The notes under the pieces were generated by a model. The model saw only the letters and a list, made by a program, of their open reading frames with translations, ran no database searches and was not told the DNA's origin. Position numbers and translations under genes: made by a program. This document shows positions 1 through 64,000 of a stretch of 64,000 bases of DNA, in pieces; position 1 is the stretch's first letter, and each line of letters opens with the position of its first letter. This DNA is from Alkalibacterium sp. (lineage in GTDB: Bacteria; Bacillota; Bacilli; Lactobacillales; Carnobacteriaceae_A): assembly GCA_020832185.1 (NCBI GenBank), contig JAFIFE010000016.1:1-64000 (forward strand), in the 5' to 3' direction.

Positions 1-25
1 CTAATGTGTTATCGTTAGAGTGCGT

Positions 26-90
26 CATGTGAATTCATCCTGTCTATTGAGAGTTAGCGGTAACTTCAATATACCATGAAATTCACATGG
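26..90. repeat. Inverted repeat CATGTGAATT...AATTCACATG upstream of the truncated ATPase
   Basis: CATGTGAATTCAT at 26-38 is inverted as ATGAAATTCACATG at 76-89. A third related copy, CATGTGAATTTC followed by TCATGG, is at 2859-2876. The first two sit just in front of the truncated ATPase and the third lies inside the neighbouring island. They may be operator-like dyads or remnants of element ends; no transposase is visible. Confidence 0.35.
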
Positions 91-113
91 CGTTTTTCTA
101 TGTGTTAGCCTGA

Positions 114-2114
114 GTGGCTAACTTCATTATAAAATCCAGCACTAAAATTAAAAAACTAGAACCTGATATCATCCCTCTTATAAAAGCTACAGGTCAGGAA
201 GTTGGAGAAGACAGGGGTCTCCAGTCAGAAAAATCGGGTCAGAAACAGAATCACAAAAGACCAGAAAATTGGGGAATTAATTTAACCATCGGTCGCTTAA
301 TCCTTGCCGTTTCAGTGCTTTTACTGGCAAGTTTTGCCCCCATTACCCCTTCCCTTTCCTTTGGTTTGTTTGTGGTCGCTTACCTTGTGGCCGGTTATGA
401 TGTGATTTGGCGAGCCGTTCGAAATATCTTTAATGGCCAAGTCTTTGATGAAAACTTTTTGATGACGATTGCGACACTTGCTGCCTTCTATGTGCAAGAA
501 TATCCCGAAGCAGTAGCCGTTATGCTTTTCTATCAAGTGGGCGAAGTTTTTCAAGATGTGGCCGTAAACAAATCACGTCGCTCTATCGCAGACTTGATGG
601 ATATTCGTCCGGATTACGCCAATATAAAGTTAGCCGATGGCAGTACACGCCAAGTTTCACCAGAATCGATTAAAGTCGGCGATACCATTCTCGTACGTCC
701 AGGCGAAAAAGTGCCCTTAGACGGGAAAGTGGTCGTCGGTTCTTCCGCTATGGATACGTCTGCTTTAACCGGTGAGTCAATGCCCCGAAGTGTTAAAGAA
801 GGTGACGACGTTTTAAGTGGTTTTATCAACAAAATCGGCTTGCTAGAAGTCGTGGTTGAAAAGCCCTTCTCAGAGTCAACCGTGACAAAAATTCTTGAGC
901 TCGTTGAGAATGCGAGCAGTCGTAAAGCACCGACAGAACAATTCATCACGAAGTTTGCTCGATACTACACTCCGATCGTGGTCATTTTAGCTGTCTTATT
1001 AGCTGTTCTTTTACCATTGATTGTTCCTGAAATGACCTTTAATGATGGAATCTACCGGGCAGCCATTTTCCTCGTTATTTCTTGTCCTTGTGCCTTAGTT
1101 GTTTCAATTCCTGTCGGTTTCTTTGGTGGAATTGGTGCTTCTTCACGTAAAGGTATCTTAGTGAAAGGCGGCAACTTCTTAGAAGGCTTAAACGATGTTA
1201 AATATGTCATTATGGATAAGACGGGAACCTTAACCAAAGGGGAATTTGAAATAACCGATATTCAATCGACACCAGAATTCAATAATGAAGAACTCTTAGA
1301 ACTAGCCGCTTATGCGGAAACCCATTCTTCACACCCGATTGCGGTTTCTATCAAAGAACATTACGGGAAAGAGATTGATGAACGACGAATTGATGAATAC
1401 AATGATCTCTCAGGCCATGGTGTTCAAGCGGTTGTTGATGGCAAAGAGATATTAGCCGGAAATGCTAAATTAATGGCTAAATATGGTATTCCTTTTAAAG
1501 AAGTAGAAGAAGTCGGAACGGTTGTCTATTTAGCGATTGAGGGAGCCTATGCTGGTTACCTTCTAATTGCCGATACGATTAAAGAGGACGCTGCAGAAGG
1601 TATAGCCTTAATGAAAGAAAAAGGCGTCGAACATATCATTATGCTTACGGGCGATTCAAAAGCGGTCGCTGAGGCTGTTGGAAGTAAATTAGGCATCGAT
1701 GAAATCCACTCGGAACTTCTTCCACAAGACAAAGTGGAGAAAATGGAAGAAATTATGGTGCGCAAAAACAAAAAAGAAAAAGTTGCTTTTGTGGGCGACG
1801 GGATCAACGATACGCCTGTATTGGCCCGTTCAGATATCGGGATTGCGATGGGTGGCTTAGGCTCAGACGCAGCCATTGAAGCGGCGGATATCGTTATCAT
1901 GGACGACAAGCCTTCTAAAATTGGAACGGCTATGCAAGTCGCCAAAGATACTCGCCAAATTGTTTGGCAAAATATTTTTCTCGCACTAGCTATCAAAGGG
2001 GTATTCTTGATTTTAGGTGCTTTTGGTGTCGCTTCGATGTGGGAAGCAGTCTTTGCAGATGTTGGTGTAACGGTTATTGCTGTATTGAACGCCATGCGTG
2101 TTTTGAGAAAATAA
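114..2114 (+). pseudogene. 5'-truncated Zn/Cd/Pb-type P1B ATPase (CadA-like)
   Basis: Heavy-metal efflux ATPase of the inner membrane. The actuator TGES motif lies near residue 219, the transmembrane CPC motif at about 324-326, the phosphorylation motif DKTGTLT at about 368, and a GDGINDTP motif close to the C-terminus. CPC followed by ALVVSIPVGFFGGIG is typical of Zn/Cd/Pb exporters. The N-terminus is odd: the only start is a GTG directly after an in-frame TGA (111-113), with no ribosome binding site. The first 25 residues (NFIIKSS...LEPD) look like the tail of an HMA metal-binding domain whose front is gone. I infer truncation at the 5' end by a rearrangement at about 1-113; the membrane and catalytic core is complete, so activity is not excluded. 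It lies in the left-hand accessory element. Confidence 0.8.
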
Positions 2115-2162
2115 ATGTTAATACTGTCAGGTGTTAAGAATTAAATAAAAATAGTGAATATT

Positions 2163-2206
2163 AAAGGACGAGAACGCAATTTGCATTGCTCTCGTCCTTT
2201 TTTGTT
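2163..2206 (+). terminator. Rho-independent terminator after the P1B ATPase
   Basis: A long stem (AAAGGACGAGA paired with CTCGTCCTTT, plus an inner GCAAT/ATTGC helix) is followed by a T-rich run. It lies about 50 bp after the ATPase stop codon and ends that transcript. Confidence 0.9.
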
Positions 2207-2437
2207 TGATAATGATTAACCAATTACTCCTTTTTTGAACCTTCTTTAAAATCAAGATTGATGTTATCAAATATTCAGAGAGCATTTCAAATCGAAAGCA
2301 AGGTCATTGTCCGTTAAATCGTCTCTAAATCACTTACTAATAACAGTAAAGTTTCATATTTATTACTTCTAGAGTACTTCTTTTACAAGTTCTAAAAGGA
2401 ACTTAAATTTCAAGTTTAAGTTAGCCATTTGAAAATA

Positions 2438-2483
2438 AAAACCATTACACTTTTCTAAGTAGTAATGGAATTGGTAATGGTTC
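2438..2483. repeat. Integrase arm-type repeat cluster, left-hand element
   Basis: Copies of GTAATGG occur near 2462 and 2474, and an inverted copy (CCATTAC) near 2442. The 45-50 bp block is closely similar to 8150-8197, which lies just inside the right end of the neighbouring island. Repeats like these near attachment cores are usually arm-binding sites for a tyrosine integrase (inference). Being on the outer side of the att repeat at 2560, this block marks the end of a second element. Confidence 0.55.
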
Positions 2484-2505
2484 GTATCATTTACGAGTTC
2501 TCGAT

Positions 2506-2556
2506 AAAACAAAAAAGCCCCACATCAGGAATAAGAAATTCCCTAGTGGAGCTTTG
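2506..2556 (-). terminator. Terminator next to the left att repeat, probably a former ssrA terminator
   Basis: Read on the minus strand, AAAGCTCCAC pairs with GTGGGGCTTT, with an inner GGGAAT/ATTCC helix, and is followed by TTTTTTGTTTT. It lies directly beyond the att-like repeat at 2560-2578, in the same relation that the present ssrA terminator (8235-8281) has to the ssrA 3' end. I infer it ended ssrA before the metal island inserted. Confidence 0.7.
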
Positions 2557-2559
2557 TAT

Positions 2560-2578
2560 CTAAAATGGAGTTGAGGGG
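2560..2578. repeat. Island attachment repeat, left copy
   Basis: CTAAAATGGAGTTGAGGGG matches the 3' end of ssrA plus flank (8289-8307, CTATAATGGAGTTGAGGGG) at 18 of 19 positions in the same orientation. Integrases of islands often use the tmRNA 3' end as attB, and a decayed tyrosine integrase sits between the two copies. The two repeats bound about 5.7 kb. Confidence 0.8.
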
Positions 2579-3000
2579 GGGCTCAACCAAGCCCCTTCAC
2601 ATCAACGTTTATAGTGCTATAGTAATGGTTTTGGTAATGGTTTAGACTAAATTTTCACGCATACGCCTATGTTTTGTGAAGAAAAAGCCTTAACCACACT
2701 TTAGAATTTCTACTCTATTTGAAGTATATTTTATGCTACATAGTTATAAAGTTTCCTAAACACTTCTCTTTACTATCAATCCGTTGTGTTTTGTACCTAT
2801 TTTCAGTAATCTATTACAGAACAAATCCGAGTGTTTTTCGTATTAACTGTAAATGAGTCATGTGAATTTCTCATGGTTTGTTTGGTAACTAAATCATAGG
2901 CGTTCATTGATCTTTTTTCATTTCAAAAGCAAAAATGGTGTCAATTAATCAAAATTAGCCCATCAATACCATCTATTATAGAAACAATTTGACAAACTAA
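2579..3000. other. Non-coding island end, no gene seen
   Basis: This stretch holds the arm repeats at 2620-2643, a small GGGGCT/AAGCCCC hairpin beside the att core, and one copy of the CATGTGAATTTC motif at 2859. I see no credible reading frame. Confidence 0.6.
2620..2643. repeat. Integrase arm-type repeats inside the island's left end
   Basis: AGTAATGGTT and GGTAATGGTTT stand 12 bp apart about 45 bp inside the left att repeat. The same motif is repeated inside the right end (8176-8208). Matching arm repeats at both inner ends are what an integrated element with a split attP should show. Confidence 0.55.
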
Positions 3001-3052
3001 AAAGGAACACGCAACTGTACTTTGTAAATTCGCAGTTACTTGTTCCTTTTCA
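3001..3052 (-). terminator. Terminator of the HMA-dps operon
   Basis: On the minus strand AAAAGGAACA pairs with TGTTCCTTTTT, with an inner AGTAACTG/CAGTTGC helix, 12 bp after the dps stop codon. Confidence 0.85.
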
Positions 3053-3063
3053 TCTATATTGTA

Positions 3064-3618
3064 TTAGTCTTCCTCTTCATCGTGGTAATCATCATCTTCT
3101 AGGGCTTCTTTTCCTAAAAAGGCTTGCAACATCCAGATTTTTGTATCTAAGTCATCTTTAAATTCAATTAGCGTATCCTCAAAGACAACATTCTCTTCTT
3201 CTTGCGCCAAGTGAATGGCACGAATCGTTAATTCACGAGTTTCTCTGAAATCATCGATGATATTGTCAACCATTTCTTCGGCTTTTATATATTTATCTGC
3301 TGGATCTTCTGATAGCATAGAATACTCGACAAGCTCTTTGGTTGTAGAAGCTGGTTTATATCCTGAAGCTAGCAGTTGTTCAGCTAAACGGTCAAACCAT
3401 TTTTCATTATCATCATATAGTTCCTCAAATTTTTCATGTAAAGTAAAGAAGTGAGGTCCCTTTACATACCAATGATACTGATGTAACTTCACATGTAGTG
3501 TGTGAATATTCCCTAAAAGATGGTCTGTAATGGCTGCTGCATTTATTTTCGTATGATGCACATGATCTTTATATTCTTGTTCTTCTTTTAATCTTTCTTG
3601 TGGTGTTTTTTCTGACAT
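3064..3618 (-). CDS. dps: Dps/ferritin-like DNA-protection protein
   Basis: A 184-residue ferritin-fold protein of the Dps family. It should form a dodecamer that oxidises Fe(II) with peroxide and stores the iron, protecting DNA. The HQYHWYVKG segment near residue 47 and the FEELYDDNEKWFD segment near residue 65 are the conserved helices that build the inter-subunit ferroxidase site. The N-terminal 20 residues are charged, and the last 15 are very acidic (DDDYHDEEED), longer than in compact Dps proteins. It follows an HMA metallochaperone by about 40 bp, is probably transcribed with it from the FNR-box promoter at 3954-3995, and ends at a terminator. Its place in a metal island suggests iron or oxidative-metal protection. 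Confidence 0.92.
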   Translation of the reverse strand: MSEKTPQERLKEEQEYKDHVHHTKINAAAITDHLLGNIHTLHVKLHQYHWYVKGPHFFTLHEKFEELYDDNEKWFDRLAEQLLASGYKPASTTKELVEYSMLSEDPADKYIKAEEMVDNIIDDFRETRELTIRAIHLAQEEENVVFEDTLIEFKDDLDTKIWMLQAFLGKEALEDDDYHDEEED

Positions 3619-3658
3619 GATTCATTCCTCCATTATTTTTTTGATTTTTCAAGTAAAC

Positions 3659-3889
3659 CTACGCGGTTTTTACACGCGATCTTTTTACGCCATAACCTAA
3701 GTCTTGGATAGCTTTTTCTATGTCTTCAATTGATACAGTGTCGTCGAAGTTTACTTTTACACGGCTTGCATTGAACATCACTTTCAAGCTGTCTTTATCC
3801 ACACCGTTTAAGTTACCAACACCATTTTCGATTTTTTGTAGACATGATGGACAAGTTAACGTTTCTAATTGAATATTTGCTTTTTGCAT
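3659..3889 (-). CDS. Small HMA-domain metallochaperone (CopZ-like, CPSC motif)
   Basis: A 76-residue stand-alone heavy-metal-associated domain with a beta-alpha-beta-beta-alpha-beta layout. The metal site is TCPSC (Cys13 and Cys16) in place of the more usual MxCxxC of CopZ. Such proteins carry soft or transition metal ions to P1B ATPases; here the ATPase encoded upstream lacks its own HMA domain, so this protein may deliver metal in trans (inference). It is the first gene of a two-gene unit with dps and has its own FNR/FLP-box promoter. It is paralogous to the frameshifted HMA gene at 6161-6382. The metal specificity cannot be read from sequence. Confidence 0.85.
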   Translation of the reverse strand: MQKANIQLETLTCPSCLQKIENGVGNLNGVDKDSLKVMFNASRVKVNFDDTVSIEDIEKAIQDLGYGVKRSRVKTA

Positions 3890-3953
3890 GATACATTCTC
3901 CTTTGAATTTTTATTTGTTATTTATTCATTCGATTTACCTTATTGACATCTAT

Positions 3954-3995
3954 AGTATATCAGCTATTCAAGCTTTTAATCTTGATCTACATCAA
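3954..3995 (-). promoter_or_regulatory. FNR/FLP-box promoter of the HMA-dps operon
   Basis: A perfect TTGATGTAGATCAA (minus strand) at 3982-3995 stands 22 bp upstream of the -10 hexamer TATACT at 3954-3959. The box centre falls near -41.5, the class II activation position. There is no separate -35. Confidence 0.75.
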
Positions 3996-3996
3996 T

Positions 3997-4029
3997 TTAA
4001 CGAGGTATTTTGTATTTCAATATTTTCAT
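3997..4029 (-). CDS. Possible 10-residue leader peptide
   Basis: ATG at 4029 follows an AAGAGG ribosome binding site and reads MKILKYKIPR before TAA. It lies between the promoter at 4050-4091 and the next FNR box at 3982. It could be a leader peptide or the remains of a lost gene whose promoter survives. No homology is recognised. Confidence 0.3.
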   Translation of the reverse strand: MKILKYKIPR

Positions 4030-4049
4030 TTCTTACCTCTTATGCATCT

Positions 4050-4091
4050 ATTCTAATCGAAGACTAGATAGATTGAATTGATGTAGATCAA
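4050..4091 (-). promoter_or_regulatory. Second FNR/FLP-box promoter upstream of HMA-dps
   Basis: A perfect TTGATCTACATCAA (minus strand) at 4078-4091 stands 22 bp upstream of the -10-like TAGAAT at 4050-4055. The box is the exact inverse of the one at 3982-3995. It drives only the short ORF at 3997-4029 or adds a distal promoter to HMA-dps. Confidence 0.65.
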
Positions 4092-4185
4092 GAATTAGTA
4101 TTAATCTCCTAATTGTTTCTGAAATTTGTTCGACTATATTATATTGGAAATTCTACCGTAATCTATTTAGTTTTTATTGTATTTT

Positions 4186-6081
4186 TTATGCATGAACCTC
4201 TTTTGCGTTCGCCGTTTCTACATCAGTTCCTTTGAGTCTGTAGCGCAATAGTCTCATACCGTTTAAGATAACGACTAAGATACTTCCTTCGTGTACTAAC
4301 ATACCGATTGACATGTTCATCCAGTCTGAGAAGAAAACGGCTGCTAGAAGAACAAGTACAGTACCTACTGCAATGACAATATTTTGTTTCATATTATTGG
4401 CGGTTGCTTTAGTTAAGCCTAAAGCGTGAGGCAAGCGGCTCATATTTGAGTTCATTAAAACGACATCAGAAGTTTCAATAGCGACGTCTGTTCCGCTACC
4501 CATTGCGATTCCAATATCCGCAAGGGCTAATGAAGGACTATCGTTTACTCCATCACCAACGAATGCGACAATTTGACCCTGAGCTTGGAGTTCTTTGAGG
4601 TAGTCTGCCTTATCTTCTGGCAGTAAGTTTCCATGGGCTTCTGTTAATCCTAATTCTTCAGCGACTAAATCAACAGTACCTTGGTTATCTCCTGATAGTA
4701 CGATTAAGTTCTTAACACCTAAAGCTTTCATCGCTTGTAAATCTTGTTTAATCCCTGGGCGAATTTGGTCACGAATCCCCATTAGAGCTTTCAACTCACC
4801 ATCGACTGCTGTAATAACTAATGAGTTTCCACGTTTTTCGTAGGCTTCAAAATCTTCACTAGCTTCTTTTGTTAATTGGATATTTTCTTTTTCCATTAAA
4901 GCTACGTTTCCTATTGCAACGCGGTGGCCATCGACTTCTGCGACGATTCCTCCACCTTTTACAACGTTTGTTTCATCTACTGGATACATTTCAATATCGC
5001 CTAACTGTGAAAGAACCGCTTTTGCGAGTGGGTGATCCGATTCATTCTCGACACTTGCCAGATAGCTTAGTGCTTGATCTGCATCCCCATAGGTTTTAAA
5101 TTCGGCAACTTCTGGGTTACCTACAGTTAGAGTTCCTGTTTTATCAAATAGAATCGTATCAACTTTACTAAAGTCTTGAATTACTTCTGAGCCTTTTAAT
5201 AATACACCATTTTTTGCACCATTTCCGATACCAGCTACGTTAGAAACAGGTACTCCAATGACTAATGCACCTGGGCATCCGAGTACTAGTATTGTAATGG
5301 CCAACTCGACATTTTGACTAAAAATCCACACGATAAACGCTAAGACTAAGACGGCTGGTGTATACCACTGCGAGAACTGGTCAATAAAGCGTTCAGCTTC
5401 TGATTTTGAATCTTGAGCTTCTTCAACAAGCTCAATAATTTTACCGAAAGTTGTATCTTCTCCTACACGGTCTGCACGAATTTGTAGGGTTCCATTTTCT
5501 AAAATTGTACCTGCGAAGACTTCTGAATCTGTTTCTTTTCGAACCGGATCCGCTTCACCAGTGATTGATGCTTCGTTAATGTGACCTTCACCAATAACAA
5601 CCGTTCCATCAACTGGAACTTTTCCACCTGTACGGACTTGTAGGATATCGCCTTCGTCAACATCCCATACATCAACTTCTTCAAATTCACCATTTTCCAT
5701 TTGTTTAAAAGCTACTTCCGGTGCCATTTCTGTCAATTCTTTAATCGCTGAACGAGTAGAGTTCAATGTGCGAGCCTCTAACCAGCTACCGAATAAGAAT
5801 AAGAACGTTACGATAGCTGACTCTTCATAGTTTTGAATGAGGAAAGCACCGATTACTGCGATGGTTACTAACACATCAATTGAAATTACTTTTACCTTTA
5901 AAGCCCCAAAAGCTTGAATGGCGATTGGTGCCACCCCTAAAATAGATGCGATAATAAATGTTGTATTAAAAACGGCTGCGTTACTAAAACCAAAATGTGC
6001 GATAAATCCTATAACGATTAAAATTCCTGAGATAAGTGTGATTTTATTTTTACTGCTTAATATTTTTTGCTGAAAACCCAT
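4186..6081 (-). CDS. P1B-type heavy-metal ATPase with CPG motif
   Basis: A 631-residue metal-translocating ATPase of the cytoplasmic membrane. Motifs in order: paired N-terminal transmembrane helices; TGEADP near residue 174; the ion-binding transmembrane motif GCPGALVIG with CPG at 269-271; DKTGTLT from Asp313; a DHP motif for nucleotide binding; GDGVNDSPS; two C-terminal helices. It has no N-terminal HMA domain; two separate HMA proteins are encoded on either side. The usual third residue of the motif is Cys or His, so CPG leaves the metal unclear. An FNR/FLP-box promoter lies 35-76 bp upstream and the start has an AGGAGG site. Substrate is probably a transition or soft metal; Cu, Cd/Zn or Fe cannot be separated from sequence. 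Confidence 0.9.
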   Translation of the reverse strand: MGFQQKILSSKNKITLISGILIVIGFIAHFGFSNAAVFNTTFIIASILGVAPIAIQAFGALKVKVISIDVLVTIAVIGAFLIQNYEESAIVTFLFLFGSWLEARTLNSTRSAIKELTEMAPEVAFKQMENGEFEEVDVWDVDEGDILQVRTGGKVPVDGTVVIGEGHINEASITGEADPVRKETDSEVFAGTILENGTLQIRADRVGEDTTFGKIIELVEEAQDSKSEAERFIDQFSQWYTPAVLVLAFIVWIFSQNVELAITILVLGCPGALVIGVPVSNVAGIGNGAKNGVLLKGSEVIQDFSKVDTILFDKTGTLTVGNPEVAEFKTYGDADQALSYLASVENESDHPLAKAVLSQLGDIEMYPVDETNVVKGGGIVAEVDGHRVAIGNVALMEKENIQLTKEASEDFEAYEKRGNSLVITAVDGELKALMGIRDQIRPGIKQDLQAMKALGVKNLIVLSGDNQGTVDLVAEELGLTEAHGNLLPEDKADYLKELQAQGQIVAFVGDGVNDSPSLALADIGIAMGSGTDVAIETSDVVLMNSNMSRLPHALGLTKATANNMKQNIVIAVGTVLVLLAAVFFSDWMNMSIGMLVHEGSILVVILNGMRLLRYRLKGTDVETANAKEVHA

Positions 6082-6115
6082 TTCTTTCTCCTCCTAGTTT
6101 GTACTTGTTGACTAC

Positions 6116-6157
6116 AGTATACCCTGCGCTTTTTCATTTAAAATTGACCCCAATCAA
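6116..6157 (-). promoter_or_regulatory. FNR/FLP-box promoter of the CPG ATPase
   Basis: TTGATTGGGGTCAA (minus strand, one mismatch to TTGATnnnnATCAA) at 6144-6157 lies 22 bp upstream of the -10 hexamer TATACT at 6116-6121. The geometry is identical to the other four island promoters. Confidence 0.7.
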
Positions 6158-6160
6158 CTT

Positions 6161-6382
6161 TCATACGTTATTATATTTTCTTTGCTGAATATCCAATCTC
6201 TTCAATCTTATGAAGAATTTCTTCTTCTGATATTTATTGTCTTCAAATACTACTCTTGCTTTGCTTCTATCAAATAAAATTTTTATTGTTTCTATACCCG
6301 TTAATTCATTTACATTGTCTATGATTTTTTGCATACAAGATGGACAGGTCGATTTTTCTAATTGAAACGTTATCGTCGTCAT
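6161..6382 (-). pseudogene. Second CPSC-type HMA metallochaperone, frameshifted at the C-terminus
   Basis: The first 50 residues are a normal stand-alone HMA domain with STCPSC (Cys13/Cys16), similar to the protein at 3659-3889. After EDN the reading frame becomes lysine-rich (KYQKKKFFIRLKRL). Reading one frame over gives ISEEEILHKIEEIGYSAKKI and a stop at 6171, a typical final helix and strand of this family. One lost A in the AAA run near 6235 explains it. The encoded 73-residue product keeps the metal-binding loop but would have the wrong last helix. It has its own FNR/FLP-box promoter. Confidence 0.75.
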
Positions 6383-6437
6383 CTTCTCTCTCCTTTATTT
6401 TTTTAGTCATTACTCTGAATGTTTTGATTACACAGTT

Positions 6438-6479
6438 AGTATAGACCGAATATTTTGTTTGCGAATTGATTTATACCAA
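6438..6479 (-). promoter_or_regulatory. FNR/FLP-box promoter of the second HMA gene
   Basis: TTGGTATAAATCAA (minus strand, one mismatch) at 6466-6479 is 22 bp upstream of TATACT at 6438-6443. Confidence 0.7.
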
Positions 6480-6506
6480 TCTTTTACATTCATTTAAACA
6501 TTCGAA

Positions 6507-6541
6507 TAAAAAAATCACTATCCGTTAAGATAGCGACTCTT
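6507..6541 (-). terminator. Terminator of the duplicated-domain protein gene
   Basis: On the minus strand TCGCTATC pairs with GGATAGTGA and is followed by a T run, just after the stop codon of the gene ending at 6548. Confidence 0.8.
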
Positions 6542-6547
6542 TTTCTT

Positions 6548-6859
6548 TTATGCACCATGTTCATCTTGTAGAATCTCAAGTTTTTGAAGGACAGTATCTA
6601 TACTATTGGGATCTAAATTCGAATCATCAAATTCCGCTCCATGCCCTTGAATCAGCATATTTAATTTCGGCTGCAAGCCAGTAATATCATGCGCTGCTTC
6701 TGGTATCTCACAGTTATGCGCGACTAACAAAGCGTCTGCTTTTTCGTGAAAAGTATCTAAAGAGTCTAAAGCCATATTAGAATCATCAAATGTTACACCA
6801 TGGTCTTCCAGTAAAAAATTTAATTTTCTATTTATGTCATTTGCTATATTTTTGTCCAT
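6548..6859 (-). CDS. Small acidic protein made of two repeats, function unknown
   Basis: A 103-residue soluble acidic protein that I do not recognise. It consists of two similar halves: residues about 14-50 and 66-102 align through DHGVTFDDSNMALDSLDT and GHGAEFDDSNLDPNSIDT, each followed by a short helix ending LL or LQ. Each repeat has a conserved His-Gly and FDDSN acidic patch, and there is one Cys-containing AHNCEIPEAAHD linker. These could bind metal, but that is a guess. The gene is monocistronic, with a perfect FNR/FLP-box promoter and its own terminator, and belongs to the island's metal regulon by promoter architecture. Confidence 0.7.
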   Translation of the reverse strand: MDKNIANDINRKLNFLLEDHGVTFDDSNMALDSLDTFHEKADALLVAHNCEIPEAAHDITGLQPKLNMLIQGHGAEFDDSNLDPNSIDTVLQKLEILQDEHGA

Positions 6860-6899
6860 TTCTATAAATCCTCCGCATTTGTATTTTTGTTACATCTAC

Positions 6900-6941
6900 A
6901 GTCTACAAGAGATAACCGCTGTAATAATTGATGCGTATCAA
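6900..6941 (-). promoter_or_regulatory. FNR/FLP-box promoter of the duplicated-domain protein
   Basis: A perfect TTGATACGCATCAA (minus strand) at 6928-6941 is 22 bp upstream of TAGACT at 6900-6905. Confidence 0.75.
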
Positions 6942-6960
6942 TAAACTGTGTTATTATTAG

Positions 6961-7611
6961 AAATACTTTGAATGTATAGACACCGTTCTAAAACAAAATT
7001 TAAATTTGAATATAACTAAAGATACAATGGTTGAAAATTTAGATGTAAACGGATATACGTACTTTAGGATATTATCGTATAGCGGTGCTCGAAAATCGGA
7101 AATATTAGCTCTTAAATGGTCTGATATCGACTTTGATACTTCTACCCTTAACATTAACAAAACGCTCTCTAGAGGCTTAATTAACAAGATTATCATGCAA
7201 CCTACTAAGACAGTGAACGGTAGAAGAATTATTGATATGGATAATGACTCTATGAAGCTCTTGAAGCAATGGAAGATGTATCAAGCTCAATTCATGCTGA
7301 AACTTGGATTTAATACCAATACACACGATCAGAATGTTTTTGCGAATACTAGAAATAATTTCTATTCAATTAATGTTCCCAATGACCGTATGAGAAATGT
7401 GCAAAAGCGTAATGGTCTTAAATAAATTACAGTTCATGGGTTACGACACACGTATAGTAGTATCCTCTTCTCTATGGGAGCTTCAATAAAAGATGTTCAG
7501 GCTCGCCTAGGACACACAGATATCCAAACAACGATGAATATCTATGCTCACGTTACAAAAGAAGAAAAGAAAGATACCGCAGATAAGTTTGCGAAGTTTA
7601 TGGAGAATTAA
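6961..7611 (+). pseudogene. int: Decayed tyrosine recombinase (phage-type integrase)
   Basis: The catalytic domain is readable in one frame but broken. Arg is present in SGARKSEILALKWSDIDFD, and after a TAA at 7423-7425 the same frame continues with HGLRHTYSS, LGHTDI and NIYAH, giving the His-x-x-Arg, second His and the tyrosine nucleophile. The internal stop looks like AAA to TAA. The N-terminal arm-binding and core-binding domains are missing: an in-frame stop stands at 6958-6960 and no start with a ribosome binding site is visible. It lies between the att repeats, with its 3' end facing ssrA, as expected for an ssrA-targeting island. The island is probably no longer able to move by itself. 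Confidence 0.88.
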
Positions 7612-7710
7612 TAATAGTTAAAAGAGAGCTCAATTATTGTTACGTGATTAAGTCTCCGATATTTTATATAAATATTAAGTAGTTCATAAAAAGGGAGAAG
7701 GGAATATAAA

Positions 7711-8115
7711 ATGGCTAATCTAGGATTTACGTATCTATTCACAAATAATATGAGTGAGACGAAAAAATTTTATTCAGAAATATTAGCATTAGAGCTTATA
7801 TGGGATGAAGAAGACGATATTGCTTTTAATATAAACAACCATCAGTTATCCATTCAATACCACAAAGACTTTAAGAAAGCTTCTCCTTTGTTTTCCATCC
7901 AACCTGGATGGAAAGGTGGGGTGGCACCTAGGACGAGTTGGTCAATAGCATTTGAATCGAATGAGTGCAATCAAGTCATTGCTAGATTGCAAAAGGAAAG
8001 GGTCAAGACATACCATAGCGTGCCACAATGGGTTGGTTACTGGAGTTTTCCAGTCTTAGATCCAATGAATAATACGATTGAGATAACCTGTAGTGAATAT
8101 GAGATTAATGGTTGA
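7711..8115 (+). CDS. VOC-family (glyoxalase/bleomycin-resistance-like) protein
   Basis: A 134-residue protein with the paired beta-alpha-beta-beta-beta modules of the vicinal oxygen chelate superfamily: FTYLFTNNMSETKKFYSEILAL at the N-terminus and the closing FPVLDPMNNTIEITCSE strand with a conserved Asp-Pro and metal-ligand-like Glu. Members include glyoxalases, dioxygenases and antibiotic-binding proteins, so the substrate is unknown. The start has an AAGGGAGAAGGG site. It is the last gene inside the island before the ssrA junction. It has no FNR/FLP box and may not share the metal regulon. Confidence 0.8.
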   Translation: MANLGFTYLFTNNMSETKKFYSEILALELIWDEEDDIAFNINNHQLSIQYHKDFKKASPLFSIQPGWKGGVAPRTSWSIAFESNECNQVIARLQKERVKTYHSVPQWVGYWSFPVLDPMNNTIEITCSEYEING

Positions 8116-8149
8116 CTTAATTCATCTGTATATAAAAAATATCACTAAA

Positions 8150-8210
8150 AATAAAACCATTACCCTTTTTCCAGTAGTAATGGAAATGGTAATGGTTGGT
8201 AATGGTTTAT
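8150..8210. repeat. Integrase arm-type repeat cluster at the island's right end
   Basis: AGTAATGG near 8176, GGTAATGGTT near 8188, GGTAATGGTTT near 8198, and an inverted CCATTACC near 8157. The block is nearly the same as 2438-2483 at the end of the left element and shares the motif with 2620-2643. Confidence 0.55.
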
Positions 8211-8234
8211 AGCAGTTGCAAGAAAAGTTCAGAA

Positions 8235-8281
8235 ATTAAAAAAGGCTTCCTACCAGCGTTTAGAAGCTGTTAGGAAACCTT
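8235..8281 (-). terminator. ssrA: Present ssrA terminator, supplied by the island
   Basis: On the minus strand AAGGTTTCCTA pairs perfectly with TAGGAAGCCTT, with an inner CAGC/GCTG helix, followed by TTTTTTT. It stands 14 bp beyond the tmRNA 3' end and lies within the island. Confidence 0.85.
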
Positions 8282-8288
8282 AGTAAAG

Positions 8289-8307
8289 CTATAATGGAGT
8301 TGAGGGG
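8289..8307. repeat. Island attachment repeat, right copy within the ssrA 3' end
   Basis: CTATAATGGAGTTGAGGGG covers the last 13 bases of tmRNA and a few flanking bases. It matches 2560-2578 at 18 of 19 positions in direct orientation. Confidence 0.8.
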
Positions 8308-8656
8308 AGTCGAACCCCTGTCCAGACACCTTGACACTCGAGCATCTACGTTCATAGTTCCACCACTTAGATTTCGCTGAACATTAGCCGTAAAACAGGC
8401 ATCATGTGTCGCTAGTCTGCTAATCTCTTTCTATTCTTACAGACGGAAAGAATAGACGTATCCCACTTATTATAGGACCCGATACCGAGCACATGGGCGA
8501 TGCCGGTCGGATCACGCTAAGCTGTTATTACGCAGCTAAAGCGTATGTGTTGCTATTATTGTTTGCAGTTAGTTTAACTGTTGACGTTATTATGCAGCCG
8601 TCACCTGCAGAACGCAACCCCAGCTCAACTATGCCTGTCGAATCCGTAACAACCCC
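8295..8656 (-). ncRNA. ssrA: Transfer-messenger RNA (tmRNA)
   Basis: The tRNA-like ends are clear. The 5' GGGGUUG (8656-8650) pairs with 3' CAACUCC (8302-8296), with discriminator A at 8295 and the T arm GGGGUUCGACUCCCC. The CCA is not encoded (UUA follows), so it must be added after processing. The tag reading frame resumes at GCA (8564-8566) and ends with TAA TAA (8525-8530), giving ANNNSNTYALAA. The tag ends in ALAA, as in other Lactobacillales. tmRNA with SmpB frees stalled ribosomes and tags the nascent protein for ClpXP. A -10 (TATACT) lies at 8693-8698. The 3' end doubles as the attachment site of the adjacent island. Confidence 0.95.
8528..8566 (-). other. tmRNA proteolysis tag reading frame
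   Basis: Resume codon GCA, then codons for NNNSNTYALAA, then two TAA stops. The Ala-Ala end is the degradation signal read by ClpXP. Confidence 0.85.
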
Positions 8657-8692
8657 GTTAAATATAGAGCGTCTCTCTTTTGCTCTGTAGAT

Positions 8693-8698
8693 AGTATA
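8693..8698 (-). promoter_or_regulatory. ssrA: -10 element of ssrA
   Basis: TATACT on the minus strand lies 36 bp upstream of the mature 5' end. That is consistent with a short leader removed by RNase P. The -35 is weak (TTTATT-like). Confidence 0.5.
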
Positions 8699-8791
8699 GC
8701 ATATTTTACTTAAAAAATAAAGTCTATTCGCTTTCTAATAGTAAGCTTTTTATTGAATCGTATGCTCTGAATATCTTATTCTCTTATATAA

Positions 8792-8825
8792 TAAAAAGAG
8801 CACCTCGCAATCCGGATGCTCTTTC
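8792..8825 (-). terminator. Terminator of the ketopantoate-reductase-like gene
   Basis: AAAGAGCATCC pairs with GGTGCTCTTT on the minus strand, followed by a T-rich run. Confidence 0.8.
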
Positions 8826-8833
8826 CTGTCGTA

Positions 8834-9772
8834 TTAATTCACTGCTGAACTGATTCCAAGAATATCTTCTTTCGCATGAATCAAATCTGTGACTTTCTGA
8901 CAGAATGGTGCCTGTATTCCTAATTTGATTGAAGCTTTTGCTACCGCTCCATTCAGGTAGTCTATTTCTGTCGGTCTGTTATTCGCCAAATCCTGATGCA
9001 TAGACGGGTAGTGTGCGCCCACTTTAACAGCTAGATCTTTCAAATACATGACCGTTTCTTCTACATCCAGCGTTACACCATCTTGAAGTTCGGCAACTGC
9101 TGAAAACTCAGAAACGATTCCTGTCAGCATCGAGTCGATTGTTGAAGATGAGAACACTTTATCAATAGTTGAATCAAGTAAGGCACATAATGAATTCATC
9201 GTTCCGTTTACACACGCTTTTCTCCAAGTGGTGTACGTTACATCTTCACTGTACACACCGTTTAATCCGCTATTTTTCAAAATAGCGACTATTTCAAGCG
9301 CAGCTTCTTTCTCATCAGGGTCTGAATTTTGCAGCTCAACAGGTCCCTGGCCATTAAAATGTGTGATTCCGGGAGCGTCTATTCCAGCGGTCCATACCGT
9401 AGTCCCCATAATGATATTTTTCTTTTCAACATAGGCTTCCAATGTTTTTAAGTGACCTAAACCATTAAGCAGACAAATCACTTTTGTGTTTTTCCCAATG
9501 ATATGTGCAATGCTTTTCATCATCGGTTTAAGGCCCATTGATTTTGTGAAAACAAAAATGGCATCCATTTCTTCGTTCAGTTCATTTGGTTTACATATCT
9601 TCATGTCTTTTGTTTCTTCATTTCCGTTAACTGATATACGTAAGCCATTAGTTGAGATAGCCTGAATATGATCGTCCCAGTTATCCAGTAAAGTCACGTC
9701 TTCTCCATTTTTCTGTAACAGGTAGCCGAATCCACATCCGAGTGCTCCTGATCCTGCAATTGCAATTTTCAT
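8834..9772 (-). CDS. 2-dehydropantoate 2-reductase family protein (PanE/ApbA-like)
   Basis: A 312-residue NADP-dependent reductase. The N-terminal Rossmann fold has GSGALGCGFG near residue 7, and a second all-helical domain follows from about residue 180 with the conserved KACVNGTMNSLCAL segment containing the catalytic-type Lys and Asn. The family reduces ketopantoate to pantoate for CoA synthesis, but paralogues act on other 2-keto acids. The gene follows a PTS-IIC-like membrane protein gene by 36 bp in what looks like a two-gene operon, so it may instead take part in metabolism of the imported compound. No other pantothenate gene is nearby, hence no gene symbol. Confidence 0.82.
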   Translation of the reverse strand: MKIAIAGSGALGCGFGYLLQKNGEDVTLLDNWDDHIQAISTNGLRISVNGNEETKDMKICKPNELNEEMDAIFVFTKSMGLKPMMKSIAHIIGKNTKVICLLNGLGHLKTLEAYVEKKNIIMGTTVWTAGIDAPGITHFNGQGPVELQNSDPDEKEAALEIVAILKNSGLNGVYSEDVTYTTWRKACVNGTMNSLCALLDSTIDKVFSSSTIDSMLTGIVSEFSAVAELQDGVTLDVEETVMYLKDLAVKVGAHYPSMHQDLANNRPTEIDYLNGAVAKASIKLGIQAPFCQKVTDLIHAKEDILGISSAVN

Positions 9773-9808
9773 AAATCTGTCCCCTTTTTGCTCGTTTTCT
9801 CCTGTTTA

Positions 9809-10855
9809 TCAGTTTGTAGCAGATGCATATCTGAAAATATCATGTTCGTAAATTTTCAACACCTTGTTTAATAATACATCAACTAGTATGGCTCCACCAA
9901 ATGGAATGGCAAAATAGGCTAAAATAACTGTCCATAATGGTGAGCCCATTTCAACTGCCTGAATAGGTCCCACTAGGCCTACGATTCCGAATCCAGCGGT
10001 TTGTGGCAGTCCTTGAATATTGAAAAGATAGACACCCACACCTGAGAATATGGCATTTATGATAATAGGCACAACAATTCTTGGATGTCTGACCAGGTTT
10101 GGCATCATCATTTTCATCGCACCTAACAAGATAGCGAGGGTCGTTCCTTTTTCGTTTACTCTTTTCGAACCGATAACCAGCACTGCTGTACACGCGGTCA
10201 CTCCAATTGCGGCGGCCCCTGCACCTAAACCAGAGATGCCAATAGCTATTCCTATCGCTACTGTAGAAATGGGAGAAATAATGAGTACTGAAAATGCGAC
10301 TGATATTAATATAGCCATGAGTAGTGGCTGTAAAGTGGTAAAGGTATTTATGATCGTTCCGATTGTTGTTGTGACTAAACTGACATAGGGCAAGGTCAGC
10401 AGTCCAATGGTTCCTACGCCTCCGCCTACAATAATGGGAAGAAGGATCAGTGTGAGTGAACCCAGCTTTCCTTCTAATACGCGTGTGATATAGACAGCCA
10501 GCCCGGCCATCAGCATCACGTTAACTAAATCGCCGATCCCTACAAGTGTGATTCCCGCTTCTGTCACTGCATATGCGCCAGAACCTAAGAACGTCCCTGC
10601 TCCAATAATAACACTTTGCATCGGGTTTAATTTAAACTGCATCCCCACTAGAACACCAATCAATGCCGGCGTTAAAAATTGCATTGTTCCTACGACTGTT
10701 GCTAATGTCTGAAATATAGCTGCATATGGGATGAGTGCCTTGAAGATTCCTCCAAGAATAGCATTTGATATTAGTCCTATTACTATTCCGCTGGCCGTCC
10801 CAGCCAGTACTTTGTTGACGTAATCCTTAAGTGTATATTGCTCTGTATTTAACAT
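9809..10855 (-). CDS. PTS-IIC-like (EIIC_2 family) integral membrane transporter
   Basis: A 348-residue very hydrophobic protein with about ten predicted membrane helices, rich in Gly and Ala. It resembles the PTS transporter subunit IIC-like family found without fused A or B domains. An N-terminal YTLKDYVNKVLAGTASGIVIGLISNAILGG segment and the MMMPNLVRHPRIVVPIIINAI loop near residue 255 are characteristic. I chose the ATG at 10855, which has an AGGTGAGGGG site at good spacing; an upstream in-frame GTG at 10870 lies inside that site. It is first in a unit with the PanE-like gene. The substrate is unknown and no EIIA/EIIB gene is nearby. Confidence 0.75.
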   Translation of the reverse strand: MLNTEQYTLKDYVNKVLAGTASGIVIGLISNAILGGIFKALIPYAAIFQTLATVVGTMQFLTPALIGVLVGMQFKLNPMQSVIIGAGTFLGSGAYAVTEAGITLVGIGDLVNVMLMAGLAVYITRVLEGKLGSLTLILLPIIVGGGVGTIGLLTLPYVSLVTTTIGTIINTFTTLQPLLMAILISVAFSVLIISPISTVAIGIAIGISGLGAGAAAIGVTACTAVLVIGSKRVNEKGTTLAILLGAMKMMMPNLVRHPRIVVPIIINAIFSGVGVYLFNIQGLPQTAGFGIVGLVGPIQAVEMGSPLWTVILAYFAIPFGGAILVDVLLNKVLKIYEHDIFRYASATN

Positions 10856-11027
10856 GAAAATTCCCCTCACCTATAGTTTTTAACTTCCCTTTTTTTATTA
10901 CTTGTTCAGTATATCACAATAAAAAGCAGACTTTCAGAAAGTTTCATGAAAATACAATAATATCTTTATAATAATTAAATGCTTGTTGTTATTTTAGCGT
11001 TTATTCCGTTGTACACAAAAACCTGCA

Positions 11028-11100
11028 CAGAGGATGAGCTGGGACGCAAGAGTATCTAAAACAACTCTAAGGTCCCAGGTGAAACTCCATGCAGGAACAT
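11028..11100 (-). terminator. Large compound hairpin/terminator after the histidine phosphatase gene
   Basis: Nested helices CCTGCA/TGCAGG, CTGGGAC/GTCCCAG and AGAGT/ACTCT span about 70 bases and end in TTTTTG on the minus strand. This is much larger than the other terminators here and may be a repeat-derived structure. Confidence 0.6.
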
Positions 11101-11123
11101 TTAATTCTTTCTTTTTATCCTAG

Positions 11124-11798
11124 TTAGTCGGTAAAATGAGACACATCATTATACTTCTCTAAATGGTATAACCCATCTTCATAACGCGCCACAGATACAC
11201 TCGCATTCAGCAATGCTTTCGGGCGTCTTAATTCGGGAATCAGATTTTCAAGGATATAACGAATTGTTCCCCCGTGAGCAACAACTAAAATCGTTTCTCC
11301 TGTATCACGGTGCTTGTCTATCAGTTTGATCAATCCCTGCTCCACCCTTGACCAGAACATCATAAAGTCTTCCGCATGTCCTTCAGGGTCGACCGCCCGG
11401 AATGCATCCATTCGTTCAGGGACATCGGTATTCTGGAACATTTCCTTCTTGGTTTCATAGCCTAAATAGTCACGGACTTTTTCATAGGCTTCACTGCCAT
11501 ACATGCCTTCCATCGATCCAAAGAATACCTCTCTGAATTCAGGCATTTGATTCATATATAATGAGCCTATCTGCCCGTTCTCTTCTAAAATCAGAGAAGC
11601 TGTTTCTTGAGTGCGTGATAAATCACTCGTATAGACAGCATTGAACCTTACATCTTTCAATCCTCGCCCACAACGTCTCACGTCATCTTTTCCGTGATCG
11701 GTCAGTGGTGCATTGCTCCAGCCCTGCATACGTCCGTAATAGTTAAGGTAGGTCTCTCCGTGTCTTACAAAATAAATCGTTACCCCTTTGTTAGCCAT
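11124..11798 (-). CDS. Histidine phosphatase family protein (phosphoglycerate-mutase-like fold)
   Basis: A 224-residue protein with the catalytic RHGET motif near residue 12, the second Arg in YTSDLSRTQETA near residue 60, a Glu in FREVFFGSMEG near 90 and the second His in VVAHGGTIRY near residue 175. This is the branch of small-molecule or sugar-phosphate phosphatases rather than the glycolytic mutase, since a complete gpmI lies at 24245-25774. Physiological substrate unknown. It is a single gene between the smpB cluster and the PTS-like unit. Confidence 0.88.
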   Translation of the reverse strand: MANKGVTIYFVRHGETYLNYYGRMQGWSNAPLTDHGKDDVRRCGRGLKDVRFNAVYTSDLSRTQETASLILEENGQIGSLYMNQMPEFREVFFGSMEGMYGSEAYEKVRDYLGYETKKEMFQNTDVPERMDAFRAVDPEGHAEDFMMFWSRVEQGLIKLIDKHRDTGETILVVAHGGTIRYILENLIPELRRPKALLNASVSVARYEDGLYHLEKYNDVSHFTD

Positions 11799-11874
11799 GT
11801 GCTAGCTCCTCGCTTTCTAAACTCTCTTTCATTAGTTTACCAGACAATCGCTTCTTAATCGACCACTAAACCTG

Positions 11875-11915
11875 AAAAGGCGTACCTGCTCAGAACACGT
11901 CTGTTCAGGTACGCT
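11875..11915 (-). terminator. Terminator of the secG-est-rnr-smpB cluster
   Basis: AAAGCGTACCTG pairs with CAGGTACGC followed by CTTTT on the minus strand, 6 bp after the smpB stop codon. Confidence 0.85.
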
Positions 11916-11920
11916 TTAAT

Positions 11921-12382
11921 CTAATAGTTTTCTTTGACTGCACGTCTCAGTTGTCTATCCTGGTCGCGTCGTTTGATCGTTTCACGCTTGTCGTATTGTT
12001 TCTTCCCTTTAGCCAAGCCAATCAAGACTTTTGCAAATCCGTTTTTGATATAGACTTTTAAAGGGATCAGCGTGATCCCGCCTTGTTTCGTTTCACCAAT
12101 TAGAGAGTCGATCTGCTTTTTCTTCATAAGCAGCTTACGAGGTCTGACAGGATCGTGATTGAACTGATTGCCTTGTTCAAAGGGAGAAATATGAACATTG
12201 TACAGCCAGATTTCTCCATCTCTAATACTGGCATACCCATCTTTCAGATTGATTCGTCCGGCACGTATAGACTTGATTTCAGTCCCCTTTAATACGATTC
12301 CGGCTTCGATCGTGTCGAGTATCGCATATTCGTAACGTGCTTTTCTATTTTGGGCAATTAACTTGCCTTCACCTTTGGGCAT
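11921..12382 (-). CDS. smpB: SsrA-binding protein SmpB
   Basis: A 153-residue OB-fold RNA-binding protein that carries tmRNA to stalled ribosomes. Family signatures are present: [16 protein letters not shown] at the N-terminus, [18 protein letters not shown] near residue 33, NVHISPF near residue 62, and a basic C-terminal tail ([22 protein letters not shown]) that enters the mRNA channel. It follows rnr by 15 bp, as in many Firmicutes, and RNase R degrades mRNAs released by trans-translation. Its partner ssrA is about 3.3 kb downstream, separated by three genes. Confidence 0.97.
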
Positions 12383-12397
12383 ATTACTCCCCCTTTA

Positions 12398-14779
12398 TCA
12401 TTTGCGTTTTTTTCCAGGTTTTTTCTTTTTACCGCGCGGTTTAGCATCGCCTTTGGGTTTATCGCGTCCTGTTTTCTTGCCTTTGGCCGGATGTTTTCCT
12501 TTAGGTCCTTTTCCGGCTTTGTTTGCGCTTCTTGAACGTACTTTTGCTTTTTTCTTATCGTTTTGTTTTGATCTTTCCGGTTTTTTTGAGTCATCGGCAA
12601 CCAATTCAAAGTCGATCTGATAGTTATCCGTATCGGATCCAATGACCTTCACTTCAACCGTTTCTCCAATACGGAAGACCATACCTGTTCGCTGACCGAT
12701 CATCAGCATGTCACGTTCATTAAACTCATAGTAGTCATCATTCATATTCGAGATGTGAACAAGACCCTCTACTGTGTTCTCCAGCTGAACGAACATTCCA
12801 AAATTAGTGACCGAGGTGATCACGCCTTTGAAATTCTCCCCAATTTTGCTTAACATGTATTCTGCTTTTTTCAGTTCATCTGTTTCACGTTCTGCGGAAA
12901 CGGCCCGTCTCTCAGTAATTGAACTGCTCTCAGCAATATCCGGCAATTTAGCGGACCACAGATTTTTAGCTGTCTGCGAGTTGTCTACTTCATTATAGTA
13001 ATGAACCAGACGGTGCAGAATCAGATCCGGGTAACGTCTGATTGGTGAGGTGAAGTGGGAGTAATAGTCTGCTGCCAATCCATAGTGACCGATTGGTACG
13101 ACATCATACTTAGCCTGCTGCATCGATCTTAAGAGCAGCATACTGATTACTCCTTCTTCCGGCTTGCCATGCACTTTATCTAATACATCCTGTAATAATT
13201 TTGGGGTGATCGATTCTTTTGTCGCTTTGACATCTATCCCAAAACTGGATACGAATTCAATGAAGCGCTGCATTTTTCCTTCATCCGGTCGATCATGGAT
13301 ACGGTAGAGAATCGGTAATTGCTGATTGGCAAAATGTTCTGATACTGTTTCATTTGCCGCAAGCATAAAGGACTCAATCAGTCGTTCTCCTACTCCGCGT
13401 TCTCTCAGTAGAATGTCGACAGGAATCCCTTCCGGGTCAACTTGGATTTTCGCTTCACGTGTATCGAAGTCAATCGATCCTCTTCGTACGCGTTTCTTTT
13501 CAAGGATATTATGCAAGTCTTCCATCTGCTTAAGCATACCTAATATTTCAGCATATTCTTCTTTTAATTCCTGATCATCTTCCATTAAAATATCATTGAC
13601 TGCTGTATAGGTCATTCGATGGTGATTATTGATAATCGTTGGTGATATAGAATAGTCAACAACGTCCCCATTCGAATCAATTTCCATTTCACATGACAGC
13701 GTTAAACGGTCAACATGTGGATGCAGTGAACAAATTCCGTTTGATAAACGCTGAGGCAGCATTGGGATGACACGGTCTGTTAAATACACACTAGTCCCGC
13801 GTTCATTGGCCTCCTGGTCCATCGCACTGTCTTCCGTCACATAATTACTGACATCTGCAATGTGAACGCCTAGATAATAGTTTCCATTATCGAGTTTCTT
13901 CACTTGAATCGCATCATCTAAGTCTTTAGCATCTGCACCATCGATTGTTATAATGGGTTCATTACGCAGATCTTTGCGTCCCTTTGTATCTTCTTCTGAT
14001 ATCTTATCTGGGACAGCTTCTGCCTCAGTCATGACGGCATCCGGAAATTCAGTGGGGATATCATATTTATGAACGATGGTCAGTATCTCAATACCTGGTT
14101 CATCCTTATGGCCAATAGTGTTGATGACGATCCCTTTTAAATCCGTTCCGGTAGCTGTATCAGAGTATTCAGTTAATTCAACTTGAACAATGCTGCCTTC
14201 AACTGGACGGATACCTTTAGCTTCGATCTGCACTAGAACGTTAGGCAGTTTCTGATTGTGCGGGGTTATAAAGCCGTACAGCCCCATTTCTTCCACTTCA
14301 TCGTCTGTATAAGGCTGGAACTCTCCAAATACAACCGTTGTGCCTCGTTCAATAATCTCAACGACTTTACCGGCAGGTCCTTTATCTTTCCAGGGCATGG
14401 CTTCTTGAGTCACTTCTACCTTGACAATGTCTCCATTCAAAGCAGAATGGGTCTCAGAAGGTGGAATGAAGATATCTGATTCATATTCTTCGATCGTTAC
14501 AAACCCGAAACCTCTATCTGTGCCACTGAATCGCCCCTGCATCGATGTGGATGCTTCTTTTAATTTGAATTTACCGCTTTGAAGCAATACGAGCTTGTCT
14601 TCACGTTCCAGTTCAGCAATTGCCTGTACCAGTTCCGTGAATGCTTTTGACCCTGAACGGTTAAGTCCCTGGCTGATTTCGCTTACTTCTACAGCCTCTT
14701 CACTGTTATCCTTCATGAAGGTCAGTATCTGCTTTTTCAGTGCTTTTTTTACTGATTCTAATTCTTTGTCTGAACTCAT
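12398..14779 (-). CDS. rnr: Ribonuclease R
   Basis: A 793-residue 3'-5' exoribonuclease of the RNB family that digests structured RNA. Domains in order: an N-terminal winged helix (1-70), cold-shock OB domains (about 80-250), the RNB catalytic domain with DGADAKDLDDA at 280-290 holding the metal-binding aspartates, an S1 domain (about 640-720), and a Lys/Arg/Gly-rich tail of about 60 residues. The basic tail is typical of RNase R and aids ribosome or RNA binding. It starts 4 bp after the upstream esterase stop codon and is followed closely by smpB. Confidence 0.96.
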   Translation of the reverse strand: MSSDKELESVKKALKKQILTFMKDNSEEAVEVSEISQGLNRSGSKAFTELVQAIAELEREDKLVLLQSGKFKLKEASTSMQGRFSGTDRGFGFVTIEEYESDIFIPPSETHSALNGDIVKVEVTQEAMPWKDKGPAGKVVEIIERGTTVVFGEFQPYTDDEVEEMGLYGFITPHNQKLPNVLVQIEAKGIRPVEGSIVQVELTEYSDTATGTDLKGIVINTIGHKDEPGIEILTIVHKYDIPTEFPDAVMTEAEAVPDKISEEDTKGRKDLRNEPIITIDGADAKDLDDAIQVKKLDNGNYYLGVHIADVSNYVTEDSAMDQEANERGTSVYLTDRVIPMLPQRLSNGICSLHPHVDRLTLSCEMEIDSNGDVVDYSISPTIINNHHRMTYTAVNDILMEDDQELKEEYAEILGMLKQMEDLHNILEKKRVRRGSIDFDTREAKIQVDPEGIPVDILLRERGVGERLIESFMLAANETVSEHFANQQLPILYRIHDRPDEGKMQRFIEFVSSFGIDVKATKESITPKLLQDVLDKVHGKPEEGVISMLLLRSMQQAKYDVVPIGHYGLAADYYSHFTSPIRRYPDLILHRLVHYYNEVDNSQTAKNLWSAKLPDIAESSSITERRAVSAERETDELKKAEYMLSKIGENFKGVITSVTNFGMFVQLENTVEGLVHISNMNDDYYEFNERDMLMIGQRTGMVFRIGETVEVKVIGSDTDNYQIDFELVADDSKKPERSKQNDKKKAKVRSRSANKAGKGPKGKHPAKGKKTGRDKPKGDAKPRGKKKKPGKKRK

Positions 14780-14783
14780 CTAA

Positions 14784-15524
14784 TTAATCACTCCATTCTA
14801 AGGTAGACAGATAAGTAAGTACATCAATCTGTACCTCTTTCCCAATCTTACCCGTTGTCAATACATGAGGAGCGTCTTCATACCAGTGGAATGACACCTC
14901 TGCATGTGTTAATGCGTCTCTAAAGACTACAGCAGACTGATCGTTGATCATTTCATCCTGTCCGCCTTGAGCTATGAATACTTTTTTACTAATAGTATCG
15001 TACTCTTTTTCCATTTCACCTACATGGCTGTGTATGCCCTCAAGGATCGCTTTCACTTTGACTTCAGCAGATGTTTTCAAGCCAGCAATCTCTTCTCTAG
15101 AATGCCCTGCAGTTTCTTTCATCCCTTCATACCATACCATAAAGTTTTCAGGCACGTTAGTATCGAACTCAGATATCACTGGCGAGGCGAAAATGCCTCC
15201 TCCGATCACGTCTTCATTCAAAAGTAAATCCGTGGCCACGATTCCACCCAGGGATAATCCTAATACAGCTACTTCTTCATATCCTTTGTCTTTAAGGAAC
15301 TTCAAGGCGTCTTTCCCGTCATTCACCCAGTCATTTATAGAGTAGTTGAATAAATCATCAGGATCACTCGTTCCGTGACCAGAGAAGACTGGCGCATAGA
15401 CCGTGTAATCTGCTCGTTCTAATGCACGTCCTAAACTCAGCATATCTTTAGGGTTACTTGTAAATGCGTGGAACAACAGGACCGCTCGTTTTCCACTTTC
15501 ATAAAATAATGATTTAGCTTTCAT
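14784..15524 (-). CDS. Carboxylesterase, alpha/beta hydrolase (Est30-like)
   Basis: A 246-residue serine hydrolase. Visible are the oxyanion-loop segment LLFHAFTSNPKDM, the nucleophile elbow GLSLGG (Ser near residue 92), an acid in AQGGQDEMI and the catalytic His in DAPHVLT near the C-terminus. The family includes Bacillus and Geobacillus carboxylesterase Est, whose gene also sits between secG and rnr. I chose ATG at 15524, five bases after AAGGAGG; an upstream in-frame TTG at 15539 overlaps that site. The natural ester substrate is unknown. Confidence 0.88.
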   Translation of the reverse strand: MKAKSLFYESGKRAVLLFHAFTSNPKDMLSLGRALERADYTVYAPVFSGHGTSDPDDLFNYSINDWVNDGKDALKFLKDKGYEEVAVLGLSLGGIVATDLLLNEDVIGGGIFASPVISEFDTNVPENFMVWYEGMKETAGHSREEIAGLKTSAEVKVKAILEGIHSHVGEMEKEYDTISKKVFIAQGGQDEMINDQSAVVFRDALTHAEVSFHWYEDAPHVLTTGKIGKEVQIDVLTYLSTLEWSD

Positions 15525-15610
15525 AATATCCTCCTTCAATCTCTTCTTTATTTTACCTTAATTCGTCTCATTTTTGTACCAAAACACAATGTTCAACGGT
15601 TTCCCTTACT

Positions 15611-15681
15611 AAAAAAGTACCCCTTTCTAACCTCACACAAAAGCTGCACGCTCTAAAGTGGAGTTAAACAGGAGTACTTAT
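15611..15681 (-). terminator. Partial terminator between secG and esterase
   Basis: AAGTACTCC pairs with GGGGTACTTTTTT over a long loop on the minus strand. It may lessen read-through from secG into est-rnr-smpB. Confidence 0.5.
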
Positions 15682-15701
15682 ATTAAAGGTAAGTTATTTA
15701 A

Positions 15702-15932
15702 TTAAAAGAATCGTGTCAACAGGAAAGACAAGACGAAGAATAAAATTAAACTGACAACTGTCGTTTTAATTAATACAGCTTCAAATCCTCTTGCTTTTTG
15801 TTTCCCAAATAATTGACTCGCTCCGCCCATAAAGGCATTTGATGCGCTTTGTGTTTTTGTAGGTTGCATAGCAATGACAATAATAATGAATACAGATAAT
15901 ATAAGCATAACCGTTAGCAAAACTTCATACAT
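15702..15932 (-). CDS. secG: Preprotein translocase subunit SecG
   Basis: A 76-residue protein with two membrane helices (about 2-22 and 52-73) joined by a polar loop containing SNAFMGGASQLFGKQKARG, the conserved SecG signature. It is an accessory part of the SecYEG channel. The ATG at 15932 has an AGAAGGAGGG site; an in-frame TTG upstream (15956) lacks one. It is first in the secG-est-rnr-smpB cluster. Confidence 0.95.
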   Translation of the reverse strand: MYEVLLTVMLILSVFIIIVIAMQPTKTQSASNAFMGGASQLFGKQKARGFEAVLIKTTVVSLILFFVLSFLLTRFF

Positions 15933-16126
15933 GAAAACAGACCCTCCTTCTGACAAATCTCCTACCTTCTAATATAGCATAAGTCACACCTTTATTCCAG
16001 ACTAAATTGGCAGATAATCCATGACTGGAAGATTTGTATCTTTTTTTTCACGCGGTTAACTGAATAGTTTGCGGAGCGTTCTCTCCATTTTTCTGTAAAG
16101 TGTCCTTTCATTGTGTAACTGAGTGA

Positions 16127-16624
16127 TTATCTGATTTCAAACAGTACACTCATTTCCTTGTTTACTGCCGGCTGGCTTGAAAACACCCTTCGAGCTGCTT
16201 CCGTTTTATCCGGATAGTGTACCGTCGTTGTAAGGCGGTAAATGCCTTTTTCAATTTCTTCTTCATCAAATGATAACCAGACCAGCTGTTCAGTCTGATC
16301 GTCTGGCAGTAATTTAATCTTAGTCTCTGATCGAAACTCATGATGCTCTATATCGATCCATGACTCTTCGTTATATTTCTCAATTGAATAGTGATTGCTG
16401 ATTTCTATTGGTTGCCCTGAATTATTTTCGATGACGTAAAACAGTTCATCCAGCTCGCTGAAAGCATACTGCTCTCGCTCAAAATATATGGCTATATCAT
16501 CATGGAACGCCGTATCCTCTTCCTCTATGTATTCCTGAAGCCGATTACTTTCAGTCACAATCCCTGAATCAGAACACCCACCCAGGATAAAGAGACAAGA
16601 AAATAACAGAATTGCTTTTACCAT
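16127..16624 (-). CDS. Lipoprotein with Ig-like domain (Big_14-type), paralogue 1
   Basis: A 165-residue predicted lipoprotein: a short signal peptide ends in the lipobox ILGGC, so it should be anchored outside the membrane by its Cys. The rest resembles the immunoglobulin-like domain seen in Bacillus surface proteins, with YFEREQYAFSELDELFYVIENNSG...PIEISNHYSIEKYNEESW near the start and KGIYRLTTTVHYPD near the end. I chose ATG at 16624, preceded by AAAGGAGG. It lies 28 bp after a similar lipoprotein gene, so the two probably arose by tandem duplication. Function unknown. Confidence 0.7.
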   Translation of the reverse strand: MVKAILLFSCLFILGGCSDSGIVTESNRLQEYIEEEDTAFHDDIAIYFEREQYAFSELDELFYVIENNSGQPIEISNHYSIEKYNEESWIDIEHHEFRSETKIKLLPDDQTEQLVWLSFDEEEIEKGIYRLTTTVHYPDKTEAARRVFSSQPAVNKEMSVLFEIR

Positions 16625-16652
16625 GTGCGATCCTCCTTTATCGAAACAGATC

Positions 16653-17123
16653 TTAGTCATGTACCCAGAACACCGCTCCGATCGAATGCGTTTCCTGCTC
16701 ATCCGTTTCTTCATCCGTTAACAGGTACTCTATCCTTAATCTATACCTTCCAGAGTCCAGTGCATCCTCAAAATGTTCAGCATATACGGTTTGTCTTAAA
16801 CGATGGTTTCTTTCTAAAGAATACGCATGTGTGCGGGTAAAGAAATCAATGGATCCCATTTCTATCCAGCCATCATCGTAATAGTCAACAACAAGCTCAA
16901 AATCAGTTTCGAGCAGGTGTGACGATTGATTGCTTAATTCTATGGAGATGCCATGAGCCAATTCGGCACGGCTAAACCGATCGGACTGGGTGAATGTGAA
17001 TAAAACAGAATCGAGTGTCTCACTTTCTACGATCACCCTGTTGTGGGGAACAGGCTGTGTATCTGATCTCTCACACCCGGCTAAAAGGAATGCACATCCA
17101 GCAATAACTAATACTCTAATCAC
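16653..17123 (-). CDS. Lipoprotein with Ig-like domain (Big_14-type), paralogue 2
   Basis: A 156-residue predicted lipoprotein with lipobox LLAGC at the end of a short signal peptide. Its body matches the pattern of the downstream gene: a beta-rich segment, DYYDDGWIEMGSIDFFTR, an ...RNHRLRQTVYAEHFEDALDSGRYRLRIEY strand pair, and an acidic linker. The same domain is thought to fold like an immunoglobulin module. It is first of the two-gene lipoprotein unit. Role and partner are unknown. Confidence 0.7.
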   Translation of the reverse strand: MIRVLVIAGCAFLLAGCERSDTQPVPHNRVIVESETLDSVLFTFTQSDRFSRAELAHGISIELSNQSSHLLETDFELVVDYYDDGWIEMGSIDFFTRTHAYSLERNHRLRQTVYAEHFEDALDSGRYRLRIEYLLTDEETDEQETHSIGAVFWVHD

Positions 17124-17323
17124 GTCATTAGCCTGCCTTTCTCTTATAAATTTAATCTCTCTTTTGTCAGTTTAACGGCCATCCTTCTCCATTTTAGGAT
17201 GATACACTTATACTATCAAAAATGAAAGCGTATTAACATACTCATTTCATTTCTTTTGTGATTATTTGAGCGACACTCCAGCGACATTCATTATTTTTCA
17301 TTCAATTTAGAATATAATCCAAG

Positions 17324-17361
17324 AAAAAAGACACCAATGATTTTTAATTCATCGATGTCTT
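17324..17361 (-). terminator. Terminator of the potassium-uptake operon
   Basis: AGACATCGATGA pairs imperfectly with TCATTGGTGTCT followed by TTTTT on the minus strand, about 40 bp after the trkH-like stop codon. Confidence 0.75.
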
Positions 17362-17397
17362 CGTCTTATTAAATTGATGTTTAGCTGCTTCTATGAT

Positions 17398-18873
17398 TTA
17401 TTGAGTCGCTTCACGCAGTTTATATCGTATAGTTGAAGCACCAGAATAAATCCCTATCAGTACTATGAAAATTTCCAATCGTCCTAGAATCATTCCAACC
17501 ATCTGTACAATCAACGTCCCGCCATCTGTTGTAGGTCCAGTCAACCCAATAGATAACCCAACTGTTCCTAAAGAAGAAGCAAATTCAAACATAGACTCTG
17601 AAAGAGTAGCCCCAGAAGTCCACGTGATCATTAATCCTCCAAATACAAAAATGATAAGGTAAAACGATATAAACCCGATGGTATCAGAAATCAATTCTGT
17701 GTCAATCGCACGTTTACCTTGAGCCGTATTATAGTGAGACATATTGACTTTTCTCTGACTGGATACTCGTTTATGAATATTGAACCCTAATATTCTTATC
17801 ATCAGGTAAACACGAGTTAACTTGATTCCTCCAGCAGTCGAACCTAATCCTCCTCCAATAATCATTAACACAATCATAGCCCCTACACCAGCTGCCGGCC
17901 AGTTGTCGTATCCCATAGTTGAATAACCGGTTGTAGATAAGGCAGAGATAATGTTAAAGACTGAATGTCTGACACTCTCTCCAAGACTCAGGTATAAGCC
18001 TTGAAACAGAGTGACGGTCACTATCGGAATAAAGATTGCCAGAAGAATGGCCAGGAAACGGAGTTCACTAACTTTGATTATTCGCGTAAATTTCCGCTTC
18101 GTCAGTAGCAATAACACTGCAAAGTTAGTTGTACCAATAATCATTAAAACAATAGTGAAGGCTTCAATGCTGGCACTGTTATACGCACCAATACTATCTG
18201 GTTGAGTAGAAAATCCTCCTGTCGATAAGGCTGACATGGTGTGAAGCAAACTATCCAATGCCGGCATGCCAAGTGCTATATAGACAATAGTCCCGATGAT
18301 CAAAAAGAGACTGTACATTTGGAAAATCACTTGAGCTGTCTTTCTTATATTAGGCATCAATCGATCCGGGTGTCCTTCTGCATTATATAAACTCATGGAA
18401 TCTTTTCCCTGAATAATCATGATCATCATCAATATAAACCCTAGTCCTCCACAGAACTGCATAAAGCTTCTATAGAATAGAAAAGTCGGCGAGGTAACCG
18501 TCACATCCATTACAGACAAGCCCGTTGTTGTCCACCCACTGACTGATTCATACAGTCCCTGCAGGAATGTGAGCTGCCCTGAAAGGACAAAAGGGATAGC
18601 GCCCAGTAAAAATCCATAAAACCAGGCAAATAAGACGGTTAAACTCCCATCCTGAGCAGTATATTGGAAACGTATATCATCATTGGGGCGTTTAAAGGTG
18701 ATCCCAATAGCTAATCCCAACCCAATAGATACTAGAGAGGGCACGAGAAAGGAACCAACATACCTTATATCTTCTGGATAAAATGGCAACATGAGTAGAG
18801 GAACAAGCATCAACCCTCCAATCAGGATCATCAGTTTTCCAATATTATTTAATTCTTTAAACGTTGTTTTCAT
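17398..18873 (-). CDS. TrkH/KtrB-family potassium uptake membrane subunit
   Basis: A 491-residue integral membrane protein with four pore repeats. Selectivity-filter-like segments are visible in order: SGWTTTGLS, SALSTGGFST, SALSTTGYST and SSLGTVGLS. This fourfold arrangement of glycines defines the Trk/Ktr/HKT superfamily. The length and N-terminal helices favour TrkH. It takes up K+ with H+ or Na+ and needs cytosolic RCK proteins. ATG at 18873 starts one base after the stop of the RCK gene upstream, with GGGTGAGG as ribosome binding site, so translation is probably coupled. Confidence 0.93.
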   Translation of the reverse strand: MKTTFKELNNIGKLMILIGGLMLVPLLMLPFYPEDIRYVGSFLVPSLVSIGLGLAIGITFKRPNDDIRFQYTAQDGSLTVLFAWFYGFLLGAIPFVLSGQLTFLQGLYESVSGWTTTGLSVMDVTVTSPTFLFYRSFMQFCGGLGFILMMIMIIQGKDSMSLYNAEGHPDRLMPNIRKTAQVIFQMYSLFLIIGTIVYIALGMPALDSLLHTMSALSTGGFSTQPDSIGAYNSASIEAFTIVLMIIGTTNFAVLLLLTKRKFTRIIKVSELRFLAILLAIFIPIVTVTLFQGLYLSLGESVRHSVFNIISALSTTGYSTMGYDNWPAAGVGAMIVLMIIGGGLGSTAGGIKLTRVYLMIRILGFNIHKRVSSQRKVNMSHYNTAQGKRAIDTELISDTIGFISFYLIIFVFGGLMITWTSGATLSESMFEFASSLGTVGLSIGLTGPTTDGGTLIVQMVGMILGRLEIFIVLIGIYSGASTIRYKLREATQ

Positions 18874-18874
18874 A

Positions 18875-19540
18875 TTAATCCTCACCCGTCAATAGTCTAA
18901 TTGCTTTTTCCTGTTTATCTGAAGAAATAAGAATTAGCTCGTCGTTAGCTTTTATTCGAGTGTCTCCTCTAGGCACTAAACTTTCCTCATCACGGATAAT
19001 ACACCCGATAATCACTTCTTTAGGCAAATCGATTTCCAGCAGTTTCTTGCCGACTGTTCTTGCATTTTCTGGTATCGGCACTTCAGTGATACTGATTCTT
19101 CCTTCCCCTACAGGAATCACTGTTGTGATGTCATCAAGTAATGCCTGCTGTTCTATTATATTGGTGATTGCATTGATTGCAGAAACCACTGAATCGACTC
19201 CCATCTTGTAAAAGAATTCAATTTTCTTGGGATCTTCTATGAGTGTGACTGCTTTTTTCACATTAAATTTCTTCTTACACAATTCACATATAACAAGGTT
19301 TATCTCATCTTTTTGCGTCAAAGCAATCGCTATATCTACTGTATGAATTTTGGCTTCTTCCAGGATAAAAGGTTTGGTCCCATCTCCAAAAATCACATTC
19401 AAGCGACTGATTTCAGCCAGTTTCTGGCAGTCATGGTAGTCTTTATTAATGACTGTGACCTGATACCCTTTTTTTAATAAGGAGTTACTTAGTGCCTGAG
19501 TCTTGTTGAATCCTCCGATTAATAAGATATGTTTTTTCAT
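18875..19540 (-). CDS. TrkA-type RCK regulatory protein (RCK_N plus RCK_C)
   Basis: A 221-residue cytosolic protein: a Rossmann-like RCK_N domain (1-130) followed by an RCK_C domain (about 140-215, ending in NDELILISSDKQEKAI). The nucleotide-binding glycine motif is weak (LLIGGFNKTQ rather than GxGxxG), so binding of NAD or ATP may be altered. It gates the membrane subunit encoded downstream. It sits only 2 bp after a second RCK_N protein gene, so the channel may use two different RCK subunits in a ring. Confidence 0.88.
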   Translation of the reverse strand: MKKHILLIGGFNKTQALSNSLLKKGYQVTVINKDYHDCQKLAEISRLNVIFGDGTKPFILEEAKIHTVDIAIALTQKDEINLVICELCKKKFNVKKAVTLIEDPKKIEFFYKMGVDSVVSAINAITNIIEQQALLDDITTVIPVGEGRISITEVPIPENARTVGKKLLEIDLPKEVIIGCIIRDEESLVPRGDTRIKANDELILISSDKQEKAIRLLTGED

Positions 19541-19542
19541 TC

Positions 19543-19983
19543 TTAGACCTCCTCCTTATTCTCTTTTTTCAGCAAGCGGTTGATCTCATTGACTGAAAGG
19601 ATTGCTGGATAAATAAGGTCAATATCGAATCCATCGTACACACTTTTTCTGTCCGGATCATATAAACGTGAGATCACTTTATTTTTTTTGAATAGTTCCT
19701 TAGCCATCTGCGATATCATAATATTCACATTGTCGTCGTTGGTAACAACGATAACGACTTCTGCTTTTTTTATTTGTGCCTCATTTAAAATAGTCAAGTT
19801 TGTCGCATCCCCTATGACAGTCAACCCGCCAAATGACGGAGACAGTTTCCTGAACGATGATTTATCGCGATCAACGACTATAACATTGCCTCCCTGTTCA
19901 GATAAATCATTAGCTAAGCTAGCGCCTAGTCTTCCTGATCCGATGATTAACGTATACATTTTTTCACTGCTGAATATTCTCAT
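19543..19983 (-). CDS. TrkA N-terminal domain protein (RCK_N only)
   Basis: A 146-residue protein with an intact nucleotide-binding motif, IIGSGRLGASLAND near residue 14, an acidic end of the second strand (VVDRDKSSF) and the family segment VTNDDNVNIMISQMAKE. The RCK_C domain is absent. Together with the next gene, which has RCK_C but a weak glycine motif, this looks like a split pair with complementary functions. ATG at 19983 was chosen because GGAGGG lies upstream; ATG at 19998 overlaps that site. Confidence 0.85.
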   Translation of the reverse strand: MRIFSSEKMYTLIIGSGRLGASLANDLSEQGGNVIVVDRDKSSFRKLSPSFGGLTVIGDATNLTILNEAQIKKAEVVIVVTNDDNVNIMISQMAKELFKKNKVISRLYDPDRKSVYDGFDIDLIYPAILSVNEINRLLKKENKEEV

Positions 19984-20006
19984 CCTTATTCCCTCCATGT
20001 TTGTGT

Positions 20007-20315
20007 TTATACTGTATAGTCAGAGCTTTGTCTGCTTAAATCTCCATTTCTATATAGATTTTCTCTAGCAGGTCTAAAACTTGGTTCTAGTGCTATAGCT
20101 GCTCTGTAATGTTTCATAGCCCCGTGCTTATCTCCATTTGCTTCTAAAAGTATGCCCATCAAATTGTGGGGATGCGGTGCATGGGGGTAAGCACAAAGTG
20201 CCGCTGTTATTTTCTCCATACACTCGTCATACTCTTTTTTCAGCACTAACGTGTATATATCAAAGCTGAATGATTCGAGCTGTTCTCTATCCTCTCTCGT
20301 AATCAGATCTTTCAT
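20007..20315 (-). CDS. Small TPR-repeat protein
   Basis: A 102-residue soluble protein with two tetratricopeptide-like units: residues about 18-50 (YTLVLKKEYDECMEKITAALCAYP) and 51-85 (HNLMGILLEANGDKHGAMKHYRAAIALEP). TPR units mediate protein contacts; here it may link the two-component system or the RCK proteins (inference from gene order). ATG at 20315 has GAAGGAGG upstream; the TTG at 20333 overlaps it. It lies after the response regulator terminator and 23 bp before the first RCK gene. Confidence 0.72.
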   Translation of the reverse strand: MKDLITREDREQLESFSFDIYTLVLKKEYDECMEKITAALCAYPHAPHPHNLMGILLEANGDKHGAMKHYRAAIALEPSFRPARENLYRNGDLSRQSSDYTV

Positions 20316-20417
20316 TTTTACTTCCTCCTTCAAGAAGACCTTTCTTTAATTAAATAATACCGCTGAGCCTGTGAGGATAGTGTTAGGAATAGATATAGGA
20401 TGTGAGTATCCTGTGAG

Positions 20418-20453
20418 CAAAAAAAAAGACTATCCACTTAAGATAGTCTTTCC
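20418..20453 (-). terminator. Terminator of the response regulator gene
   Basis: AAAGACTATC pairs with GATAGTCTTT followed by TTTTTT on the minus strand, 7 bp after the stop codon. Confidence 0.88.
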
Positions 20454-20459
20454 TTACGT

Positions 20460-21161
20460 CTATTTGTCTTCTATCAAGCGATAGCCCACTCCAATCTCAG
20501 TTATGATATATTTCGGCTGAGCTGGTTTTTCTTCAATTTTTCGTCTGAGTCCTGCCATCATCGTCCTTAAGGCCTGCGTATCATTGCCATAAGCGGTTCC
20601 CCAAATTTCTTTCAGCAGATAGTTAGTGGTTAATACTTTGCCTGTGTTCTTAAAAAACAGCGACAGTAGTTTGTATTCCATTGGTGTCGTATGAATGATT
20701 TCACCAGACAGACTGACTACTCTTTTCTCAAAATCGATTTTCAACTCTCCTACTTGAGCCTCCGTCTGATACTGTGTGGTGGGATTTTTGAAATAATGCC
20801 TAAAAGCCACTCGTATTCGAGCCAGCAATTCTGTTGCTGAAAAGGGCTTGGTCAAATAGTCATCCGCTCCCATATCTAGGGCATTAGCCTTTTCTTTATC
20901 CTGATCTCTTGCGGATACGATAATAATAGGCATGTCAGACCACTCTCTCACTTTTTCAATGACTTTCAGTCCATCAAAATCAGGTAAGCCCAAATCCAAA
21001 ATAATCAAATCAATTTGTTCTGAAACTAATGTGTTCAACGCGCCTTGAGCCGTGCCTGTCGAAAAGTACTTAAATGATTCATTTTCGAGTGTATAGCATA
21101 AGAAGTTCCGGATTTGGGGATCATCTTCTACAATCAGTATAACTTCATCGTATTGAGCCAT
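20460..21161 (-). CDS. KdpE-like OmpR-family response regulator
   Basis: A 233-residue regulator: receiver domain 1-120 with acidic pocket EDD (about 12-14), phospho-acceptor Asp in LIILDLGLPDFDG, switch Thr/Ser in IIIVSARDQ and conserved Lys in LTKPF; then a winged-helix DNA-binding domain with the TNYLLKEIWG and LRRKIE...YIITEIGVGYRL signatures. It is closest in pattern to KdpE, the regulator of K+ transport genes. It overlaps the kinase gene by 17 bp. No kdpFABC is visible; the neighbouring Trk-like genes are the likely targets (inference). Confidence 0.88.
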   Translation of the reverse strand: MAQYDEVILIVEDDPQIRNFLCYTLENESFKYFSTGTAQGALNTLVSEQIDLIILDLGLPDFDGLKVIEKVREWSDMPIIIVSARDQDKEKANALDMGADDYLTKPFSATELLARIRVAFRHYFKNPTTQYQTEAQVGELKIDFEKRVVSLSGEIIHTTPMEYKLLSLFFKNTGKVLTTNYLLKEIWGTAYGNDTQALRTMMAGLRRKIEEKPAQPKYIITEIGVGYRLIEDK

Positions 21162-22677
21162 TCCTATCTCCCTCCAGTGGCAAAGAGAAAATCAGTTCTG
21201 CGCCTGTTCCATCTTCTCGATTTTGGGCCCATATTTCTCCTCCATGGGCATTGACAATCGAATCACAGATCGACAATCCTAACCCTACTCTATTTTTAGC
21301 ATCTGCATGTTTCGATCCAGCTGTATAAAATGGTTTAAAAATATTTTCCAGCTCTTCATCTGCTATTCCATTTCCTTGATCGATTACTTTAATCAGCACT
21401 TTATTTTCAATCTCTTCATTATCCACCACAATCGTAATTGGTTTATTAGACGACGTATGTTTTATTGTATTTTCCAATAAGTTAATAAATACCTGCATGA
21501 TCAGTTTCCCGTCCATAGGAACGAGCAGCACGTCTTTAGGCATATCAACGTTAACTCTTTGTTCAGGGGCTCTTTTTTTAATTTGTCGAATCGCTTCATC
21601 TATGACCTCTTCGATTGCCTCTTCTTCTTTATCCAAGGTCAGTTTTCCCTCTTGAAGTCTTGTCAGGCTGAGAACATTTTCTACTAAAGAATGCAGCCAT
21701 ATGGCATCTGTATTGATTGCTTCCATCATGTCATAGCGGCTGTCTGTCTTAAGTGTCATATCTTTTAGCATTTCTGAAGTGGCCATTATTCCAGATAAAG
21801 GCGTCCTCAAGTCATGCGAGATCCCTCTCAGCAAATTCCCTCTATGTCTCTCTTGAGTCGTCTCTTCAAACGATTTCAGTCGTTCCTCTGCCAAATACAC
21901 ACGGTCCATCGCGAGTGCTGTGTTTTCAATCATGGAAAGCAGGAGCCGTTTGTGAGCGTCGTCTAAGTCTACAGCCGTTTCTTTCGGTATTCTTATAATC
22001 CCTAAGATATTTTCCTGACCATATATCGGCCAGTCAAAATAGTCCTCCGTTATATCATAGCCACTTCTCAAACTTAGAATTCTATATTTAAGTGCCTCAG
22101 GATCATCTAGTTCCACCTTTATTTGTTCATCAGGTGATACTTGCTGGATAAAGTAACGTTCGGGGTTCCTATTATGATTAAACGGAAGGCACCCTGCTTT
22201 ACAGTCCAGCACATTGCTTATCATTTGAGCTGATACGCTTGCAATCTGATCAATATCCAGTGCATCTGTCAAGCGACTTGTTAAATTGTATAATGCTTTA
22301 GTTTCAGACTCTTTTTCTTCCGCTTTGATCTTATTCTGATTCGTTCGTGTTGTTAATGCACTCGTTATAATGGCTGTTGTTGTCATTATGACAAACGTGA
22401 TTATATAACTTGGATTATCAACCGTTAACGTATAGTAAGGACTGGTAAACAAGTAATTGAACAATAGAGTGGCGGCAATACTCGCTGCAATTCCGTACAT
22501 ATAGCCTATCGTGAAACGAGAAATCAGAATAACTGATAACAATTATACAATCACAATGTTGGTTTCAGGGAACCCGACTAAATCAAAGACATAGCTTGTT
22601 CCTGAAGCAATCGACAATATTGATAATATGATAAGAACAGAGCCTGCTCTTCTTTTAAAAGTATTAGTTAATAACAC
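21145..22677 (-). pseudogene. KdpD-like sensor histidine kinase with an in-frame stop
   Basis: A short KdpD type: membrane domain (DUF4118-like), GAF-like linker, HisKA with HDLRTPLSG near the middle, and an HATPase domain with NLLENTIKHT, DQGNGI and GLGLSI motifs. It lacks the N-terminal KdpD and USP domains. A TAA at 22543-22545 interrupts the first membrane helices: NIVIV stop LLSVILISRF. Typical relatives have a Tyr there, so TAT or TAC to TAA is likely. The proper start is GTG at 22677 with AAGGAG. The rest (465 residues) could be translated only by reinitiation at the TTG after the stop, or readthrough. It could also be a sequencing error. Confidence 0.75.
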
Positions 22678-22787
22678 GATTGATCTCCTTATCCTGTTCA
22701 GTTTCATATAAAGGTGAGAGGTAGTCATCTGTTAGATTGTAAGTAAAACCAGGTGAAAAATAAATACTCTTCCAGTGTTTATTATGT

Positions 22788-22827
22788 AAAAAATGCCGCG
22801 ACACTATTAAAAGTGTCGCGGCATTCA
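22788..22827 (-). terminator. Strong terminator of the glycolytic operon
   Basis: A 14-bp GC-rich stem, AATGCCGCGACACT with AGTGTCGCGGCATT, followed by TTTTTT, 15 bp after the eno stop codon. Confidence 0.95.
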
Positions 22828-22842
22828 TTTATAGCGATTAAA

Positions 22843-24159
<1,317 letters not shown>

Positions 24160-24244
24160 TTAGTTTTCTTTTTCTATTTTTAGAAAAAGGGGTTTGTATA
24201 GTTTATTTTATCTGTCTCCGGTTCGAAAACAGGTTAAAATCAAT

Positions 24245-25773
24245 TTATTTTATAATCAAGCTTTCGCCAGTCATGTCTTCAGGTTTTTCAATACCTAGAA
24301 GATCCAGCATAGTCGGTGCAACATCTGCCAGTTTTCCGTCGCTTCTTAAAGTGACGCCTTTTTTAGTGACAATCACAGGGACAGGAACGGTCGTGTGTGC
24401 AGTATGAGGGTTTCCTTCAGGTGTCAATTCAGTGTCTGCATTCCCGTGGTCAGCAAATATAATTGCTGTTCCCCCTTTTTCATGAATGAGATCAACCAGA
24501 CGACCTAAATTGTCATCGACCGCTTCTATTGCTTCGATTGTTTTGTCGAGCATTCCTGAATGACCAACCATATCAGGGTTAGCGTAATTCAGGATAATTG
24601 CATCGTGTTCATCATTTTTGATGTCTTCGATCAATGCATCTGTCACTTCATACGCACTCATCTCCGGTTTCAAGTCGTATGTTTCAACCTGAGGAGATGG
24701 AATCAGGATACGTTTCTCTCCTGGGAATTCGTCGTTTGTTCCACCGTTCATGAAGAATGTCACGTGCGGGTATTTTTCTGTTTCAGCAATGCGGAGCTGC
24801 TTCAAGCCATTATCCGCAAGGACTTGCCCCAGTACGTTTTTCAGAAATGCAGGTGGGAACATAACGTCAGCATCCATATCAGCAGTATACTGTGTGAATG
24901 TCACGAATTTCACGTTTGAAGGTGTCTGTCCTCTGTCGAACGCATCAAAATCAGGTTCAGTCAAGGCACTAGACAATTCCATTGCACGGTCCGGACGGAA
25001 GTTAAAGAATAATACAGCATCGTTGTCTTTAACGGTTCCAACAGCTTTTCCATCTTTCTCAATAACAACGGGTTCTACAAACTCATCCATTTTATCGTTC
25101 GCGTAACTGTCTTTCATTGCCTGAACAGGATCAGTCGCTTTAACGCCTTCGCCATGGAAAATTGCATCATACGCACGTTTTACACGTGGCCAGCGCGTAT
25201 CTCTGTCCATTGCATAAAAGCGTCCTGAAATAGTTGCTATTTCTCCAACGTTTAAATCAGTTACGATTGTCTGAAGTTCTTCAATAAAGCGTGCGCCTGA
25301 ATCAGGAGCAACGTCACGTCCATCAGTGAATGCATGGATGTACACTTTATCAAGTCCTTTGTTTTTAGCTTCTTCGATCAAGGCTGTCAAATGACGCTGG
25401 TGACTATGCACTCCGCCATCTGATACTAGTCCAAACAGGTGAAGAGCTGAACCATGGTTTTTCACGTGATCGACTGCATCATTGAAGGCTTCATTCGTTG
25501 CGAATTCACCGTCAGCAATCGCTTTGTCGATACGTGTAATACTTTGGTACACCACTCGTCCGGCACCAATGTTAGTGTGCCCAACTTCTGAGTTCCCCAT
25601 TTGACCTTCTGGTAAGCCAACTGCTAAGCCAGAAGCCAGCATCGTGTTGTGCGGGTAGTCATTCCAGTAACGATCGAAGTTCGGCTTATTAGCCTGTGCT
25701 ACGGCATTGCCGTATTCTTCTTCACGCCATCCAAATCCGTCTAGAATAATAATGGCAACAGGTGCTTTGCTCA

Positions 25774-25774
<1 letters not shown>
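24245..25774 (-). CDS. gpmI: 2,3-bisphosphoglycerate-independent phosphoglycerate mutase
   Basis: A 509-residue Mn-dependent mutase that interconverts 3- and 2-phosphoglycerate. The alkaline-phosphatase-like core is clear: ILDGFGWRE at the N-terminus, the nucleophile Ser in [11 protein letters not shown], phosphate-binding [37 protein letters not shown], and the C-terminal metal motifs [12 protein letters not shown] and [10 protein letters not shown]. The start codon overlaps the tpiA stop by one base (TAATG), so translation is likely coupled. Confidence 0.98.
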
Positions 25775-26547
<773 letters not shown>

Positions 26548-26599
26548 TTAGTCTAATTCAGGGAGTCTGTCCCTTACCTTTTTAAATCTTATTCGTTTA

Positions 26600-26790
26600 A
26601 TCACCGTCTGGCGACCAGCTAACATCCGTGTCAGCTGGTCATAACGGCTGGTATTGCTTTTCTATTGTCCAGCAATTCCAGCCTGACCTTGCACAAAAAA
26701 GATGAATTAGCCCATTGCGCAGTATGCTCATTCAGGGCATAATTCCCTATTTTTGTGAAGGTCATAACGGCTGGTATTGCTTTTCTATAA
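26600..26790. repeat. Repeat-rich spacer between pgk and tpiA
   Basis: A 29-bp sequence is repeated exactly at 26637-26665 and 26760-26788, the second copy abutting the pgk stop codon. The first copy also forms a hairpin with 26671-26684 (GGCTGGTATTGCT with AGCAATTCCAGCC). A further 8-bp inverted repeat, GACCAGCT/AGCTGGTC, lies at 26613-26640. Nothing similar is seen in the other spacers of the operon. Confidence 0.7.
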
Positions 26791-27978
26791 TTATTTGTCT
26801 GAGATTGCTGCGATTCCTGGTAACTCTTTTCCTTCAAGGTACTCAAGTGACGCTCCGCCACCAGTTGAGATATGACTGAAGTCTTCTTCGAATCCTAAGT
26901 CCTGAGCTGCTGTAGCAGAATCTCCTCCACCTATGATAGTGATGGCATCTTCCAAGTTAGCCAGTGCTTCACAGACTTTAATAGTTCCCTGAGCAAAGTT
27001 AGACATTTCGAATACGCCCATAGGTCCGTTCCATACAACTGTTTTAGCGCCTTTTAATTCATTTTCAAACAATTCAACTGTTTTTGGTCCAATATCCAGA
27101 CCCATTTTACCTTCTGGAATACTGTCTCCAACAACATCTGTTTCTACATCATTTGAGAATTCTGAAGCAACGACAGAATCAACTGGTAATACTAATTTGT
27201 CTCCAGCTTTTTCAATCAACTCTTTAGCTAATTCTACTTTATCTTCTTCTAGTAATGAATTACCGATGTCTTTTCCTAATGCTTTGTAGAATGTATACGT
27301 CATTCCTCCACCAACAAGTACTTTGTCAGCTTTAGCGATAAGATTTTCGATTACGCCGATTTTATCAGACACTTTCGCTCCACCTAAGATAGCAACGAAT
27401 GGGCGTTTAGGTTCATCTACTGCGCCACCGATGAAGTTGATTTCTTTTTCTACAAGGAATCCTGCAGCTGATTCAACGTTCGTAGCAATTCCAACGTTGG
27501 ATGCATGTGCACGGTGAGCTGTACCAAACGCATCATTAACAAATACGTCCCCTAAGCTTGCCCAGTATTTACCTAGATCAGAATCATTTTTGCTTTCTTT
27601 TTTACCGTCTACATCTTCAAAACGCGTGTTTTCAAACATCAGCACTTCACCGTCAGCAAGTTCAGCTACTGCATTTTCAAGTTCTTCTCCACGTGTCTGC
27701 GCAACGAATTTTACTTCTTTTCCTAATAATTCACTTAAACGCTGAGCCACTGGCTTCATTGAAAGACCTGCTTTATCATCTTCAGTCTTTACGCGTCCTA
27801 AGTGAGAAAAGACAATAACTTTTCCGTTTTGCTCTAAAATGTATTCCAGTGTTGGTAGTGCCGCTTGAATACGGTTATCATTTGAGATTTTACCATCTTT
27901 CATTGGTACATTAAAATCTGCACGAACTAATACTTTTTTGCCGCTTAGTTCTAAATCTTTAACTGTTTTCTTTGTCAT
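26791..27978 (-). CDS. pgk: Phosphoglycerate kinase
   Basis: A 395-residue two-domain kinase that makes ATP from 1,3-bisphosphoglycerate. Signatures include [14 protein letters not shown] with the substrate-binding Arg, [38 protein letters not shown] at the hinge, the nucleotide-binding GPMGVFE, and the C-terminal [11 protein letters not shown] and [19 protein letters not shown]. It lies third in the operon order cggR-gap-pgk-tpiA-gpmI-eno. A hairpin in the gap-pgk spacer may lower its expression relative to gap. Confidence 0.98.
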
Positions 27979-28040
27979 GAATAATGTCCTACCCTTCTAT
28001 TTAGAAAAATAACCCTGCGTAACGTGTCCCCTTATATCCA

Positions 28041-28071
28041 CAAAAAAAGGGGGAAGCGCGATCCCCTTTTA
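28041..28071 (-). terminator. Attenuating terminator between gap and pgk
   Basis: AAAAGGGGATCGCGCTTCCCCC forms a short GC-rich hairpin followed by TTTTTTT on the minus strand. Since pgk follows in the same direction, it probably gives a gap-rich short transcript with partial read-through. Confidence 0.8.
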
Positions 28072-28207
28072 TTCAATTCGAACATCACAGATTTATATGC
28101 TTGCGCATCAACCGATTTGTTCTCTCAAATAATAGAGTATATGCTCCCCCGCTTATTTATTACTGTTCCATTGATAAGGTTTGGTTCTTTAGTTACTTTC
28201 TACCGAA

Positions 28208-29200
28208 TTATAAACCAGCGAAGTATTCTAAAGTAGCAACCATGTTTCCAGTAAATCCGTACTCGTTATCGTACCAAGCTACAGTTTTAACTAATTGACC
28301 GTTATCGCTGTCCATGATTTTAGTTTGAGTTGCATCAAAGATAGATCCAGCAGGTACTCCGATAACATCAGATGAAACAATTTCATCTTCAGTGTAAAGG
28401 TATGCACTTGATGAAGCTTTTTCCATTGCTGCATTTACTTCTTCAACAGTTACATCTTTGTTCAATACAGAATATAATTCAACCATTGAACCAGTAATTG
28501 TTGGAATACGTACTGCAGTTCCGTCAATTTTACCGTTAACAGCTGGGATTACTTTCCCTACTGCTTTAGCAGCTCCTGTTGAAGCTGGAATTGCGTTTGC
28601 TGCTCCAGCACGGTTTTTACGTCCGCCTGGTGCATCCTGCATAGCTTGAGTAGCTGTATATGCGTGGATAGTACTCATTAAAGCACGGTCAATTCCGTAT
28701 TCGTTGTTTAATACGTTAACCATTGGAGCTAAACAGTTTGTAGTACATGAAGCTGCAGATACGATTTTGTCATCTGACTCAAGAGTTTCATGGTTTACAC
28801 CATAAACGATTGTTTTAAGATCGCCTGAAGCTGGTGCAGAGATCAATACGCGTTTAGCGCCTGCATCTAAGTGAGCTTGAGATTTATCTTTAGAAACGTA
28901 GAAACCAGTACATTCTAATACGATATCAATTCCAAGGTCTCCCCATGGTAATTGGCTAGCGTCTTTTTCTGCGAATGATTTGATTTCTTTTCCGCCCACT
29001 ACTAATGCATCACCTTTAACTGATACTTCGTGCGGGAAGCGACCTTGTGCTGTATCATATTTTAAAAGATAAGCTAAGTCATCGTTTCCTGTTAAATCGT
29101 TGATTGCGACTACTTCTAACTCTGTATCCATTTCTAATACACGACGTAGTGCTAAACGACCGATACGTCCAAAACCATTAATTGCAACTTTTACTGACAT
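28208..29200 (-). CDS. gap: Glyceraldehyde-3-phosphate dehydrogenase, NAD type
   Basis: A 330-residue phosphorylating dehydrogenase. The Rossmann start [14 protein letters not shown] is followed by an Asp in AINDLTG, which favours NAD. The catalytic Cys152 is in [12 protein letters not shown], with its His partner in [10 protein letters not shown] and a substrate Arg in [11 protein letters not shown]. The C-terminus [13 protein letters not shown] is typical. It is the second gene of the operon, right after its regulator cggR. Confidence 0.98.
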
Positions 29201-29248
29201 AATCTAATTTCCTCCTTAGGAAATAAATAAATTTTTATTTTAACGGGG

Positions 29249-30268
29249 TTACCCGTTTAAAATCTCATTTGCGGCTGCCTCATCCGTCACTAACCATGTG
29301 TGAGGAGGGACAGTTTTCATGTGCGCTCTGATTGCTTCGGCTTTTTGTTTTCCGCCGGCAACGGCAATTACATGAGGAATTGATGGTAATTTTGACGATT
29401 GTAACCCGATGCGAGACAGTTTGTACACTATATATCCCTTGGGATTAATGAATTCACCAAACGCTTCTGCAACTGCTTCTTTATCAACCAGCTGTGACAG
29501 CGTTTCTTCGTCCATCCCTCGTCTTTGAGCCATTTCCAATGCATTACCTATACTGTAAAGTACAAGTGTTGTATTTTCAAGAATCTCAAGTGTTTCTTTG
29601 ATCTCAGGTTCTTTGAGTAGAAGAGAGTAAGTTTCCATCCGCACATGTTCCGGTGCGTAAAGTGCTCTACTCTTTCCACTTGTTTTTCTTGCCATGATAT
29701 CGGCAATTACATTTGCCTGAATATCAACCGATTCTCCCAGGCCACCTCGAGCAGGTACAAAGACCAGTTCTCTGTGCAGACCAATTTGCTGAGTCATTAC
29801 CTCAGCTACCTCTAACATCGTCGTTCCACCCATTACCGCAATCGTACTTTTTCCTTCCGGCAACAGGAAGTCGATGACTTCAGTTGAGGCTCTAGCCATA
29901 TCAACCAGACTTGATTTGTCTTTGTCTGAATTGCCTATGACAATCGTACAATGCTGAATCCCAAGTGCATTGGCCAGCCGCGTTTCTTTTTCCTGCGACT
30001 TCACATGCTGTCCCATAATCTCTTCTAATTGATAGAAGACGGTTATACCAGTAGGTGTGCACTCCATACCCTGGTTAGACGTTTTGATCAATCCCTGATT
30101 TCTCAGAACCTCGACCTCTTTACGCAGGACCCGTTCAGTAAATCCTAAACGTTCCGCTAAAGTTCGTCTGCCAATAGGCGCTGATTTTTGAATATGACTC
30201 AAAATATAAAATCGCCTTTTTAATATATGAAGCGTACCGGGTGCAACTTTTTCAATAACTGACAGCAT
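29249..30268 (-). CDS. cggR: Central glycolytic genes regulator CggR (SorC/DeoR family)
   Basis: A 339-residue repressor. An N-terminal winged helix-turn-helix (about 20-75, IGRRTLAERLGFTERVLRKEVEVLRNQGLI) precedes a large sugar-phosphate-binding domain of the SorC type, with MGGTTMLEVAEVM and ARGGLGESVDIQANVIA as effector-pocket segments. In Bacillus CggR binds fructose-1,6-bisphosphate, which relieves repression of gapA and the downstream glycolytic genes. Its position as first gene of the cggR-gap-pgk-tpiA-gpmI-eno operon matches that role, including autoregulation. Confidence 0.95.
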   Translation of the reverse strand: MLSVIEKVAPGTLHILKRRFYILSHIQKSAPIGRRTLAERLGFTERVLRKEVEVLRNQGLIKTSNQGMECTPTGITVFYQLEEIMGQHVKSQEKETRLANALGIQHCTIVIGNSDKDKSSLVDMARASTEVIDFLLPEGKSTIAVMGGTTMLEVAEVMTQQIGLHRELVFVPARGGLGESVDIQANVIADIMARKTSGKSRALYAPEHVRMETYSLLLKEPEIKETLEILENTTLVLYSIGNALEMAQRRGMDEETLSQLVDKEAVAEAFGEFINPKGYIVYKLSRIGLQSSKLPSIPHVIAVAGGKQKAEAIRAHMKTVPPHTWLVTDEAAANEILNG

Positions 30269-30417
30269 ACCAAAACGGCACCTTTCCTGATACTAAAGTC
30301 AACATGTTCTCAGCACGATATAAATGTAATATCTTTCGCACGTTCAACAATAGTGTACCAAGAAGCGGGGCAGATTTCAACCCATAGAACTAAATTGACG
30401 GGACGATTAGTGTCCAA

Positions 30418-30975
30418 TCAGAATGTGTTGGGTTCTCTGTCTTCGTCTCTTTTAAGTTTTGTCTCGATAATGTTTTTCAGTTCTTCTTCGGTAATATGCT
30501 CGTCGAATATATAGTCTTCAATAAAAACTGTAGGGACGAACTTGACGTTAGCCTTGTCCGTTTCTTTGATGATCGTTTCCGAAACCTTCTGGTTAGACTG
30601 TTTATCAGCGCCTCGCTTGTCTCTTGCAAAAGCCGCTATCTCTTCTTCAGGTAAGTTTCCCCAATTCTCTAAATGTTCTACATAGTAATCGATGTCTTCT
30701 TTTGCTTTCTTCGGATCGCTGTAATCCAAGTGAGCATGAAGCACATTTCCTTTTCTCAAGCTGGGCTTATCCTTATCAAACAGTTTCACGATACGCTCTA
30801 CTTTTCCATCATCAACATACTTATCCAAAACGGGAGAGCTTTTTTCCCACCATTCCTTGCAATATGGACATTTCAAATTCAGAAACTCGATGACCTTGAT
30901 TGGTGCACTTTTGCTCCCTATGTGAATGCCCTCTTCAGTCGTGATTGCGTCAGCGTTAATATTTCTTGTATCCAT
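30418..30975 (-). CDS. DsbA-family thioredoxin-like protein
   Basis: A 185-residue protein of the thioredoxin fold with a CPYC active site (LNLKCPYCKEWW, Cys near residue 38) and the cis-Pro in VKFVPTVFIED. A helical insertion separates these, as in DsbA-like proteins. There is no signal peptide, so it is likely cytosolic and may act in redox defence. ATG at 30975 has AAGGAG seven bases upstream; a GTG two codons earlier is too close to that site. It stands alone between cggR and clpP. Confidence 0.85.
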   Translation of the reverse strand: MDTRNINADAITTEEGIHIGSKSAPIKVIEFLNLKCPYCKEWWEKSSPVLDKYVDDGKVERIVKLFDKDKPSLRKGNVLHAHLDYSDPKKAKEDIDYYVEHLENWGNLPEEEIAAFARDKRGADKQSNQKVSETIIKETDKANVKFVPTVFIEDYIFDEHITEEELKNIIETKLKRDEDREPNTF

Positions 30976-31098
30976 CGCCACACTCCTTTCAGATTTACCC
31001 TACTTCTTACAGTATACTCTTGTGAAAAAGAGTTGGCTAGTTATAAGCATTACAGGTAAGTTGGGCTAATCTTTCCCATCCATTTGCCTGTCTAACAA

Positions 31099-31138
31099 CA
31101 AAAAAACACCCGCACGATTTTACTCGTACAGGTGCCCT
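31099..31138 (-). terminator. Terminator of clpP
   Basis: GGCACCTGTACGA pairs with TCGTGCGGGTG followed by TTTTTTT on the minus strand, just after the stop codon. Confidence 0.88.
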
Positions 31139-31145
31139 CTACTTT

Positions 31146-31745
31146 TTATTTTTTACCTAAATCTGCTGCGCTGTCCATAATCGAATCAACTAAGCCATAC
31201 TCTTTTGCTTCTTCAGCTGTCATGAAGAAATCACGGTCTGTATCTCTCTCGATGATTTCAATATCCTGACCCGTACGCTCTACTAGTATTTTATTCAAAC
31301 GGTCACGCGTTTTCAGAATATGTCTTGCTGCGATTTCGATTTCAGTCGCTTGCCCCTGCGCTCCACCAAGTGGCTGGTGAATCATGATTTCTGCATTAGG
31401 TAAGGCAAAACGTTTGCCCTTTTCACCTGCAGCTAACAGGAAACTTCCCATTGAAGCGGCAATTCCGATTGCAATCGTCTGAACGTCTGCTTTAATGAAG
31501 TTCATTGTGTCGTAAATAGCTAAACCGGCTGTCACACTGCCCCCTGGAGAGTTGATATACAGGTAAATGTCTTTCTCAGGATCCTGTGCATCAAGGAATA
31601 GCAACTGAGCGATAACAGAGTTAGCGACCTGGTCGTCAATTCCTCCCCCTAACATAATGATGCGGTCTTTTAAAAGTCTTGAGTAAATATCGTACGCGCG
31701 TTCACCACGTGGGGACTGCTCTATAACTGTTGGTACTAAATTCAT
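31146..31745 (-). CDS. clpP: ATP-dependent Clp protease proteolytic subunit
   Basis: A 199-residue serine protease subunit that forms double heptamers with ClpX or ClpC. The triad is readable: Ser98 in [12 protein letters not shown], His123 in MIHQPLGG and Asp172 in [10 protein letters not shown]. The handle region [13 protein letters not shown] is normal. It degrades, among others, proteins tagged by the tmRNA encoded at 8295-8656. No CtsR-type operator repeat was recognised upstream, though a tandem GGTCAAA sequence near 31824-31845 lies in the promoter region. Confidence 0.97.
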
Positions 31746-31906
31746 GTCGTTTCCTCCTAAATTTCAATTCCTAATAAGTGTAGCATAATTAAGGGTGTTA
31801 ATGAATCTAAAAAGATTATACACCAAAGGTCAAACAAGGTCAAACATCTTCTTCCACCCTGTAAGCTCAAAAAAATAATGAGCCTTTCACCTTTTTTCAA
31901 GCTCTC

Positions 31907-33337
31907 TTATTCATCTGATTTTGCACTCTCATAGGCTTTTTTACTGTTTTCAAATGCCTGAATGGCCAATTCTCGGCTTCTTTTATGCGAGACGATAGGG
32001 GCAGGATAATCGTGTCCGACGATCACACTGAATGCCTCCTGCTCTTCTACAGTTAATTTAGATGGGTCATGAATTTTTTTATTTGTGATCGTCTTGAGTT
32101 CGGGCACATACTGCCTTATGAAGTCTCCGCTCTGGTCATATTTCTCTGACTGAGTCGTCGGGTTAAAGATCCTGAAGTAGGGTACACCGTCTGTACCTGT
32201 TGATGCCGCCCACTGCCAGCCGCCTATATTACTGGCCGGATCATAGTCGATCAGTTTTTGCTGAAAATACTTTTCTCCCCATCTCCAGTCAATAAGCAGA
32301 TCCTTTGTCAAAAAGGAGGCCGTGATCATTCGCAAGCGATTATGCATCCAGCCTGTCTCATTTAATTGACGCATTGCCGCATCAACAATGGGATAACCAG
32401 TCTGCCCATCTGCCCATTTCTGATAATTCTCTTCGTTGTTGTCCCAATCGATTTGTCTGAATGCTTCCTTGATGGCCTGTTCCTTCTGCTCAGGGTACGT
32501 GGCATAGATCATGTTATAAAAATCTCTCCAGGCCAGTTCCTGAATAAATGTGTCTCTTCCTATAGAAGGTTCAGCATTTCTCACTTTAGCATAAACCGTA
32601 CGTATCGATACTTCTCCTAGTCTTAAATGATGAGACAAATGACTCGTCGCATCTTTCATCGGGAAATCTCTCGCTTCTTTATATTCACTTAAGTAAGAAT
32701 CTACAAATGATTTCAGGCGTTCGCTCGCTGCGTGAGTCCCCACCTCAAGTCCTTCAAGAGGCATCTGTTTATCAAGAAAGGATTCAAACTGTTCACTGTC
32801 ATCTTTGAACAGCAGTTCAGTGTTGATTTTAGACGCATCAAATTTCACTTTGACTATACCAGGCTTCTGCAGTTCCTTCCATTTATTGAAGTAAGGCGTA
32901 AAGACTTTATAATAACTCCCTGAGTTGGTTTTAATTTCACCTGCATGATGGATATGGTGGTCATAATACCCGTGAGCTGTGATTCCGAGCTCTTTAAAGC
33001 AGCGTCCGGCTATCTTATCTCTTTTTAGACCATAGCCTTTTTCATCTCTATTGACGTATATATCAGTCCAGTCAACGAACGTGTCTTTCAGACGTTTAAA
33101 GCACTCTTTTAGGTCTCCATAAAGAAGATGCAAGCGCCCACCTTTTTCTTCAATTTCCTTACGAAAAGTATCCACACTTTTAAAAAAGGCGGCCTGATTG
33201 CTAGACCCTTCTCCTAAAAACTGGTCAGGATTGACATGGAATAGCAGTAACAGCTCGTCAGATTCCTCCAACGCCTGTTTTAAGGCTACATTATCTTCCA
33301 GTCTCAAATCTCTTCTAAACCACATGACCGATGCCAC
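31907..33337 (-). CDS. phr: Deoxyribodipyrimidine photolyase
   Basis: A 476-residue light-driven repair enzyme for cyclobutane pyrimidine dimers. The N-terminal antenna domain begins VMWFRRDLRLEDN; the FAD-binding catalytic domain shows ELAWRDFYNMI, GQTGYPIVDAAMRQLNETGWMHNRLRM, SFLTKDLLIDWRWGE and the GGWQWAASTGTDGVPYFRIFNP signature with electron-transfer tryptophans. Start is GTG at 33337 with AAAGGAG seven bases before. It is monocistronic and divergent from the binding-protein gene that follows. Confidence 0.96.
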   Translation of the reverse strand: MASVMWFRRDLRLEDNVALKQALEESDELLLLFHVNPDQFLGEGSSNQAAFFKSVDTFRKEIEEKGGRLHLLYGDLKECFKRLKDTFVDWTDIYVNRDEKGYGLKRDKIAGRCFKELGITAHGYYDHHIHHAGEIKTNSGSYYKVFTPYFNKWKELQKPGIVKVKFDASKINTELLFKDDSEQFESFLDKQMPLEGLEVGTHAASERLKSFVDSYLSEYKEARDFPMKDATSHLSHHLRLGEVSIRTVYAKVRNAEPSIGRDTFIQELAWRDFYNMIYATYPEQKEQAIKEAFRQIDWDNNEENYQKWADGQTGYPIVDAAMRQLNETGWMHNRLRMITASFLTKDLLIDWRWGEKYFQQKLIDYDPASNIGGWQWAASTGTDGVPYFRIFNPTTQSEKYDQSGDFIRQYVPELKTITNKKIHDPSKLTVEEQEAFSVIVGHDYPAPIVSHKRSRELAIQAFENSKKAYESAKSDE

Positions 33338-33463
33338 ATAACCACTCCTTTACCAAACATATTAAATATAGTTTAACATACATCAGCCCCCTCTTTTACT
33401 CCTACCCATTCACTACGGACAATGATCGGATTTTCTTGAACGTCTATTTAAAAGGCACTCGTT

Positions 33464-33492
33464 TTGAAGTTGATTGTTAAATATGTTATTCT
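33464..33492 (+). promoter_or_regulatory. Promoter of the glycine-betaine-type binding protein
   Basis: TTGAAG at 33464-33469 and TATTCT at 33487-33492 with an ideal 17-bp spacer. Confidence 0.6.
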
Positions 33493-33502
33493 AGTAAAAT
33501 CC

Positions 33503-33519
33503 GTGAAACAATGTTTCAC
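33503..33519 (+). promoter_or_regulatory. Dyad operator GTGAAAC-aat-GTTTCAC
   Basis: A perfect 7-bp inverted repeat with a 3-bp centre starts 10 bp after the -10, where a repressor would block transcription. The binding protein is unknown and no regulator gene lies next to it. Confidence 0.55.
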
Positions 33520-33582
33520 AAAAATAATCGAATCCCATCTTATCTTGAAGGTTCGATATAAAACCCATTGGAGGAAATTGTA

Positions 33583-34479
33583 ATTAAAGAATCAATCAAA
33601 CGACTTACGCTTGTGCCGTTGACATTAGTCATTAGTGCTTGTGGAAATCAAGAAGGAACAAACCAGGAAGAAGCAGATCTTGGGGAACAACTAGACTACA
33701 CGATCACAGGTATGGAACCTGGATCTGGTATCGCAGAGAATTCACGTCAAGTTCTTGATGCCTATGATAATTTAGAAGGCTGGGAGATTCATGAAAGTTC
33801 GACTGCCGGTATGCTTGCTTCTTTAGATCAGGCTATTATGCGCGAGGAACCTATAGTCATTACTGGCTGGACTCCACACTTTGTTTTCGAAACCTATGAT
33901 TTGAAGTTTCTTGAAGACCCACAAAACATTTTTGGAGATGCAGAAGATATTCATACAATGGCTCGATTGGGCTTGGAAGAAGATATGCCCGAAGCTTACG
34001 CCATACTAGAAAACTTCAACTGGACTGTAGAAGATATGCAGGCTGTCATGGTCGACGCTTTACAGGTCGATTTTGAGCAAGCTTCAGAAAATTGGATTGC
34101 TGATAACCGCAGTAAAGTCGACAGCTGGATTGAAGGCATTGATGATGTCGAGGGCGACTCGTTTGACCTCGTGTCTTCCCCTTGGGACACCGAGCATGCA
34201 TCAAGTCATGTGATCTCTATGGTTCTGGAAGAAAAAGGATACGATGTCACTATTACAAATGTTGATCCTGCTATCTTGTTTCAGGCTTTAGCTAATGGTG
34301 AAACAGATGCTACAGTTGCAGTCTGGTTACCGACAACACAAGGCTTTTTTGTAGATGAATACGAAGGTGAACTCGATGATTTAGGTGTCAACCTGTCAGG
34401 AACTCAAGTTGGATACATCGTACCTGAATATGTTGATATCGACTCGATCGAAGAGTTACCCGCTTATGATCAACAGTAA
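33583..34479 (+). CDS. OpuAC-type glycine betaine/choline-binding lipoprotein, orphan, apparent ATT start
   Basis: A lipoprotein of the OpuAC/ProX family with signal segment KRLTLVPLTLVISAC; the Cys is the lipid anchor. Ligand-site segments such as GWTPHFVFETYDLKFLED and AVWLPTTQGFFVDE contain the aromatic residues that hold quaternary amines. About 298 residues follow the chosen start. GGAGGAAA (33570-33577) is correctly spaced only for ATT at 33583-33585; the sole conventional alternative, TTG at 33568, precedes this site. So initiation is at ATT, or an ATG has mutated. No permease or ATPase genes are adjacent; an Opu transporter elsewhere would be needed. A role in osmoprotection is inferred. 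Confidence 0.8.
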   Translation: MKESIKRLTLVPLTLVISACGNQEGTNQEEADLGEQLDYTITGMEPGSGIAENSRQVLDAYDNLEGWEIHESSTAGMLASLDQAIMREEPIVITGWTPHFVFETYDLKFLEDPQNIFGDAEDIHTMARLGLEEDMPEAYAILENFNWTVEDMQAVMVDALQVDFEQASENWIADNRSKVDSWIEGIDDVEGDSFDLVSSPWDTEHASSHVISMVLEEKGYDVTITNVDPAILFQALANGETDATVAVWLPTTQGFFVDEYEGELDDLGVNLSGTQVGYIVPEYVDIDSIEELPAYDQQ

Positions 34480-34507
34480 TTTACCCTTCCTAATCCATGT
34501 TAATATC

Positions 34508-34552
34508 TAAAAAAATGGGAGCCTGCACTTAAGCGGGCTCCCATTTTTTGTT
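34508..34552. terminator. Bidirectional terminator between the binding protein gene and rbsB
   Basis: AAAAATGGGAGCC pairs with GGCTCCCATTTTTT. It serves the plus-strand gene on its left and rbsB on its right. Confidence 0.9.
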
Positions 34553-34559
34553 TTGTTTT

Positions 34560-35495
34560 TTATTCTGCAGTAATTAGTTCAAGGGGTGCTGCGATTTCAC
34601 TATCAACAGCTCCACCAGCAAAGTATTCGTAGACTGTATCCACAGCTATACGTCCCATTTCATTAGGTTGTTGTGCAATCGTTGCATCCAGACGTCCTGC
34701 TTCGATCTCGTCAAGCGCATCATCATTTCCGTCGAATCCAACTACAATTACATCAGTCATTCCAGCCGCTTCTAATGCTTCCATTGCCCCTAAGGCCATT
34801 TCGTCATTTTGTGCAAAGACTGCATCGATATCTGAGTGAGACTGAATAATGTTTTCCATAACAGTTAAACCTTCAGAACGGTTAAAGTTTGCTGACTGAC
34901 TTTCCAGAAGATTTAAGCGTTCGTCGGCTACGTTTCTGAAGCCTTCTCCTCGTTCGTTTGTAGCAGAAGCTCCCGGTACTCCTTCAAGCTGAACAACTCC
35001 GGCATCTTCTCCAACAAGGTCTATAATGAATTCTGCTGCCATTTCTCCGCCTTCAACGTTATCAGATGCGATAAATGTCAGTACGTCTCCACCTTCACTT
35101 GAACGGTCGATTGTGATGACTGGAATGCCCGCTGAGTTTGCTGATTCGATTGCCGGTGTGATGGCATCTGAATCTACCGGATTGATAAGCAAAATATCTA
35201 CCCCTTGCTGAATCAGGTCATCGATCCCATTGATTTGAGTAGCTGTGTCATCTTGAGCATCTACTGATCTGACAGTTGACCCACTTCCCTCTGCAGCTTC
35301 CATAACCCCTCTTTGTAAATCTCCAAAGAACGGATTATTCAATGTAGAAATAGATAAGCCGATCGTGATTTCTTCAGGTGTTTTTTCTTCTACTTCTCCA
35401 TTATCTCCTGCCTGATCCCCTTCTAATGTAGCTGCTCCACACGCACTCAGTACGAACATGAACATAACTGACAATAATCCTAATACTTTTTTCAT
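34560..35495 (-). CDS. rbsB: Ribose ABC transporter, substrate-binding lipoprotein
   Basis: A 311-residue periplasmic-binding-protein-type lipoprotein: signal peptide ending in FVLSAC (Cys19), an acidic linker, then two lobes. Ribose-binding signatures include GLSISTLNNPFFGDLQRGVMEAA, QGVDILLINPVDSDAITPAI, PVITIDRSSEGGD and AQNDEMALGAMEALEAAG with GFDGNDDALD. It captures ribose outside the cell and gives it to RbsC. It is the last gene of rbsRKDACB. Confidence 0.94.
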   Translation of the reverse strand: MKKVLGLLSVMFMFVLSACGAATLEGDQAGDNGEVEEKTPEEITIGLSISTLNNPFFGDLQRGVMEAAEGSGSTVRSVDAQDDTATQINGIDDLIQQGVDILLINPVDSDAITPAIESANSAGIPVITIDRSSEGGDVLTFIASDNVEGGEMAAEFIIDLVGEDAGVVQLEGVPGASATNERGEGFRNVADERLNLLESQSANFNRSEGLTVMENIIQSHSDIDAVFAQNDEMALGAMEALEAAGMTDVIVVGFDGNDDALDEIEAGRLDATIAQQPNEMGRIAVDTVYEYFAGGAVDSEIAAPLELITAE

Positions 35496-35515
35496 TTTAA
35501 TTCCTCCATTTTTTT

Positions 35516-36478
35516 CTATTTTTTTCTATCCAATAATACCGCGATAATAATAACGACCCCTCTTACTACTTGCTGATAAAAGCTTGATACTCCCAGCAAG
35601 TTAAGTCCGTTATTCAATGTTCCGATAATCAATGCTCCTATAAGTGTTCCCACTATACGTCCTTTACCGCCTGCCAGACTTGTTCCGCCAATAACAACTG
35701 CCGCGATGGCATCCAGTTCATAAGCTGTTCCTGCTGTCGGCTGAGCTGAGTTGAGTCGTGAGGTCAGAATCAAACCAGCTAAGGCTGACATCATGCCTGA
35801 AATTGCATATACCATCGTCTTCACGCGGTCTGATTTAATCCCCGCAATATAGGCTGCCTGTTCATTTCCCCCTATAGCAAATGTCTTACGTCCAAACGTC
35901 ATTTTATGCAGGACAATAAATAAGATCCCGAATGCAATGGTGGTAATGATGACTGGGAATGGGATGCCAAATAGATACCCTCTTCCGAAGAACTGGAAAG
36001 CAAAACCTCCGCCGAAACCAGTAATTGGATTTCCTTGAGTGTAAACAAGTGTCAGTCCTCTATAAATCGTCATCGTAGCTAATGTGCCGATAAAAGGTGC
36101 TACATTTCCTTTAGTGATCAGCAAGCCGTTGATCATTCCAAGGAAAGCCCCCATCAGTAACCCTGCTGCAATTGCCAGGACTGGAGGGACACCCACTGCT
36201 ATGATCCCAGCTGTCAATGCACTGGACAAAGCAAGCGTTGATCCAACTGACAAGTCGATCCCACCTGTGATTATGACAAAGGTCATCCCGAATGCGATAA
36301 GTGCATTAACAGATACTTGTCGTAATAAGTTTAGAAGGTTAGCTGGCTGAATAAAGTTGACATTCATTATGGTAACGATGGCCATTAATACTATAAGCGC
36401 AACTAACGGTCCTAATTTACGGTACAATTCACTTCTTCGTTCTTTCTTTTTTATGATTGCTGTATTTTTAGTTTCCAT
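35516..36478 (-). CDS. rbsC: Ribose ABC transporter, permease
   Basis: A 320-residue integral membrane protein with about 8-10 helices. The family signatures GGIDLSVGSTLALSSALTAG, GLLITKGNVAPFIGTLATMTIYRGL and the C-terminal AVVIGGTSLAGGKGRIVGTLIGALIIGTLNNGLNLL are present. It forms the membrane channel for ribose. Its start overlaps the rbsA stop codon by one base. Confidence 0.95.
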   Translation of the reverse strand: METKNTAIIKKKERRSELYRKLGPLVALIVLMAIVTIMNVNFIQPANLLNLLRQVSVNALIAFGMTFVIITGGIDLSVGSTLALSSALTAGIIAVGVPPVLAIAAGLLMGAFLGMINGLLITKGNVAPFIGTLATMTIYRGLTLVYTQGNPITGFGGGFAFQFFGRGYLFGIPFPVIITTIAFGILFIVLHKMTFGRKTFAIGGNEQAAYIAGIKSDRVKTMVYAISGMMSALAGLILTSRLNSAQPTAGTAYELDAIAAVVIGGTSLAGGKGRIVGTLIGALIIGTLNNGLNLLGVSSFYQQVVRGVVIIIAVLLDRKK

Positions 36479-37959
36479 TATTTCCCTCCTGTTGCTAAAG
36501 TCATGATTCGTTCTTCTGTCAGGTCATTTTGGTTGAGCTCTCCTGAGATCGATCCTTCGTGAACAACTAAGACCCGATTACTGACGCCCATTACTTCCGG
36601 TAAATCACTGGATACCATAATGATCGCAACACCACGTTCAGCTAGTTCTTTCATTAAATTATAAATTTCTCTTTTTGCTCCAACGTCAACCCCTCTGGTT
36701 GGTTCATCCAGAATAAGGATACGCGAACCGGCTCCGATCCATTTTGCTAGAACCACTTTCTGCTGGTTCCCGCCGGATAGTGAACTTACTGGCAAGTCGA
36801 TTCCTGCCGTTTTGACAGTCAGTCTCTTGACAAGCAGTTCGACAAATTCTTTTTCTTCTTTAGTGTCGATCCATCCATTGTTTGAGAACTCTTCAAAAGC
36901 TGTGATGCTGATATTGTCTTTCACAGGAAAATCGAGGATCAATCCTTCTTCTTTCCTGTTCTCTGTCAAGAACCCGATGCCTTTTTTTACTGCGTCATGA
37001 GGCGTTTTAATATCGATTCTTTCACCATCCAGAAGAATTTCTCCATCTTCAAAAGGATCGATCCCAAAAATTCCTCGCATGATTTCTGTCCGTCCGGCGC
37101 CCATCAGTCCTGAAAATCCAAGGATTTCTCCTGAATGCAATTTAAATGATATATTCTCATAATGAGGCAAGTGAGTCAGATGATTGACTTCAAGAACAAC
37201 GTCCCCTTTTTCATTAGTCATTTCCGGGTAATAATCCTCAAGATCTCGACCAACCATTTGGCGGACGATTTCATCATAGTTTGTGTCTTTAGTCGCTTTA
37301 GTACTGATGGACACACCATCTCTCATGACCGTGACCCTGTTACTGATTTCAAAGATTTCTTCCATACGGTGCGAGATATAAACAAGTGACACATCTTTCT
37401 TCTGAAGCTGGCGGATGATTTTGAATAAGAGTCTAATTTCTCTGTCAGTTAAAGCGGCTGTCGGTTCATCCATAATGATGACTTCTGCATCGTTCAGCAA
37501 TGTTTTAGCGATTTCAACCAGCTGCTGCTGACCGACACTTAGCGTCTTCATCGTCCGGTCGAATGCAATATCGATTCCCAACTCTTCAAATACTCTTTCG
37601 GCTTCTTTTTTCATCTCTTTTGTTTGGACCCAGCCAAATTTGTTTTTCTTCTCCTTACCCATGAACATGTTCTCAAGAACCGTCATATCTGGCCAAGTAA
37701 TCATTTCCTGATGAATGAAGCTTACTCCGTTTTCTTCTGCTTCTTTAGGGTTCGCATATTGTGTCTGCTTTCCGTTTATGTGGACGGTCCCATCATCCTG
37801 CTTGTGAAGACCCGTCAGGATATTCATCAGCGTCGATTTCCCTGCACCATTCTCGCCCATGAGTGCATGGACTTCTCCTGGTTCCAGAGTCAGGTTCACA
37901 CCTTTAAGCACCTGGTTGGCACCAAAGGCTTTTGTAATTTCTCTCAATTCTACCTGCAC
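36478..37959 (-). CDS. rbsA: Ribose ABC transporter, double ATP-binding protein
   Basis: A 493-residue ATPase with two ABC domains. The first has Walker A GENGAGKST, signature LSVGQQQ and Walker B VIIMDEPTAAL. The second is the degenerate type found in this family (GLMGAGRTE instead of Walker A; signature LSGGNQQK; ILILDEPTRGVDVGAK). This architecture is normal for monosaccharide importers. It drives ribose import with RbsC and RbsB. Confidence 0.96.
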   Translation of the reverse strand: MQVELREITKAFGANQVLKGVNLTLEPGEVHALMGENGAGKSTLMNILTGLHKQDDGTVHINGKQTQYANPKEAEENGVSFIHQEMITWPDMTVLENMFMGKEKKNKFGWVQTKEMKKEAERVFEELGIDIAFDRTMKTLSVGQQQLVEIAKTLLNDAEVIIMDEPTAALTDREIRLLFKIIRQLQKKDVSLVYISHRMEEIFEISNRVTVMRDGVSISTKATKDTNYDEIVRQMVGRDLEDYYPEMTNEKGDVVLEVNHLTHLPHYENISFKLHSGEILGFSGLMGAGRTEIMRGIFGIDPFEDGEILLDGERIDIKTPHDAVKKGIGFLTENRKEEGLILDFPVKDNISITAFEEFSNNGWIDTKEEKEFVELLVKRLTVKTAGIDLPVSSLSGGNQQKVVLAKWIGAGSRILILDEPTRGVDVGAKREIYNLMKELAERGVAIIMVSSDLPEVMGVSNRVLVVHEGSISGELNQNDLTEERIMTLATGGK

Positions 37960-37971
37960 GTTTATTACCTC

Positions 37972-38373
37972 CTAAAAGAGTACGCCAGCCTGTAAGATGA
38001 CATTTGCGTACGGTGTCACTTCTCCTGTACGAATAATCACTTTTGCTTTTAATGACGTCTGTTTGAATTGTTCATGACTAATAAATGAGTGTGTAATGTT
38101 GTCTTCTTCAAATGCTGCGGTCAAACTTCTTAAAACATCAGCGTTCTTCTCTTTAATCTCTTCTGCCAATATTGCCTGTTCAACTTTCATATCTTTCATC
38201 ACTTCTTCTACTACTTCTAAAAAGGACGGTGTTCCAAATTTAACGGCAAGATCGATTTTTTTTACACCCGCGGGTACAGGTAATCCGCAATCTGCAATGA
38301 TGATCTGGTCTGTGTGTCCTAAGTCTGTGAGTACTTTGCTTATTTCACTATTTAAAATTCCATGCTTTTTCAA
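37972..38373 (-). CDS. rbsD: D-ribose pyranase
   Basis: RbsD interconverts the pyranose and furanose forms of ribose so that RbsK can use it. The protein has [33 protein letters not shown] with the catalytic His, and ends in [17 protein letters not shown], which packs in the decamer interface. I chose TTG at 38373, about ten bases after AAGGAG and matching the family's MKKHGILNS start; ATG at 38382 is possible but only a base or two from the site. It overlaps the rbsK end by 26 bp and so is probably translationally coupled. Confidence 0.9.
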
Positions 38374-39262
38374 AGTGTTCATGCTCCTTCATCTCTTCTA
38401 ATGTAGGTGCTCCGGTTTGTGCACCGACTTTCTGTATAGATAACCCCGCCGCGATATTGGCAAACTGTATACTGTCTTTGATTGATAGTCCAGAAGCGAA
38501 TGCAAAGGCGAATGCGCCATTGAAGGTGTCCCCGGCTCCTGTCGTATCTACTACATTCTCCACTTTCAGTGAGGGAACAGTTTGGACCGTTTCTCCGTCG
38601 AAATAGGTTGCCCCTTTGCTGCCTAATGTAATGATCAGTTTATTGGGGTAACGTCTGAGGACATCTTCCCTCTTCTGTCCAGGGAATAAGACGTCAAATT
38701 CTGTTTCGTTTGGTGTGATGAACGATACTTTTTCAATAAGGGCCTGGTCTAATTCACGAGCAGGTGCCGGATTAAGCAGTAAAGGCACATGCAGTTCATG
38801 ACATTTTTCAATTAGTTTTCTGACCGTCTCATCGGGTGTTTCGTTCTGGACCATCACCAGATCACTTTCCTGAATGACTGACTGGTTCTCAATACATGCT
38901 TCCAGTTTGTCAGGTGAGTATTCCCCGTTCGCTCCAGGGACGTAGATAATGGAATTATCCCTTTCAAAAAGAGTGATGAAAGCAGACCCTGATGAATGTG
39001 TAACCCGTTCCACACCACTCACAAATACATGATTATGTTTCAGATTATTCAATAATTCGTATCCGAAAGGGTCTTGACCGACTGCACCCAGCATATGAGT
39101 GACTCCCCCTAGTCTTGCTGCAGCAACTGCCTGATTCGCTCCTTTTCCTCCGAAGCTTGTACTAAATGTCTTTCCTTCAACTGTTTCGCCCATTGAGGGG
39201 CGTTTCTCTGTTTCAACAACAAAGTCAGTCGATATACTGCCGACTACTGTAATTTTTGGCAT
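38348..39262 (-). CDS. rbsK: Ribokinase
   Basis: A 304-residue PfkB-family kinase making ribose 5-phosphate. Seen in order: the sugar-binding [21 protein letters not shown], the first signature [38 protein letters not shown], and the second PfkB signature [16 protein letters not shown] with the catalytic Asp. It is second in the operon, 10 bp after rbsR. Confidence 0.95.
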
Positions 39263-39272
39263 ATTAAGTCTC

Positions 39273-40238
39273 CTATCTTAGTGAATCCCTCATGATCAGC
39301 TTAGGTTTCAATTTTACTTTTTTATGTTCACTACTATTTTTTTCAATTAAATCAACAAGCATTTTGGCTCCTTGAAATCCTAATTCATAGGCCGGTTGAG
39401 CTATTGTTGTCAACCCTGGATACATCAAGCGACTGAAAAGCATGTCATCATATCCAATGATTTGAATGTCTTCCGGTATACGGTATCCTCTTTTGATTGC
39501 TTCTTTCATAACAGCCAGTGCATATACATCATTGCTGGCGATGACACTGTCAAAGTGACTGGTGCTTTCGAACAACTGTACAGCGGTCTCTTCTGCCTTG
39601 TCTACCTGATACGAATGAGTTTCAAATATTTGATACGACAGTCCTTTAGAATTCAGGACACCTAGTGCTCCGGATAACCTGTCATTTGCTCCAGCAATAT
39701 TTTTAGGACCCGCCATAACCACGACTTGTTTCCCTTTGGATTCAATAATTGCTTTCGCTGCCAATTCTCCACCTAGATGATCATCAGTAGCAATAGAGTA
39801 GTCTTCTTCTTCAAGTGCTCTGTCTAATAGGACAAATGGGACTTGGTAATTCTGACTCTTCTTTCCAGTAGCGGCTGATAAGACACCGCTGATATTATAC
39901 TGAGAAAAAAACTTCACATACATATCTTCTTTTTCTATATTGTCTTCTACATTCCCCAATATAATCATATAGCCATTTTGCTGCGCATAATCCTCCACAC
40001 CTTTGGCCACTAATGGGAAATACGGGTTAGAGATATCAGGTAAAAGCAGCCCGATCATTTTCGAGCTTTTCTGATAAAGAGAGCGAGCCACTTCATTGGG
40101 ATAATATCCTAAAGTTTTGATTGCTTCCTCCACTTTAATCCTAGATTGTTTTCCTACATATCCACTATTGTTTAGTGCACGTGAGACAGTTGCGACTGAC
40201 ACGCCTGCATACTCTGCCACATCTTTTATCGTTACCAT
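39273..40238 (-). CDS. rbsR: LacI-family ribose operon repressor
   Basis: A 321-residue regulator. The N-terminal helix-turn-helix VTIKDVAEYAGVSVATVSRALNNSGYV is classic LacI type, followed by a periplasmic-binding-protein-like effector domain with GLLLPDISNPYFPLVAKGVED and IGYDDMLFSRLMYPGLTTI. ATG at 40238 was chosen because GAGGGTGAAG precedes it and it matches the family start; an in-frame start at 40271 would add eleven residues. It is the first gene of the operon and likely autoregulates; a perfect cre-type palindrome lies 17 bp upstream of the start. Confidence 0.92.
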   Translation of the reverse strand: MVTIKDVAEYAGVSVATVSRALNNSGYVGKQSRIKVEEAIKTLGYYPNEVARSLYQKSSKMIGLLLPDISNPYFPLVAKGVEDYAQQNGYMIILGNVEDNIEKEDMYVKFFSQYNISGVLSAATGKKSQNYQVPFVLLDRALEEEDYSIATDDHLGGELAAKAIIESKGKQVVVMAGPKNIAGANDRLSGALGVLNSKGLSYQIFETHSYQVDKAEETAVQLFESTSHFDSVIASNDVYALAVMKEAIKRGYRIPEDIQIIGYDDMLFSRLMYPGLTTIAQPAYELGFQGAKMLVDLIEKNSSEHKKVKLKPKLIMRDSLR

Positions 40239-40254
40239 TTCTTCACCCTCAATC

Positions 40255-40268
40255 TGTAACCGATTACA
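40255..40268 (-). promoter_or_regulatory. cre-type/RbsR operator TGTAACCGATTACA
   Basis: It matches the catabolite-responsive element consensus TGWAANCGNTNWCA at every position and is a near-perfect dyad, so it could bind CcpA, RbsR or both. It lies between the rbs promoter region and rbsR. Confidence 0.7.
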
Positions 40269-40302
40269 CATTTAGTGTACCATCTCATTTTCTTTTGTCA
40301 AT

Positions 40303-40316
40303 AGAAAACGCTTTTA
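40303..40316 (-). promoter_or_regulatory. Second cre-like site upstream of rbsR
   Basis: AGAAAACGCTTTTA matches the cre consensus with two mismatches, 34 bp beyond the first site. Confidence 0.45.
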
Positions 40317-40356
40317 TTTTAAAAAATATTTATTATGCTTGTACCTGCATCCTTTA

Positions 40357-40857
40357 TTAGGTGATGGACATTACTATCATGATCGCAATACACACCATAA
40401 CGATTCCCCATCCTAAGAAGCTGCGGACAGCTTTTGGAATGTTCCTGATCATCCATTTTTCTAAAAAATATTCATAAAAATGAAGCACTATGTAATATGT
40501 TCCCACTACTCCCAATGAATAGGCAAAGGTTTCAAAAGTGATCAATCCCGTTCGGTTAAACTCACTGAGAAATTGAGCCATAAACACAAAAAGTGGTGTA
40601 GTAATATAGAGGGTTACCGGATAGTGGGTTCTGCTATTTTCTGGTTCTTCTTTTTCTTTCTCAACCCATTTGAGGAACAGATTGCCTATCCCCCAGCTAA
40701 TTAGTGCAGCTCCACCGCCTATCATAGCCTTTACAAATAGTGGAGAGTCATTAAAAATGACTAACAAGATACCCATTACTAATAATCCAATCATCATTGA
40801 AAAAGTGATTAATTTATCATGTTTCATGTTTAGCCTTCTTTCTTGGTTATCTGTCAT
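40357..40857 (-). CDS. Membrane protein of unknown function (four to five helices)
   Basis: A predicted membrane protein of about 166 residues with hydrophobic segments near residues 20-40, 43-60, 80-100, 105-130 and 145-165, and a charged loop KWVEKEKEEPENS. I do not recognise the family. The start is uncertain. ATG at 40857 has GAGGG nine bases upstream; ATG at 40827 has GAAGG; and ATG at 40911 overlaps the stop of a tiny upstream ORF as ATGA. The segments after 40911 and 40857 begin with nearly the same sequence (ATGACnGATAnCCAAG), suggesting a small tandem duplication. Confidence 0.6.
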   Translation of the reverse strand: MTDNQERRLNMKHDKLITFSMMIGLLVMGILLVIFNDSPLFVKAMIGGGAALISWGIGNLFLKWVEKEKEEPENSRTHYPVTLYITTPLFVFMAQFLSEFNRTGLITFETFAYSLGVVGTYYIVLHFYEYFLEKWMIRNIPKAVRSFLGWGIVMVCIAIMIVMSIT

Positions 40858-40907
40858 ACTCAATGTCCCTCTTTTTTTCAGTAGTGACCCTGTGACTTGG
40901 CTATCCG

Positions 40908-40991
40908 TCATGCTGAAAATACTATTAAAACGATATAGATTAACAGAATAGTTACGACTAATGTAACTACTTTTTTCACCGCTTTATTCAT
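40908..40991 (-). CDS. Small single-helix membrane peptide (27 residues)
   Basis: ATG at 40991 is preceded by CAGGAGAT at suitable spacing and opens a 27-codon frame: a basic start (MNKAVKKVV) followed by one hydrophobic helix (TLVVTILLIYIVLIVFSA). The stop overlaps a downstream ATG as ATGA. Shape and signals suggest a real small membrane protein; no function is known. Confidence 0.5.
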   Translation of the reverse strand: MNKAVKKVVTLVVTILLIYIVLIVFSA

Positions 40992-41025
40992 ACATCCATC
41001 TCCTGTCTGACATTATTTTTTATAC

Positions 41026-41619
41026 TTAGCTTAAGTACCATGCAATCGCCAATAAAACCGCTTGATGCAGCGGGTAGAACCAGTAAAAAAAGTATCTGGG
41101 CAGATGAGGAAGTTTGATTCCTTTTTTCATCAGAAAGAATGGAATCGCTAAAATTGAGAGCGCCTGTATACTGAAGCCGAACATCAGTTGAATGACCAGT
41201 GATCCTGCAATGCCTTGAAGTCGTTCTTCCCTTGTCATCCAGTAAATAGCCCAGCCAAACAAAAAGCCATAAATACTATATTCAGCAAAGAAGCTTATGA
41301 ACAGAAGGATAAAAAAGTACTTTTTATATTTTAAAGACAAGGAGAAAATCCCCAGCAGAAATAATACATTGATCGTATTGGGGGTCACAGGCATCGATAA
41401 GACGCCTAGTAAGAAGAGGCGGCTTATATACTTCTTATAATTAGAGGTCCGTTCAGTCCCCTCAATCGTACTATAAAGAAAACAGGGAAATGCAAGCCGT
41501 CCAATCATCCGCATCCATATTAATCCTGGAAACAGAAAATAACCTATGTGGTCGATAGCCATCGTTAGGATGCCGATCCATTTTATAGTATTAAGCTTAT
41601 CGTCAAAAGGTTTGGACAT
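41026..41619 (-). CDS. TraX-family integral membrane protein
   Basis: A 197-residue protein with about seven hydrophobic segments. The N-terminal LNTIKWIGILTMAIDHIGYFLFPGL and MIGRLAFPCFLYSTIEG segments and the C-terminal YWFYPLHQAVLLAIAWYL are marks of the TraX family, which also includes acyltransferase-like membrane proteins. The F-plasmid member acetylates pilin, but chromosomal members such as this have unknown roles. It lies 34 bp upstream of the small membrane peptide gene in the same direction. Confidence 0.85.
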   Translation of the reverse strand: MSKPFDDKLNTIKWIGILTMAIDHIGYFLFPGLIWMRMIGRLAFPCFLYSTIEGTERTSNYKKYISRLFLLGVLSMPVTPNTINVLFLLGIFSLSLKYKKYFFILLFISFFAEYSIYGFLFGWAIYWMTREERLQGIAGSLVIQLMFGFSIQALSILAIPFFLMKKGIKLPHLPRYFFYWFYPLHQAVLLAIAWYLS

Positions 41620-41677
41620 ATTTACCCCTCTTTAAAAACAATCATTTACTACATTATATCTTTATTGCAACAAAAAA

Positions 41678-41721
41678 ACAGTGTAAACAGACCCTTTTTC
41701 AGGATCGTGTCTACACTGTCT
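41678..41721 (-). terminator. Terminator of arsC
   Basis: CAGTGTAGAC pairs with the GTTTACACTG arm and is followed by TTTTTTTG on the minus strand. Confidence 0.82.
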
Positions 41722-41724
41722 GCT

Positions 41725-42129
41725 TTATTTCAGAGTTTGAACGCGCTCTTTTATGATGTCTCTCGTTACTCGAAATGCCGCTAATATTTCTTCTTCAGTA
41801 CCTGTCGCTTTTGCCGGGTCTTCAAGATCCCAGTGCTCATGTGCAACTCCAGAAGGAATGGTCGGACATTTGTCTAAAGCATCCCCACATAAAGTGATGA
41901 TCAAATCTGCTTCATTAAAATAATCCCGATCGATTAAATCTGATGTTTGCCCGGTAATATCGATCCCCTCTTCTTCCATTACTTTAACCGCTCTCGGATT
42001 CAATCCATGCGTTTCGATCCCAGCGCTTCTCACTTCGAACTGACCCGCATCCAGCAATTTATGGCCATACCCTTCTGCCATCTGACTACGACAGGAGTTG
42101 CCTGTACACAAAAAGTAAAGTTTATTCAT
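41725..42129 (-). CDS. arsC: Arsenate reductase, thioredoxin-coupled type
   Basis: A 134-residue protein of the low-molecular-weight phosphatase fold. The phosphate loop is CTGNSCR (Cys8 to Arg14); the two further redox cysteines, Cys81 and Cys88, are in [11 protein letters not shown], and [12 protein letters not shown] follows with the catalytic Asp. The three cysteines define the thioredoxin-dependent arsenate reductase, making arsenite from arsenate. No arsenite pump or ArsR gene is adjacent, so detoxification would need a pump elsewhere. A 16-bp palindrome lies 20 bp upstream of the start. Confidence 0.93.
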
Positions 42130-42148
42130 TTAATCTACTCCTTTACAG

Positions 42149-42164
42149 TTGATTAGTTAATCAA
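42149..42164 (-). promoter_or_regulatory. Palindrome TTGATTAACTAATCAA upstream of arsC
   Basis: A perfect 7-bp inverted repeat with a 2-bp centre. Its position, just upstream of the ribosome binding site, fits an operator of the ArsR type or similar; the regulator is not in the window. Confidence 0.45.
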
Positions 42165-42265
42165 GTGTTTCATTCACTTTACCATTAATACTCTCAACTT
42201 TCCGGGGAGAGGCTTGATTAAAAGAACTTCAAGTTCCTTATCCATGAGAATTAACGCTTACTCTA

Positions 42266-43102
42266 CTATCTGACAGCTACCCATACTTCACTCTGATTTT
42301 CACTGGACACCATGAATTCCGGAGAATCAGCTGGTTCATATGTCGAAGAGGGAAACCATTCTGTATAAATGCGCGTCCAGGTATCATTGACTTCCTCCCA
42401 CTCTCCTGAAATGGTGAACACAGCCCAAGTCTGCTTAGGAATCGTTAAACATTTAAGATCTTCCGGGACCTGATCTACAGTTACTCCCACATAAAAGTCC
42501 TGTACACTCGTATTGTTTTTCTCTTCGTAATCTGATGACACATACAGTATCTTTTTATCAAATTGACCATTGCTGATCTCATTTAACTTTGCGTAGTGTT
42601 CCTCTGTCAAACTGTTGAGAAAGGAATTAATATCTTGAGATTCACACTCACTATTCACAACAACTTCTGCTCCATATCCTGCAACGGTAAAGGGTTCTTT
42701 TTCAATTAATTTATAATTCATTGGATTTCCTCCTTGGATATCTAGTCTAAATGTCAGCATGGGATATGATTTTATATTGCTTTGAAGGTCCCTAGATGAA
42801 GACGGGGTTACACCGTGCAATTGATTAAAAGCTTTAGTAAAGGCATCTGGAGATGTATAGCCATACTTTAATGCCAGGTCGATCACTTTGATTTCCGACG
42901 TCTTTAACTCAAAAGCCGCCTGAGTGAGCCGCCGATTCCTTATATATTCCGATAATGGCATACCCGATAAGAATGAGAAAAGTCGTTTGAAATACATTTC
43001 TGATGTCATCGCAATTTGCGCCAGCTTTTTGTAATCTATTTCTTCACTTAAGTGGTCCTCAATATACTGCATAGCCAGATTCATGTGATACAGATCATTC
43101 AA
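42266..43102 (-). CDS. AraC-family regulator with GyrI-like effector domain
   Basis: A 278-residue two-domain regulator. The N-terminal AraC DNA-binding module (1-105) has two helix-turn-helix units, KKLAQIAMTSEMYFKRLFSFLSG and VIDLALKYGYTSPDAFTKAFNQLHGVTPS. The rest (about 120-278) is a GyrI/Rob-like small-molecule-binding domain beginning YKLIEKEPFTVAGYG. Such regulators answer to drugs or toxic organic molecules. TTG at 43102, eight bases after GGGAGG, is the likely start. Targets are unknown; the gene stands alone. Confidence 0.85.
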   Translation of the reverse strand: MNDLYHMNLAMQYIEDHLSEEIDYKKLAQIAMTSEMYFKRLFSFLSGMPLSEYIRNRRLTQAAFELKTSEIKVIDLALKYGYTSPDAFTKAFNQLHGVTPSSSRDLQSNIKSYPMLTFRLDIQGGNPMNYKLIEKEPFTVAGYGAEVVVNSECESQDINSFLNSLTEEHYAKLNEISNGQFDKKILYVSSDYEEKNNTSVQDFYVGVTVDQVPEDLKCLTIPKQTWAVFTISGEWEEVNDTWTRIYTEWFPSSTYEPADSPEFMVSSENQSEVWVAVR

Positions 43103-43221
43103 TTAGTTTACCTCCCTTCTACTTCTTACTTTATCTTAACAACTAGGTACAGATACGGCCCGATTTTGTTCGTTCAATAATTGACGGACCGAAAAGACAA
43201 GCTTCATCAATCAATACATAT

Positions 43222-43253
43222 GAAAAACGCTAGACCATATGGACCAGCGTTTT
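43222..43253 (-). terminator. Terminator of the Eis-like acetyltransferase gene
   Basis: AAAACGCT pairs with AGCGTTTT, with an inner CCATATGG palindrome, on the minus strand. Confidence 0.78.
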
Positions 43254-43346
43254 AACTACTTTATTGGTCATTCGCATATTAGTTTTTCATTTCTATTTAA
43301 AGCTGGTTTAGTGTTCACTATCTAACCTACTCCTCTTTCCCCGTTC

Positions 43347-44534
43347 TCAAAAGTAATCATGCAGTTCTGGCACACCTTCAGGAAGACTATCCTGGAGTGC
43401 TCGAGTTGTCTCTTTAGATGCAGAGAGTGACCCTTCAAACTGCAGATCGCCAGCTGTCTTAAACTGCATAAACAGCTGAGTCCATGTCTGTATGCTCGCT
43501 TTGAGATAGCGGGATTTATCATCGGGCTGGTCGGCAATCGACACCGTTACTTTTTGTCCCTTGATTGAGAGTCTGAATAGTTTCTCATTCCATTTTGCCA
43601 TGTCATCAGTAACTTCCAGCCAAAATTCCTGATCTTTCACCCGTTTGAAGGGGAATTGTTTTAGGAAGTTCTCCAAGTCTACAATGCGGGCCATCATGGA
43701 AGACGTCATTTTCTGATTGAGGTCGGCCTCCTGGAATAGATGTGTCAGCCGCTGATCAGATCGACCGGTGTAGGTGAACCTATCGAAACCGGCAGCATGC
43801 GTCCCCACAAATTCCCATAGTGCCTTTTCAGCCTCCCCTGTCAGAACAGTCAGTTCATCTATCTGGAATGTATTAAGATGCTCTCCTGAAAATTCATATA
43901 ACAGATACCCTTGAGGAACGTCGTTTGTATCCCGGAAAAGAGCGATCCGTTTCTTAGTCGATGACATGACTCGTTTCTCCCATTCCCATTCCTTTCTTTT
44001 TAACGGTCCAATGGCCTGTCTCATTTTTTGATTGTAAATAGCCATAAGCTCTTCTTTCTGTTCCTCCCAACGTACTCGATCGACGGCATTTCGAGGAGCT
44101 TCGAACGCACCAAAATCGTCCGGCATGATTTCATAACGGCGTTTTTCAAAAGCTGCTTCATATCCGAATTTGCGGTAGAAGCGGTAGGAAAATGGAGCGA
44201 GATAAGACATTATCATCCCTCGGTCCTTCATTTCTGCCAGCGCCGTTTCCATCAATTGGCGGACGGATCCTTGCCCCCTTACCTCGGGGTAACTAGTCAC
44301 GTTTCCTATTCCACCCATCTTCATTATCGTGCCATGATAGTACACCTCAAATGGGAAGATGATCAGCGAACTAGTCAACTTGGTTTCTGAAAAGGCACCT
44401 AAAGCGATGCCATGTTCGAATTCATGACGCATTCTTTCCTTTGCCTCATCAATATCCTTAAAATGGAACGCATACACATTTAATTGATAGACATCTTCAA
44501 AATTCTCTTGTGTCAGTTTTCTGATCGTCGTCAT
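43347..44534 (-). CDS. Eis-like GNAT N-acetyltransferase with C-terminal sterol-carrier domain
   Basis: A 395-residue protein. The N-terminal acetyltransferase domain has MGGIGNVTSYPEVRGQGSVRQLM, an acetyl-CoA binding loop close to the V-x-P-x-x-R-G-x-G pattern (here V-T-S-Y-P-E-V-R-G-Q-G), and YLAPFSYRFYRKFGYE. A second GNAT-like domain and a C-terminal SCP2-like domain follow from about residue 290. This three-part layout is that of Eis, which acetylates aminoglycosides in mycobacteria; the substrate in this group is unknown. Confidence 0.87.
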   Translation of the reverse strand: MTTIRKLTQENFEDVYQLNVYAFHFKDIDEAKERMRHEFEHGIALGAFSETKLTSSLIIFPFEVYYHGTIMKMGGIGNVTSYPEVRGQGSVRQLMETALAEMKDRGMIMSYLAPFSYRFYRKFGYEAAFEKRRYEIMPDDFGAFEAPRNAVDRVRWEEQKEELMAIYNQKMRQAIGPLKRKEWEWEKRVMSSTKKRIALFRDTNDVPQGYLLYEFSGEHLNTFQIDELTVLTGEAEKALWEFVGTHAAGFDRFTYTGRSDQRLTHLFQEADLNQKMTSSMMARIVDLENFLKQFPFKRVKDQEFWLEVTDDMAKWNEKLFRLSIKGQKVTVSIADQPDDKSRYLKASIQTWTQLFMQFKTAGDLQFEGSLSASKETTRALQDSLPEGVPELHDYF

Positions 44535-44606
44535 CTTATTCTCTCCTCCGGTTTGTTTTACGCTTTCATTATAACTCTTATAACGGCAATAGTTTAGAGT
44601 TAAAGA

Positions 44607-44651
44607 ACAAAAAGGTTTCCATCCTCTAAAATCTGGACGGAAACCTTTAGT
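44607..44651 (-). terminator. Terminator of the 6-phospho-beta-glucosidase gene
   Basis: AAAGGTTTCCGTCC pairs with GGATGGAAACCTTT and is followed by a T run on the minus strand. Confidence 0.88.
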
Positions 44652-44667
44652 TTATTCTTACTTCTTT

Positions 44668-46134
<1,467 letters not shown>

Positions 46135-46155
46135 TTACTTGTTCAGTGTATAGAG

Positions 46156-46169
46156 TGTAATCCATTACA
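46156..46169 (-). promoter_or_regulatory. Palindrome TGTAATCCATTACA upstream of the GH1 gene
   Basis: It is cre-like except that the central CG is CC, so it could be a weak CcpA site or an operator for another LacI-type or GntR-type regulator. Confidence 0.4.
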
Positions 46170-46280
46170 TACAAGCGAAATCTTTACAATTATGTGAGGA
46201 ATTCTCATTAATATGGATAGAAGGCCGTTAATATGGTAAAGTGTCTAGGATATAGGATCAGAAAGAAAAGAGGAACACAC

Positions 46281-47549
46281 ATGACACATTACGATGTACT
46301 CGTCGTAGGTGGCGGAACCAGCGGCATGATGGCTGCTATTTCAGCCGCAGAACACGGAGCCCGAGTTGGCTTAGTTGAAAAAAATAAATTTGTCGGGCGA
46401 AAGTTGCTTGTTACAGGTAACGGACGCTGCAACGTCACTAATAATCGAGATAAAGAAGAAATCATCACTCACATCCCTGGAAATGGCCGATTCTTATACA
46501 GCGCATTTTACCAGTATGATAATTATGATATTATGAATTTTTTCAAATCAAAAGGCATTCAGTTAAAAGAAGAAGACCACGGGCGGATGTTTCCAATCAC
46601 AGATAAATCCCGTACGATTGTTAATGCATTGACTCAGATAATGGAAGATACAAAAGTGGATGTTCACGTAAACGCCCCTGTCGAAACTGTTTTATATACA
46701 GACGGACGTGTTGAAGGGGTCGAGCTTCAAGATGGACGTATTTTACATGCAACCTCTGTTATTTTGTCCACGGGTGGACGGGCCATGCCAAAAACGGGGT
46801 CGACCGGAGACGGATATATGTGGGCTAAGAAGGCTGGCCATACAATCAAAGAACTGTATCCTACCGAAGTCCCGATCACTTCTGAGGAACCATTTATTCA
46901 AGACCGGACACTTCAGGGCATTTCATTAAGAGATGTCGATCTCAAAGTCCTGAATAAAAAAGGCAAAACCGTCATCAATCACCGGATGGATATGATTTTT
47001 ACCCATTTAGGTATTTCCGGACCAGCTGTCCTGCGCTGTTCGATGTTCGTGCTTCAAACAATGAAACGAGACAAAACAGACTTCGCTCAAATGAGTCTGG
47101 ACAGTGCTCCTGATGAAACTGTCGGGTCTCTGAAACAGTCACTTGAGCGTCTGATGAAAAAAGAAGGCGAAAAAAGCATTAAAAATACGCTCAAGCACTA
47201 TGGACCTGAGCGCTATATTCTATTTGGTTTAGAACAATCAGATATCGACAGTGAACGGGCATTTAAAACGTTGACGCCTAAGGAACTCGAATCCATCATC
47301 ACTTTCCTGAAAGATTTCCGTTTTAAAGTTCACGGATCTTTACCGATTGAAAAAGCATTTGTAACAGGCGGCGGGGTTCATACAAAAGAAGTGAACCCTA
47401 AAACCCTTGAAAGCAAGTTGATGCAGAACTTGTACTTCACCGGAGAAATTCTGGATTACAATGGCTATACTGGCGGCTATAACATTACCGGCGCGTTTAT
47501 TACCGGACGTGTCGCTGGTATGCATGCAGCACAAAATTCTTTACAGTAA
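46281..47549 (+). CDS. HI0933-family NAD(P)/FAD-dependent oxidoreductase (BaiN-like)
   Basis: A 422-residue flavoprotein. The FAD-binding Rossmann motif VVGGGTSGMMAAISAAEHGARVGLVEKN opens the protein, followed by KLLVTGNGRCNVTN, the HI0933 signature, STGGRAMPKTGSTGDGYMWAKKAGH, THLGISGPAVL, and the C-terminal FAD segment YFTGEILDYNGYTGGYNITGAFITGRVAG. Related proteins reduce bile-acid intermediates or are of unknown function. ATG at 46281 has AAGAGGAA upstream; an in-frame start at 46233 lacks a site. Its transcript runs into the palindromic array at 47601-47952. Confidence 0.9.
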   Translation: MTHYDVLVVGGGTSGMMAAISAAEHGARVGLVEKNKFVGRKLLVTGNGRCNVTNNRDKEEIITHIPGNGRFLYSAFYQYDNYDIMNFFKSKGIQLKEEDHGRMFPITDKSRTIVNALTQIMEDTKVDVHVNAPVETVLYTDGRVEGVELQDGRILHATSVILSTGGRAMPKTGSTGDGYMWAKKAGHTIKELYPTEVPITSEEPFIQDRTLQGISLRDVDLKVLNKKGKTVINHRMDMIFTHLGISGPAVLRCSMFVLQTMKRDKTDFAQMSLDSAPDETVGSLKQSLERLMKKEGEKSIKNTLKHYGPERYILFGLEQSDIDSERAFKTLTPKELESIITFLKDFRFKVHGSLPIEKAFVTGGGVHTKEVNPKTLESKLMQNLYFTGEILDYNGYTGGYNITGAFITGRVAGMHAAQNSLQ

Positions 47550-47600
47550 TGACACAGAATCGACTTGTCGATTCTTCTCTTTATTAAAATGGATCATTTA

Positions 47601-47952
47601 GGTAGTGCTCATCAGTTTATCAATGATGAGCACTACCTATTTGTTGTTTTGTGTATCACTCACGATAATTTTGCTGCTCGAGTCATACACAATTAGCCTC
47701 TTGTGTAGTACTCACACTGCTGTTTAAGTTGAGTACTACCTATCCATCAGTTATTAGTAGTACTCATAATTATTCTCAAAACGAGTCAGTCCAATATCGG
47801 ATCTTGTGTATGAGTCACAGATCTACTGCCTGTCGAGTCATACAGTATAAGAAGGATTAAGTAGTACTCATACACTTGCAGGACTACGAGTACTACACAT
47901 TCAAGCTCTTGTGTATGACTCATTCGGACAAACTGAATCGAGTACTACACAA
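47601..47952. repeat. Array of seven palindromic units with about 51-bp period
   Basis: Seven successive inverted-repeat units begin at 47601, 47649, 47701, 47756, 47804, 47861 and 47909. Arms are of two kinds: TTGTGTAGTACTC (inverse GAGTACTACACAA) and TTGTGTATGACTC (inverse GAGTCATACACAA); unit 7 pairs one of each. Unit 1 is a perfect 16-bp stem with a 9-base loop (GGTAGTGCTC...GAGCACTACC). Spacers between arms differ in sequence but are 9-20 bases long. The array fills the whole gap between the flavoprotein gene and the next terminator. It resembles a bacterial mosaic of palindromic units; function unknown. Confidence 0.85.
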
Positions 47953-47968
47953 TCACATCATAAATGAA

Positions 47969-48008
47969 GAAAAAACCTGACATCAGAAAGTCTGATGTCA
48001 GGTTTTTA
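47969..48008. terminator. Bidirectional terminator between the palindromic array and the minus-strand genes
   Basis: A perfect stem AAAAACCTGACATCAGA with TCTGATGTCAGGTTTTT around a 3-base loop. Confidence 0.92.
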
Positions 48009-48020
48009 TTATAATCTATA

Positions 48021-48521
48021 TCATAAGTCTTCCAGTGTGTCGTTAATGAATTCAGACACTTCCTGATTTTCTTCCCTCATAGCATTGTACCAGTCAAACC
48101 TTGAAGTAAACTGAACGTTATTATATAAGCGACCGAGACCATGAGAAAGGGTTTCGAGTTCATCGTATTCTTCTTGAGTCAATTCCCCCTGATCATCCAA
48201 TCTGGCTAACATATCGCTGACACGACGAATTTCTCTATCGACATTTACCCATCCATTTTGAAACTCATGGTAACCGTAGCGATGCCGACTCAACTGTCTA
48301 CGGTAACTGAATAGTAACTGTTGCCCTTCGTCTTGATCCAGATCAACATTCTCCCAGTCTACACGTGATGTCTGAGTCAGGAGATCCTCATAGTATTCCG
48401 CCTCCATCAAATATCTAATCCCTAAGTCTCTCCTAAGGTCTCTGTTCTCTCTAAACTGAAACAGTAACAGACCAGCCAAGGCAACCACAGCAATTATTAA
48501 GGCGATTAAAGATTTCTTCAC
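48021..48521 (-). CDS. Membrane-anchored protein of unknown function
   Basis: A 166-residue protein with one N-terminal membrane helix (about 3-22, KKSLIALIIAVVALAGLLLFQF) and a charged helical outside part rich in Arg, Asp and Glu, probably coiled coil or helical bundle (RENRDLRRDLGIRYL...LTQEEYDELETLSHGLGRLYNN). I do not recognise the family. GTG at 48521 with AGGGGGG nearby is the likely start, since the upstream ATG at 48575 would put 18 polar residues before the helix and would precede that site. It lies downstream of pepF in the same direction. Confidence 0.65.
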   Translation of the reverse strand: MKKSLIALIIAVVALAGLLLFQFRENRDLRRDLGIRYLMEAEYYEDLLTQTSRVDWENVDLDQDEGQQLLFSYRRQLSRHRYGYHEFQNGWVNVDREIRRVSDMLARLDDQGELTQEEYDELETLSHGLGRLYNNVQFTSRFDWYNAMREENQEVSEFINDTLEDL

Positions 48522-48606
48522 ATCTTCCCCCCCTTTTCTAAATGTTGGTATTTGGTAAAGAGCTTCATTATTCAAAAAAAGATACTATTTGATATAGTGA
48601 GACTGA

Positions 48607-50412
48607 TTAGTTAGACAGTTGCCCAGTTAGTTCGATAATGCGGTCGACTGATTCGTTCAGATAGTTGATGGTATCTTTAAGCGGTTTGTCTGTTGTGATA
48701 TCGACACCCGCTACTTTTGGAGCTTCGGCAGGCACTTTTTGTCCGCCTAAAGCCAGGAATTCCAACCAGCCATCTACTTTTTCTTCGCCGCTCTTGATTT
48801 TCAGGAAGGCTTGAGTCGCAATCGTCAAACCAGCTGAGTAGGTATATGGATACAGTCCCATGTAGTAGTGGATCTGACGCATCCAAGTAAGTTCCGCACC
48901 TGGTTCCAGCTCAACTGAATCCCCCCAGAATTGTTCCAGAATGTCGCGTTTTAATTCACTCAGTTTATTTGCATCGAAGCTCTTACCTGCATCGATCAGA
49001 CGATAGACTTCACGCTGATACGCTGCTTCCAGTAAATGCGTCACAAAATTGTGGAAATACGTACGTGAAATCATTTTAGACAAGATCGAACGTTCCATAC
49101 GCGGGTCGTCTGTTTTATTTTTCAAATAGTCTGTTAATAACAGTTCGTTAAATGTAGACGGTCCTTCAATCAGATAAAGAGACGGACGTGCACTGCTTAA
49201 CGGATTATTCTCGTTCGATAAAACGCCTTGTCCTGCATGGCCTAATTCGTGGAATAAGGTGTAGGCATCTGTTAACTGGTTAGTCCAAGTCACCATAACA
49301 TACGGGTGTTTGCCGTAAGTTGTTGAACAGAATGCACCAGAACGTTTTCCGATATTCTGTGCAAAATCTACCCAGCGTTCCGGATAAGACTGTAAAATCA
49401 TGTCTACATATTTTTGTCCTAGAGGCGCTAACGCTTCTTTGACCAGGTCTTTGGACTCATCGATTGAAACGGGCATAGTGTATTCAGGATCCAGATCCAC
49501 TTTCAAGTCGGCATACGTCATTTTTTCTAACCCGTGGACTTCTTTCAAGTGCGTAATGAATTTGCGCATAACGGGTGCAAAATCTGTCATAATCGTATCG
49601 ATCTGACGGTGGTATAAGTCCTGGTCGACTTCCTGACTTTCTAATAAGTAATCAAATATTGAATCATATCCGCGCATAGTCGATATGGTTTTTTCGCGCT
49701 GTAGATGGGTGTAGTAAGCCGTAGCCACTACATTCTTATAGCGTCCCAGAACGTCGTTGAATTTGTCATACGCTGCACGACGGACTTTGGGATCTTCGTG
49801 ATACATATACACTTCTTCATATAAGACAAAGCTTAATGGATACTCTTTGCCGTCCACTTCAAATGTGCCATAATCCGCATCGTTCGAGCGCGCTTGTTCG
49901 AATATTTCAGAAGGCGCACTGAATACGGGTGATAACTGAGCCAATGCTTCTTCAACTTTAGGGTCCAGTTTGGCACGTTTAGACTTTTTGATTTTACGAA
50001 TAAACGTTTCAAATGCTGGTTCTTTTTCAACCACTTCATCAAGTGTAGATTCATTCAAATCTTCTAATTGAGACTGGAAGAAACTCAATTTAGCGCTCAC
50101 ATTTGCCAGTACATTAGACACATGGCGTGTGACTTGCTGCGCTTCACCGTCTGAGATATCCACTGACACAGGTAAATGACCATACTGACCTAAATGAGAA
50201 GCTGTTGCCAGCAGTCCTTCATATGCTTTGACTGCTTCAACGACCGTTCCAGCACCGTCAAGGTTCCCGTCATATTTAGATGCAAAAGCTGCAACCTCTT
50301 TCGGCAGTTGTTCGGCTGTTGCTTCAAACTCAGCCTGTGACTCAAATATTGCCGACAAATCCCACTTCAGGTCTTCTGATACGTCTGATCGTTTCTTCAA
50401 TTGTTCTGACAT
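48607..50412 (-). CDS. pepF: Oligoendopeptidase F (M3B metallopeptidase)
   Basis: A 601-residue cytosolic zinc peptidase that cuts short peptides. The zinc motif HELGH is at 388-392 (FHELGHAGQGVLS), with a third ligand Glu in YLIEGPSTFNELLL about 30 residues on, and a substrate-closing segment near HYYMGLYPYTYSAG close to the C-terminus. Length is typical. Two dyads occupy its leader (50453-50517), including AACATGACA/TGTCATGTT, so expression may be regulated there. Confidence 0.96.
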   Translation of the reverse strand: MSEQLKKRSDVSEDLKWDLSAIFESQAEFEATAEQLPKEVAAFASKYDGNLDGAGTVVEAVKAYEGLLATASHLGQYGHLPVSVDISDGEAQQVTRHVSNVLANVSAKLSFFQSQLEDLNESTLDEVVEKEPAFETFIRKIKKSKRAKLDPKVEEALAQLSPVFSAPSEIFEQARSNDADYGTFEVDGKEYPLSFVLYEEVYMYHEDPKVRRAAYDKFNDVLGRYKNVVATAYYTHLQREKTISTMRGYDSIFDYLLESQEVDQDLYHRQIDTIMTDFAPVMRKFITHLKEVHGLEKMTYADLKVDLDPEYTMPVSIDESKDLVKEALAPLGQKYVDMILQSYPERWVDFAQNIGKRSGAFCSTTYGKHPYVMVTWTNQLTDAYTLFHELGHAGQGVLSNENNPLSSARPSLYLIEGPSTFNELLLTDYLKNKTDDPRMERSILSKMISRTYFHNFVTHLLEAAYQREVYRLIDAGKSFDANKLSELKRDILEQFWGDSVELEPGAELTWMRQIHYYMGLYPYTYSAGLTIATQAFLKIKSGEEKVDGWLEFLALGGQKVPAEAPKVAGVDITTDKPLKDTINYLNESVDRIIELTGQLSN

Positions 50413-50452
50413 TATGTTCTCCCCTTTGGTAGTGTATCAAGTGAATAGGACC

Positions 50453-50517
50453 AACATGACACTTTGTCATGTTTTGTTCAAAAAAATGAATACTTGATTA
50501 AAGTATTCTGTATCTTT
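50453..50517 (-). promoter_or_regulatory. Two dyads in the pepF leader
   Basis: AACATGACA-ctt-TGTCATGTT (50453-50473) is a perfect 9-bp inverted repeat. AATACTT-gatt-AAAGTATT (about 50489-50507) is a second one. A TATAAT-like -10 lies near 50537-50542, so both dyads would be in the transcript or act as operators. Confidence 0.45.
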
Positions 50518-50596
50518 CTATTCACTTTCTTATGCTTATTATAGCATTTTTTAATCATTTTAAAAGATAAAAAGGGCTGCAATCTGACTTTTTTGC

Positions 50597-50647
50597 AAAA
50601 AAAAAGAAGCCGGCTCACATCCTGTTCAGAATGATGGTCTGCTTCTC
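50597..50647 (-). terminator. Terminator of the Aap-type transporter operon
   Basis: GAAGCAG pairs with GGCTTC ends of a long imperfect stem, followed by TTTTTTTTT on the minus strand. Confidence 0.75.
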
Positions 50648-50678
50648 TTCATTATATACTCTTGAGTTAAATCGATTC

Positions 50679-51458
50679 TTATAAAATCTGACTTAAAAAC
50701 AGTTTTGTCCGCTCATGTTTAGGGTTATCAAAAAATTCTTCCGGACCGGCCATTTCGATGACTTCACCTTTATCGAACAGGACAAGTCGGTCCGCCACCT
50801 GCCTTGCAAATCCCATTTCATGAGTAACGACGATCATGGTCATACCTGACTCTGCCAGATTGCGCATAACATCTAGCACTTCATTGACCATTTCCGGATC
50901 CAGTGCTGACGTGGGTTCATCGAACAACATAATTTTAGGCTGCATTGCCAGCGCTCTTGCAATAGCCACACGCTGCTGCTGACCACCTGACAATTGTCCA
51001 GGGAATTTGTTCGCCTGCTCAGGAATACCGACTCGTTCCAGTAAGCTCAGTGCGATTTTTTCAGCTTTCGCTTTTTTCCATTTTCTGACCCAAATAGGGG
51101 CTAAAGAAACATTTTTGACAATGGTCATATGTGGAAACAAGTTAAATTGCTGAAACACCATGCCTGTTTCTTTACGAATTTCCTCGACATTTTTTAAATC
51201 ATCGGTCAATTCAATTCCATCTATTTCGATCGTCCCGCTCTGGAACTCTTCGAGTGCATTAAGTGTACGAATAAACGTTGACTTCCCTGACCCTGAAGGA
51301 CCAAGGACAACGATCACTTCTCCCTGCTTAACTGTCAGATCAACATCTTTTATAACATGTAGATCGCCAAACCATTTATTGAGTTTTTCAACTTTAATAA
51401 TATCTTCTCGTTCTTCTAAAGGTATCGTGGATTTTTCAAATTGTACTGCTTCTTCCAT
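50679..51458 (-). CDS. Polar amino acid ABC transporter, ATP-binding protein (AapP/GlnQ-like)
   Basis: A 259-residue ABC ATPase. Walker A is GPSGSGKST, the Q loop is [13 protein letters not shown], the signature is [16 protein letters not shown], Walker B is [14 protein letters not shown] and the switch His is in [11 protein letters not shown]. This matches the polar amino acid uptake group. The 20-residue N-terminal extension before the ABC fold is acidic. It is the last gene of a four-gene transporter set in the order binding protein, two permeases, ATPase. Confidence 0.93.
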
Positions 51459-51505
51459 ATAAATCCCTCTCTTCCTGATTTAAAAGTGACTATCATCTAG
51501 TCTCT

Positions 51506-52744
51506 TTATCGATTATCGGTGGATAAACTGCGTTCGAGGTATCGACTTACATAAGCCATCAAGTAACAGAAAACAAAGTAAAAGGCTGCAACAAATATAT
51601 ACAGTTCTAAATACCTCCCCAGGAACTCTGGGTTATTGGATATTCGTCTGGCTGTTCCGAGAAAATCAGCCAGTCCAATGATCGCTACAAGTGAGGTGTC
51701 TTTTAATATTGTAATAAACAAGCCCACCATTGCTGGGATAACGGCTTTCAAAGCCTGCGGTAATATAATAAAGAAGGTGGTTTTTATTTTATTTAAACCA
51801 AGTGCCTGAGCTGCTTCGAATTGGCCTGTCGGGATAGACTGCAATCCTCCACGCACATCTTCTGCCAGATAAGCAGCAGCAAAAAATGTATAGGCAATCA
51901 TTGCTCGTGTTACATTGTCCATTCCTGTAGATCCGCCTAAAAATAGAGGAATCAGCAGTTGTCCAATAAACAGCACCATGATCAGTGGCATGCCTCGAAT
52001 GAGTTCGATATACCCAATACAGAAGTATTTGACCACTGGCAGACTGCTTCTACGTCCGAGAGCCAGTAAAATACCTAAAGGGAAACACCCGACGATTGAT
52101 ACTGAAGCCAGAATCACTGTCAGCAGCCATCCACCCCAGTATCGGCTTAAAACAGGATCGATCAATCCACCAAACCCCATGATCAAACCAAGTGTTAATG
52201 GAATGTACAGCGCCCATAGAATGAGAACGGCCACTTTTATCTTTTCTATCTTATGGCCGATAACAAAACCTGCGGCAATCAATGTGATACATGCTGCTAA
52301 ATTTAGAGAGGTATTAAGTGTGGTCCAGGGGATCACTGCAAAAATCAGATAAACCGTTCCAAAGGTCAGTCCAACTGCCTTAGCAGCCCCTTTCCACAAT
52401 CCCCATGTCGCACCGATCATAAACGATGCATAATAGAGCGCAAACCAGATTCTCCATAGTTCCTCAAGCGGGTACTGACCGATCATCAATAACCTCAGAT
52501 GAATATAGACAACATCCCAGCTGTTGGATAAAACAAAATTGACGACCTGGGATATGACTAGAATAGAAAATACTGCGGTCACAATCGTCAGAAATATATT
52601 CTTCCATCCGTCGAACAAGTTCTTTCTTAACGTTCGACCAAATGATTGATTTTTGTCTAATCTTAGACGAGGAGAGTCGGTCACTTCCAATCGATCGTTT
52701 GATAAGACGGCTTGTTGTAATTTATCGTTTGACATGACCCTCAC
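51506..52744 (-). CDS. Amino acid ABC transporter permease (AapM-like, long type)
   Basis: A 412-residue membrane protein, about twice the size of ordinary His/Glu/Gln-type permeases. The C-terminal half is the standard module, with ELIRGMPLIMVLF, the EAA loop GQFEAAQALGLNKIKTTFFIILPQALKAVIPAM and KDTSLVAIIGLADFL. The N-terminal half adds extra helices and a long periplasm-side loop, the layout of AapM of the general L-amino-acid transporter. It is 1 bp from the other permease gene and should form a heterodimer with it. Confidence 0.88.
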   Translation of the reverse strand: MRVMSNDKLQQAVLSNDRLEVTDSPRLRLDKNQSFGRTLRKNLFDGWKNIFLTIVTAVFSILVISQVVNFVLSNSWDVVYIHLRLLMIGQYPLEELWRIWFALYYASFMIGATWGLWKGAAKAVGLTFGTVYLIFAVIPWTTLNTSLNLAACITLIAAGFVIGHKIEKIKVAVLILWALYIPLTLGLIMGFGGLIDPVLSRYWGGWLLTVILASVSIVGCFPLGILLALGRRSSLPVVKYFCIGYIELIRGMPLIMVLFIGQLLIPLFLGGSTGMDNVTRAMIAYTFFAAAYLAEDVRGGLQSIPTGQFEAAQALGLNKIKTTFFIILPQALKAVIPAMVGLFITILKDTSLVAIIGLADFLGTARRISNNPEFLGRYLELYIFVAAFYFVFCYLMAYVSRYLERSLSTDNR

Positions 52745-53917
52745 CTACCTTTCGACCAACTGGAATTTTCTGTTAAAGTAATTCATAAATACCGAAGTAG
52801 TCAAGCTGAACATTAAATACACACTGATCATGATCACTATGACTTCGAGTGTGCGGCCTGACTGGTTCATGACTGTATTTCCGACCCCGACTATTTCCTG
52901 AAACCCAACGGCCATTGCCAGTGAAGAGTTCTTGATCAGATTCAAATACTGACTCGTCATTTGAGGGATGATGATTCTGATCGCCTGAGGGAATATAACC
53001 AGTCTCATGGCTGTTGCTGATTTAAATCCTAATGCTTTTGTTGCCTCCGTCTGACCGGTTGGTACAGCCTGCACTCCCCCACGCACAATTTCTGCGATGT
53101 AGGTGGATGTAAATATAGTCAGTGCCAGTAGAACAGAGAGGAAAGGCGTCGTCAGTGAAAGGCCACCGCTGACAGCAGCACCTGTATGCTGAGGAATCGA
53201 CACGTTTACCGGCCCTTGTCTGAAAATTAAAAAGCTGATGCCATTTAATAATACAAATACACCTATAGAAGAGATGAACGGATGCGTATTGACTCCCTCT
53301 TCCATTTCTTTATTCAACAGCCATTTAAAAACTAAGACACTAGCTATCATGTAACCGGCAGTGACTATCAGCCAAATCCAGGACGTTTCATGAAGAGTTG
53401 CCCAAGGGATCACTGCTCCACGGTTCGATAGATAGAACGGCCCAATCCCAACTGCTTCCTGAATCCTAGGGAGAGGTAAAAATACTGCAAAGTTTAATAT
53501 AAAGATTTGTAAAAGTAACGGTGTATTCCTGAAAATATCAATATATATCGAAGCTACCTTACTGAGCAGCCAGTTATCTGACATTTTGGCGATTCCAACC
53601 AGGACCCCAATGATTGTGGCCAGAATAATGCCAAAAAAGGACACTCGCAAGGTACTGACTATACCAACTAAAATGGCACGGCCGTAAGGATCACTCGTCG
53701 TATAGTCGATCAACGCTTCATTTATATTAAATCCTGCTCGTGAACTGAGGAAGTCGAATCCAAAACCAATACCAATTCTCTCAAGTCCAATAATAGTATT
53801 TTGAACCAGAATCCATAATAACGTCCCCATTACCGCAACAAATGCGAGCTGTAAAATGATCGGAACGACTTTCTTGTTTCTCCATAGCGGAGTCGCCTTC
53901 TTTTTCTGAGATTTCAT
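52745..53917 (-). CDS. Amino acid ABC transporter permease (AapQ-like, long type)
   Basis: A 390-residue membrane permease. Typical parts: RVSFFGIILATIIGVLVGIAKMS, DIFRNTPLLLQIF, a long insertion (about 150-260), then YIAEIVRGGVQAVPTGQTEATKALGFKSATAMRLVIFPQAIRIIIPQM with the EAA loop. The insertion is what marks AapQ-type proteins. ATG at 53917 has AGAGGTGAA upstream; an in-frame start at 53971 runs through the stem-loop in the spacer and is unlikely. Partner of the AapM-like protein. Confidence 0.87.
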   Translation of the reverse strand: MKSQKKKATPLWRNKKVVPIILQLAFVAVMGTLLWILVQNTIIGLERIGIGFGFDFLSSRAGFNINEALIDYTTSDPYGRAILVGIVSTLRVSFFGIILATIIGVLVGIAKMSDNWLLSKVASIYIDIFRNTPLLLQIFILNFAVFLPLPRIQEAVGIGPFYLSNRGAVIPWATLHETSWIWLIVTAGYMIASVLVFKWLLNKEMEEGVNTHPFISSIGVFVLLNGISFLIFRQGPVNVSIPQHTGAAVSGGLSLTTPFLSVLLALTIFTSTYIAEIVRGGVQAVPTGQTEATKALGFKSATAMRLVIFPQAIRIIIPQMTSQYLNLIKNSSLAMAVGFQEIVGVGNTVMNQSGRTLEVIVIMISVYLMFSLTTSVFMNYFNRKFQLVER

Positions 53918-53976
53918 AGTCTGTTTCACCTCTTTTAAGTTTGATCGCTGCCTTATCCTCCGGCAACCCACACTGG

Positions 53977-54014
53977 AAAAGAGACCTGCTATCTTGCAGG
54001 TTAGCAGGCCTCTT
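53977..54014 (-). terminator. Attenuator between binding-protein and permease genes
   Basis: AGAGGCCTGCTA pairs with TAGCAGGTCTCT and is followed by TTTTCC on the minus strand. A weak terminator here would let the binding protein be made in excess of the permeases, as is usual in such operons. Confidence 0.7.
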
Positions 54015-54101
54015 CGTTGTCCAGTTCGTCATCTGCATCAGTATCTATACACTATCCGAATGCTGAGATCTTTTGACTGTGACAGTTTCATTTCTATTAA
54101 C

Positions 54102-55169
54102 TTATCTGAATGGCATAGAATACTGCAAGCCACCGTCTTCGTATAATGAATTCATGCCTCGAGGTAGGTCAAATTGTGTATCCGGGCCTAAATGACGATC
54201 ATAAATCTCGCCGTAATTTCCTACTTGAGAGATTGCCTGATAAGCAAAGTCGCTTTCAAGTCCTAAATACCCACCCAGGTCCTCATCTACTCCTAGTAAA
54301 CGTCTGATATCAGGATCTTCACTGTCCATAAAGTCGTCGATATTATCCTGAGTAATTCCAAATTCTTCAGCTTGAATCAGAGCAAATACGATCCAGGTTA
54401 CGACATCATTCCATTGATCATCTCCGTGTAAAACGGCAGGGGCCAGTGGTTCTTTAGAAAGCGTTTCTTCCAATATGACATGATCGTCAGGATTATCTAA
54501 TACTGCGAAACTGGATACCAGACCCGAACGGTCAGTTGTCCAGGCATCCACAGATCCTGCTTCATAGGCTGCAATTAGAGCATCTCGGTCATCATATGTC
54601 TGCGTGTTATACTCAACTCCCAGAGCTTCCATCTGATCGGCAAGATTTAACTCGGTAGTTGTTCCCGTTTCTACCCCAATAGTCAATCCTTCCATATCTT
54701 CCAGTGAAGTAATGCCTAAATCTTCAGGAACCATCATTCCTTGTCCATCATAAAAAGTAACGGGAGCAAAATCTAATCCGACTTCTGTATCCCTACTTGC
54801 TGTCCAGGTTGTGTTTCTAAGCAGCACATCTACTTCCCCAGTTTGAACTGCTGTGAATCGTTCCTGAGCTGACAGTGGTCTGAAATTCACTGCATCTGCA
54901 TCTCCGAGAACACCAGCTGCAATCGCTCGTGCAAAGTCGATATCAAATCCTGCATAACTCCCGTCACTATCTACGTATCCAAATCCAGGCAGCTGATCAT
55001 TAACGCCTGCGTTCAATTCACCACGGTCTATCACTGCAGATAATGTTTCGCCAGATCCTGCTGTAGAATTATCGCCATCTACACCTTGAACCTCATCATC
55101 TCTGCTCGCGCATGCTGACAACGTCAAAAGAGCTGCCGCACTTAGTAAGTATTTTCCATATTTAGACAT
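54102..55169 (-). CDS. Amino acid-binding lipoprotein (AapJ-like)
   Basis: A 355-residue binding protein. The signal peptide ends LLTLSAC (Cys20), so it is lipid-anchored. The body shows LSAVIDRGELNAGVNDQLPGFGYVDSDGSYAGFDIDFARAIAAGVLGD, the typical start of family 3 binding proteins, LLRNTTWTASRDTEVGLDFAP, and a C-terminal region (DLGGYLGLESDFAYQAISQVGNYGEIYDRHLG) that is characteristic of the AapJ/BztA branch rather than the smaller GlnH type. First gene of the operon. Confidence 0.9.
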   Translation of the reverse strand: MSKYGKYLLSAAALLTLSACASRDDEVQGVDGDNSTAGSGETLSAVIDRGELNAGVNDQLPGFGYVDSDGSYAGFDIDFARAIAAGVLGDADAVNFRPLSAQERFTAVQTGEVDVLLRNTTWTASRDTEVGLDFAPVTFYDGQGMMVPEDLGITSLEDMEGLTIGVETGTTTELNLADQMEALGVEYNTQTYDDRDALIAAYEAGSVDAWTTDRSGLVSSFAVLDNPDDHVILEETLSKEPLAPAVLHGDDQWNDVVTWIVFALIQAEEFGITQDNIDDFMDSEDPDIRRLLGVDEDLGGYLGLESDFAYQAISQVGNYGEIYDRHLGPDTQFDLPRGMNSLYEDGGLQYSMPFR

Positions 55170-55561
55170 ATTGTTTTCCTCCCTAATCTATACCGATATT
55201 AGATGACCAGTGCCCTCTTATTATGAAAAGCGTTTTATTGTTCTTTCTTTTTTTTATTTCTGAACACTGTTCTCAAAAGCAGTCGTGCGTGTTTATCTCT
55301 CCTTATCGAATAACTGATATTATTATATCTTTATTTAAAATAAAAAAAAAGATTAACATTAGAAAATACTCACTTAATGTTAATCTTATGCACATCTTAT
55401 ATTAATAAATAACTTGTTATACTAGCATTGTTTGCGTTTTCATTGGTCTGTCATATTTTCGACACATTTTGCCAGGAATCGATTTTTGATTAATTTAATT
55501 AGGTTTAAAACGAATAAATCGAGGTGGAGGACCCTTTTCACTTTTGAATAATAAGTTTCAA
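55170..55561. other. AT-rich spacer between the arginine operon and the amino-acid transporter
   Basis: It holds the arginine-operon terminator and, at its left end, the promoter region of the AapJ-like gene. I see no gene or further repeat in it. Confidence 0.6.
55341..55388 (-). terminator. Terminator of the arginine operon
   Basis: AAGATTAACATTA pairs with TAATGTTAATCTT and is followed by TTTTTTT on the minus strand. Confidence 0.9.
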
Positions 55562-56953
55562 TCACTTTCTCTCGATTTCCTCTTTTAATCTTGTTAGTTG
55601 TACCTTCACAGAATCTGGAGCGGGTCCTCCTTCAATGTTTCGTTTATTCATACAGTTTTTAAGATCGATCGCTTCATATACGTCTTCCTCAAAGAGAGGG
55701 TTCAGCAACTGATACTTCTCTAATGGAACATCTTCCATAGTCAGATTGTTATCGATACAATCCTTCACTAATCCTCCAATGACTCCATAAGCATCTCTAA
55801 AAGGAACGCCTTTTTTCGTTAAATAATCTGCACAGTCTGTCGCATTAATGAAGCCTTTTGAAGCGGCCTCACGCATTCTCTCGCTGTTTACTTTCATAGT
55901 CTCAATCATTGGAATCATGGCAGATAAGGCAATGTCCACCGTACGGATACTGTCAAACAAGGCTTCTTTGTCTTCCTGCATATCTTTATTGTAAGCCAGT
56001 GGCAATCCTTTCATCATTGCTAAAAGTGTTTGAAGATTCCCATACACTCGCCCGGTTTTCCCGCGAACCAGTTCGGCTACATCCGGATTTTTCTTTTGCG
56101 GCATAATTGACGAGCCTGTTGCAAATGCGTCATCCAGTTCCACAAAGTGAAATTCCTGTGAGCTCCACAAAATGATTTCTTCTGATAAACGGGACAAATG
56201 CATCATAACCATACTTAAAGCATAGGTGGCATCGATCACAAAATCGCGGTCTGATACCCCGTCCAGGCTATTGGCACTCACTTCTTTAAAACCAAGCTGC
56301 TCAGCAACATACTGACGGTCGAGAGGATAAGTGGTCCCTGCTAATGCCCCATTACCTAGTGGCATGACATCTGTGTGTGAGATGACCTCGTCCAGACGCG
56401 TGATGTCTCTCAAAATCATTTGGCCATAAGCTAACAAATGGTGTGCAAAACTGACGGGCTGGGCAATCTGCAGATGTGTATATCCAGGCATGATTGTCTG
56501 TACATGCTGCTCTGCCTGAGCGATGATCACTTCTTCAAATTGAAGCAACTGTGTTTTTGCTTCGGTTATTTTTTTCTTTACATAAAGCCTGAGGTCTAGT
56601 GCGACCTGGTCATTTCGACTACGCCCAGTGTGCAGTTTTTTCCCTGCTTCTCCTATGCGCTCAGTTAATTCAGATTCAATAAACATATGAATATCTTCTG
56701 CATTTGGATCGAAAGCCAGACTGTTATTGTTTAAGTCCTTTAATATCCCCTGTAGTCCTTCCACGATGCTGGCTGCGTCTTCTTCAGGAATGATGGACTG
56801 TTTTCCCAACATCTTGGCATGCGCAATACTGCCAATGATATCTTCTTCAAATAAGACATAATCAAAGCTGATGGATGAATTGAACACATCTACCTCTTTT
56901 GCACTTGTTCCGGCAAAACGCCTTTGCCATAGTTTATGTGTATCAGCTGACAT
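55562..56953 (-). CDS. argH: Argininosuccinate lyase
   Basis: A 463-residue enzyme of the fumarase/aspartase superfamily that splits argininosuccinate to arginine and fumarate. Signatures: FNSSISFDYVLFEEDI, AEDIHMFIESELTE, HTGRSRNDQVALDLRLY, MPGYTHLQIAQPVSF, and the mobile loop GSSIMPQKKNPDVAELVRGK with the catalytic Ser. Its start overlaps the end of argF by 11 bp. It closes the operon. Confidence 0.97.
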   Translation of the reverse strand: MSADTHKLWQRRFAGTSAKEVDVFNSSISFDYVLFEEDIIGSIAHAKMLGKQSIIPEEDAASIVEGLQGILKDLNNNSLAFDPNAEDIHMFIESELTERIGEAGKKLHTGRSRNDQVALDLRLYVKKKITEAKTQLLQFEEVIIAQAEQHVQTIMPGYTHLQIAQPVSFAHHLLAYGQMILRDITRLDEVISHTDVMPLGNGALAGTTYPLDRQYVAEQLGFKEVSANSLDGVSDRDFVIDATYALSMVMMHLSRLSEEIILWSSQEFHFVELDDAFATGSSIMPQKKNPDVAELVRGKTGRVYGNLQTLLAMMKGLPLAYNKDMQEDKEALFDSIRTVDIALSAMIPMIETMKVNSERMREAASKGFINATDCADYLTKKGVPFRDAYGVIGGLVKDCIDNNLTMEDVPLEKYQLLNPLFEEDVYEAIDLKNCMNKRNIEGGPAPDSVKVQLTRLKEEIERK

Positions 56954-57866
56954 AGGCAGGCACCCCCATTAAGTGAACGAGAACCGCTTTTTGAATATGC
57001 AGACGATTTTCTGCTTCTTCAAAGATATAAGGGGCATGTTTTTCAAATATATCCGCACTGACTTCTTCATCTTTGTGTGCGGGCAGACAGTGCTGAACCA
57101 TCGCCCTAGGATGAGCAACTGATAGTAATTCAGCGTTTACTTGATAGAGATCCTGAAAAACAGCCTTTCTTTCCTCTGCTTCTGCTTCGTCACCCATACT
57201 GGCCCAGACATCTGTAAAGATCACATCAGCGTCTTTGACTGCTTCATATGGATTTTCGGTCAACGTGAATCCAGGATGACCTGAATAGGTATCAAGAATA
57301 ACAGGATCGGGCTGATACCCTGTCGGAGATGCCACCGAAATAGAGGCTCCTGATAACAGTGCCCCCACAATTAAAGAGTTCGCCATATTGTTTCCGTCCC
57401 CTACAAAAGCTAATTTCAATCCTTCAAGCTCCCCTTTGACTTCCTGAATCGTCATTAAATCGGCTAATACCTGACACGGATGATACAAATCAGTTAACCC
57501 ATTGATAATAGGAATAGTCCCATGTTCAGCCAGCAGTTCAACGTCTGATTGGTCGTAGGTACGAATCATGATCGCATCTAAATAACGCGATAAAACACGA
57601 GCCGTATCCTCGATTGGTTCTCCTCTGCCCATCTGCAGATCATTCACGCTTAGGTATAGAGGATTCCCACCTAACTGGCTCATTCCGACTTCAAACGAGA
57701 CACGCGTACGAGTCGATGATTTCTGAAAAATCATTCCCAGGGTTTTCCCTTTTAAATAGGGTGTTTCAATCCCTTCCTTGAGCTTTTTCTTTAGATCATG
57801 CCCCGTCTCCAGCAGGGTCAATAGTTCCTCTTTCGTTAAATCAGATAATTTCAGTAAATGATTCAT
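56943..57866 (-). CDS. argF: Ornithine carbamoyltransferase
   Basis: A 307-residue transferase making citrulline from ornithine and carbamoyl phosphate. The carbamoyl phosphate site FQKSSTRTRVSFEVGMSQLGG, the HPCQVLADLMT motif, the SMGDE ornithine-binding loop and the HCLPAHKDEEV motif are all present. It lies inside the biosynthetic operon, which argues for the anabolic enzyme rather than the arginine-deiminase-pathway ArcB. Start overlaps the argD stop by four bases. Confidence 0.96.
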   Translation of the reverse strand: MNHLLKLSDLTKEELLTLLETGHDLKKKLKEGIETPYLKGKTLGMIFQKSSTRTRVSFEVGMSQLGGNPLYLSVNDLQMGRGEPIEDTARVLSRYLDAIMIRTYDQSDVELLAEHGTIPIINGLTDLYHPCQVLADLMTIQEVKGELEGLKLAFVGDGNNMANSLIVGALLSGASISVASPTGYQPDPVILDTYSGHPGFTLTENPYEAVKDADVIFTDVWASMGDEAEAEERKAVFQDLYQVNAELLSVAHPRAMVQHCLPAHKDEEVSADIFEKHAPYIFEEAENRLHIQKAVLVHLMGVPAYVS

Positions 57867-59044
57867 TTTAACCCCTCCATTTGTTCGGTCTTCAGTATAG
57901 TCTTCAAACAGGATAATGCTTCATCGATCGCTGCTTTATCTATTATCAACGGGGGTAAAAGCCTTAGCTTATCTTTTGCTGTTAAAAATAAGACGCCTTC
58001 TTCTTTAGCGCTGTTGACGACATCTTTTGATTTCGCCTCTTTGAACGTCACGCCAATCATCAACCCAAGTCCGGAGACACTTTCGACTGCATCTAATGAG
58101 CACAGTTCCTTTTTCAGATACGCACTCTTTTCTTCTACAGACTGTAAAAATACCTCTGTCATCGTATCCAGGACAACATTGGCCCCTGCTGAAGCAACTG
58201 GGTTTCCACCAAACGTCGATCCATGATCTCCAGGTTCCAGTACATCTCTTATTTTCTGACCCAGTAGTGCCACTCCTATAGGCAATCCATTTCCCAACCC
58301 TTTTGCGACAGTGATTATATCTGGCTGTACGTTAAAATGTTCATATGCGAATAGCTTCCCTGTGCGTCCAATGCCGGTCTGTACTTCATCTATAATCAAT
58401 AATATATCTTTCTCTTTGCACACCAGCGCTATCTCCTGGATAAAGTCATCGTTTAAAGGAACAACGCCTCCTTCACCTTGAACGATCTCAATCATTATTG
58501 CACAGACTTGGTCGTCTATTTTTTCATGTAACGACCCTATATTATTCGCCTCTACATAATCAAAGCCTTCAGTGAACGGACCAAAAAATTTATGGAATGA
58601 GTCTTGTCCCGTTGCCGATAATGTCGTGACCGTTCGTCCGTGAAAGGAGTTAGTTAGCGTCAGTATCTTCTGCTTTTTCTCGTTTTGCTGATGTCCGTAT
58701 TTTCTTGCGACTTTGATTGCTGCCTCATTGGATTCAGCTCCTGAATTGACAAACAAGGCGTGCGCCATTTGCGTGTGCATACAGAGTTTCTGAGCCACTT
58801 GAGCGCTGGGCTCTGTATAGTAGAGATTTGATATATGCTGCAGTTTGCTTAGTTGATTCTGTGTCGCTTCCACCCATTCCGGATGATTGTACCCTAGAGA
58901 ATTGACGCCTATGCCAGATGTGAAATCTAAGTAAGGTTGTCCATTTTCATCGTAAATGTAGTAACCTTCTGCCTTGTCGACCAAAATTGGAATACGGTTA
59001 TAGGTGGGGGTCACATAGTCATGAGTCAAATCGATGCTGTTCAT
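57863..59044 (-). CDS. argD: Acetylornithine aminotransferase
   Basis: A 393-residue PLP enzyme (class III aminotransferase) that makes N-acetylornithine. Seen are YLDFTSGIGVNSLGYNHPEW, the SGAESNEAAIKVARKYG cofactor region, FHGRTVTTLSATGQ, LLIIDEVQTGIGRTGKLFA, and the Schiff-base Lys in TVAKGLGNGLPIG followed by GDHGSTFGGNPVASA. It overlaps argB and argF by four bases each. Confidence 0.96.
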   Translation of the reverse strand: MNSIDLTHDYVTPTYNRIPILVDKAEGYYIYDENGQPYLDFTSGIGVNSLGYNHPEWVEATQNQLSKLQHISNLYYTEPSAQVAQKLCMHTQMAHALFVNSGAESNEAAIKVARKYGHQQNEKKQKILTLTNSFHGRTVTTLSATGQDSFHKFFGPFTEGFDYVEANNIGSLHEKIDDQVCAIMIEIVQGEGGVVPLNDDFIQEIALVCKEKDILLIIDEVQTGIGRTGKLFAYEHFNVQPDIITVAKGLGNGLPIGVALLGQKIRDVLEPGDHGSTFGGNPVASAGANVVLDTMTEVFLQSVEEKSAYLKKELCSLDAVESVSGLGLMIGVTFKEAKSKDVVNSAKEEGVLFLTAKDKLRLLPPLIIDKAAIDEALSCLKTILKTEQMEGLK

Positions 59045-59922
59045 TTCAAACTCCCTTCCAATTGCGCCTCTTTTTTGTAGAATAAGGTCCCGATTCCTGT
59101 GTCTGTCAAAAATTCCACAATTAGTGAATGCGGGATTCGGCCATCTAAAATAACGGCCTGCCTCACTGAGTCTTTTACTGCTTCAATGCAGCACTCGACT
59201 TTAGGAATCATTCCTCCACTGATAATATCTTTAGAGAATAATTCAGCGACTTCATCCACTTCGATCTGAGAAATAAGCGTCGAGGAGTCCCCTGCATCTT
59301 CAAGCACTCCGGGGACATCTGACATCAAGACAAAATTATGGGCATTCAACGCTTTAGCAATGCCGCTGGCCATTTCATCTCCGTTGATATTACAGGAATC
59401 GCCGTTCTCATCAATGCCGATACAGGCAATAACAGGAATATATCCCTTTTCAACTAAATCAGTGATGACCTCTGTATTGATGTCACTGATTTCACCGACT
59501 GCTCCTAAATTCACTGGGTCTTTTTGTATGACTTTGACTAGTCCACCGTCTATCCCACTGATTCCCATGGCTTTTCCGCCAAGGGTCTGAATTGTGCGTG
59601 TCAGATCCTTATTGATTTTGCCGGCGAGCACCATCTGGACGATTTCCATTGTCTCCAGATCTGTCTTTCGTAATCCATTTACAAAAGAACTTTCGACCTG
59701 AGCTTTATCAAGCCAGTAATTGATATCCGGTCCTCCGCCGTGAACGATCACCACATTCATTCCTACTTTTGCCAGGAGCATCGCATCGCTCAGGACAGAC
59801 TTCTTGAGGGACTCATCCATCATCGCTGACCCGCCATACTTTATCACAACCATTTTCTGGTCATAGCGCTGAATATGAGGCAATGCACCGGTCAATAATT
59901 CAGCTGTTTCATATGAATTCAT
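59041..59922 (-). CDS. argB: Acetylglutamate kinase
   Basis: A 293-residue amino acid kinase phosphorylating N-acetylglutamate. Visible are VVIKYGGSAMMDE with the catalytic Lys, VIVHGGGPDINYWLDKAQVESSFVNGLRKT, IPVIACIGIDENGDSCNINGDEMASGIAKAL and SGGMIPKVECCIEAV. It lacks the N-terminal helix usual in hexameric arginine-inhibited enzymes, as far as the sequence shows, so feedback sensitivity is uncertain. Confidence 0.95.
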   Translation of the reverse strand: MNSYETAELLTGALPHIQRYDQKMVVIKYGGSAMMDESLKKSVLSDAMLLAKVGMNVVIVHGGGPDINYWLDKAQVESSFVNGLRKTDLETMEIVQMVLAGKINKDLTRTIQTLGGKAMGISGIDGGLVKVIQKDPVNLGAVGEISDINTEVITDLVEKGYIPVIACIGIDENGDSCNINGDEMASGIAKALNAHNFVLMSDVPGVLEDAGDSSTLISQIEVDEVAELFSKDIISGGMIPKVECCIEAVKDSVRQAVILDGRIPHSLIVEFLTDTGIGTLFYKKEAQLEGSLK

Positions 59923-59990
59923 CTACATACCCTCTCACTTTACTTTTTTTCAACCTGTTTAATTAGTAACGGACGACCTGTTTTGATTCG

Positions 59991-61241
59991 TTACGTACGG
60001 TAGGCGCTGTTTATGTTTACGTACTCATGGGTAAGATCACATCCCCAGGCAGTTGCCTGTTCCTGCCCTTCATACAGGTAAATATCTATGAACAGTTTGT
60101 CTGTTCCAAGGATCTCATAAGCTTTTTCTTCATCAAAGAGCACGATCGATCCTGCTTCACAGACACACACACTTCGGTAGTCTTCTGAACGGAGATAGAT
60201 ATCGATCGTTTCGTAATCAACCTCTACCCCGCTGTAGCCTACTGCACACAAGAGTCGACCCACATTCGCATCTCTGCCATACACAGCTGCTTTGACCAGG
60301 TTGCTGCTGATCACCTGCTTCGCTATAGCTTTAGCTTTATATTCATTGGTCGCATTTAAAACGTTACACGTAATGAGCGTACTTGCACCTTCCCCATCTT
60401 CTGCAATCGCAATTGCCAGCTCTTTACAGACCGCATGCAGCACGTCCTTAAACGATTGGTAATCCGGGTCCTGATCAGACTGAATTTCCTTGTTTCCACT
60501 CTCACCATTGGCCAGAACCGTCACCATATCATTGGTCGATGTGTCTCCATCTACGCTGATCATATTGAATGTATCCATCACAACATCTTTTAACGCCAGC
60601 TGCAGCACATCTGGAGCAATCGCCACATCAGTCGTGATGAACCCAAGCATCGTAGCCATATTGGGATGAATCATTCCACTGCCTTTTGAAATGCCGCCTA
60701 TACGTGCAGTGGCGTCACTTAAGTCAAATTGAATGGCCGTTTCCTTTGTGTCGGTATCGGTCGTCAATATTGCCTGGGCAGCTGCATGACCTGATGTTTC
60801 ATTCAGATTTTCAACCAGCTCATCTATTCCAGCTTTAAATGGATCCATACTGAGGGGGTGACCAATCACGCCTGTCGAAGCGACTAGCACATCCTTTTCA
60901 GAAATACCTAACGATTCCCCAACAAGTGTGCACACGTTTTTTGCGATCTCGAGTCCATTTGCATTGCAGGTATTGGCATTCCCGCTGTTACAGATGATAG
61001 CTTGCGCCTGTCCATTTGCACTATGCTCTTTAGTAACCACCAATGGAGCTCCTTTAACACTGTTCTGTGTATAGACACTTGCCGTTGAGCTTAACGTTCT
61101 GCTTAATATCAGTGCCAGATCTTTTCCCTTTTTCTTGAACCCTGCCTCCACCCCAGATGCCGTAAATCCGTTAGGTGCGCAGATATTCCCTTCTACCTTT
61201 TTCCATTCCGTTCCTTTTTTTGTTTTTAGTGTGGTTGCCAT
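59991..61241 (-). CDS. argJ: Bifunctional glutamate N-acetyltransferase/ornithine acetyltransferase
   Basis: A 416-residue self-cleaving enzyme that recycles the acetyl group between acetylornithine and glutamate. The autocleavage site is seen in KGSGMIHPNMATMLGFITTDV, with the Thr at the ATML step as the new N-terminal nucleophile. The C-terminus ends CDLTHEYVNINSAYRT, typical of the family. The operon has no argA or argE, which fits the cyclic pathway. ATG at 61241 has TTGAGGTGA; a GTG at 61250 is inside that site. Confidence 0.96.
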   Translation of the reverse strand: MATTLKTKKGTEWKKVEGNICAPNGFTASGVEAGFKKKGKDLALILSRTLSSTASVYTQNSVKGAPLVVTKEHSANGQAQAIICNSGNANTCNANGLEIAKNVCTLVGESLGISEKDVLVASTGVIGHPLSMDPFKAGIDELVENLNETSGHAAAQAILTTDTDTKETAIQFDLSDATARIGGISKGSGMIHPNMATMLGFITTDVAIAPDVLQLALKDVVMDTFNMISVDGDTSTNDMVTVLANGESGNKEIQSDQDPDYQSFKDVLHAVCKELAIAIAEDGEGASTLITCNVLNATNEYKAKAIAKQVISSNLVKAAVYGRDANVGRLLCAVGYSGVEVDYETIDIYLRSEDYRSVCVCEAGSIVLFDEEKAYEILGTDKLFIDIYLYEGQEQATAWGCDLTHEYVNINSAYRT

Positions 61242-61251
61242 ATTTATCACC

Positions 61252-62292
61252 TCAAAACGATGGGGCTGCCATCGAAAGTCCTTCTGTCTCTTTTAAGTTA
61301 GTCATAATATTGAAATTCTGAACAGCCTGTCCAGCCGCTCCTTTTTGCATATTGTCGATTACACTGACTATGATCAGTCGATTCGTGCGTTCATCTACTG
61401 TTAATCCGATATGACACTGATTGGAGTGGGTGACATGACTGATGTTCGGCCAGTTACCCTTTTTCAATACAGTCACAAAGGGTTCATCTGCGTAGAATGC
61501 TTCATATAGTGCGTGTACTTTTTCTGCATCTACATTCTCAGCGAGCGCTACATAAAGGGTGGAGAGTATGCCACGGTTCACTGGTAACAGATGAGGGACA
61601 AACAAGACGTTGACATCACCCGCTCCCATGTCTCCCAGTTTTTCTTCAATTTCAGGTGTATGCCGGTGAGTCCCCACTTTATAAGCATTAAATCCCTCAT
61701 TCTTATTGGCAAAATGTACCGCGTCTGACAGTCCTTTTCCGGCTCCCGTCACTCCAGATTTTGCGTCGATCACCAAGGTGTTCATATCGACTAATTTACT
61801 GGAAACCGCTGGATACAAGCCCAGAAGAATACTCGTCGGGTAACACCCTGGATTGGCAACTAGCGATGTCTCTCTAATTTTCTCACGGTTCATTTCCGGT
61901 AATCCATAAACAGATGAGGTGTGCAGGTCTGGAAACTGACTTTCTACACCGTACCATTCTTCGTATAGGCCTAAATCATCGAGTCGGAAATCCGCGCCTA
62001 CATCAATGACTTTTTTCCCTTTGTCTATACATTGTTTAACTAGTGCTTCGCTTTTCCCGTGAGGCAGACAGATAAATAGTAATTCAGATGCTTCGATGAC
62101 CGTTTCATTGTCCACGAATGGCTGATCGAACTGCCCAGTATAGGACGGGTATAAGTCTGAGAAAAGGCGACCTTTGTTTTGTCCTGAAGAGACCTTTGTC
62201 ACATCTACATTTGGGTGGTTCAGTAAAATGCCGATCAGCTCAGCTCCAACATATCCACTTGCCCCTATCACTCCTACTTGAACGTTAGTCAT
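61252..62292 (-). CDS. argC: N-acetyl-gamma-glutamyl-phosphate reductase
   Basis: A 346-residue NADPH-dependent dehydrogenase. [17 protein letters not shown] is the nucleotide motif; the catalytic Cys is in [17 protein letters not shown] near residue 149; [16 protein letters not shown] and a His in [16 protein letters not shown] complete the active site. Its start overlaps the argG stop by four bases. It is second in the operon. Confidence 0.96.
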
Positions 62293-63560
62293 GCCTTGAT
62301 TCCTTCCTTGGATACTTCTAAGCTGTGATTTACCTGTTTTCCGAATTGTGCTTTTTGTTTCATCTCAGCCTGTATGACGCTGGATAATCCGTATAAATTG
62401 ATAAATCCGGCTGCATCATTATGGTCATAGACATCATCTTCATCAAATGTGGCAAACGCCTCTGAATACAAGCTAAAGGGTGAATCAACACTCGCAGCAA
62501 TCATATTTCCTTTATACAGTTTCAGTTTCACGGTACCCGTCACTGTTTTTTGAGTTTCATCGACAAATGCATCCAATGCCTGCTTGAGAGGGGTAAAGTA
62601 TTGTCCGTTATAAATGAGGTTGGCATACTGTTGTGCCAGTTCCTGTTTGTATTGAGTAGTTTCTTTATCTAATGTAATCATTTCAAGTTGTTCATGAGCG
62701 AAATAAAGAAGGGTGCCGCCCGGAGTTTCATATACTCCACGGCTCTTCATTCCGACCAAACGATTCTCGATCATGTCCAGAATGCCGATCGCATGTGTGC
62801 CTCCAATTTTATTCAGGTGTTTAATCAAGCTGACACCATCCATATCTTCCCCATCTACCGCTACCGGAATTCCCTCTTCAAAGGTTATGCTAACGTAAGT
62901 TGGATCATTGGGCGCTTGCTCTGGTGTGACACTCATTTCTAAAATCTGATCATATTTAGGTTCATTTAAGGGATTTTCTAAATCAAGTCCTTCATGAGAC
63001 AAGTGCCACAGGTTTTTATCTTTTGAATAATTGGTTTCACGAGATATCTTCAAAGGAATATCATTTGCATACGCGTAATCGATCGCTTCATCACGAGACG
63101 TAATGTCCCATGTTCTCCATGGAGCGATGATATCAAGTTCCGGAGCCAGAGCCTTTATTCCCATTTCAAAACGGACCTGATCATTTCCTTTACCCGTACA
63201 GCCATGACAAATGGCATCTGCGCCTTCCTGTTTGGCAATATCGACCAGTGCTTTTGCAATAATCGGTCTTGCTGTTGCTGTTCCAAGTAAATATTTATTT
63301 TCATATATAGCCCCTGCTTTGAGAGTGGGGAAAATCGAATCATAGACAAATGCCTCTTCTATCTCTGCTAGGTAGAACTTAGAAGCGCCTGTTTTTAGTG
63401 CTTTTTCTTCTAAACCGATCAGTTCATCTTCCTGACCGACATTAGCGGTCACTGCTATAATTTCACTGCCGTAATTTTCTTTCAGCCAGTGAATGATGAC
63501 TGACGTATCTAGTCCTCCAGAGTATGCCAGTACAATTTTCTTATAGGTTTTATTAGTCAT
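62289..63560 (-). CDS. argG: Argininosuccinate synthase
   Basis: A 423-residue ligase that joins citrulline and aspartate using ATP. The PP-loop [17 protein letters not shown] is at residues about 11-27. Further signatures are [45 protein letters not shown] and [19 protein letters not shown]. It is the first gene of argGCJBDFH, about 40 bp after the T-box terminator, with an AAGGAGAA site. Confidence 0.97.
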
Positions 63561-63600
63561 TTTTCATTCTCCTTTTTTTATCCTATTTAATTTTGGGTAT

Positions 63601-63930
63601 AAAAAAAACGCCATCTGTTTTTACACAGAGACGATTACATCGCGGTACCACTCTACTTGCAGACCCATGCTTTTAAACTCTCCCATCAGAAATATACGAG
63701 TCCTATTTGGCGGTCTGCCACCTTAATGCATTAACGCTGCATACGGCTTTACTTACTCTAAATTCCCGTTTGGCTTTACTCGACTTGATTGAGTTGTCAA
63801 CCATTCGCCCCGCTGAATTTCAGTAAAGCATCTTACAAGCTCGTTTCAATAATCCTTCATGCCAGCCTTCCACTCTGTGCTGACTCGCTGTGATGAATAA
63901 GACCATCTACTCTCTTGTTCTTTGATGTTA
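63601..63930 (-). promoter_or_regulatory. T-box riboswitch leader of the arginine operon
   Basis: The T-box core AGTGGTACCGCG lies at 63641-63652 (minus strand), followed by a terminator stem CGTCTCTGT/ACAGATGGCG and eight T residues (63601-63635). Upstream is a Stem I with an AGUA loop-E strand in AGAGAGUA. The opposite side reads GAAACGAG (about 63840-63847), between helices GAUGGUCUU/AAGGAUUAUU and ACAAG/CUUGU. CGA (Arg) can be read there, agreeing with the operon, though ACG (Thr) is the other register. Uncharged tRNA should favour antitermination. Confidence 0.93.
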
Positions 63931-63935
63931 TGAGT

Positions 63936-63964
63936 AGTCTACATCGTGACAAATGAATAGTCAA
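63936..63964 (-). promoter_or_regulatory. Promoter of the arginine operon
   Basis: TTGACT (63959-63964) and TAGACT (63936-63941) on the minus strand with a 17-bp spacer, placing the start just before the T-box leader. Confidence 0.8.
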
Positions 63965-64000
63965 GGCTTTTTATTAGTTTTTTTGCATCTTTTACCCTTT

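Follow-up and report, generated by a model that had tools for sequence, protein, structure and literature searches.

The window, i.e., the whole stretch of 64,000 nucleotides analysed here, derives from an Alkalibacterium genome of 2.64 Mb (28 contigs, 95% complete), termed the source genome (G000) in the following. Within it, a flavoprotein gene and a gene of convergent orientation are separated by a spacer filled by seven units of inverted half-sites, and this array is flanked by two terminator-like hairpins (2 found vs. 0.3 expected). The features are:

46233-47549, plus strand: flavoprotein gene on the left side of the array, with the start taken from the longest ORF; the A. olivapovliticus orthologue is 96% identical and also adjoins an array
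47556-47575, plus strand: terminator-like hairpin between the flavoprotein stop codon and the array
47599-47952, no strand: entire array, made up of inverted half-sites in seven units of 51-53 bp (arm scan and detector)
47599-47639, no strand: unit 1, a perfect 16-bp inverted repeat with arms 47599-47614 and 47624-47639 (inverted-repeat search)
47651-47690, no strand: unit 2, GTGTATCACTC at 47651-47661 (plus) and GTGTATGACTC at 47680-47690 (minus)
47703-47741, no strand: unit 3, GTGTAGTACTC at 47703-47713 (plus) and AGGTAGTACTC at 47731-47741 (minus)
47755-47793, no strand: unit 4, TAGTAGTACTC at 47755-47765 (plus) and a decayed reverse arm near 47783-47793
47806-47845, no strand: unit 5, GTGTATGAGTC at 47806-47816 (plus) and CTGTATGACTC at 47835-47845 (minus)
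47859-47898, no strand: unit 6, AAGTAGTACTC at 47859-47869 (plus) and GTGTAGTACTC at 47888-47898 (minus)
47911-47950, no strand: unit 7, GTGTATGACTC at 47911-47921 (plus) and GTGTAGTACTC at 47940-47950 (minus)
47971-48007, minus strand: terminator-like hairpin separating the array from the convergent downstream gene

The preliminary description of this spacer had reported seven inverted-repeat units, and these were confirmed. Its spacing of 48-57 bp captured a regular repeat, the actual register being tighter, with steps of 52, 52, 52, 51, 53, and 52 bp between the starts of the forward arms. Two arm types had also been recognized correctly, but they do not alternate regularly: the arms are GTANNACTC-like, and in our own reading of the 13 readable arms the NN dinucleotide is GT in eight, TG in four, and TC in one case. 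Unit 7 indeed joins one arm type with the other. The pairing of like with like occurs in the window but is no rule across the arrays of the source genome and of Alkalibacterium olivapovliticus DSM 13175 (G003), where the NN values were 0.32 and 0.55 as observed and 0.33 and 0.56 with re-dealt arms. Extended symmetry within the window array is restricted to unit 1.

A detector was used that demands a 6-mer recurring in phase on one strand together with its complement, likewise in phase, on the opposite strand. At a period of 51-53 bp, the window array was the sole match in the 64 kb; the detector gave zero matches at four other period windows and zero in five first-order Markov resamples. Arm matches counted alone (up to two mismatches) showed no excess in the window (42 vs. 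39 expected), so that the signal resides in the phase. The array was absent from the list of a tandem-repeat finder and had zero matches at gathering score in Rfam, and its predicted RNA fold is much stronger than that of shuffled sequences (z -10.04). Elsewhere, the window contains a tmRNA gene (8292-8656, minus strand), a T-box leader (63624-63931, minus strand), and an 18-bp tandem repeat of 2.1 copies (6829-6866).

Arrays elsewhere in Alkalibacterium

Arrays with the window-type arm and an identical 29/23-bp spacing occur at 13 places of the source genome (contig C1 at 59k; C13 at 68k, with two units, and at 148k; C16 at 286k; C22 at 148k and 225k; C24 at 0.5k; C25 at 43.9k; C26 at 47.6k, which is the window array; C27 at 98k, 119k, 146k, and 208k), those at C16:286k and on C25 being decayed. 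When the arm pair was searched with up to one mismatch in 12 genomes of the genus, 39 places were found in the source genome, 25 in G003, one in G011, and none in the other nine, and the reversed control gave 0-2. The preliminary description had proposed such a search of the genome and its relatives and would have favoured a local accident if copies were lacking in both; the 13 places and the A. olivapovliticus arrays speak against it. A scan of GTDB with the own-dialect pattern returned three A. olivapovliticus stretches and matched once in a record of Tidjanibacter (L084).

Dyads of the own dialect, i.e., of the arm sequence used in the window, are found almost only in arrays, unlike the sites of an ordinary transcription factor. 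In the source genome, 32 of 33 lie inside arrays, the lone one at C27:173486, and in G003 one of 15 stands alone (C2:187801), four on C29 sitting 105 bp apart in pairs; the controls gave zero and one match, respectively. Some arrays contain higher-order repeats of 104-105 bp, and spacers are duplicated within arrays. The higher-order repeats suggest that arrays grow when two units are duplicated.

Five of the seven G003 arrays examined adjoin genes whose orthologues are array neighbours in the source genome, namely at the flavoprotein/PepF, YidC/NERD, amidase, GerMN-like lipoprotein, and DnaJ/LepA places (the names PepF, YidC, DnaJ, LepA, NERD, amidase, GerMN, and GH13, used here and below, are our own reading of the translations). 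The flanking proteins that were compared are 65-97% identical. The linkers of the five array pairs, on the other hand, do not on average resemble each other more than linkers of unrelated arrays do (best-match identity 0.47 vs. 0.47 in 58 unpaired pairs), and arm identity is 0.62 in paired and 0.61 in unpaired arrays. Residual similarity was found for the pair L033/L077 (39-41 nt at 80-82%, best E value 2.9e-6), and the pair L034/L082 gave a weak 139-nt match (E value 0.014). Place, arm, and phase thus persist, and most else has turned over. At the flavoprotein locus, a 184-aa ORF (window 48021-48575, minus strand) separates the array from PepF in the source genome, whereas at L079 of A. olivapovliticus nothing but the array separates PepF from the flavoprotein gene; a gene was therefore gained or lost beside the array.

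Half-site design and dialects

Relatives share the architecture of the arrays and differ in the arm sequences, which we call dialects. The common half-site of about 14 bp consists of WW, a dialect box of about 7 bp, and ACTCR, with half-sites alternating between the strands. Each repeat of about 52 bp is composed of a 34-bp two-fold site (GAGT-N26-ACTC) and an 18-bp free linker, and the period of 51-53 bp corresponds to about five helical turns. The start distance from ACTC to GAGT peaks at 22 bp (239 cases, with 67 at 21 bp), and that from GAGT to ACTC at 30 and 31 bp (192 and 69), in both cases over a background of about 20 and in counts that include repeats, as some loci overlap. In 45 array profiles from 18 genomes, in which a stretch border splits at least two arrays (L131 with L033; L221 with L222), the base 3' of ACTC, on which no constraint had been set, is a purine in 0.99; A/T amounts to 0.85 at position -9 and 0.94 at -8, the dialect box extends from -7 to -1, and the linker positions carry nearly zero information. 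ACTC stands at the linker-facing end in many dialects, and the AGTTCAG, CCGAA, and ACAAGTG dialects are without it.

Among 100 stretches (1.99 Mb), partly picked for pattern matches, which biases the number of arrays per base, the detector gave 30 and 31 matches at the period windows 50 and 52, in part to identical arrays, and 0-5 at other periods except for 18 at 34 bp, of which 16 fall within 52-bp arrays and are read as harmonics. A short motif is thus repeated in helical phase, as expected for an array of protein-binding sites.

The dialects vary between genomes at one and the same place. Behind the flavoprotein gene, arrays of the same period with other arms were detected in G004, G005, G006, G007, and G011 and recognized by reading in G002, the arm types including AGTTCAG, CAGTTGAC, and TTCGGT; none above the detector threshold was present there in G001, G008, G009, and G010. 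Behind YidC, the arms are of the GACCAACT type in G007, TTCGACA in G005, ATGACNAACTC in G004, and GTGCACACTC/TGTCGAACTC in G001. A single species-wide dialect, considered for the flavoprotein, DnaJ, and YidC loci of the 12 genus genomes, proved too simple a picture, as several dialects can share one genome. At 51-53 bp, the detector found 13 arrays (several dialects) within 200 kb of G005, seven within 400 kb of the source genome, and two within 100 kb of G007; eight other period windows yielded 0-2 matches for each genome group. The samples of G002 and G006 gave none, nor did that of G014, G015, G016, G028, and G032. The detector is insensitive to weak arrays, missing at its threshold seven known array loci of the source genome and G003 (L032, L036, L040, L041, L073, L075, L082), and samples without a match (G002, G006, G009, G013, G014, G015, G016, G028, G029, G030, G032, G034, G042) are not proof of absence; G002, G006, G009, and G013 carry the ACTC pattern described below elsewhere.

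Among 395 genomes of the order, 16 contain the exact pattern ACTC-N18-GAGT-N26-ACTC-N18-GAGT, covering five of 80 genera and two families: in ten of the 12 genomes of the own genus and in G013, G021, G027 (181 matches), G062, G083, and G103. The reversed pattern was found in none of the 395. In a sample of the phylum, the source genome was the only one of 398 with a match. The strict pattern undercounts, since it gave zero in G003 and G008, both of which bear arrays. The ACAAGT dialect is present at L268:13804-13939 of G035 and at L148, L150, and L151 of G005, genomes of two families, so that at least one dialect is common to two families; of the detector matches in G035, L266 is read as spurious and L268 as real. 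Dyads of the form AGTTCAG-N15-CTGAACT (up to one mismatch) were observed in ten of the 12 genus genomes, some in 51-bp arrays and some apparently single.

Partner arms and genomic setting

Pairing of the arms in RNA or in a cruciform predicts that partner arms are more similar to each other than arms re-dealt within the same array. For the 34-bp dyad, partner identity was 0.544 vs. 0.537 re-dealt (146 dyads; 25 of 300 shuffles reach the observed value), and for the linker dyad 0.538 vs. 0.534 (151 dyads; 65 of 300). In the source genome and G003, a slight partner excess was seen for the inner dyad (0.531 vs. 0.521; 108 dyads; 21 of 400), and a second dyad test gave 0.463 vs. 0.473 (126 dyads; 378 of 400). 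In G005, the values were 0.479 vs. 0.514 for the ACAAGTG dialect (14 dyads) and 0.542 vs. 0.478 for the CCGAA dialect (20 dyads; 16 of 400), the latter being a weak partner excess. An apparent pairing in these G005 dialects, obtained with partners from other arrays, disappeared for ACAAGTG and became smaller for CCGAA with same-array partners, because sub-dialects vary between arrays. Apart from these slight excesses, the compensatory pairing expected of 3'-UTR RNA hairpins was not found. Unlike dialects face each other on the two strands in eight of 37 array rows (G001, G005, G010; two of the eight are neighbours on one contig), with an opposite-strand identity of 0.26-0.42 and a same-strand identity of 0.76-0.91; there, the arms cannot pair beyond the anchor.

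The arrays are intergenic, overlapping ORFs of at least 90 aa by 0-4 bp after ORFs lying mostly inside arrays had been dropped. Of 33 arrays (1.59 Mb, 15 genomes), 14 are located in convergent, 17 in tandem, and two in divergent gaps, compared to 122, 456, and 150, respectively, of all 728 gaps of at least 60 bp. At 12 of the 14 convergent arrays (L035 and L080 were left out), gene and array are separated by a terminator-like hairpin on the left side in eight cases, on the right in seven, on at least one side in ten, on both in five, and on neither in two; this count was made without a shuffled control and with search windows reaching 45 bp into the array. The hairpins at ten of the 12 convergent arrays suggest that the arrays are untranscribed.

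Several arrays with a 105-bp higher-order period are traversed by open frames of 151-268 aa (L079:3231-3896, L082:3437-4243, also L076 and L081), the largest comprising 221 aa at L079 and 268 aa at L082. Since 105 bp is divisible by three, these frames are probably a by-product of the period.

Possible nature of the arrays

We interpret the arrays as phased binding arrays for a putative sequence-specific DNA-binding protein and assign this reading a probability of roughly 0.6. A binding platform for a DNA-binding protein had been one of three possibilities in the preliminary description, and it is favoured by the strict phase, the lack of clear partner covariation, the free linkers, the constrained arms, and the probably untranscribed setting. 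In the proposed mechanism, the alternately facing half-sites would be bound by the protein, and the five-turn period would line up identical protein faces along the DNA, giving a regular nucleoprotein row. Arrays would lengthen by duplication of one or two units, and the dialect box would be re-worded as the specificity of the binder changes. The coexistence of several dialects in one genome requires binder paralogues or a broad or relaxed specificity. The role is probably chromosome-architectural, such as that of a loop anchor, an insulator, or a segregation site, rather than gene regulation. Besides the coexisting dialects, the slight partner excess in two tests, the perfect hairpin of unit 1, the residual similarity of L033/L077, the two convergent arrays without a terminator-like hairpin, and the open frames in some arrays count against the reading as protein arrays.

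Among known systems, plasmid and chromosome centromeres and iteron arrays are phased rows of short protein-binding sites, and the arrays would work in a similar manner; unlike these, they occupy many loci per chromosome beside unrelated genes and show alternating orientation, dialects, and no known partner gene. The dispersed chromosome-organising sites of the matS, SlmA, and Noc type are generally single sites of one fixed sequence. The arrays may resemble them as chromosomal landmarks bound by one protein family, but differ in the near restriction of own-dialect dyads to arrays and in a sequence varying between species. CRISPR loci have a comparable repeat-spacer appearance; the window array, in contrast, has inverted half-site repeats in place of near-identical direct repeats with unique spacers, and spacers are duplicated within arrays.

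Nearest in look are REP and BIME elements such as those of E. coli and Xanthomonas (PMC2817692, PMC3733652). The arrays might likewise be interspersed repeats that owe their spread to a Y1 (RAYT) transposase or another enzyme of mobile elements, any function being incidental. PMC2817692 describes BIMEs as clustered outside genes, their elements following each other at regular distances and in alternating orientation, with many copies per genome and lineage-specific sequences. The arrays share the extragenic position, the alternation, the copy number, and the lineage-specific sequences. As to the GTAG (or CGTC) tag at one end of REP/BIME units, TGTAG occurs in the own dialect, and many other dialects lack GTAG. 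The term mosaic of palindromic units in the preliminary description fits the look, but neither a hairpin-forming unit nor, in the source genome, the transposase is found. Each REP is a palindrome in itself, and REPs go together with RAYT transposases, whereas the half-sites are not hairpins, partner arms pair little or not at all (with the weak excess in the CCGAA dialect of G005), one dialect can stand opposite another, and the arrays keep to a fixed period of about five helical turns. PF01797, the Y1 transposase family, had no match in the source genome, on which ground a RAYT/REP origin was rejected, and none in six further array-bearing genomes of the genus (G001, G004, G006, G007, G008, G011), including G001, which has more of the ACTC pattern than any other genome of the genus; it occurs patchily in five of the 12 genus genomes (seven matches in G010, six in G002, four in G005, one in G003, two in G009). 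Own-dialect dyads are not singly dispersed, and at shared places linkers turn over and arms persist. A plasmid or phage origin was likewise rejected, as blastn searches of plasmids with three arrays and of phages with the window array yielded no match; pattern scans of viral sequences yielded two single matches and one within an apparent phage coding sequence. We regard a mobile-element origin as unlikely, though it is the best placed of the alternatives.

A ladder of RNA hairpins in 3' UTRs, serving mRNA end protection, termination, or RNA-protein binding, appears improbable. The strong predicted fold of the window array, the perfect hairpin of unit 1, the avoidance of divergent gaps, and the weak partner excess in two tests are consistent with it. 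Low folding energy is, however, to be expected from any inverted copies of a motif, RNA hairpins need no strict helical period, and genes are often separated from the arrays by terminator-like hairpins. The re-dealing tests, with little or no partner covariation at either dyad, and the unlike arms that are unpairable beyond the anchor led us to reject hairpins as the main explanation. The structured 3' UTR with seven hairpins envisaged for the window is disfavoured too, as partner arms are scarcely more similar than arms re-dealt at random, and a terminator-like hairpin stands on either side of the array.

Similarly improbable is a selfish satellite DNA expanding by slippage or recombination, with a bound protein aiding its own spread. 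The higher-order repeats of 104-105 bp and the patchy distribution agree with it, but arrays stand at the same places in two species between which the linkers have turned over almost completely, which suggests long retention. If the arrays were selfish, they would represent satellite-like bacterial chromosomal DNA under strict helical constraint, which would be unusual as well. Least probable are sites of topoisomerase or gyrase acting as supercoil sinks between genes, for which the convergent excess and the binding of gyrase by E. coli BIME-2 (PMC2817692) speak, but a general enzyme leaves the dialect boxes unexplained, 17 of the 33 arrays lie between tandem genes, and 379 of the 395 order genomes lack the ACTC pattern, a search for which would miss other dialects.

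Returning to the phased protein-binding arrays, they appear, judged from their sequences, to be a kind of their own with a putative binder, because the hairpin unit of REP/BIME elements and, in the source genome, their RAYT were not found and we found no description of such an array architecture in the open-access literature. More tentatively, and with odds somewhat below even, they may constitute a new class of chromosomal element: five-turn-phased intergenic half-site arrays with a widely shared ACTCR anchor and a fast-changing dialect box, read by a re-specifying family of DNA-binding proteins. Such a class would be a bacterial counterpart of the rapidly evolving centromeric or insulator satellites, with places kept while non-contacted bases turn over. 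If a protein reads the arrays, they would provide a natural experiment in the coordinated change of DNA-binding specificity across many chromosomal sites, the dialects being many ready-made specificity variants, and possibly a Gram-positive chromosome-organising system for which no described counterpart was found in the open-access literature.

No common DNA-binding candidate was seen among the array-adjoining genes when the translations at 20 and 13 loci were read. A GH13 (alpha-amylase family)-like gene adjoins four arrays of different genera (L031, L240, L243, L256), which may be chance.
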